30,062 nt of DNA, taken from IMG/VR virus record IMGVR_UViG_3300011432_000154, positions 1-30,062 of that record. One strand, given 5' to 3'. A program made the position numbers and the translations under genes. Source of the DNA: a virus. The notes under the pieces were generated by a model. That model searched no databases. It worked only from the letters and a program-made list of their open reading frames with translations, and was not told the origin of the DNA. The stretch's first letter is position 1. The number at the start of each line of letters is the position of its first letter. Shown here one piece after another: positions 1 through 30,062 of the stretch.

Positions 1-1236
1 GTAGAGAGTGTGAGTGGAGCGAACGGCACGATCTCTGGTGGAGTGACACTGAATCAGACTGGTGCAGTTGGGAAGTCGATGTTGTTCAACGGTACTACAG
101 GTAAAGTAATCACTACTCCTGTTACGATTACTCCTACAACATCGTTTGAATGGTGGTTCAAGACTACAAATGGTGCAGATATTACTTTTTGGGGTATTCC
201 ATTAGCAGCTTCTAATGACCGTATTCTAGTGAATACAAATACTGCAACACAGATTACTCTTCAAATCTATCATGCGAGTATTGCACAAGTCTCTACTCCA
301 ACGACTCAGAACATACCGGGTAGTTTAAGAGACGGAAACTGGCATCATCTCGTGTTAGTATTTCCTGGCAATAAAACGATGCAACTGTTTTTAGATGGAG
401 TGTCAAGAACTGTAGACAATCTTCCACTTCAACAAGCACTGGTCAATCAAATCACTGAATTTCAAATCGGCCACCATAGCAATTTCGTAACGTGGTGGAA
501 TGGTAACATGGACGAAGTAGCCATCTACAATCGAGCATTATCAGCCAATGAAATCCAATCTCACTATCTCGCCAAGTTCGGAATCACTGATCCATCCTCC
601 TATGCTGCGAAAGTAATATTGAGTGGGGCGAGTAATTATTGGCCGCTGAATGATTCTAGTGGTACAACAGCAGTAGATGTAATTGGTAATGCTGCTGGAA
701 CTATTAGCGGCGGCGTCACGCTCAATCAGCCGGGGGTGACCGCCGACAGTAAATCGATGACGTTTGACGGGGCGACGGGGAAGATCGTTACGGCGGCAAA
801 TGTGCCCTTGCCCTCAGTGTGTACGGTCGAAGGATGGATCAAAGCCACGTACAACGCTACACCCCGGCCAGTTTTTACGCTCGGATCGGCACAGGCGCCA
901 GCGTTTGCGATTGCTTCGTCCCGATTGAATGTCTACGACAGCGCGAACGCTATCGGCGTGTCCAGTCTCGCGACATTAGCGAATGGGCTCTGGTACCACG
1001 CGGTCTGGGTCTTTGATGGCGCGTTAGTACTGTTTTACATCAATGGGGTGTTCGATCGGTCGTCGGCGGCGGTTCGTGCCGTGGCGGCGCCTGCGCTCGT
1101 GGGGGTGGGGCACGATCCGGCGTTCGGCCCTGATCCACGCGGCTTCTGGATCGGCTCGTTGCAGGACGTGGCGATCTACCCGCGGGCCTTGAGTGCTACA
1201 GAGATTGCACAACATTATTCAGCGAGATTAGCATAA
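1..1236 (+). CDS. LamG/concanavalin A-like adhesin, 5' end cut by the window
   Basis: The frame is open from base 1, so the start lies upstream; the GTG at 10 is probably not the true start. Two lectin-fold repeats are visible. Each ends in the LamG-type signature 'DEVAIYNRALSANEI' or 'QDVAIYPRALSATEI' followed by HY. Repeat 2 begins near base 600 with 'YWPLND', and this opening is missing from repeat 1, so at least about 25 codons are lost at the window edge. Such domains usually bind glycans, and in phages they sit on fibres or tailspikes; host-surface binding is inferred. The second repeat (about 700-1195) is much richer in GC than the first and than the neighbouring genes. The stop codon overlaps the next ATG (TAATG), so the lipoprotein gene is translationally coupled. 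The fold is fairly sure; the exact virion location is not. Confidence 0.8.
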   Translation, partial: VESVSGANGTISGGVTLNQTGAVGKSMLFNGTTGKVITTPVTITPTTSFEWWFKTTNGADITFWGIPLAASNDRILVNTNTATQITLQIYHASIAQVSTPTTQNIPGSLRDGNWHHLVLVFPGNKTMQLFLDGVSRTVDNLPLQQALVNQITEFQIGHHSNFVTWWNGNMDEVAIYNRALSANEIQSHYLAKFGITDPSSYAAKVILSGASNYWPLNDSSGTTAVDVIGNAAGTISGGVTLNQPGVTADSKSMTFDGATGKIVTAANVPLPSVCTVEGWIKATYNATPRPVFTLGSAQAPAFAIASSRLNVYDSANAIGVSSLATLANGLWYHAVWVFDGALVLFYINGVFDRSSAAVRAVAAPALVGVGHDPAFGPDPRGFWIGSLQDVAIYPRALSATEIAQHYSARLA

Positions 1237-1784
1237 TGAGAAAATACGCGCTCATCATTTCAATCATCCTGATTACAGGATGCGACTACAATTTCATCGG
1301 GCCGACGATCAACAATAATAATTCAAACTCAAACACTAACACCATTGATATTCATGACATCGTAAATTTCGCACCAGTCCCTAATCCTACTACTCCTGTT
1401 CCTACAGCTCCGGGTACTCCGGGGCCACCGACTGAGGTTCCTGTACCAATTCCAGTTACATCGCAGGCATTAGCACAGAAGGTAGCTACAGATAATCCAT
1501 TCCTTTTGTCTCATTCATGTCCTGAAACATATGGTGAGTCCGGTTGGGCATTTCTAGACCTCGTAGTGAAGACGCTGCAAGTAAGTGATTCACGCTGGGG
1601 ATACTTTGTTAAACCAGATGGCACTATAAGTAAAGATGTAATCGCCTATAGAGCGACATCAGATAATGTGGGCGCGTGGGGAGTTGACATAATCCTCGAT
1701 AGATGTGGTCAATCGAAGTTTAGTTGGCAGGTCTTAGGATTTGATCCTGCTACTTCTTGGTCATTGATTAGGAATGGTAGCTAG
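1236..1784 (+). CDS. Phage-encoded lipoprotein with Asn/Ser and Pro-rich linkers
   Basis: This 182-residue protein starts with a classic lipoprotein signal: M-R-K, a hydrophobic run, then the lipobox I13-T14-G15-C16. Cys16 should be lipidated after signal peptidase II cleavage. Asp17 at the +2 position is the inner-membrane retention signal in enterobacteria. An Asn/Ser stretch (about 25-36) and a Pro/Thr/Val-rich linker (about 47-73) lead to a compact C-terminal domain of about 105 residues with two cysteines (Cys94, Cys157). I do not recognise the C-terminal domain. Phage lipoproteins often block superinfection at the cell envelope, and some are lysis proteins; either role here is inferred only from the lipobox and the coupling to the adhesin gene. 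The ATG overlaps the previous stop. Confidence 0.8.
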   Translation: MRKYALIISIILITGCDYNFIGPTINNNNSNSNTNTIDIHDIVNFAPVPNPTTPVPTAPGTPGPPTEVPVPIPVTSQALAQKVATDNPFLLSHSCPETYGESGWAFLDLVVKTLQVSDSRWGYFVKPDGTISKDVIAYRATSDNVGAWGVDIILDRCGQSKFSWQVLGFDPATSWSLIRNGS

Positions 1785-1792
1785 GAGAAGTT

Positions 1793-2443
1793 ATGGCATT
1801 TGGATTGGGCGCATTAGGTGGAGTAGGTAAGGCGATGATGAATGCGCCGGGTATGGGCGCAATCAGGAAACCACTCGCGGCAGGAATGCAGAAAACACCG
1901 GGATTGAAAGGTGTAGGTAATAAAATTGGATTAGGCCCATCCAAACCTCAGCAACAGGGTGGTGGAATACAGCCAGGTATGCAGAATTGGGGCGCACCAT
2001 CAGGTCCGATGCCACAACGAATGCAGCCGGGTATGCAGAATGCTGTACAGAATGCTGGTAATGCAATTGGTCAGGCATTCGGTAGGCCACAACCAATGCA
2101 GATGCAGGCACCACCAATGATGGCACCTGAACAGCAGATGCAGGAACCTGATCCACAAGCTATTCAAGCAATGCAAAACATGAAGATGCAACAGATGGGT
2201 CAGGGAATTGGTAGTGGAATGGGTCAGATGTTTGGTAGGATGGGTGGTGGACAAGGAATGATGCGTCCTCAGCCGTATCAGCGTGATATGGGACAGCAGA
2301 TGAATCAGTTGGCATCACCTGATGAATCATTCGATGAGCAGCGTAAAAACAAGTTTCAGCAGATGCGCGCTGGTGGAATTGGACCACGATTCGGTATGAG
2401 ACAGCCACAGATTCAACCTGAACCGGAGCCGCAGCAGTACTAA
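1793..2443 (+). CDS. Met/Gln/Gly/Pro-rich low-complexity virion-type protein
   Basis: The protein has 216 residues. Its N-terminus (MAFGLGALGGVGKAMM) is glycine-rich and amphipathic, and the rest is dominated by Met, Gln, Gly and Pro with repeated 'PGMQN' and 'QQM' units, so most of it is probably disordered. Residues 192-198 read RAGGIGP, a motif that also occurs in the next gene and in the 242-residue protein downstream of the terminase. An SD AGGAG at 1783-1787 lies five bases before the ATG. No enzyme motif is visible. Its setting just before packaging genes suggests a virion or ejection-associated protein, which is inference. The low-complexity composition means similarity searches would need masking. 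Confidence 0.7.
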   Translation: MAFGLGALGGVGKAMMNAPGMGAIRKPLAAGMQKTPGLKGVGNKIGLGPSKPQQQGGGIQPGMQNWGAPSGPMPQRMQPGMQNAVQNAGNAIGQAFGRPQPMQMQAPPMMAPEQQMQEPDPQAIQAMQNMKMQQMGQGIGSGMGQMFGRMGGGQGMMRPQPYQRDMGQQMNQLASPDESFDEQRKNKFQQMRAGGIGPRFGMRQPQIQPEPEPQQY

Positions 2444-2444
2444 C

Positions 2445-3449
2445 ATGGCATTCTTCAGTGCGCTCGGCAACTTTCTGAAACGACCTGAAGAAGATTATGG
2501 GGTGTATCAGCCTGTCGAGCAGAGTAGGTCAGGTGGTATTGGACCGATGCAGATGCCACAAGTATCACCACCAATACCGAGTGAACCTGTTCCATCTCAT
2601 GCTGTGACACCACCATCAGGACCAATGGGACCGACTAAGATTGGTCCTGAGCCTGGGTTTTTTGGTAATCTGGAACGTCAATATGCTAAAGGAGATATAG
2701 AGAATCTAGTTAAATCGACTCAGCGTGTGGTCGATACTACGAATATCGGAGCGTCATTGGATGATGTGGCGGCGCGTATGGGCAAACCTGCTGGATCATT
2801 CAGTACAGAACTAAAGAGAATATATGATCAGTGGGGCGGACATTATAATCTTTCACTTAAGGATAAATCTCGTTACAGTAGTCCTGATGATTCAATAGGA
2901 TATATTGAAATGGGAGCACGACCTATCGAGGGTCATTTACCAATCAGTATGACTTACTTAGGTGATTCATATCATGGCACGGGATTAGGCGGAGAAATGT
3001 ATCGGGAAGCTATTGAAAAGGTTAAGGAAAAAGGATTCAGAGGATTGGCGTCTGATCCTGATATGCGAAATGATTTTTCCAATCAAATATGGGATCGTCC
3101 TGGTATAACTAGTATCGATCGACCGGGGGGTTATAAGTATGAACTAATGTCGGAATACATTCCACGTGGTAAGGATTGGGTATCAACTCCTTTCAAGGGT
3201 TTGTTCAAACAGGATATGGCAGAACAGCCCATGTTGCCGGGAGTAAAGGAATTTCTACTCGACCAAATGAGGAATAAATCCTTCCAATCAGCAGGTGTGC
3301 GCCCCAATCCATTACAGAGTATAGTTACACAACAGAATCAACCCACACCAGATTATAATGCATTCGTTGATCGGCTTATACGTGAAGTAAATTCGAATAA
3401 GTCACAGCGTTCACTATTTCCATTCTTTGATTTTCCTGCTGGTAGATAA
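2445..3449 (+). CDS. Protein with a GNAT-like acetyltransferase segment
   Basis: The protein has 334 residues. Residues 1-70 are a Pro/Gly-rich, probably disordered tail that includes RSGGIGP at 28-34. A predicted alpha/beta core follows, and residues 170-206 look like GNAT motif A: a beta strand 'MTYLG', the pyrophosphate-type loop H-G-T-G-L-G-G (178-183), a helix 'EMYREAIEKVKEKG' and then 'LASD'. In GNAT enzymes this loop binds acetyl-CoA. No substrate can be deduced, and the C-terminal half (about 240-334) is unrecognised. It starts two bases after the previous stop and ends in a TAATG overlap with the large terminase, so the three genes are co-translated. It does not look like a small terminase despite its position. 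The GNAT call is moderate. Confidence 0.6.
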   Translation: MAFFSALGNFLKRPEEDYGVYQPVEQSRSGGIGPMQMPQVSPPIPSEPVPSHAVTPPSGPMGPTKIGPEPGFFGNLERQYAKGDIENLVKSTQRVVDTTNIGASLDDVAARMGKPAGSFSTELKRIYDQWGGHYNLSLKDKSRYSSPDDSIGYIEMGARPIEGHLPISMTYLGDSYHGTGLGGEMYREAIEKVKEKGFRGLASDPDMRNDFSNQIWDRPGITSIDRPGGYKYELMSEYIPRGKDWVSTPFKGLFKQDMAEQPMLPGVKEFLLDQMRNKSFQSAGVRPNPLQSIVTQQNQPTPDYNAFVDRLIREVNSNKSQRSLFPFFDFPAGR

Positions 3450-5098
3450 TGGATACTGAACAGAAGAAACCAGTATTCTCCTCCAACGAGTGGAGGCCTG
3501 AGCCTAAACAGGAACTATTTCTATCAATCCCCACAACTATTAAGGAGGCATTTTATGGCGGAGGAGCAGGATCAGGTAAGTCAGATGTACTACTTCTCTA
3601 CGGAATTGTCCATAGATGGCACGAACACCCGAAGTTCAAGCAAGTCTTCATGCGGCGTACCTATCCAGAACTTCGAAATGAAATTATACCCAGAAGTAGG
3701 GAACTGTATAGAAAGTTTGGAGCAACTCTCAATAAAACTGAAATGTGCTGGACATTCCCTCGTGAAGATCAATATGGCTCTACAGGTAGAGTTAACGAAG
3801 GAGCAATGATCTTTTTAGGTCATTGTGAGAATGAGGATGACGTACACCAATATGACACGATGCAAATCTGCCTCTACACGCCGGACGAACTCACGTCAAT
3901 CACTGAGTGGATCTACACCTATATTACTTTCCAACGAAATCGCGCACCCAAAGATTCAGGATTACCGTCCATCACACGCGCAGCTGGAATGCCGGGCGGT
4001 ATTGGACACACATGGACTTATAAAAGATTTATCAAACCTTACCCAAAAGGTGGAAAGATTATTGTCGGACGAGGTGGAAATAAGAGAATCTACATACATT
4101 CTACTCTTGAAGATAACAAACACATTGACCCAACATATAAGCAGTCATTACAAGGCATCACAATTGAAGCTGAGCGTAAAGCGAAGCTACTAGGCGATTG
4201 GGATGCGTATCAAGGACAAGTTTTCGATGAGTTTAGAGACAGGAAGTTTGAGGATGAACCATCGAATGCTATTCATGTGATTGAACCATTTGAGATTCCT
4301 CAATGGTGGCCGCGCATGGTAATTGGTGACTGGGGCTTTGCTGCTATGACTTGGATTGGCTATGCTGCAATCAGTCCTAACAAGAGAGTCTACATTTACC
4401 GCGAACAGTATTGGGTTAAGACGAAGATTGCTGAGTGGGCACCACATGTCAAACTATATATTGACAAGGAATCTCCCCGTCTCATCAGATTCTGTAAGTC
4501 CGCAGGTCAGGATCGCGGTCAGGAGCATACAATACAGCAACAGATTGAGGATGAACTGGGTCAATCCGTGGAACTCTCCAATAATACTCCCGGTTCGCGC
4601 ATTGCTGGAAAACTACTCATACACGAATACTTACGGTGGCAGCCAAAACTGATAAATCAGCAGGAAACACCTGAATACAGCGAAGACTATGCGATGTGGA
4701 TTATGCGGAATCGAGGAATGGTGGAATACAAGTCATACTTGAAGTCATTTGAACCACAGGAACCTGAAACGAACATTCCAAAGCTTCAAATCTTCAAGGG
4801 ATGTGAGATTTTAGTAGAGGCCATTAAGGCGTGTTCATATGACAAACCAAAAGGGAATAAACCTGCGGAAGACATCGCGGAATTTGAAGGTGACGACCCA
4901 ATCGACGGACTCAGATATCTTGTGGATGCAGCTGAGGGCTTCTTTGATGAATCAAATCAAGAATTTAAGAAGATTCAGGCGCAAGAAGCTCTCGTCAATA
5001 AACTGAGTGCGAGTCAGGACTGGACAGGGTTCTACCGTAACATGCGTAAGGTAGAGGAAGATGATACAATCAAACCAGTCAGTAGGTACAGACATTGA
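3449..5098 (+). CDS. terL: Terminase large subunit
   Basis: This 549-residue protein is the DNA-packaging motor ATPase and nuclease. The Walker A motif GGGAGSGKSD is at 37-46. Walker B is the strand 'ICLYTPDELTS' with D146-E147. The RNase H-like nuclease domain begins near residue 285, with the acidic residue D294 in 'MVIGDWGFA', a middle 'RFCKSAGQDRG' segment and the distal D486 in 'DPIDGLRYLVDA'. Length and domain order match phage TerL proteins. It should cut concatemeric DNA and drive it through the portal encoded at 6751. The start ATG overlaps the stop of the previous gene, and the stop overlaps the TTG start of the next. No recognisable small terminase gene is adjacent. Confidence 0.95.
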   Translation: MDTEQKKPVFSSNEWRPEPKQELFLSIPTTIKEAFYGGGAGSGKSDVLLLYGIVHRWHEHPKFKQVFMRRTYPELRNEIIPRSRELYRKFGATLNKTEMCWTFPREDQYGSTGRVNEGAMIFLGHCENEDDVHQYDTMQICLYTPDELTSITEWIYTYITFQRNRAPKDSGLPSITRAAGMPGGIGHTWTYKRFIKPYPKGGKIIVGRGGNKRIYIHSTLEDNKHIDPTYKQSLQGITIEAERKAKLLGDWDAYQGQVFDEFRDRKFEDEPSNAIHVIEPFEIPQWWPRMVIGDWGFAAMTWIGYAAISPNKRVYIYREQYWVKTKIAEWAPHVKLYIDKESPRLIRFCKSAGQDRGQEHTIQQQIEDELGQSVELSNNTPGSRIAGKLLIHEYLRWQPKLINQQETPEYSEDYAMWIMRNRGMVEYKSYLKSFEPQEPETNIPKLQIFKGCEILVEAIKACSYDKPKGNKPAEDIAEFEGDDPIDGLRYLVDAAEGFFDESNQEFKKIQAQEALVNKLSASQDWTGFYRNMRKVEEDDTIKPVSRYRH

Positions 5099-5412
5099 TT
5101 AAGGAACTGTTCAGAAAGTGGTTCGGGCTTCCTGATCCTACCTGCGCAACTTGTGAGGTTCTGCGCGAACAGCTCACGATGAGTGAGCGAGAACGCCGCG
5201 AACTGTTAGGCAAGTTGTTGGAAAAGGATAAGCCCGAGCCTCTTCTTTCTTCATCTAATGCTGAGGATTTACGTCCATTCACTCCACAATTTGTGCCGTG
5301 GAGAGTTAAGCAGCAGATGTTGGAAGCAGAGGATCGTAAGCGCGCAGAATTGATGCGTGGTAAAGCGAAAGAAATCGAGGAGTTGGAACAGGAGTTGGGA
5401 GTCAGCAAATGA
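5095..5412 (+). CDS. Small charged coiled-coil protein with a CxxC pair
   Basis: The protein has 105 residues and starts at TTG 5095, overlapping the terminase stop by four bases (TTGA); no in-frame ATG lies nearby. It contains C-A-T-C near residues 17-20, then a long charged helical region (about 22-46) and a second one at the C-terminus (about 72-103, rich in Glu, Lys and Arg), both of coiled-coil type. The stop overlaps the ATG of the membrane protein gene (ATGA). Similar small coiled-coil proteins commonly follow terminase genes in podovirus-like phages, but I cannot assign a function. A packaging accessory role is a guess from position. Confidence 0.7.
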   Translation: MIKELFRKWFGLPDPTCATCEVLREQLTMSERERRELLGKLLEKDKPEPLLSSSNAEDLRPFTPQFVPWRVKQQMLEAEDRKRAELMRGKAKEIEELEQELGVSK

Positions 5413-5588
5413 TTTACACGATTCTCGTCCTCGTAATCCTCGGATTGTGTCTCTATCTAATCGAGACATATATTCCGATGAGTCCCCCGATTAAGTTGGT
5501 GATTCGCATCGTCGTGGTGATTTTCTGCGTGCTGTGGATATTGAAAGTATTCGGTATCGCTGATGTTCCTATGCCGAGAGCTAGGTGA
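5409..5588 (+). CDS. 59-residue two-helix membrane protein (Thivi_2564-like)
   Basis: This short gene starts at ATG 5409, overlapping the previous stop by ATGA, and ends at TGA 5586-5588. The product has two hydrophobic helices (about residues 2-18 and 31-50) joined by 'LIETYIPMSPPIK'. The pattern of a short N-terminal helix, the TYIPM turn, a second Val/Ile helix and 'W-I-L-K-V-F-G' resembles the small Thivi_2564-family membrane proteins, which I recall being annotated in bacteria and phages. Function is not established. Two transmembrane helices and a position beside packaging genes make a holin-like or membrane-anchoring role possible, but that is speculation. Four bases separate its stop from the ATG of the next gene at 5592. 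Confidence 0.75.
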   Translation: MIYTILVLVILGLCLYLIETYIPMSPPIKLVIRIVVVIFCVLWILKVFGIADVPMPRAR

Positions 5589-5591
5589 ATC

Positions 5592-6320
5592 ATGGGATTC
5601 ATAAGTAAACTGGCACTAGGAGGCGGCAAAATCGGTAAAGTTGGCGGTAAGAATCTCCTTAAGTATGGAACAGCATTTATACCGGGCGTAGGTCCACTCG
5701 TATCGATGGGTATTAATGCAGCTACTAGTGCTGCTGATGCGAAGATGGAGGGTGGTAGTTGGGGTGATGCTGTTAAAGCAGGTGCAATCGGCGGCGCTAC
5801 AGGATACATGGGTGCAGGTGGATTTGGTAAATTAGGAAAACTTGGTAAAACCTTAGCTGTTGCAAATACAGTCGCTCCATTAGTAGGAGAAGCCGTGGCA
5901 TCTCGTAATTCTGGTTCAAATTCGCGCACTTCAGGTATCGGTCCTTCCACTAATCCGTCCGCTGTGTCGAGAACTGGACAAGCGATGCCTAAAGGTGGAT
6001 TCAGATACAGCGAGAATCCATTAAATCAGTATGATCAGTCTAGTCCTAATCTGTCGATGGCACTACATCAAGGGCGACAGGAAGCGATTAGGAATCAGCC
6101 ATTCCGTAAAGGGTATGACATCAAGACTCTGACGGGATACGAGAATGATGACACAACTAAGCCGACATATGCGTATTCGAGTATGCCGCGCATTCAGTCA
6201 GATCGACCTGACAAAAAGAAACGAAGAAATTTGGATAATTCTGAGGTGACTCCTACTCCAGAAACCGCGAAGAAACGTGGAGGTTTGGCAGGTATTAGAG
6301 ATAGGGTGCAAGCATACTAA
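5592..6320 (+). CDS. Glycine-rich protein with hydrophobic N-terminal segments
   Basis: This protein of 242 residues is not recognised. Residues 1-105 are rich in Gly, Ala, Val and Lys with glycine-zipper-like spacing ('AGAIGGATGYMGAGGFGKLGK'), so they could insert into or cross a membrane. Residues 105-242 are polar and probably disordered. R-T-S-G-I-G-P at 112-118 matches a motif in the two low-complexity proteins encoded at 1793 and 2445, and the N-terminus also resembles theirs. An SD-like AGGTGA precedes the ATG. The stop overlaps the start of the endonuclease gene (TAATG). A virion or ejection role is inferred from composition and neighbourhood. Confidence 0.65.
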   Translation: MGFISKLALGGGKIGKVGGKNLLKYGTAFIPGVGPLVSMGINAATSAADAKMEGGSWGDAVKAGAIGGATGYMGAGGFGKLGKLGKTLAVANTVAPLVGEAVASRNSGSNSRTSGIGPSTNPSAVSRTGQAMPKGGFRYSENPLNQYDQSSPNLSMALHQGRQEAIRNQPFRKGYDIKTLTGYENDDTTKPTYAYSSMPRIQSDRPDKKKRRNLDNSEVTPTPETAKKRGGLAGIRDRVQAY

Positions 6321-6754
6321 TGGTTGCTAACTATAAAAAGGCTTTTGCGCTCGGCGATCGCTGTAGAACTTGTAATGATATTGTTACAAGTGAAAACTGT
6401 GTATGGAGTGGTAATAATCTTAGAGTAGATTGTCGTAAATGTTGGACAATCAGAGCAAAGGAATATAATGCTAAAAGAGATATGAAACATCATAATATGA
6501 AACATCGATATGGAATGGTTCCAGAAGAATATAACAAGAAACTGGAATTACAATTGGGTGGCTGTGCAATTTGTAAACAACCTTGTAAAACTGGAAGAAA
6601 TCTTGCCATAGATCATAGTCATAAAACTAATATACTCCGAGATTTATTGTGTCAGCGATGCAACGTAGTACTTGGACTTGTGAATGATGATGAGTTGTTA
6701 TTGTTCGATATGATGGATTATCTCAAACGGCACGAGACGGAGGTGGCATCATGA
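6320..6754 (+). CDS. Endonuclease VII-type HNH nuclease
   Basis: The protein has 144 residues. The C-terminal part is a recombination endonuclease VII (T4 gp49-like) fold: 'YGMVPEEYNKKLELQLGG', zinc ligands C82-x2-C85 and C111-x2-C114, and the catalytic D98-H99 in 'LAIDHSHK'. The N-terminus adds another possible zinc site (C15, C18, C38, C41). All key residues are present, so the enzyme is probably active on DNA. Family members either resolve branched DNA before packaging or act as free-standing homing endonucleases. The gene overlaps both neighbours (TAATG upstream, ATGA with the portal gene) and is AT-rich. Whether it resolves Holliday junctions or is a selfish insertion cannot be decided here. 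Confidence 0.88.
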   Translation: MVANYKKAFALGDRCRTCNDIVTSENCVWSGNNLRVDCRKCWTIRAKEYNAKRDMKHHNMKHRYGMVPEEYNKKLELQLGGCAICKQPCKTGRNLAIDHSHKTNILRDLLCQRCNVVLGLVNDDELLLFDMMDYLKRHETEVAS

Positions 6755-9099
6755 AGGAAATAGATGATGCAACTAAGTCTTTATTAAAGCAAATTGTGGA
6801 CCACTTTGACGACGAAGACCGCGGGGTAAGAGACCGTCAAATCAGGACGTGGCGCCGAATGAAGCTGATGTGGGAGAATATTCAGCATGCCTACTACAGT
6901 GAGGTGGCACATGACTGGCGTATTCCGGACAGTGATAGGAATGATGAGTCGGATCAAGGATTCTACGACAAACCAGTCAACATCTATCGTGCTTACCTTG
7001 AGTCAATTATTGCTGCTCTGTCTGTTACTGTTCCTCCTATTACTTGTTATCCCGACGATGCGGATAATCCTCTAGATATCACGACAGCTAAGGCAGGGGA
7101 TAAGATTGCAGAACTCGTCTTTAAGCACAACAATGCGCCCCTGTTGTGGCTCCACGCATTATTTGTGTACTGCACAGAAGGAATGATTGCGTGTTACAGT
7201 TATCCGCACGAGGATGAGAAGTACGGCACGTATCAGACGAAGAAGTACGAGGAAGTGCCGGAAAATCATGAGTTGAGTATCTGTCCAATCTGTCAGCATG
7301 AGTTGGCAGACAAGACAATCACGGCAGTTCAGGAAGATAAGTTCGCACCGACTGATGAAGATGCACCGATTGACGCGGCGATAGATGAGGGTGCAGAAAT
7401 GTGCCCGAATTGTGCGGGTCAAATCGTTCCAGATAAGGTACAGCAGACAGTTACTGTGACTCGTCTAGTAGGTGTGACGAATCATCCGAAGTCGCGTATA
7501 TGCATGGAAGTATTCGGCGGATTGTTCGTCAAAGTTCCGGTGTGGGCGCGCTCGCAAAAAGAATGCAATTACCTGATTTACAGTTATGAAACGCATTTCG
7601 CCAACGTCCTTGAGCAGTATCCAGATCTACGAGATAAAATCGTCAAACAAGGATCATCGAACTACGACTTGTATGAACAGTGGGGACGAACGTCGCCTCA
7701 GTATCACGGTGAGCACCCAATAAACAACGTCACCGTAAGGAATTGTTGGCTTCGTCCTGCTGCTTATAACGTGCTAAATGCTGATGAAATGGAGGATCTG
7801 CGTAAGCAGTTTCCTGACGGTTGTAAAGTGGTGGTGGTCAATGATCAAGTTGCACATGCTTGTAACGAGAATCTTGATGACTTTTGGACTATTACTCATA
7901 ATCCCCTCTCAGATTATCTTCACTTCGATCCGATTGGTTTACTTCTCACTTCGGTACAGGATATCACTAACGATCTCATTTCGCTCGTTTTACAGACAGT
8001 GGAGCATGGAATTCCGCAGACGTTTGCAGATCCAAAGGTATTAAACTTCAATGCATACCGTAATTCGGAAGTTATCCCCGGTGGAATATATCCTGCTACT
8101 CCCAAGTCGGGCAAGCCGTTATCAGAAGGGTTCTATGAAGTTAAGACGGCAACTCTTTCACAAGAAGTTTTACCATTTGCCCAGAAGATTCAGGAAATCG
8201 GTCAAATGGTATCAGGAGCTTTACCGTCTCTTTTTGGTGGCCAGATGAGTGGTTCGCGTACCGCCTCAGAATACAGTATGAGTCGGTCGCAGGCATTACA
8301 GAGACTACAAACCACATGGAAAATGTTGACGATGTGGTGGAAAGATGTGTTCGGTAAGGTCATTCCGATGTATATTTCGGAAGTGAAGGATGATGAGAAG
8401 CAGGTAAAGAAGGACGAATTCGGCAACTTCGTTAATGTGTTTATTCGGCGCGCAGAATTGGAAGGTAAGATTGGAAACATTGAATTGGAAGCGAATGAAA
8501 ACCTTCCAATCACTTGGAATCAGCAGAAGGATGCTATCATGGAGTTGTTCCAGCTGAATAACGACATGGTTATGCAGACGTTGGGTTCACCTGAGAATCT
8601 GCCGTATCTCAAGCGCGCAATTGGACTGACGGACTATGTAATTCCAGGTGAAGATGATAGGCAGAAACAATACGAGGAAATTCAACTGCTAGTGAATAGT
8701 GAGCCGATTATGATGCCGCCTGATCCCATGATGGTTGAGCAGGCGATGATGATGGGTCAAGATCCATCCATGATTCCTCCGATTGAATTGCCAAGTATTC
8801 ATGCAGATATGGATGTGGATAATCACATACTTGAAGCCGATATTTGTCGTCGTTGGCTCGTAAGTGATGCAGGTAGATTGGCGAAACTAGAGAATCCAGC
8901 GGGATATAAGAATGTGTTGCTGCATATGAAGATGCATAAAGACATGGATATGCAAATGCAGATGATGATGCAACAACAGATGGCCCCTCCACCGCCGGCC
9001 GGAAAAGAAAAAGAGGGAACGGCCCAACAACCAACAGAAGGTCCGCCACCACAGAGTAGCGGAGGAGTAAATCCAAATGCACAGCCCACTATTCAATAG
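6751..9099 (+). CDS. Portal protein with an inserted zinc ribbon
   Basis: The protein has 782 residues, within the size range of podovirus portals. It would form the dodecameric ring through which the terminase packs DNA. Typical portal segments include the N-terminal 'KPVNIYRAYLESIIAALSV' and a helical core around residues 380-560 with 'GQMSGSRTASEYSMSRSQALQRL'. Residues 178-221 carry C-P-I-C and C-P-N-C, forming a zinc ribbon split by an acidic loop of about 36 residues. The C-terminal 130 residues are rich in Met, Gln and Pro. Assignment rests on length, sequence style and its position between the terminase and the scaffold and capsid genes. The ATG overlaps the endonuclease stop (ATGA), and the 3' end overlaps the scaffold gene by 23 bases. 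Confidence 0.88.
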   Translation: MKEIDDATKSLLKQIVDHFDDEDRGVRDRQIRTWRRMKLMWENIQHAYYSEVAHDWRIPDSDRNDESDQGFYDKPVNIYRAYLESIIAALSVTVPPITCYPDDADNPLDITTAKAGDKIAELVFKHNNAPLLWLHALFVYCTEGMIACYSYPHEDEKYGTYQTKKYEEVPENHELSICPICQHELADKTITAVQEDKFAPTDEDAPIDAAIDEGAEMCPNCAGQIVPDKVQQTVTVTRLVGVTNHPKSRICMEVFGGLFVKVPVWARSQKECNYLIYSYETHFANVLEQYPDLRDKIVKQGSSNYDLYEQWGRTSPQYHGEHPINNVTVRNCWLRPAAYNVLNADEMEDLRKQFPDGCKVVVVNDQVAHACNENLDDFWTITHNPLSDYLHFDPIGLLLTSVQDITNDLISLVLQTVEHGIPQTFADPKVLNFNAYRNSEVIPGGIYPATPKSGKPLSEGFYEVKTATLSQEVLPFAQKIQEIGQMVSGALPSLFGGQMSGSRTASEYSMSRSQALQRLQTTWKMLTMWWKDVFGKVIPMYISEVKDDEKQVKKDEFGNFVNVFIRRAELEGKIGNIELEANENLPITWNQQKDAIMELFQLNNDMVMQTLGSPENLPYLKRAIGLTDYVIPGEDDRQKQYEEIQLLVNSEPIMMPPDPMMVEQAMMMGQDPSMIPPIELPSIHADMDVDNHILEADICRRWLVSDAGRLAKLENPAGYKNVLLHMKMHKDMDMQMQMMMQQQMAPPPPAGKEKEGTAQQPTEGPPPQSSGGVNPNAQPTIQ
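9061..9067 (+). promoter_or_regulatory. Ribosome binding site fixing the scaffold start
   Basis: GGAGGAG lies nine bases before ATG 9077, inside the portal coding sequence. It supports the 23-base overlap of the scaffold with the portal, since the next in-frame Met comes only about 90 codons later. Confidence 0.75.
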
Positions 9100-10357
9100 A
9101 TTCTATGCACCTCCTGATACGGGTGGGGGCGATGAAAAAGAATCGGATACTTTCGAGCTGCTAAATGTCGAAGATGAGCCTGAAGTACTTGATATTGGCG
9201 GAGAAAAGAAATCAGATGAAGATCAGCCTGCGGAAACTGAGGAGGAAGATAAAGAACCAGAAGATGGGAAAGAGGAAGAAATAGATGAACTGAAGGAAAT
9301 TGAAGAAGAACTAGAGGGACCGAAAGAAGAAGATTTAGAATTGATGACGCCGGTAAGACGGCGTGAGATTCTATCGAAGTATCCTAAACTGTTCAAAGAT
9401 TTCCCCTACTTAGAGAAAGCATACTACAGGGAACAACAGTTCACGGAAGTATTTCCAACTATTCAGGATGCGCGCACGTCGGCAGAGAAGGCGCGTATTC
9501 TGGACAATTTAGACCAGCAGGTAATGAATGGAAATATTTCGTCGGTACTACAGGCTGCGAAAACTGAGAATCAAGAAGCATTTCTGAAGATTGCAGACAA
9601 TTATTTGCCTGCACTTAGGCAGGTAGACCAGCAGGCGTATTATCACGTATTAGGCAACGTCATAAAAGATACCATCGTAACGATGGTTCGTGAGGGGCGC
9701 GCATTAGGAGATCAGGGCGCACCATTACAGGCAGCGGCGAACATTCTGAATCAGTTCGTATTTGGTTCACAGAATTTTAGTCCGCCGACTACATTATCGC
9801 GGCAGACAGATCCGAGAGAGCAGAGCAGGGAACAGCAGTATCAGCAGCAGGAACAGCAGCGAGCTTATCAGGCATTTGAATCAGTAAGAGAGGAATTACA
9901 GACGAAGGCTGATAATGTGTTGACTGCTACGATTGACGGTAACATTGATCCGCGTGGTTCCATGACTGACTATGTGAAGCAACATGCAGTCAAGGAAGCA
10001 CACGAAAAGTTAGAAGATCTGTTATCGAAGGACAAACAGTTCCGCGGCTTGTTGGATAGGCTGTGGGAACGTGCGCACGAGAGAGGTTACGATAAAGACT
10101 CTCAAGATAAGATTAAGAGCGCGTATCTAAGCAAAGCGAAGACACTGTTGCCTACAGTGATAAAAAAGGCCAGAAATGACGCTTTGAAAGGCTTAGGTAG
10201 GCGCGTAGATTCGGATGATGTGAACGAAGAAGAAAGATCGGTTCGCAAGAACCCAATTACACCCGGCAGATCCACAGCCCCCTCTAGTGGAAAATATCGT
10301 AAGGCATCAGATATCCCGCGCGGGATGAGTACATTAGATGTCCTCATGAAGGACTAA
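9077..10357 (+). CDS. Scaffolding protein
   Basis: The protein has 426 residues. Residues 15-90 are extremely acidic (runs of Glu and Asp), followed by a long helical region rich in Gln, Glu, Lys and Arg (about 90-380) with coiled-coil character, and a basic C-terminal tail. Acidic, helical, Gln-rich proteins directly between portal and major capsid genes are typical scaffolds. These assemble the procapsid and then leave, and they often bind the coat through a basic C-terminal helix. No protease motif is visible, so this is not a protease-scaffold fusion as far as I can see. It is followed after ten bases by the capsid gene. The function is inferred from position and composition. Confidence 0.8.
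   Translation: MHSPLFNRFYAPPDTGGGDEKESDTFELLNVEDEPEVLDIGGEKKSDEDQPAETEEEDKEPEDGKEEEIDELKEIEEELEGPKEEDLELMTPVRRREILSKYPKLFKDFPYLEKAYYREQQFTEVFPTIQDARTSAEKARILDNLDQQVMNGNISSVLQAAKTENQEAFLKIADNYLPALRQVDQQAYYHVLGNVIKDTIVTMVREGRALGDQGAPLQAAANILNQFVFGSQNFSPPTTLSRQTDPREQSREQQYQQQEQQRAYQAFESVREELQTKADNVLTATIDGNIDPRGSMTDYVKQHAVKEAHEKLEDLLSKDKQFRGLLDRLWERAHERGYDKDSQDKIKSAYLSKAKTLLPTVIKKARNDALKGLGRRVDSDDVNEEERSVRKNPITPGRSTAPSSGKYRKASDIPRGMSTLDVLMKD
10313..10326. repeat. 14-base perfect palindrome near the end of the scaffold gene
   Basis: ATCCCGCGCGGGAT is its own reverse complement. As RNA it could form a 5-bp stem with a GCGC loop. It lies 42 bases before the capsid gene start, within codons for Ile-Pro-Arg-Gly-Met. 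A role is unproven. Confidence 0.45.
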
Positions 10358-10367
10358 GAGGGGTAAC

Positions 10368-11618
10368 ATGGCTGTTGTAGAATCTCAAGTCGCGGCACTT
10401 GAGTTGGAGAAAGTAATTCCAAAAGTCCGCGTACTGTTTGAGCGTGATGACAAGTTCTACGCGAACATCAAGAAGCGGGATGTGGAGAAAATCTCACACC
10501 GCCAAATGCGTGTTCCGTTGGAACTGAGGCCAGGTGGTTCATTCCAGTATTTCAACCCTGATGGTGGAGATCTGGGACGTGGTGGTGGGCCTACGTTCGA
10601 CAAGGCTGTACTCAATTGTGTCTTTTTGTCAGAGAACATTGAATACACCAAGTTGACACAGTGGGCAACTGATGATGCGCGCAAAGCCATCGTCAACTCG
10701 GTGCGTAGACTGACGGCAACTGCACTCGACGAAATGAGACGGCAGCTGGACAGTCAGATGATGCAGACGGGTGATGGTGTGGTTGGTGTAGTCACTACTG
10801 ATACGCCGGCTGGTGGGTCGAACGTAATCACTCTGACCACGGATGGTTTTGGTGCGCGTTTGGTCCGCTATGGGCAGACGGTTCAGGTGTGGGATGCTGC
10901 GTTGGCTATCAAACGTGGTGAAGGTGTCATCACGTTGTGGGATGTTGAGAACAAAGTCATCAATATCACTCCACAGATTGCTGCTGTGGCACCGACTGAC
11001 AAGTTGGTGACTGCTGGCTTGTCTGCTCCTGCATCTCTACCGGCTCTTTTTGGAGTTCCATACCATCATTCCAACGCAAGTGCTGGAACATGGCTCGGAT
11101 TCTCACGTAGTACTACACCTGAGATCCGCGCTAACCGTGTGAATGCGGGTAATGCTGCATTGACGCTTCCTTTGCCACGTCTTGCGGTGAACAAGATTGG
11201 CAACAGGGTGGGAATTGACAACAATTTCAATCCTGTGGCGTGGTTGCATCCGTGTCAGATGCAGGCATACGAGGAAATCGGTCAGTTGGTTTCCATCATT
11301 CAGAAAACAGCCAAGGAAGAAGGGCTGAATATGTATTTTGGGAACAACATGCAGCTGGCTGGTGCGGGAGTCAAACCCTCATTCAACTGGGATAAGACGC
11401 GCATCGACTTCGTTGTCGATGAAGTGTGGGGCCGTGGTGAAATTCTTCCCATTGGCTTCTATACAACTGATGGCCGTAAGATCTTCGAGATCCGCGGAGC
11501 ATCAGGTGGCGTAGCTGCCGCGGAAATCTTCTACATGGTGGTTGGAATGCAGACTTTTGTATCCAATCCCGCAGCGTGCAGCTACATTGATGCGTTGGCC
11601 GTTCCGGTTGGATACTAG
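10368..11618 (+). CDS. Major capsid protein (HK97-like)
   Basis: The protein has 416 residues, a usual size for an HK97-fold coat protein without a long cleaved delta domain. Features include an N-terminal helix 'LELEKVIPKVRVLFERDDKFYANIKKRD', a beta-rich middle, and a C-terminal region with 'AWLHPCQMQAYEEIGQ' and 'IDFVVDEVWGRGEILPIGFYTTD', the kind of P-domain and A-domain segments seen in this fold. It sits directly after the scaffold and before decoration-like genes, as the coat gene does in most phages. A strong SD (GAGGGG) precedes the ATG. I do not recognise a specific subfamily. The fold assignment rests on position, length and sequence style. Confidence 0.88.
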   Translation: MAVVESQVAALELEKVIPKVRVLFERDDKFYANIKKRDVEKISHRQMRVPLELRPGGSFQYFNPDGGDLGRGGGPTFDKAVLNCVFLSENIEYTKLTQWATDDARKAIVNSVRRLTATALDEMRRQLDSQMMQTGDGVVGVVTTDTPAGGSNVITLTTDGFGARLVRYGQTVQVWDAALAIKRGEGVITLWDVENKVINITPQIAAVAPTDKLVTAGLSAPASLPALFGVPYHHSNASAGTWLGFSRSTTPEIRANRVNAGNAALTLPLPRLAVNKIGNRVGIDNNFNPVAWLHPCQMQAYEEIGQLVSIIQKTAKEEGLNMYFGNNMQLAGAGVKPSFNWDKTRIDFVVDEVWGRGEILPIGFYTTDGRKIFEIRGASGGVAAAEIFYMVVGMQTFVSNPAACSYIDALAVPVGY

Positions 11619-11626
11619 GAGGAACT

Positions 11627-11920
11627 GTGGCACCTGAATCTGATTGGGGACGGTATTTGCCGTGGGGTGGTCCTACGTCAACTGTAGCATCTGCTGCTAC
11701 TGTTGCACCCGGACCTGGTTTGACAGTACTCACAGGTAACGTGGCAATTGCTACGATTACGCCGCCTGTGCCGGGTCCACATTGTATTGGACTCGTGTTT
11801 GCTGGAACTGCTGGTGTGTTGGCAACTGGTAACATCGGTGCAGCCAAAGCATCAGTAGTCGGTGAATGCATGTTGTTGGTGTTCAACACAATCACCAACA
11901 AGTACGTTGCGGTTGGTTAG
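11627..11920 (+). CDS. Head decoration-like protein, paralog 1
   Basis: The 97-residue protein starts at GTG 11627 with a strong SD AGGAGG just after the capsid stop. It is a small beta-rich domain with 'STVASAATVAP', 'LTGNVAIATITPP', a 'GLVFAGTAGVLATGNIG' segment and a final 'FNTITNKYVAVG' strand. The same order of elements occurs in many small phage proteins encoded beside the coat gene and thought to decorate the capsid; that role is inferred. The second paralog at 12013 shares STVASAA and the same strand pattern, so the pair arose by duplication. A nested hairpin occupies the gap between the two genes. Confidence 0.7.
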   Translation: MAPESDWGRYLPWGGPTSTVASAATVAPGPGLTVLTGNVAIATITPPVPGPHCIGLVFAGTAGVLATGNIGAAKASVVGECMLLVFNTITNKYVAVG

Positions 11921-11927
11921 TTCTACG

Positions 11928-11982
11928 GTGGATGCTAGTAGCCGGGAAACATGTCGCCCCGACATGGGGTACTAGCATCCAC
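11928..11982 (+). promoter_or_regulatory. Nested 13-bp plus 7-bp hairpin in the only real intergenic gap
   Basis: The outer arms GTGGATGCTAGTA (11928-11940) and TACTAGCATCCAC (11970-11982) are perfectly complementary. Inside them CATGTCG (11950-11956) pairs with CGACATG (11960-11966) around a CCC loop. The unpaired parts are nine bases on the left (GCCGGGAAA) and GGG on the right. CGGG at 11943-11946 could instead pair with CCCG at 11957-11960, giving an alternative fold. No U-run follows, so it is not a standard intrinsic terminator. It may be an RNase III processing site, an mRNA-stability element or a translational control structure for the next gene. Confidence 0.65.
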
Positions 11983-12000
11983 TTCGCGTCATCTCATGGT

Positions 12001-12010
12001 GGAGGAGGAG
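12001..12010 (+). promoter_or_regulatory. Strong ribosome binding site for decoration paralog 2
   Basis: GGAGGAGGAG ends two bases before ATG 12013, so the more distal GGAGG units give usable spacing. It fixes the start, although the frame is open for another 49 codons upstream through the hairpin. Confidence 0.75.
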
Positions 12011-12012
12011 AG

Positions 12013-12309
12013 ATGATTCCAGGTTTAACGTCGAAGATGTCGGAAAGTACTGTAGCATCAGCAGCACAGATTGATGCGAAAACTGACATTGTGTTGGTTA
12101 CTGGTACTACCGCAGTCAATACCATCAGACCTTACTTCGGTGGTGGTCAGTTCAGCGGTTTACTTGTGCTCATTCCAACCAATGCTGCTGGTGTAACACT
12201 TGGCACATCTGGTAATATTCTGGTCGGTGTAGCAGCTGCTCAGAATCGTGCTGTGTTTCTTGTGTACGTGAAGTCACTCGCTAAGTGGGTGATCAACTCC
12301 GGAGTGTAA
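12013..12309 (+). CDS. Head decoration-like protein, paralog 2
   Basis: The protein has 98 residues. The start at 12013 is chosen for its very strong SD and because similarity to paralog 1 begins a few residues later. The shared pattern is S-T-V-A-S-A-A, then 'VTGTTAVNTIRP', a 'LLVLIPTNAAGVTLGTSGNI' segment, and a closing 'VYVKSLAKWVINSG' strand. It is probably a beta-sandwich-type capsid decoration or stabilising protein; this is inferred from the paralogy and position. The open frame continues upstream into the hairpin region, but that extension has no good start signal. The next gene begins with GTG two bases after the stop. Confidence 0.72.
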   Translation: MIPGLTSKMSESTVASAAQIDAKTDIVLVTGTTAVNTIRPYFGGGQFSGLLVLIPTNAAGVTLGTSGNILVGVAAAQNRAVFLVYVKSLAKWVINSGV

Positions 12310-12310
12310 T

Positions 12311-12853
12311 GTGGAATCAATTGAGACTCTGAATCAGCGGCTCATAGATGAATTTGGTATTGACTCTACTTCGGGTCAACCCATGTTTAGAATATCGTGG
12401 GCCAATGATGAGACAGAGATGAGATTGATGGATCGGACGGACAATGGGGTAGATTTACTCTATCCTGTTGTCCGTGAAGTTAAGAAATATCCATATTTGA
12501 AGGATTTGTATGTGCTTGAACGGTTAGTGGCGATTCCTGAGGTAAATTTGAAGGAATTACCGGCAAGTAAGTTGAGTTATGAGCCGATTTGGGCGTATCG
12601 TGATGGTGACAATAATCCACTACCTCCAATTTGGCCTGCGACGAAGTTCATTGTAGACACATTACTCGCAGCACTTGGAAAAAAGAGTCTGCGAAAGTAC
12701 ATAGACTCAGAGAAAAACACTACACCTGAGGGACGAGATCAGCGAATTAGTGAACTACAAGAGGAATTATTTGGCGACGAAACTGAAACAGGGGATGCGA
12801 TGAGATATGGCGAAGCAATTGTCGTCCCGCAGTCTTACAAAAAGGAAAATTAG
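12311..12853 (+). CDS. Conserved head-region phage protein, function unknown
   Basis: The protein has 180 residues and starts at GTG 12311, with GGAG at 12301-12304 in the end of the previous gene. It contains 'MFRISWANDETEMR', 'VREVKKYPYLKDLYVLERLVAIP' and a C-terminal charged helix 'GRDQRISELQEELFGDE'. This style of protein is common between coat and tail-adaptor genes in podovirus-like phages, but no function is known to me. A head-completion or virion accessory role is inferred from position. There are no catalytic motifs, no cysteines and no membrane segments. Confidence 0.65.
   Translation: MESIETLNQRLIDEFGIDSTSGQPMFRISWANDETEMRLMDRTDNGVDLLYPVVREVKKYPYLKDLYVLERLVAIPEVNLKELPASKLSYEPIWAYRDGDNNPLPPIWPATKFIVDTLLAALGKKSLRKYIDSEKNTTPEGRDQRISELQEELFGDETETGDAMRYGEAIVVPQSYKKEN
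12842..12846 (+). promoter_or_regulatory. Ribosome binding site choosing ATG 12855
   Basis: AAGGA lies eight bases before ATG 12855 and favours this start over the in-frame ATG at 12807, which would overlap the previous gene by 47 bases. Confidence 0.6.
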
Positions 12854-12854
12854 T

Positions 12855-13067
12855 ATGCTTGTAGGAGACTTGACCACTTTCAAGAGCTACAGGAAGAAGA
12901 ATAATCTGTTGGCGCGTCAAATTGAGGAGAAATTCATCGTCAAGAACGTAGCTCCGAAGAAAACTGTAGTAGGTGAAGCGGGGGATTACCTGTTTATTAA
13001 TGATGAGGGTGATCCTGATGTGATGCCGAAAGAGGAATTTGAAGCTACATACGTAGAGGTGGAATAA
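12855..13067 (+). CDS. Small protein with a 'GDYLFINDEGD' beta motif
   Basis: From ATG 12855 the product has 70 residues. The N-terminal half is basic ('FKSYRKKNNLLARQIEEKF'). The C-terminal half has the pattern 'AGDYLFINDEGDPDVMPKEEFEATYVEVE', a short beta-hairpin module that I recognise from many small phage proteins and from PGDYGF-type domains, which are of unknown function. An alternative in-frame ATG at 12807 would add 16 basic residues. Its stop overlaps the next ATG (TAATG). The role is unknown; position places it among head-completion genes. Confidence 0.68.
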   Translation: MLVGDLTTFKSYRKKNNLLARQIEEKFIVKNVAPKKTVVGEAGDYLFINDEGDPDVMPKEEFEATYVEVE

Positions 13068-13765
13068 TGTCAGTACAAGTAGGTGAATTTCCTGGATTCG
13101 CGCCCACTAATAGGCGTACTATACGCGCGCCCATCAATCCAATGGACAAGTCTACAGTAGCATCGATCCTACCGAAGCGGATTGTGGAGAGAAAAGCTAC
13201 ATGTCAGCCCGGAACATTTGAATTGAATCCTGGGACATTTGAAAATCCCAGTGTATTGGTGGTAGGACCGTCAAGTTGGTGGAGGGAAGTAGATGAAAAT
13301 CAACCACTACTTGAAATACCAGTATCTTCGATACAGATTGCTGATTCAATTGTTCGTGACTATGCTAACGGGTTATTGGCATGTAACATGGCGGATCAAA
13401 TGCCAGGATTATTTTACATTCCTGGTGAATTCACGGTTGAAAAACTTAAGAAAGAGCACACCGCACTCCTATTGAGCGCGCAGGCGAAGCAAAAGAAGTG
13501 GTTTCTTGAATTGGTGCGTATTGCAGACATTCTGTGGTCGCGGAGTAACGGAAATCCTTTAAGTATCTCAGATGATGCGCGCTTAGCTTGTCGAGAACTC
13601 AACATTACGAATAAACCGTGGTTGGGTGATGCTCAACAGGCTGAACTAGTGCGGTGTATTGCGTGTGGATCATTGAGAAACGCGCATTTCCCCATCTGTC
13701 AGACATGCAAGGCAATTGCGGACCCAGAACTAGCTAAGAAACTCGGATTGACATTCGCTACATAG
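13067..13765 (+). CDS. Head-tail region protein with a C-terminal zinc ribbon
   Basis: The protein has 232 residues. The N-terminus is Pro/Arg-rich, with a small internal repeat P-G-T-F-E-L-N-P-G-T-F-E-N (48-60). Residues 85-155 are a mixed alpha/beta region with 'IVRDYANGLLACNMADQMPGLFYIPGEF' and the helix 'TALLLSAQAKQKKWFLELVRIADILW'. The C-terminus holds C197-x2-C200 and C211-x2-C214, a compact zinc ribbon ('CIACGSLRNAHFPICQTC'). I do not recognise the family. The zinc ribbon could mediate protein or nucleic acid contact. Coupling by TAATG and its position between capsid and tail-adaptor genes suggest a virion or assembly role. Confidence 0.68.
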   Translation: MSVQVGEFPGFAPTNRRTIRAPINPMDKSTVASILPKRIVERKATCQPGTFELNPGTFENPSVLVVGPSSWWREVDENQPLLEIPVSSIQIADSIVRDYANGLLACNMADQMPGLFYIPGEFTVEKLKKEHTALLLSAQAKQKKWFLELVRIADILWSRSNGNPLSISDDARLACRELNITNKPWLGDAQQAELVRCIACGSLRNAHFPICQTCKAIADPELAKKLGLTFAT

Positions 13766-13773
13766 GAGAGGTT

Positions 13774-13998
13774 ATGCCAAATCAAGTGACGGTGACAGCT
13801 AAGACGGGACCAGACAGAACGAATACGGCGCTAGTGGTACCGCTAGTGTTGGGAGTAGACTTTCAGCTGGACAGCAAGAGGCTGTTCATTCAGACTGAAA
13901 ATGCAGCCGGTGACAACATCAAGGAATACGATCTGACTGGTGTGACCACTGTGACCTGTACGATTACAACGGGTAATTGGGCATTTGTAATCTCGTAG
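13774..13998 (+). CDS. Small beta-rich phage protein, function unknown
   Basis: The protein has 74 residues, with SD AGGAGAGG before the ATG. It is rich in Thr and Val, with alternating strands ('NQVTVTAKTGP', 'KRLFIQTE', 'EYDLTGVTTVTCTITTGNWAFVIS'), and is likely a small beta-barrel or sandwich. Proteins of this kind often lie next to tail-adaptor genes in podovirus-like phages; I cannot assign a role. There is no signal peptide or membrane helix. Confidence 0.65.
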   Translation: MPNQVTVTAKTGPDRTNTALVVPLVLGVDFQLDSKRLFIQTENAAGDNIKEYDLTGVTTVTCTITTGNWAFVIS

Positions 13999-14007
13999 GA
14001 GTGAGCC

Positions 14008-14787
14008 ATGAGTACTTCAGCAGTATCGGCAGGTCAGATAATGGATCGTGTAGCGAATCTACTAAACGATCCTAATAAAACTGATTATACTTATGCTGTG
14101 CAGCTGCCGTATCTCAATATGGCGATTGAACAGTTTTCTGACTTGATGGCAGAGGCTAATGCACCTCTCACTAATTTAGTTTCATTTCATTTTTCACTTT
14201 CACCTATTGTGATTAAAGCAGGACTTAACTACATTGTTAATCCTGAATTTATAACTCCTCCAGGTGGTACTCCAGATGCAGATATTCCACGTTTACCACC
14301 TGAATTAATTGAAATTCAGGAAGTGATGGAGAGGCCATACACTGGTTGGGTGGTTGATCCTACTAAATTGCAGGCTGAAAGTGCTGATTTAGGAACGTAT
14401 CGCAGATTACCAAGGAAAGAATTCACAGAAGTACTTCCTAAAACTAATTCTCTCCAATATTGGGTGTGGGAAAATGGTACTATCAGAACTAATCCTGCAA
14501 CTATTGATATGGAAGTAATAATCAAATATGTCTATCAAGGAGTTGCCTATGCGGCAGGTCCAGATACTTTAATTGTTATGGTTGGTGCTAGAACCTATCT
14601 TGCTTATAAAACGGCAGCATTGTGCGCGATGTTCATTGGTGAAAATGAAACTCGTGCGGCTGTATTAGAAGTTCAAGCGGAGAAAGCTGTGGATACGGCT
14701 ATTGCAATTGGTAATAAGGGTCGTCAACAGATTGTAACCCGACATAGACCATTCCGTGCTGCATGGAAAATGCGGGGAGGTTTTTAA
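14008..14787 (+). CDS. Tail adaptor (tail tubular protein A-like)
   Basis: The protein has 259 residues. The N-terminal helices ('AGQIMDRVANLLNDPNKTDYTYAVQLPYLNMAIEQFSDLMAEAN') match the start of head-tail adaptor proteins such as T7 gp11 and P22 gp4-like adaptors. A beta-rich middle follows with 'PPELIEIQEVMERPYTGW' and 'EVIIKYVYQGVAY'. A C-terminal helix bundle ('GARTYLAYKTAALCAMFIGENETRAAVLEVQAEKAVDTAIAIGNKGRQ') is typical of the ring-forming adaptor core. It would join the portal to the tail nozzle encoded immediately downstream. An SD AGGAGTG precedes the ATG. The assignment is by sequence style and by pairing with the nozzle-like gene. Confidence 0.8.
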   Translation: MSTSAVSAGQIMDRVANLLNDPNKTDYTYAVQLPYLNMAIEQFSDLMAEANAPLTNLVSFHFSLSPIVIKAGLNYIVNPEFITPPGGTPDADIPRLPPELIEIQEVMERPYTGWVVDPTKLQAESADLGTYRRLPRKEFTEVLPKTNSLQYWVWENGTIRTNPATIDMEVIIKYVYQGVAYAAGPDTLIVMVGARTYLAYKTAALCAMFIGENETRAAVLEVQAEKAVDTAIAIGNKGRQQIVTRHRPFRAAWKMRGGF

Positions 14788-14790
14788 GTC

Positions 14791-16404
14791 ATGTCGCCGA
14801 CTACTAGGGATCACGAACCACTAGTAATTGAAGATTTTGATGGGTGGTGGCAGAAGGGTGATCCTGAATCTGCACCGAGTAATCATTTCACTCAGGCTGA
14901 TAACATTCAATACTTTCAGTCTGGATTTGAAACTCGGTATGGAATAGTTCCTTATGTATCTCCACCTCCTGCACTGAAACCAAGGAGGATTTACAACTAC
15001 ACTACACAGCAGGGTGATACTCTCCTCGTATTACATGAGGGTGGTAAAATCTATCACGTTAAGGGGAATAAGACTGTAGTTGGTCCAATTCTCGATATTC
15101 CTGCGATGGAGGATTTCGGATTCGTCGCAATTAATGGGCGCGCATATATCACTCCATTCAAGACATACACTGATCAGGCTGGTGAGAAGTATCAACTAGG
15201 GATTCAGAACGAATATCTCTACGTGTACAAAGGTGATGGGACTCCTGCTAGGAAGGCTGCTGGTAGTCCTCCTACCGGCGGTCCCCTAGTCGCTGCATTA
15301 GGAGCAGCTACATCGGGGAATAAGACTGATGCCGGATTGCATGTAATTGGTGTGGTGTATGAGACTGATACAGGTTATTTCACAGCGATTGGACCACAAG
15401 TAAGGGCTGAATTAGTATTCACTGGTGCGCATGAAATCGTGGTGTCCAACATTCCAGTTTCGCCTAATGCATGGGTAAAGAAAAGACACCTAGTATCAAC
15501 CAAGTGGATTCCAGAGTACAATGGCGACCAGAATGGCTATCAATATTGGTTCATTCCCGGTGGTAACATTGATGACAATACGACTACGACGAAAACTATC
15601 ACCTATTTTGATGCTGATTTGCTATCGGATGCATCGCATTTGGCTGATAACTTTGCGGAAATTCCTTCAGGGGTATATCTGAACACGTATCACTCACGTC
15701 TAGTAATAGTCGGAGAATACGGTACAACAGAGACATTGACGGGATTACCTGCTGGAGTGACTGATAACAGATCGATAGCAAGATTGTCAGTAGCAGGTGA
15801 ACCAGAAGCAATAAATAAGGTAGATGGAATCATCGTGGTTCCACTAGATGGTCATCCACTTACGGCTGTCCAAGAGTTTAGAGATATCATGTACATCTTC
15901 AAGAAAACTAGGACATATGGCTACTCGGATAACTACGATGAACCTGTAACGTGGCAGGAAGAAGTGTTAGACCAAGGTATCGGCTCACCTGTTCATGGAA
16001 TTGCGACGGTGTTGGATACAGGTGGTGTGAATATCGATTTTCTAGTTATTGTGAATTGGTCAGGTCTGATGCTGTTCAATGGTGTATATGCACAACCTGA
16101 GATGTCGTGGAAGATTGAGGACTTTTGGAGAGGACTCGACCGAAATGAATTCCATACAGTACAGATTGTCAATGATTCAATTAATAAGAGGATTTGGATC
16201 ACATTACCATTTCCACATGTGAATAAGTTACTTTATGCTGACTATTCAGATGGAATGAATGCGAAGGATATTAAATGGGCTAGATGGATATATGATTGTA
16301 TTGTATATACTGTTGCACTAATCGATACTGATAAATTGGTTCTAGGATCTGCTGGTCCTAAACCATCACTAGGAACACCGGCGGAGGTCTTAGATGTCAC
16401 TTAG
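14791..16404 (+). CDS. Tail nozzle / hub (tail tubular protein B-like)
   Basis: The protein has 537 residues. It opens with 'FDGWWQKGDPESAPSNHFTQADNIQYFQSGFETRYGI', the usual start of phage nozzle proteins that describe a beta-propeller. Repeated beta elements follow ('GDTLLVLHEGGKIYHV', 'GFVAINGRAYITPF', 'RLVIVGEYGTTETL', 'RDIMYIFKKTRTYGYSDN', 'LVIVNWSGLMLFNGVY', 'RIWITLPF'). It would form the lower tail tube through which DNA and ejection proteins leave. It follows the adaptor after three bases, with GGGGAGG upstream, and its last codons overlap the next start by 11 bases. Confidence 0.8.
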   Translation: MSPTTRDHEPLVIEDFDGWWQKGDPESAPSNHFTQADNIQYFQSGFETRYGIVPYVSPPPALKPRRIYNYTTQQGDTLLVLHEGGKIYHVKGNKTVVGPILDIPAMEDFGFVAINGRAYITPFKTYTDQAGEKYQLGIQNEYLYVYKGDGTPARKAAGSPPTGGPLVAALGAATSGNKTDAGLHVIGVVYETDTGYFTAIGPQVRAELVFTGAHEIVVSNIPVSPNAWVKKRHLVSTKWIPEYNGDQNGYQYWFIPGGNIDDNTTTTKTITYFDADLLSDASHLADNFAEIPSGVYLNTYHSRLVIVGEYGTTETLTGLPAGVTDNRSIARLSVAGEPEAINKVDGIIVVPLDGHPLTAVQEFRDIMYIFKKTRTYGYSDNYDEPVTWQEEVLDQGIGSPVHGIATVLDTGGVNIDFLVIVNWSGLMLFNGVYAQPEMSWKIEDFWRGLDRNEFHTVQIVNDSINKRIWITLPFPHVNKLLYADYSDGMNAKDIKWARWIYDCIVYTVALIDTDKLVLGSAGPKPSLGTPAEVLDVT

Positions 16405-17746
16405 AGCCAGTGCTAATTATTCACTTCTGAGTATTTATAATATTGGTAGAGAAGCTGCAATTCCGCCTATGGTGTTTCCAAATATTAGCACAGATCCAAG
16501 TCAGAATTTTAGTTTCTGTGTTTGGTTCAGAGCAAATTCTAAGATTCCGGCACCACTAGTTACGTACAATGGTGTAGCCGGATCATTTATGAGAATTAGT
16601 AGTGATGGATTCAAATGGAATATGGATGGGCGTCATGTAGCTGTTGGACTTCCTATTTTACCTCTTGATAATATTGTAATGGGTCGTTGGACTCTAGTTT
16701 GTGTTTCCAAAAATGGACCTACAATTACGATATATCTTGGAGTAGAAGATTCATTGGATTTGAATCCGTGGGAACGAGTAGTTACTATAGATCAGGTAGT
16801 ACAAACTAATTATTTGATAAATGAAGTATTTAGTCAAATAACAATTGTACTCTCTGATAGTGTTGATGTATGCAATTTCAAGTTTTGGAAAAGCGTACTT
16901 ACTGAAGATCAACTTCAAACACAAGCAAATACATGGGTTCCAACTGGATCGCCGGCACCGATGTGGGTAAGTACACTTAGGACAGTAGGAGATATATCCA
17001 ATATTGCTAATCCTTCATCTACAGTAAACTGGACTGCTGAACATGGATTTAGTGCTATTACTTCGCCCCAAAATATTAAGACCGGGGGATCCTTAGGAGC
17101 ATGGAACGACCCCGCATATTTAGCATTCACTCAACCATGTCCAACTTGGGTGTATCCTTTTAATTTTCCGAATCCTAGCGGAATTGGAGATGTTTTCATT
17201 AATCCAGGTATGACTCCATCGGTTTCTGCTGTTGTTCATAAGGCACCGCAATTCTTTCAATTTGTGGATAGTGGTACGATTCCATCTCAAGATAGTTCAA
17301 TTCAGAGTATCGTACACTATGCAGCTCCTTTGCATGATTCTACTTTAGGGCCGATACCATCTGATAGTTATGCATTGTATAAGGATGAGAATGGGGTAGA
17401 AGTATCACCGAATCTAACTGATCCTACTCAACGATTTGAACAGGATTCAGGAATTATAGTACCGAGTGCGATGACACGGACTAATATGTTCAAATGGCAA
17501 TTTGGTGGTCAGTTTAGATGGCAACCTACTGGTGCTCCGGTTCCTTCTGGAACTGGAAGATTAGTTCATCAATTTCTCTATATTACTTTCATTGGATTTC
17601 CAACTGGTCTCCTTGTATTGTCCGAAGCAGATTTGAGTGGACTTTTTATATTGAGTACGAAGTTGCCTCGGGCTGACATATATCATGGAACAACGACTCT
17701 GAAAATTCCAGATCCTACAGTTCGTACAGCATTGATAGGTGAATAA
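16394..17746 (+). CDS. Lectin-fold (LamG-like) tail protein
   Basis: The protein has 450 residues. Residues 30-175 have the concanavalin A-like pattern: 'NFSFCVWFRAN', 'MGRWTLVCVSKNGPTITIYLG', then 'DVCNFKFWKSVLTEDQLQTQ', the end-of-domain signature of LamG folds. The C-terminal 270 residues are Pro-rich and beta-like and are not recognised. Start ATG 16394 has GGAGG at 16383-16387 and overlaps the nozzle gene by 11 bases. The gene is AT-rich, unlike the GC-rich lectin repeat at 700-1195. It is likely a tail or fibre-attached carbohydrate-binding protein; the ligand is unknown. Confidence 0.68.
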   Translation: MSLRASANYSLLSIYNIGREAAIPPMVFPNISTDPSQNFSFCVWFRANSKIPAPLVTYNGVAGSFMRISSDGFKWNMDGRHVAVGLPILPLDNIVMGRWTLVCVSKNGPTITIYLGVEDSLDLNPWERVVTIDQVVQTNYLINEVFSQITIVLSDSVDVCNFKFWKSVLTEDQLQTQANTWVPTGSPAPMWVSTLRTVGDISNIANPSSTVNWTAEHGFSAITSPQNIKTGGSLGAWNDPAYLAFTQPCPTWVYPFNFPNPSGIGDVFINPGMTPSVSAVVHKAPQFFQFVDSGTIPSQDSSIQSIVHYAAPLHDSTLGPIPSDSYALYKDENGVEVSPNLTDPTQRFEQDSGIIVPSAMTRTNMFKWQFGGQFRWQPTGAPVPSGTGRLVHQFLYITFIGFPTGLLVLSEADLSGLFILSTKLPRADIYHGTTTLKIPDPTVRTALIGE

Positions 17747-18058
17747 ATGCCTGTTGGAGCCGCAATCAGTGAGCAGAGTTCAGGTGAAGCTACTACCCAT
17801 TTTGGTTCCATTCGCATTAGGGTGAATGGATCTGGTAAATTGAGAATGGCTGCATATTCACTCGATGATTTGAATTCTAAGACACTCGTTCCACTTGAAA
17901 TGGAGTTGCGGAATCGGTATTCTCCGACTCGTCTGGTCAATTTTTCGGAACAGAGAGCTACGTTTGAACTGAAAACTATAGATTATGGTGATTATTTTAG
18001 AGTCAATCGAATCGTGATCTTTACGAAGGAACTGTATAAGTCGTATCCTGGTTCTTAA
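17747..18058 (+). CDS. Small conserved tail-region protein
   Basis: The protein has 103 residues, with the ATG directly after the previous TAA. The sequence 'FGSIRIRVNGSGKLRMAAYSLDDLNSKTLVPLEM', then 'RATFELKTIDYGDYFRVNRIVIFTKELYKSYPGS', is beta-rich. This style is familiar from phage proteins encoded between the nozzle and the main fibre, where they may be small structural tail subunits. No function is known to me. No cysteine, membrane helix or signal is present. Three bases separate it from the fibre gene. Confidence 0.65.
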   Translation: MPVGAAISEQSSGEATTHFGSIRIRVNGSGKLRMAAYSLDDLNSKTLVPLEMELRNRYSPTRLVNFSEQRATFELKTIDYGDYFRVNRIVIFTKELYKSYPGS

Positions 18059-18060
18059 AC

Positions 18061-19689
18061 ATGGCGTTCAGGAAATCTACAAAACCGCCACAGTTTGCGG
18101 ACTTAAAGGGTACTCTAGCACAGTCTAGAGACGTAGATAATTCCCTGTATCAAGTAGTTCAGGAGATTATTGAGCGACTCGCGGGTGCGCAGGCTGCTGT
18201 ATCTACGACAACTATCATTGATGGTGGTGGACCAGGTGGTGGAGGAGGCGGTACTGATGCAGCTACATATCTCACAGCAGATAATGAGATCACCACATTA
18301 CCAAATTCAAGGAAACTAGTTCATAGATTTGGATTAAAAAGTACAGATTCGACGGGAACTAGGACGGTAGATTTAGATTTAGAGTATTTAGGCAATTTTA
18401 CACCGGGTCCGTTATACAGTGATGGAGACGTTGTAGTTGCTGCAGATAATATCGCTTATCTGTGTGTTAAGCCAACGAGTGATCCTCCTGTAACATGGCC
18501 CGGTGTTGGTATAGCTACTGTAGAAGGTCCACCCGGACCTCCCGGTCCACAAGGTATTCAGGGTCCAGTGGGACCAGTAGGACCAGCAGGTCCAACAGGA
18601 GCTACAGGACCAGCGGGACCATCAGGTGGATCAATTAATGATGCTACGTATTGGACTGCATCTCCCCATGCAGATTTGATAAATGAGCGTTCATTGGGTG
18701 CATTAGGAACTGGATATGTTCGGTCAACCGTAGGTGAACCATCCGTTGTAGCCACGATTCCATTGACCGATACGACAGGAATACTACCAGATAACCGATT
18801 GACTTCCAACGTAGCATTGAAGAATCAAGTCAATCAGTTCACTAGAAATCAGAGAATTAGTAATGCCGGGGGAGATATACCCAGACTTACGTTTACTGAA
18901 ACAACTGGAGCACCAGATAAAAAAGTTTGGGAAATTAATCTTTTGAATGAAACTCTTAATATTTGGGCACTGAATGATACTGAAACTGCTATTATGGGTG
19001 CAATTACAATGTATCGTGATGGTGGTATAAATGCATCTGCTTTTGCTGGAAATGGTACTCAAATTACAGCCCTAAATGCATCTAATCTAGCAGTTGGAAC
19101 TGTACCACTCCCAAGACTAGGAACTAATGCGCCGAGTATTTCCACGTATTTAAGAGGTGACAATACTTGGCAATCAGTAGATAGTATCTTTCCATCTGGT
19201 CTAATCGTCATTAGTATGTCGCCGTGTCCTGCTGGATGGACTCGCGTCAATTGGGATGGATTATTTGTACGCTCTGGTACTCCAGGTGGAACCGGAGGTA
19301 CCACATCACATACTCATGCTGTCGGCACATATTCAGTAGGTTCACATAGTCACGGTGGTTCTGCGGGCGTGTCAGTAAGTGGTAATACTGATACTGTTGG
19401 AAATCATGACCACTCGTTTGGTGCGAGTTTCGCAGGAACAGTTGATGCTACCAATCCTGGGAATACGGCTGATGCTGGTGGAAGTTTTCAAGTGAATCTT
19501 CCTAACCACACACATAATTTCAGTGGTTCGTTTAGTGGTACTACAGGTGGCGGAGGCTCACACTCACATAATTTCAGTGCATCAGGTTCAGCTGGAATAG
19601 CCGCTGAATCACCACCAGTCGTAGGTACATCGGCTGCGGCAAACAACATTCCGCCATATATTGACGTGTATTTCTGTCAGAAAAACTAG
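18061..19689 (+). CDS. Collagen-type tail fibre with collar and His-rich tip
   Basis: The protein has 542 residues. The N-terminus (1-60) is helical and probably attaches to the tail. Gly-rich residues 57-65 lead to a beta region. A collagen-like stretch of eleven G-x-y triplets (about 156-188) implies a trimer. A shaft-type region follows. From about residue 377 the tip begins with 'FPSGLIVISMSPCPAGWTRVNWDGLFVRSGT', a tail-collar-type start. Then come five H-x-H motifs (HTH, HSH, HDH, HTH, HSH) spread over about 90 residues, as in T4 fibre tips where such motifs hold metal ions. It ends in 'NNIPPYIDVYFCQKN', a common fibre-tip ending. It is likely the receptor-binding fibre. Confidence 0.85.
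   Translation: MAFRKSTKPPQFADLKGTLAQSRDVDNSLYQVVQEIIERLAGAQAAVSTTTIIDGGGPGGGGGGTDAATYLTADNEITTLPNSRKLVHRFGLKSTDSTGTRTVDLDLEYLGNFTPGPLYSDGDVVVAADNIAYLCVKPTSDPPVTWPGVGIATVEGPPGPPGPQGIQGPVGPVGPAGPTGATGPAGPSGGSINDATYWTASPHADLINERSLGALGTGYVRSTVGEPSVVATIPLTDTTGILPDNRLTSNVALKNQVNQFTRNQRISNAGGDIPRLTFTETTGAPDKKVWEINLLNETLNIWALNDTETAIMGAITMYRDGGINASAFAGNGTQITALNASNLAVGTVPLPRLGTNAPSISTYLRGDNTWQSVDSIFPSGLIVISMSPCPAGWTRVNWDGLFVRSGTPGGTGGTTSHTHAVGTYSVGSHSHGGSAGVSVSGNTDTVGNHDHSFGASFAGTVDATNPGNTADAGGSFQVNLPNHTHNFSGSFSGTTGGGGSHSHNFSASGSAGIAAESPPVVGTSAAANNIPPYIDVYFCQKN
18526..18624 (+). repeat. Collagen-like G-x-y repeat in the main fibre
   Basis: Eleven consecutive Gly-x-y codon triplets are seen, with frequent Pro in x and Ala/Thr/Val/Gln/Pro in y. 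A similar repeat occurs in the second fibre gene at 20104-20184. The repeats could recombine. Confidence 0.85.
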
Positions 19690-19691
19690 CC

Positions 19692-20057
19692 ATGATACTA
19701 AACTTTGAGGATGAGTTAGGTGAACGTCATTTTAGTTTCTGTTTCGTTGGATTTGTACTCGGTGGTAGTCTACAAGAGAAGAAGGGGATGCAGGTACTAC
19801 GCACTGAGGTAGCAATATTCGAGAAATTTGAGTCAATTTCAGAGCTAAAACCGTGCGGTAAAAAGATGGTGAATGGAGAACCTGATAGGCAGTTAAGGAA
19901 GGATGGAGGTAAACAAATGCAGATTAGTCTACAGGAATTCGACCTTCTATTCAACTACGTCGCTCAGGTTCCATGGCAGACTGGTACTCCATCGCGTAAT
20001 GCAGTTGATACGTTGGATTGGTTGCAGTCATCGAGTAGAAGAAATGGCAATTCCTGA
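19692..20057 (+). CDS. Small protein between two fibre genes, function unknown
   Basis: The protein has 121 residues, starting two bases after the fibre stop. The N-terminal part is beta-like ('[21 protein letters not shown]'). The C-terminal part '[39 protein letters not shown]' is helical and recalls a phage protein family found beside fibres. An internal ATG at 19917 has a good SD (GGAGG 19905-19909) and could give a separate 46-residue product in the same frame. The 3' end overlaps the next gene by 14 bases. A chaperone or fibre-assembly role is possible from position but not shown. Confidence 0.6.
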
Positions 20058-20628
20058 TCCTGCAACAACAAATTGGGTTCCTATCTGGAATCCACTTACT
20101 GAGGGTCCAGTAGGTCCGGCAGGTCCGACTGGTCCTACAGGTCCAGAAGGTCCACAGGGACCAATAGGTCCACAGGGGCCGGCGGGTACAATAGGACCAC
20201 ATCATGCTACACATGAACAGGGCGGATCTGACATAGTTCTATTTAATACTGGAGTATTTGAATATGGCCGTGCTGTTCCGATGGGACATTGGCAGGATCT
20301 TGTTCCTGTTATAGGAACAAATGGAGGAACTGCAACATTAATTACGAATCATGGTTATAGATTTATGGCTATTGGCAGAACTATTTTCTTAAATTATTAT
20401 TTGACTATTAGTTTAGATTCTACCCCTACTTCGGTAACTCTCAACCAACCAGTTGGAGTTGTATCTATTGCTTATGGTTCCACTCCCTTCACTGATAGTA
20501 ATGGATTTGGAGGAATGTGTCAGACTGACGGATCAACTACATTAAAATTATATAGAGATACTGGTGGGAGTACTTCTTGGGTTACTGGTAATCATACTAT
20601 TACTGGAACTGCAATCATTCCTTTCTAG
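20044..20628 (+). CDS. Second collagen-type fibre protein
   Basis: The protein has 194 residues from ATG 20044. An open frame extends upstream, but that part lies within the previous gene and reads as non-coding. A short N-terminus '[20 protein letters not shown]' is followed by nine G-x-y collagen triplets (residues 21-47), '[11 protein letters not shown]', and a beta-rich C-terminal domain of about 135 residues ending '[12 protein letters not shown]'. This layout, with an anchor, a collagen stalk and a C-terminal beta head, fits a small trimeric fibre or receptor-binding protein. The ribosome binding site is weak (AGAAG). Function is inferred from architecture and neighbours. Confidence 0.75.
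20104..20184 (+). repeat. Collagen-like G-x-y repeat in the second fibre
   Basis: Nine consecutive Gly-x-y codon triplets are similar in codon choice (ggt/gga, cca/cct) to the repeat at 18526-18624. Confidence 0.85.
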
Positions 20629-20640
20629 GAGATTCGATGA

Positions 20641-21015
20641 ATGATTATTCGCGCACTCACTCCCGATGATCTGGTAGAGATTAAAAAAATCCACTCTCTA
20701 CATTTCAAGAATGAATTCACACTACCAGATTTCATGAAATACATCTGTGCATTCGTCGTGGAGGATGAATGTGGCATCATTACAGCCGGTGGAATTCGTG
20801 ATATAGCCGAGTGCGTGTTAGTCACGAACATGAGCCGTGACCCTCTAGTGCGTAGGGCTGGATTATACCAGATGTTGGATGCTACCACATTCGTCTGTAG
20901 GAAGTCGGAATACGACCAAATGTATGTTTGGAGTCAACAGCCCAAATATACCAAGAGATTGCTGAAGAACGGGTTTAGATTACCCCAGGGTCAATCACTC
21001 ATTTTCGACTTATAG
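20641..21015 (+). CDS. Small GNAT-type acetyltransferase-like protein
   Basis: The protein has 124 residues, with SD AGGAG at 20627-20631 nine bases before the ATG. The start 'IIRALTPDDLVEIKKIHSLHF' is the usual opening of GNAT proteins. 'YICAFVVEDECGIITAGGIRDIAECVLVTNMSRDP' follows as the central strands, and 'YTKRLLKNGFRLPQGQSLIFDL' ends it as the fold's final strand-turn. The loop that binds acetyl-CoA is poorly conserved ('RDPLVRRAGLYQML'), so activity is uncertain. Short GNAT-like proteins are often encoded beside tail genes in phages, where their job is not clear. It could modify a virion or host protein. Confidence 0.68.
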   Translation: MIIRALTPDDLVEIKKIHSLHFKNEFTLPDFMKYICAFVVEDECGIITAGGIRDIAECVLVTNMSRDPLVRRAGLYQMLDATTFVCRKSEYDQMYVWSQQPKYTKRLLKNGFRLPQGQSLIFDL

Positions 21016-21022
21016 GTGAGGT

Positions 21023-22129
21023 ATGGGATCAAACAATAAAAAGGAACAGGGCGATGATCCGAAGGGTAGAAGTAGGACTGCCATAGCAGAGCAGACCAAT
21101 CGGTTCAATCAGCAGCAGGGTCCAATGGTCAATAACATGGCCATGAACTATGGTCGTGCTACTGAGGCGAACTATGGTGACTACACCGATGTCATGAATA
21201 ACTATCGTGACATTGCTTCAGGTGGTGCGGGATCATACGCCGACATCGCAGGAGGTGGTGGCGGTGGAGGTGGTGGGGGCTATTCCGCATTCACTGTGTC
21301 ACCGGGTCGTGCAGGATATGCAGATCCATTTAAGTCTTATGGAGGATACGAAGAATTCTCTAAGACTGGTGGATTCTCTGAGGGTGACATAGCGAATATG
21401 CGTGCAAGAGGCGTAGCCCCTGTTCGCGCTGCATATGCTAACGCTGAGAGAGAAGTAGGTAGGCAACGTTCACTACAGGGTGGATATGCGCCTAATGCTA
21501 TCGCTGCTCAGGTTAAGATGGCACGCGAACAGGGGCAGGGGATGGCAGATGCTATGCAGGGTGTTGAGGCTGGATTGGCACAACAGCGTCAACAGGGTCG
21601 TCTCGCAGGTTTGGGCGGCATGAGTAACATTGAAGGTCAGAGACTAGGTGCTGACGTAGATATCAGCAAATTCAATACTGGTCTAGACTTTCAGGGTCAG
21701 CAATACAATGCTGATGCATACAGTCAGGCTCAGGCTCGTAATCTGGCGTCGGCTCAATCAGCTGGTGAATCTGCTGCGAATCGTGCATTACAAGCGCGTG
21801 GTGCGGATATGGACGATAGATTCCGCGCACTAAGTGGAATGACTAGTATGTATGGGACTACACCCGGAATGTCCAATATGTTCGGTAATCAACTACTGAC
21901 TGGTGTAAATATGGGCGGTTCATTCGGTCAGGGTGTGATGCAGAATACCATCAATGCTGAGCGTTCACCCGGTCAGTGGGAACAGAATGCTGGCAGGGCG
22001 AATGATGTGATGGATTGGATTAATACTGGTACGGGTGTAATGAATGCGTGGAATAATCGCAGACAGCCCACTCAGACTGGTACTCCAATGACTCCGGCCC
22101 AACAGGCTAGAGTACTGAGAGGTAGCTAA
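21023..22129 (+). CDS. Internal virion (ejection)-type protein, first of three
   Basis: The protein has 368 residues. The N-terminus is polar and disordered, and a run of ten glycines lies near residues 78-87. The central region (about 125-275) is rich in Ala, Gln, Arg and Gly with long helices ('AREQGQGMADAMQGVEAGLAQQRQQGRLAGLGG', 'AQARNLASAQSAGESAANRALQARG'), typical of phage internal core proteins. It is followed, in a TAATG overlap, by a 523-residue and then a 1417-residue protein. T7 encodes its ejection proteins gp14, gp15 and gp16 in the same small-to-large order after the tail tube genes. Homology to gp14 is not visible; the role is inferred from order and composition. Confidence 0.65.
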   Translation: MGSNNKKEQGDDPKGRSRTAIAEQTNRFNQQQGPMVNNMAMNYGRATEANYGDYTDVMNNYRDIASGGAGSYADIAGGGGGGGGGGYSAFTVSPGRAGYADPFKSYGGYEEFSKTGGFSEGDIANMRARGVAPVRAAYANAEREVGRQRSLQGGYAPNAIAAQVKMAREQGQGMADAMQGVEAGLAQQRQQGRLAGLGGMSNIEGQRLGADVDISKFNTGLDFQGQQYNADAYSQAQARNLASAQSAGESAANRALQARGADMDDRFRALSGMTSMYGTTPGMSNMFGNQLLTGVNMGGSFGQGVMQNTINAERSPGQWEQNAGRANDVMDWINTGTGVMNAWNNRRQPTQTGTPMTPAQQARVLRGS

Positions 22130-23700
22130 TGCCATACGGAATTGAACTTCTCCGCCTCAATAACATGTTCGGCCAGCCCACGTCACCATCACGGGGTGAC
22201 TTGATGGGGCAGATGCCTGATGATTACATGACGGAACCAATCAATTTCCCGATTGGTAATCCGTATACTCCTGAACCATCAGTGAGGAATAATCCATTTC
22301 AACAGACGCAGGAGCCAATTGGGAATCCATTCGGTGACTTCAATCCGTCACAGGTGGATTTTGGTCCTCCTAAGCCAATTGAACCCATGTCTGTGCGCCA
22401 ACAGGGAAATGATCCTACGTTGGACTTTCAGGCAGTAATGGACATGATTAATAAGACCTACACACCTGCTACGAGAGCAGGTAATAGATTCAATGAATTG
22501 TTAGACAATGTGCCAGAACGTCAAGAGCCTAATTTCATGAGTAGATTGGCTGGTGCAGGTGCGTATCTTGGCAATAAATCAAGAGGTATTCCGGGCGGGT
22601 ATGAAGCTCAGGAAAAGGCGATGTATGCACCCTACTACCGTGAAATGATGGATTGGACTGCTAAGACTACTCCATTTAGTCAAGCTTCACAACAGGAAAC
22701 TACGGCAAATAGTGTTGAGCGTCAATTGGCGAGTAGTGTAGCCACTTCTGCTGCACAATTTGCGAGACAACAGTCAACAGATGCGAAGAATCGTGCTGAT
22801 GCGGAATTCAAGGACCGAAAACTAGCACAAGATGCGGAAATCGCAGCAGCGAAGAATCAGATTGCACGGGATAAACAGATACTTGAACAGAAGAAGCTAT
22901 CTGGGCGGGTACAATTTACTACTAATACTCCGAATATGATGATGTGGGACATGGATGCTAAGAAATGGGTAGATACCGGCATTCCAACTAAGGACATGAG
23001 TACTGCGGAAAAGATGTTCTGGGAAACTCAGGGTCGTATTGCAGTTAATGCTGCTAGGTCGCAAGATCCGATGAGTCCAGGTGATACGACGAAGAATGAA
23101 CAGAATATCATGGCGCGGGAATACACTACAACACCTGAAGGAGAGAGGTGGATTGAAATAGGAGATGATGGTCAATATAGGATGAAACAGCGGCCTGTAG
23201 TAAGACCATCTAACTTCCTTGGAATGGGTGAAGTACCGCAATCTGCACTAGATGAGTGGACTAATGTGTACAATAAGGTGTATAAGGGAGGCGTCACTAC
23301 TCCAAATCAGAATCAGGTGAATCCGAATGTGGTACAGGCTCCTCCACAATCAGGAGCGGGTAATCAGACACCACTTCCTCCAGGCTATAGGGGTCCGCAG
23401 CTAAATACGCCGGGTGTACCCTATATTCAGCCTCCTCCATCTGCGGGGATATTGAATATTCCATCTCAGGGTGGAGTACCTAATATGCCACCTGCTGCAC
23501 CTCAGGGTGCGCAGTCTACAGGTGGGCCGGGTATGCAACAGTTGACACCTGAACAGGCTCAACGACAGGCTGCTGACATAGCTTCAGGCAAACTGATTGT
23601 ATGGGATCATCCTACTAATCCTCAACTAAGAATTGTTACTCCAAATACTTACAGGGATATTGAAGATTCGATGACCAAGGGTTGGCAGAGAGTTAGGTAA
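22129..23700 (+). CDS. Internal virion (ejection)-type protein, second of three
   Basis: The protein has 523 residues. Residues 1-100 are Pro/Asn-rich. Residues 105-260 are helical, with a coiled-coil stretch 'AEFKDRKLAQDAEIAAAKNQIARDKQILEQKKL' around 222-260. A beta-like module 'RVQFTTNTPNMMMWDMDAKKWVDTGIP' follows, with a helical 'STAEKMFWETQGRIAVNAARS'. The C-terminal 140 residues are Pro/Gln/Gly-rich and end in a small folded tail. It starts in the stop of the previous gene (TAATG). By position it corresponds to T7 gp15, but I see no direct similarity, and the assignment is inference. Confidence 0.62.
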   Translation: MPYGIELLRLNNMFGQPTSPSRGDLMGQMPDDYMTEPINFPIGNPYTPEPSVRNNPFQQTQEPIGNPFGDFNPSQVDFGPPKPIEPMSVRQQGNDPTLDFQAVMDMINKTYTPATRAGNRFNELLDNVPERQEPNFMSRLAGAGAYLGNKSRGIPGGYEAQEKAMYAPYYREMMDWTAKTTPFSQASQQETTANSVERQLASSVATSAAQFARQQSTDAKNRADAEFKDRKLAQDAEIAAAKNQIARDKQILEQKKLSGRVQFTTNTPNMMMWDMDAKKWVDTGIPTKDMSTAEKMFWETQGRIAVNAARSQDPMSPGDTTKNEQNIMAREYTTTPEGERWIEIGDDGQYRMKQRPVVRPSNFLGMGEVPQSALDEWTNVYNKVYKGGVTTPNQNQVNPNVVQAPPQSGAGNQTPLPPGYRGPQLNTPGVPYIQPPPSAGILNIPSQGGVPNMPPAAPQGAQSTGGPGMQQLTPEQAQRQAADIASGKLIVWDHPTNPQLRIVTPNTYRDIEDSMTKGWQRVR

Positions 23701-23705
23701 ACACA

Positions 23706-26700
23706 ATGCCTGATCCGCAGAATCCGTATGGTGTGACTGGTATTCAATATCCGACTAATTACCAGCCATACAGTCCACCTCCGCCTCAGATACAGTATCC
23801 GTCTACCTATCAGCCATATCAGCCTCCTATTCAGGAGCCGGGAGTATCATGGTCTAGCATGATACCGAAGGCTTCAGATGTGTTTACTTGGCCGAATGCT
23901 GCTAGGATGGGTATTTCTGGAGCAGCCGATTACCTGGGCGCACTTACTGGTCCGGGTTACTTCCCTATATCAGCTGCTGGCGGATTCTTAGGTGAATTTG
24001 TGGGTCAGTCGCTGGAAGATAAACCCTATAATTGGGGTTTAATGGCTACTGAAGCTGCAATGAATCCGCTATTCCCCGGTCCAAGTGTTCCGGGTAAGGG
24101 CGCAGGACTTAAAGAATTTGGAAAGTTTGCATTAGGTTCTGGTTTAGCTGGTGCTCAACAGGGTGCGTATGGATCATTACCACGTTGGCAGGCTGAACAG
24201 GGTAATTTAGCTAATCCTCTTAAATGGGAGTTACCATCTCCTGAATACTTTGGTGGTCAGACTCTTGCTGGTACCGCATTTGGTGGCGGTGCGATGGTAG
24301 GTTTGGGTGCTGTTCAGAAGGGACTACAATATCTACCTACTTCTGCTCCATCACCTGCTAATGCACCAGTTACAGGTTCACAAGATCCATTCCAACCATC
24401 ATTACCCGGCATGGAGAATGTTCGGACTAGTCCTGATGCTCAGTATGGTCCCACGCCATTCCAGACACCTGCACGAGTAGACCCTGCTGATGCGCAGAAT
24501 AGAGTATTCAATCAGATGGATGCGCAGACTCAGCAGGCGATTTTCGAGCTGACGATTCAGCGTGCTGAGGCTCAACGTGCGGGTGATGTAAGTGCGGTCA
24601 CACAGATTGAGAATGCAATCCTCGAAGCTAAGATGAGGAATGCTGAACAACAGCGTAATTGGACTCCGCCTGCTCCACCTCCTGAAGCTCCTGCACCCAT
24701 ATTCGGTGACATGGGTCAGGATCAGGGTAATCTGAGTTTTGGTGCAGTACGTGGTGAAGGTGGTAGATTCCGCCAGCCGGGTCTATTTGAGTATACACCT
24801 CTTACTAGAACTGGTGATCCTACTGGTGGACCAAATGAATGGCAATTCCCACCTGCTCCTGAGCCTCCACCTCCTGATATGCCTGTAGATACACCACCTG
24901 CTCAGACTACGGGGCCGGACATCATCGACATGCCAACTAATCAGACTGAGTTGGCTATGCGTAAGGCTGAGGGATATAAGACTATTCCGAATCATCGTGG
25001 TCCAAATGGTCAGTTACAGATGGTGCGCGGTCAGATGGCAGACATGTTGCCTCCCACACCTACACCTGTTGCCGCACCTGTAGTGGGTCCAGTTCCGGGT
25101 ACTGCGGCTGCTAGGAAAGTACCGGGTAAGTTTAGGATGGGGGATGATATTCCTGTTCCTACTGAAATAGTGGATGCTGATCGTAACTATGTCAAGAATA
25201 TGGAAGATAATGGATACGCACCCATCAGTAATGAAGGTGGTGTAACTGTATTCCGACATGAGAGTAATCCTCTTCTTAAGAAATTATTGACGGATGAATC
25301 AGGTACATTCGACCCTCAGGAGATGTGGGAAAATCTTAAGAGATTATTGGGTAGAGAACCTACTCAGGCTGAATTGAATAGAGGAATGAATAGGCAGATT
25401 GAACCTGGTGATGTGACTGGTCGAGTTGCTCCATTCCAGCGTACTGAAACATTCAAACAGTTCTTAGCTCGAACCAAGAATATAACGGATAGAACTGATT
25501 TCGATATGCTACCAGCTCATATTCGAGAAGATTATATTAATCAATATGAAATCTCTCAAGGCAAAGATATTTCTCGCTTTGGTGAGCCTGGTCCAGATGA
25601 TCCAATGTGGAATAGGCAAGAATCGAATCTACCGACTGAACCTGAACTTGATTTGATGGAGATTCGTGAGGCTCAGACTCCTAAACAAGTAGAGGATTTG
25701 ATTGATTTTTGGCATAGAAAAGAGGATGAGTGGCGCGCATCTGGTGAGACTGCTTCGGCTGATCATGCACGTCAGATGGGTGATGCTGCTATAACCAGAT
25801 TGAATGAATTGAATACTAAGACTACTAAAATATATCATGGAGATTCTCCAGAAGCTGCTGATTTACTACGTAGTGAAATAGCATCAATGGAGAATAGAAT
25901 AGCTAATCCAGAACTAAGGCCAGATGGAACTAGACGTTATTCAGATAAAGTTTATGATCAAGATAGGAAATTTTTAGCTGAAGCCAAGGCTGACTTGGCA
26001 GCTATGGAACAACGTCTTGGTATTAGTTCAAGAGGACCACGCGCAGTCAGACCGGGTGATGTAGCTGTCCCAAGAACGGGTCAGATGGAATTACCATTCG
26101 GACCCAAGCGTGAACAACTAATTAATAAGATACAAGAATTAACTAAAGATGGTATTGATGAGACTTCTACTGAACTTGCTGAGACTATTGCGGAATTGAC
26201 AGAAGAACAGATGCCACTTCCGCTCGAATCTGCTATCTCACCTACAAGCAAGAAGTGGACTGGATTAGTGAAGCAGTTGGATGAGATGAAGGCTCCTGAT
26301 GCACTGTATAGGGAGATCATCGCATCACCTAATACGCCACCATTGAAGGCAGGAGAAACGTGGCGACAGAGGGTATTGAAGGGTATCGCATTCTTCGAGT
26401 CCAAGTTCAATAAAGGTATTGAAAGACTTGGTACTGAAGGTGGTGAAGAAGGTGCAATCAATATTGGTAGTATGACGGATGCAGTAGGAAGTACAATCCG
26501 TAACTTCTTTGCACGTGGTCCAGCAACACCTGAAAATCCTAAGGGAACACCATCGACATTCGAGCAACTATGGGGACTACCTACTGCCGCGACTACGATA
26601 GCTGACTTGTCGATGCCTTTAAGACAAGGATTAGCAGCCATCTTCACACCTGAATGGCGCGCAGGATTGAAGCCAATGTGGCAGTCATTCTGGAGTGCTG

Positions 26701-27959
26701 AAAAGGCTAGAGAAATAGACCAGCAGATTCGGAATAACAAGGTCCATCAGAAGGAGTTCAATCCATCTACTGGTAAGTGGGATCCAACATACGCTGAGCG
26801 CGCTAACATGAAGTTGGCGGAAGGTAGCGACATCAATTCGAGTGAACATGATGTTGCAGGAGCATGGATTGAAACTGGTGGCAATCTTGGTGGTGTATCT
26901 AAGAAGTATGAACAGTCGTGGGGCCGAGTTGCCAAGATGAGTAACCGAGCAGCAGCCACATTCCTGAACCATCTCAGGACTGGAATGTTGGAGCGGCTAT
27001 CAGACCAGGCTCAGTTGATGGCTGAGGTGGGGGCTGAAACCGGAACAGTAAGGCCCAATATCTTCAAGCAGAAGGTGACACCAGAACAAGCGGCAGAACT
27101 GAATCCATACTACAATGACACGGCAGCTAAGACACTAGGAGACTACATCAATACGGCGACTGGACGCGCGCCACTCAAATTAGATGTATTCGGAGTGAGA
27201 GGTACGCCTCAGTTGAATCTAGAGTTCGCAGCTAAGGCGATGGGAATGGTATTCTTTTCACCCCGCAACATGTTTAGCCGAGCGCGCCTACTCTATCCTG
27301 GTACCTACACTGTAGCACCACCATTCGTCCGCAAGCAGTATCTCAAGTCTGCTCTAGCTACTGGTGCAGCATGGGCGACTATGACTACACTAGCTAAGGT
27401 AGGGGCTGAAGCATTAGGTTATGACGCTGAAGTAAGTTTAGATCCTGAAAGCGCAGACTTCGGTAAAATGCGTATCGGCAAGACGCGGCTTGACTTGGGC
27501 GGCGGATTCTTGCCCCAATACGTGGCGATGTGGCGTTTGTGGTCAGGGTTCTACCGATCATCGTCCACTGGTCAGCGACACGCTTATGGGCAAGGGTTTA
27601 GGCCAGAGACGGAGCGGACTCAAATTCAACGGTTCTTCGAGAACAAATTCAATCCGGCTGCGAAATTCGGATACGACCTGCTAGATGCGGCCCAATATAC
27701 GCCATTCCATGTGGCGGATAGAACCGCGCAGATGTTCGTACCACTAGTTGCTCAGGACTTGTATGAGATGTTTAAGGAAGACCCGAAACTAATTCCAATT
27801 CTTATGCCGCCTGTTATGTTGGGTGGGGGTACGCAGATTTACGGTAGGGGTGAACAGGTCGCCAAGATTGTACCGAAGAATTGGGATTGGATTGTAAAGG
27901 GTGGTGGTGTGAGTGACATCGCGTATCCTGCGAATTGGCAGATTTTCGGCGGTAAATGA
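23706..27959 (+). CDS. Very large polyvalent-type internal virion protein
   Basis: The protein has 1417 residues, the largest in the window, similar in length to T7 gp16. Residues 1-50 are Pro/Tyr-rich; 60-200 contain Gly/Ala-rich hydrophobic segments; 280-330 are helical; 330-480 are Pro-rich; 480-860 are mixed and charged. Near 1180-1290, 'VFFSPRNMFSRARLLYPGTY', 'RKQYLKSALATGAAWATMTTLAKVGAEALGY' and 'SADFGKMRIGKTRLDLGGG' resemble a domain that I recognise from large phage polyvalent proteins. No lytic transglycosylase motif like that of T7 gp16 is seen. It would be carried in the head and ejected with the DNA; that is inferred. The segment 25440-26230 is AT-rich, while the 3' kilobase is GC-richer, suggesting mosaic origin. 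It ends exactly against the opposing operon. Confidence 0.7.
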   Translation: MPDPQNPYGVTGIQYPTNYQPYSPPPPQIQYPSTYQPYQPPIQEPGVSWSSMIPKASDVFTWPNAARMGISGAADYLGALTGPGYFPISAAGGFLGEFVGQSLEDKPYNWGLMATEAAMNPLFPGPSVPGKGAGLKEFGKFALGSGLAGAQQGAYGSLPRWQAEQGNLANPLKWELPSPEYFGGQTLAGTAFGGGAMVGLGAVQKGLQYLPTSAPSPANAPVTGSQDPFQPSLPGMENVRTSPDAQYGPTPFQTPARVDPADAQNRVFNQMDAQTQQAIFELTIQRAEAQRAGDVSAVTQIENAILEAKMRNAEQQRNWTPPAPPPEAPAPIFGDMGQDQGNLSFGAVRGEGGRFRQPGLFEYTPLTRTGDPTGGPNEWQFPPAPEPPPPDMPVDTPPAQTTGPDIIDMPTNQTELAMRKAEGYKTIPNHRGPNGQLQMVRGQMADMLPPTPTPVAAPVVGPVPGTAAARKVPGKFRMGDDIPVPTEIVDADRNYVKNMEDNGYAPISNEGGVTVFRHESNPLLKKLLTDESGTFDPQEMWENLKRLLGREPTQAELNRGMNRQIEPGDVTGRVAPFQRTETFKQFLARTKNITDRTDFDMLPAHIREDYINQYEISQGKDISRFGEPGPDDPMWNRQESNLPTEPELDLMEIREAQTPKQVEDLIDFWHRKEDEWRASGETASADHARQMGDAAITRLNELNTKTTKIYHGDSPEAADLLRSEIASMENRIANPELRPDGTRRYSDKVYDQDRKFLAEAKADLAAMEQRLGISSRGPRAVRPGDVAVPRTGQMELPFGPKREQLINKIQELTKDGIDETSTELAETIAELTEEQMPLPLESAISPTSKKWTGLVKQLDEMKAPDALYREIIASPNTPPLKAGETWRQRVLKGIAFFESKFNKGIERLGTEGGEEGAINIGSMTDAVGSTIRNFFARGPATPENPKGTPSTFEQLWGLPTAATTIADLSMPLRQGLAAIFTPEWRAGLKPMWQSFWSAEKAREIDQQIRNNKVHQKEFNPSTGKWDPTYAERANMKLAEGSDINSSEHDVAGAWIETGGNLGGVSKKYEQSWGRVAKMSNRAAATFLNHLRTGMLERLSDQAQLMAEVGAETGTVRPNIFKQKVTPEQAAELNPYYNDTAAKTLGDYINTATGRAPLKLDVFGVRGTPQLNLEFAAKAMGMVFFSPRNMFSRARLLYPGTYTVAPPFVRKQYLKSALATGAAWATMTTLAKVGAEALGYDAEVSLDPESADFGKMRIGKTRLDLGGGFLPQYVAMWRLWSGFYRSSSTGQRHAYGQGFRPETERTQIQRFFENKFNPAAKFGYDLLDAAQYTPFHVADRTAQMFVPLVAQDLYEMFKEDPKLIPILMPPVMLGGGTQIYGRGEQVAKIVPKNWDWIVKGGGVSDIAYPANWQIFGGK

Positions 27960-28151
27960 TCACTCTTTCTCCTCATCTTTCAACCGTGCGTAGCCCCCGA
28001 TGATGTGTTCAATCTGATAATCGGGGAATGTTGCATCGATAAAATCCATGAGCTTATCTGAATCGTCAGTTATCACGCGCGCTACGAGATAGACGATTGG
28101 CGATTCAGATTTAGGCTTCATCTTCACTTCAAACACTGGCATCAGGGGCAT
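27960..28151 (-). CDS. Small acidic protein at the end of the minus-strand operon
   Basis: From ATG 28151 the product has 63 residues. This start has GGAGG (28158-28162 on the minus strand) six bases upstream; an ATG at 28157 abuts the same SD and a longer frame reaches 28247, but both are less likely. The sequence 'PVFEVKMKPKSESPIVYLVARVITDDSDKLMDFIDATFPDYQIEHIIGGYARLKDEEKE' has a strand-helix-strand look, like a small ferredoxin-like fold. I do not recognise it. It overlaps the zinc-ribbon gene by 23 bases, and its stop codon touches the stop of the opposing 1417-residue gene. Confidence 0.6.
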   Translation of the reverse strand: MPLMPVFEVKMKPKSESPIVYLVARVITDDSDKLMDFIDATFPDYQIEHIIGGYARLKDEEKE

Positions 28152-28362
28152 ATTCATCCTCCACGTAATCAGTTGGCCGTTCTGTATGTGTCCCCAAGCG
28201 AAACTTACAGTAGACACAGGATTTACACCTCCCGAACATAACCGCACCGCACTTCACACAAGTCCAGTTTTTACAAGAGATGTACCAGCGCACATAGTCG
28301 TGGTCAGGTCCATCATGTAATTCCTTCGTTTCCTCGATGTGTGTAGGTCTAGGAATTATCAT
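28129..28362 (-). CDS. Small zinc-ribbon protein
   Basis: The protein has 77 residues. Cysteines at 35, 38, 46, 49 and 52 ('CVKCGAVMFGRCKSCVYC') form a zinc-ribbon or knuckle, flanked by an acidic His-rich N-terminal part and an acidic C-terminus. Its ATG overlaps the helicase-like gene's stop (ATGA), placing it in the same operon. Such small zinc proteins in replication operons often bind nucleic acid or partner proteins; no specific function is known to me. Confidence 0.68.
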   Translation of the reverse strand: MIIPRPTHIEETKELHDGPDHDYVRWYISCKNWTCVKCGAVMFGRCKSCVYCKFRLGTHTERPTDYVEDEYAPDASV

Positions 28363-29636
28363 TTGTTTTTACCCGCATACAGTCGTTTCAACTCTTGGAC
28401 CTGATTGTCTGGCATGATGTAGATGATTTGATTCCCGATACTCTCCGTCTTAATCATGCCGGCTTGGTCAAATGACATCATGATGTCGTCTAGTTCTGTC
28501 GCATCCTTGTAGTGCGCCCACATCTTCTTCAGTAGCATGGCACGTGAGATTTGATGTGTCTCCCGCGCAAGTAGTTCCTCGATAATCACCTTCTTAAAGT
28601 TCTTAGCTTCTGATAGACCCTTCTTCCCATGAGTCATTTCTCTCACGTTGCCTATCAGTTTCTCCGAATACTGTATTGCGAGAGTCATTGAATCCTCGTC
28701 AATGTACAGTTCGGGGCTGCGACTGAGTGATAGCAACATGGCAACCTTCAATACTGAGTCACCGAATCTGTTCAGTGTACCAGTCTCATCTTTCAATTCC
28801 TGAGTTGCCATCTGGTCTATGAAGTTATCGTACCACCGTTCATACACCAGACCTGCATCAGTGAAGTAGCCTACTTCACCTGTCGTAGAATCTTTATGCG
28901 GGTGCTTGAACTCCTCACTCTCCTCTCGTGATGCAAGTGGTCTGAATGGACCCTGTAGTTTCTCAATTTCCTTAAGATACTTGATTGACTCCTCATACTT
29001 CGGTGGATTTGTAAGGGGAACAGATAGGCTGTTAGCTCTGTGTCTCTTACTCTCCGAGATAATGAATGTCCTAGCGAAGTAGCCACCGTGTATGTCCTTC
29101 TTCCCGAAGAAGTCTGTTGAGTGCGCATCATTAGTCGCAGTCAACATGGTAATTGTAGGGTCTTTCAGGTTGAACTGTTCCATCTTCAACAGACTACGCC
29201 ACTCACCTATATTGTATTGTCTGTCATATAGGTCAGTTAGTATGTCTGTTGCAACTTTATCTTCGACTAGACTGCTAGTCAGTTCGGAGCTACAGATGAA
29301 GGCTGTGGATTTAGCGTTGACTCGACCGCCGGGTACTGTTTGTGCAGTACCTAATTCCTTCAGTATCCCCTGAATGGAGCTACGCCCACTGATGATACGT
29401 GTGTTGTTCACTCCCCTAACTAATTGCTTAGCCATCGATATAGGGGGGCCTTTTTTTAATCCGGACTCTGCGTGAAACATTACGTAGATGTTCGGATATA
29501 GATTGTAGATTTGGCGGTTAATCCATACGTTATCCTTCACTACAGCCGAAATTGCAGCCATTCCGCCCCAGAGCCAAAAGTTTGTAGGAGACTCTAGTTC
29601 TGAGTGTTGGGAGAGTAGTTGATCGAGCCACGTCAT
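28359..29636 (-). CDS. DUF3987-type helicase/primase-associated ATPase
   Basis: The protein has 425 residues and a RecA-like style. N-terminal 'FWLWGGMAAISAVVKDNVWI' is the usual opening of DUF3987 proteins. The P-loop region is 'FHAESGLKKGPPISMAKQL' (54-72), which departs from classical GxxxxGK[ST]. A Walker B-like 'STAFICSSELTSSL' has E118. 'TITMLTATND' and 'GGYFARTFII' supply the later strand and a candidate arginine finger. The C-terminal 130 residues are a helical and winged-helix-like region ('ISRAMLLKKMWAHYKDATELDDIMMSFDQAGMIKTE'). DUF3987 proteins take part in phage and plasmid replication, probably as helicases. The ATG overlaps the stop of the HNH gene (TAATG). Confidence 0.8.
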   Translation of the reverse strand: MTWLDQLLSQHSELESPTNFWLWGGMAAISAVVKDNVWINRQIYNLYPNIYVMFHAESGLKKGPPISMAKQLVRGVNNTRIISGRSSIQGILKELGTAQTVPGGRVNAKSTAFICSSELTSSLVEDKVATDILTDLYDRQYNIGEWRSLLKMEQFNLKDPTITMLTATNDAHSTDFFGKKDIHGGYFARTFIISESKRHRANSLSVPLTNPPKYEESIKYLKEIEKLQGPFRPLASREESEEFKHPHKDSTTGEVGYFTDAGLVYERWYDNFIDQMATQELKDETGTLNRFGDSVLKVAMLLSLSRSPELYIDEDSMTLAIQYSEKLIGNVREMTHGKKGLSEAKNFKKVIIEELLARETHQISRAMLLKKMWAHYKDATELDDIMMSFDQAGMIKTESIGNQIIYIMPDNQVQELKRLYAGKNK

Positions 29637-30062
29637 TACACCTTCCTGTAATTTCTGTTATAGATTTCCTTTGCCCGTTCATTATTACAGGCTTTACATC
29701 TTCTACCACTCCGTTTGTCAATGTAAGTATTCTTTTCAGTCCATTCGTGTCCATGAATGCAATGAGTTTCTTCTAATTTCTTAGTTCTAATATCACCAGA
29801 GTTATCTTGTGTTGTTCCAATATACAGATGGTTATAATCCCAACAATTCTTATTTGGACATTCTAGTTTATGTAATACCTGATAGGTTTCATCAGACGTA
29901 TCATAACCTAAGTATATTGCTGCTGCTACTCTATGAACTCGATGTTTTGTAGTCCCTGTTACAATTATACCATATCCTTTTTCAGTTAGATAACCATTGT
30001 ATAATAAACAATTAGTTACATTATCGAATGTTGTTTTCTCCAGAATTCGTTTGATTAATTCA
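29636..30062 (-). CDS. HNH homing endonuclease, 5' end cut by the window
   Basis: Reading leftward from 30061, 141 residues are open with no Met, so the start lies beyond the window. The HNH core is H64-x3-C68-x4-C73-x3-N77-H78 ('LHKLECPNKNCWDYNHLYIGTT'), followed by G-T-T-Q-D-N, the usual zinc-assisted HNH_3 type. The C-terminus is a second zinc element: 'CIHGHEWTEKNTYIDKRSG' then C122-x2-C125, seen in many phage HNH homing enzymes. The stop TAA at 29638-29636 overlaps the ATG of the helicase-like gene. It is probably a mobile endonuclease gene inserted in the replication operon. The sequence is AT-rich. Confidence 0.85.
   Translation of the reverse strand, partial: ELIKRILEKTTFDNVTNCLLYNGYLTEKGYGIIVTGTTKHRVHRVAAAIYLGYDTSDETYQVLHKLECPNKNCWDYNHLYIGTTQDNSGDIRTKKLEETHCIHGHEWTEKNTYIDKRSGRRCKACNNERAKEIYNRNYRKV

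Follow-up and report, generated by a model that had tools for sequence, protein, structure and literature searches.

The window analysed here, a stretch of viral DNA of 30,062 nucleotides, carries on its plus strand a chain of tightly packed genes with a gap of 92 nt at 11921-12012. The original prediction had singled this out as the only substantial gap, which was borne out once a 59-aa ORF (5409-5588) was counted; all other gaps of the plus strand chain are then 15 nt or shorter. This ORF is hydrophobic and membrane-like and lies inside an apparent gap of 179 nt. The 92-nt gap is flanked by two paralogous genes, P1 and P2, and its predicted end at 12012 was exact, as the start codon of P2 is found at 12013. 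The gene upstream of P1 encodes a putative capsid protein; this assignment is based on a weak match to PHROG 14242 'major head protein' (E 4.8e-4), the size of the gene and its context. The AlphaFold model of the capsid protein had a pLDDT of 38 and gave no usable fold. The product of P2 was modelled with a pLDDT of 89 and resembles the beta domains of phage surface fibres, from which we infer that the products of P1 and P2 may be decoration or surface proteins.

The gap holds a nested hairpin that begins 7 nt after the end of P1 (Table 1). A perfect 13-bp stem enclosing a perfect 7-bp stem had been described there, and both were confirmed. The 13 pairs of the outer stem are extended by a wobble pair (G11927-T11983), and the inner stem (CATGTCG, 11950-11956, with CGACATG, 11960-11966) closes a CCC loop. 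Among the perfect inverted repeats of the whole window with loops of up to 60 nt, that of the outer stem (13 bp) is the longest, and the longest arms in ten Markov-1 simulations of the window were 9-12. The element alone showed a minimum free energy (MFE) z score of -6.3 against shuffles. For the 141 nt around it the z score was -3.2, and none of 200 shuffles was equally low. The stem is not followed by a U-run in the window, as had been noted.

Table 1. Coordinates of the genes and RNA features around the gap (window positions, except in the last row)
Feature	Position	Strand	Sequence or property	Basis
Putative major capsid protein gene (MCP)	10368..11618	+	upstream cistron	weak PHROG 14242 match
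P1-type small structural protein gene	11627..11920	+	97 aa	deep P1 clade of paralog tree
Upstream stop codon	11918-11920		TAG, end of gene P1	
Conserved RNA element, whole	11927..11983	+	pseudoknot-like capped hairpin	folds, alignment, leave-out covariance model
Outer stem (helix P1), 5' arm	11928..11940	+	GUGGAUGCUAGUA (DNA GTGGATGCTAGTA)	compensatory changes, G-U vs A-C
5' internal loop	11941..11949	+	GCCGGGAAA; conserved (C/U)GGG core, GGG at 11944-11946	GGG columns nearly invariant in 24 versions
Inner hairpin (helix P2)	11950..11966	+	CAUGUCG-CCC-CGACAUG	inner stem of 5-8 bp in 24/24 versions
Inner hairpin loop	11957-11959	+	CCC	can pair with GGG 11944-11946 (H-type pseudoknot)
Outer stem (helix P1), 3' arm	11970..11982	+	UACUAGCAUCCAC (DNA TACTAGCATCCAC)	compensatory changes, G-U vs A-C
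Small hairpin H2	11988..12017 (arms 11988-11995 / 12010-12017)	+	GUCAUCUC / GAGAUGAU	folds
P2-type small structural protein gene	12013..12309	+	98 aa, downstream of element	P2 clade; AlphaFold model
Terminator-like hairpins of relatives	L004 678, L005 644, L015 687, L017 684, L022 634, L031 635, L042 649, L047 700 (relative to capsid gene end)			

Conservation of the hairpin as RNA

Relatives of the phage (the L-numbered loci) were sought in IMG/VR by the capsid gene, which has about 300 relatives there, 80 or more of them at 75-100% identity. No relative of this gene was obtained among GenBank phages or from 84,980 species of bacteria and archaea, each represented by one genome. Roughly 130 distinct relative contigs, all metagenomic, were compared, and their gene content 3' of the capsid gene was found to differ. 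The comparison gave 24 distinct versions of the element in the same slot, after the capsid gene or after the first paralog. A 25th version, L019, was added by a covariance model search. The leave-out model R2, built from 20 versions with the window, L001 and L019 excluded, recovered the window element at E 2.8e-10 and L019 at E 4.8e-7. Among 51 full contigs a covariance model placed the element in 23, once per genome and always in this slot, and also returned weaker echoes of its palindrome on the opposite strand. A dispersed repeat of the REP type was rejected, with one copy in each of the 23 matching contigs and one in the window with filters off.

The 24 versions were aligned by sequence only (alignment A2), and the outer stem was represented by 18 aligned pairs. 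Two-sided compensatory changes were seen in 17 of these 18 pairs, and 98.8% of the cells were paired. When the partners were slid, 41-52% of the cells of the whole structure remained paired, in a control which keeps the kinship of the relatives; in the shuffle control, which does not remove the effect of shared ancestry, 0 of 500 reached the observed compensatory changes. The outer stem cells contained 38 G-U and 0 A-C combinations, the G-U count carrying a small bias as the stem ends were delimited with G-U allowed. This asymmetry is a line of evidence separate from the two controls, and it points to action as plus strand RNA and not as DNA or as the opposite transcript. The outer stem is a perfect helix of 9-20 bp. 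The inner stem has 5-8 bp in 24/24 versions, its sequence is unrelated between them, and the inner part folds better than its shuffles (summed MFE z -5.4). L080 and L143 are near-identical phages, and where their inner hairpins differ (C-G to U-A, wobble, CCC to CUC) the pairing is retained. The hairpin is therefore a real, evolutionarily conserved structured RNA. A structured RNA had been among the proposals of the original prediction, with a lack of compensatory changes in related phages named as its refutation; the covariance analysis over homologous phages revealed such changes, in accordance with selection on the RNA.

Rfam (release 15) was searched with the window, with 16 relatives that carry the element and with 16 further ones; nothing reached the gathering threshold, and permissive searches returned weak chance matches only. 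Membership in an Rfam family, self-cleaving ribozymes and riboswitches included, was rejected with nothing at the curated threshold. A degenerate pattern, which favoured outer stems with a GTGG base, was run over IMG/VR and provided no convincing case outside this phage clade: of its 61 stretches, those with MCP homology were already known contigs, and the remaining ones look like palindromes imposed by the pattern itself. No paper describing such an element was found in the literature. The element is a conserved RNA without counterpart in Rfam and a candidate for a new family.

The GGG/CCC core and the leader of P2

The sole conserved sequence of the element is (C/U)GGG in the 5' internal loop together with CCC in the apical loop. 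GGG and CCC are paired in 94.4% of the cells of the alignment, and RNAalifold picks this helix from the alignment unprompted. Its changes in the alignment are one-sided (G-U) only, and a two-sided case, GAG:CUC in L057, was obtained by hand alignment; the covariation is thin because the helix hardly varies. Hand segmentation showed the H-type order of segments in 24/24 versions, with L1 of 0-5 nt, S2 of 5-8 bp, L2 of 1-11 nt and L3 of 0-4 nt. In the two versions where L1 is 0 nt, the inner stem would have to fray. The GGG:CCC helix and the inner stem are likely to form an H-type pseudoknot, a reading that draws mainly on conservation. The order GGG, stem 5' strand, CCC, stem 3' strand and the short connecting loops are those of H-type pseudoknots in general, whereas the candidate pseudoknot of the element sits inside a long outer stem. 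The original prediction had regarded CGGG/CCCG as a competing pairing. This pairing can form between 11943-11946 and 11958-11961, and relatives conserve its GGG:CCC core; it is better read, however, as a pseudoknot that coexists with the stems rather than one that competes with them.

The nested duplex also invites comparison with the RNase III signals of phage T7, according to which the long duplex with its asymmetric internal loop would be cut and the capsid message split from that of P2. The signals of T7 are likewise irregular intergenic hairpins with an asymmetric internal loop; they occur several times per genome and have no conserved pseudoknot core, whereas the phage element is single-copy, has the conserved GGG/CCC core, and its cleavage is hypothetical. 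The near-perfect duplex, the asymmetric 5' internal loop, the total paired length of 14-28 bp and the location between structural cistrons all agree with such a signal. However, the total length of the duplex is not kept close to two helical turns, the shortest version (L001) having 9 plus about 7 bp, and RNase III is not known to require a conserved GGG/CCC core, which counts against this reading. Cleavage of the T7 type is judged unlikely.

The leader of P2 contains a small hairpin of its own, H2, with the Shine-Dalgarno sequence GGAGGAGG in the loop and the start codon of P2 in the 3' arm. Across the P2 leaders of the window and its relatives the arms of H2 differ in sequence but covary and stay complementary (CAUCUC/GAGAUG, CUUUC/GAAAG, CAUUCUC/GAGAAUG, AAUCAUU/AAUGAUU). 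H2 is a separate feature of the P2 leader that occurs with or without the element, so that the element adds to a leader which is already self-sufficient. A switch between the 3' arm of the outer stem and the Shine-Dalgarno region of P2 was tried and rejected, as the complementarity is not specific to the own leader (longest complementarity 5.46 for the own leader vs 5.79 for other leaders).

These features could also fit an operator, in which a phage or host protein, for example the capsid protein or P2, would bind the core and, together with H2, repress or activate the translation of P2. The confinement of conserved sequence to the CUGGG/CCC core, the constant P2 type of the gene behind the element and the placing of start codon and Shine-Dalgarno sequence within H2 would suit such a protein site. 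Set against them, the core is short and H2 is equally present where the element is missing. Autoregulation by P2 itself is unlikely, since the elements are alike while the P2 alleles differ by about half. An operator is considered rather unlikely; it and RNase III processing are the chief competitors of the boundary reading given below.

The slot before P2 in related phages

The distance from the upstream stop codon to the outer stem is 2-15 nt, with a median of about 5; in one version, L029, the stem was delimited one base into the stop codon. The downstream start codon follows the stem after about 15-45 nt. A tree of 159 paralogs revealed two deep clades, P1 and P2. The gene downstream of the element belongs to the P2 clade in 25/25 cases and never to the P1 clade. 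Upstream of the element lies a P1-type gene in 17 loci and the capsid gene in 7, and L007 alone has a P2-type gene there. The close spacing to the stop codon, along with a P2 frame that is open through the element in the window, could suggest a recoding signal (readthrough, frameshift or bypass) by which the upstream protein would be fused to P2. However, this frame stays open across the gap in just 5/24 versions, the other frames in 4 and 3. As the relative frame is not conserved, recoding is refuted for the element family as a whole and retains next to no probability.

The presence of the element is patchy, with at least 9 changes forced by well-supported branches, and its absence from close relatives shows that these phages can do without it. 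The element is 92-97% identical within the pairs L045/L046 and L032/L039, a higher conservation than that of either neighbouring gene; the P2 genes that follow it share only about 40-50% identity. The element therefore goes with the junction rather than with any one P2 gene. The survival of the element next to different P2 alleles in these pairs and its patchy distribution could also be expected of a recombination linker, where conserved DNA would serve as a homologous junction for swaps of the P2 gene. This is very improbable, because the compensatory changes and the asymmetry between G-U and A-C denote selection on plus strand RNA, and the stem sequence is free to change.

Other relatives hold different structured RNAs without U-tracts in the same slot (L003/L009, L024/L061, L052). 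In L003 and L009 there is a hairpin with the loop GGAGAGA and a covarying stem. The gap before P2 in L024 and L061 contains GGCUCCC upstream and GGGAG in a hairpin loop, and L052/L053 have a 15-bp stem with a branched interior. In relatives without any structured RNA in the slot, the gaps between P1 and P2 are only 8-31 nt, and translational coupling is likely there.

Terminator-like hairpins with a G-rich 5' arm and a U-tract were observed at the end of the paralog block in several relatives (Table 1), some of them overlapping the start of the next gene. The element itself might be a partial or factor-dependent transcription attenuator or terminator after the capsid genes, for its strong stem lies where attenuation would make sense, the versions of L007 and L057 do carry a U-run, and intrinsic terminator-like hairpins precede the next gene in other relatives. 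Nevertheless, a U-run is absent in 22/24 versions although these phages use U-tract hairpins nearby, and the mutual exclusion of the element with terminators before the next gene was unconvincing (3/23 vs 10/35). Attenuation in this form is quite improbable. An intrinsic (Rho-independent) terminator was rejected for the window and these 22 versions, as they lack a U-run while true U-tract hairpins exist in the region; the earlier view that standard termination is unlikely thus held good.

The relatives contain further RNA motifs elsewhere. A second small motif, XXX-GG(GGG)-[RYGCGC]-AU-X'X'X'-A-rich-[GCGCRY], is present just before the start codon in 12 loci (L201, L198, L067, L075, L078, L173, L204, L208, L054, L073, L074, L182), shortly upstream of genes in clusters c1, c5 and c10. 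Its X and X' segments pair over 4-6 bp in 12/12, as against 51% with loops swapped, and show compensatory changes (AGUG:UACU, AAGG:CCUU, CAG:CUG, AUG:CAU, AGGU:ACCU). It has no Rfam match and is probably, as far as its pairing pattern indicates, an H-type pseudoknot in translation leaders. The start of the genes of cluster c3 carries an inverted repeat of 12-20 bp (GCAAGCCACAGUA...UACUGUGGCUUGC) that overlaps the coding sequence for ...GWMSExELxWLA (L065, L149, L157, L174-L180, L183, L187, L190, L196, L197, L202, L207). L074, L075, L161 and L182 share, before the c5 gene, a branched motif (UUCUCUGGCGUAACAACGCUGGUC..GACUGGAGAA) that is conserved and contains three CUGG repeats.

A possible boundary within the message

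The element may quite possibly act as a post-transcriptional boundary, that is, a barrier or insulator at an mRNA 3' end, perhaps involving processing by an RNase; this is the reading we tentatively favour. Protection of an mRNA end, RNase III cleavage and, through these, control of the capsid-to-decoration ratio had been candidate roles in the original prediction. On the favoured reading the element is a structured RNA that acts in cis within the late polycistronic message of an uncultured clade of soil phages. Once this message has been cleaved by an RNase, or terminated at some point further downstream, the stable fold would stop 3'-to-5' exonucleases, and the blocked decay would leave a protected 3' end for the capsid(-P1) message. 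The element would also uncouple P2 from upstream translation, P2 being translated from its own leader hairpin. As an outcome, the capsid protein and the P2 surface protein would be made at different yields.

In Escherichia coli, the gal operon has an internal mRNA 3' end that is set by a hairpin of galE, which blocks exonucleases (PMC11925234). Both hairpins mark a cistron boundary in a polycistronic message, away from the operon terminator in the case of galE, and they would share the exonuclease-blocking role, which for the phage element is only proposed (PMC11925234). In galE the stem is simple, with 8 bp and a 4-nt loop, and lies about 120 nt into the next gene (PMC11925234), whereas the phage element has a stem of 9-20 bp, an inner stem and the GGG/CCC core, and follows directly after the stop codon. 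Since a plain stem suffices as an exonuclease barrier, the GGG/CCC core is left unexplained by the barrier role, and its conservation hints at a more specific partner. The stem-enclosed pseudoknot might then be recognised by a specific factor of the phage or the host that sets the ratio of capsid to surface protein, in a slot where phages swap unrelated structured RNAs for the same purpose; we consider this extension somewhat unlikely.

From one message, double-stranded DNA phages need the capsid protein in hundreds of copies and their other head proteins in different amounts, and the post-transcriptional tuning of these amounts is poorly mapped beyond a few model phages. The element described here lies at this very junction in phages without a cultured relative, and is a compact, single-copy RNA whose conservation is strongly supported. 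As the slot in the capsid operon is held in turn by different structured RNAs, it offers natural replacements for comparison.
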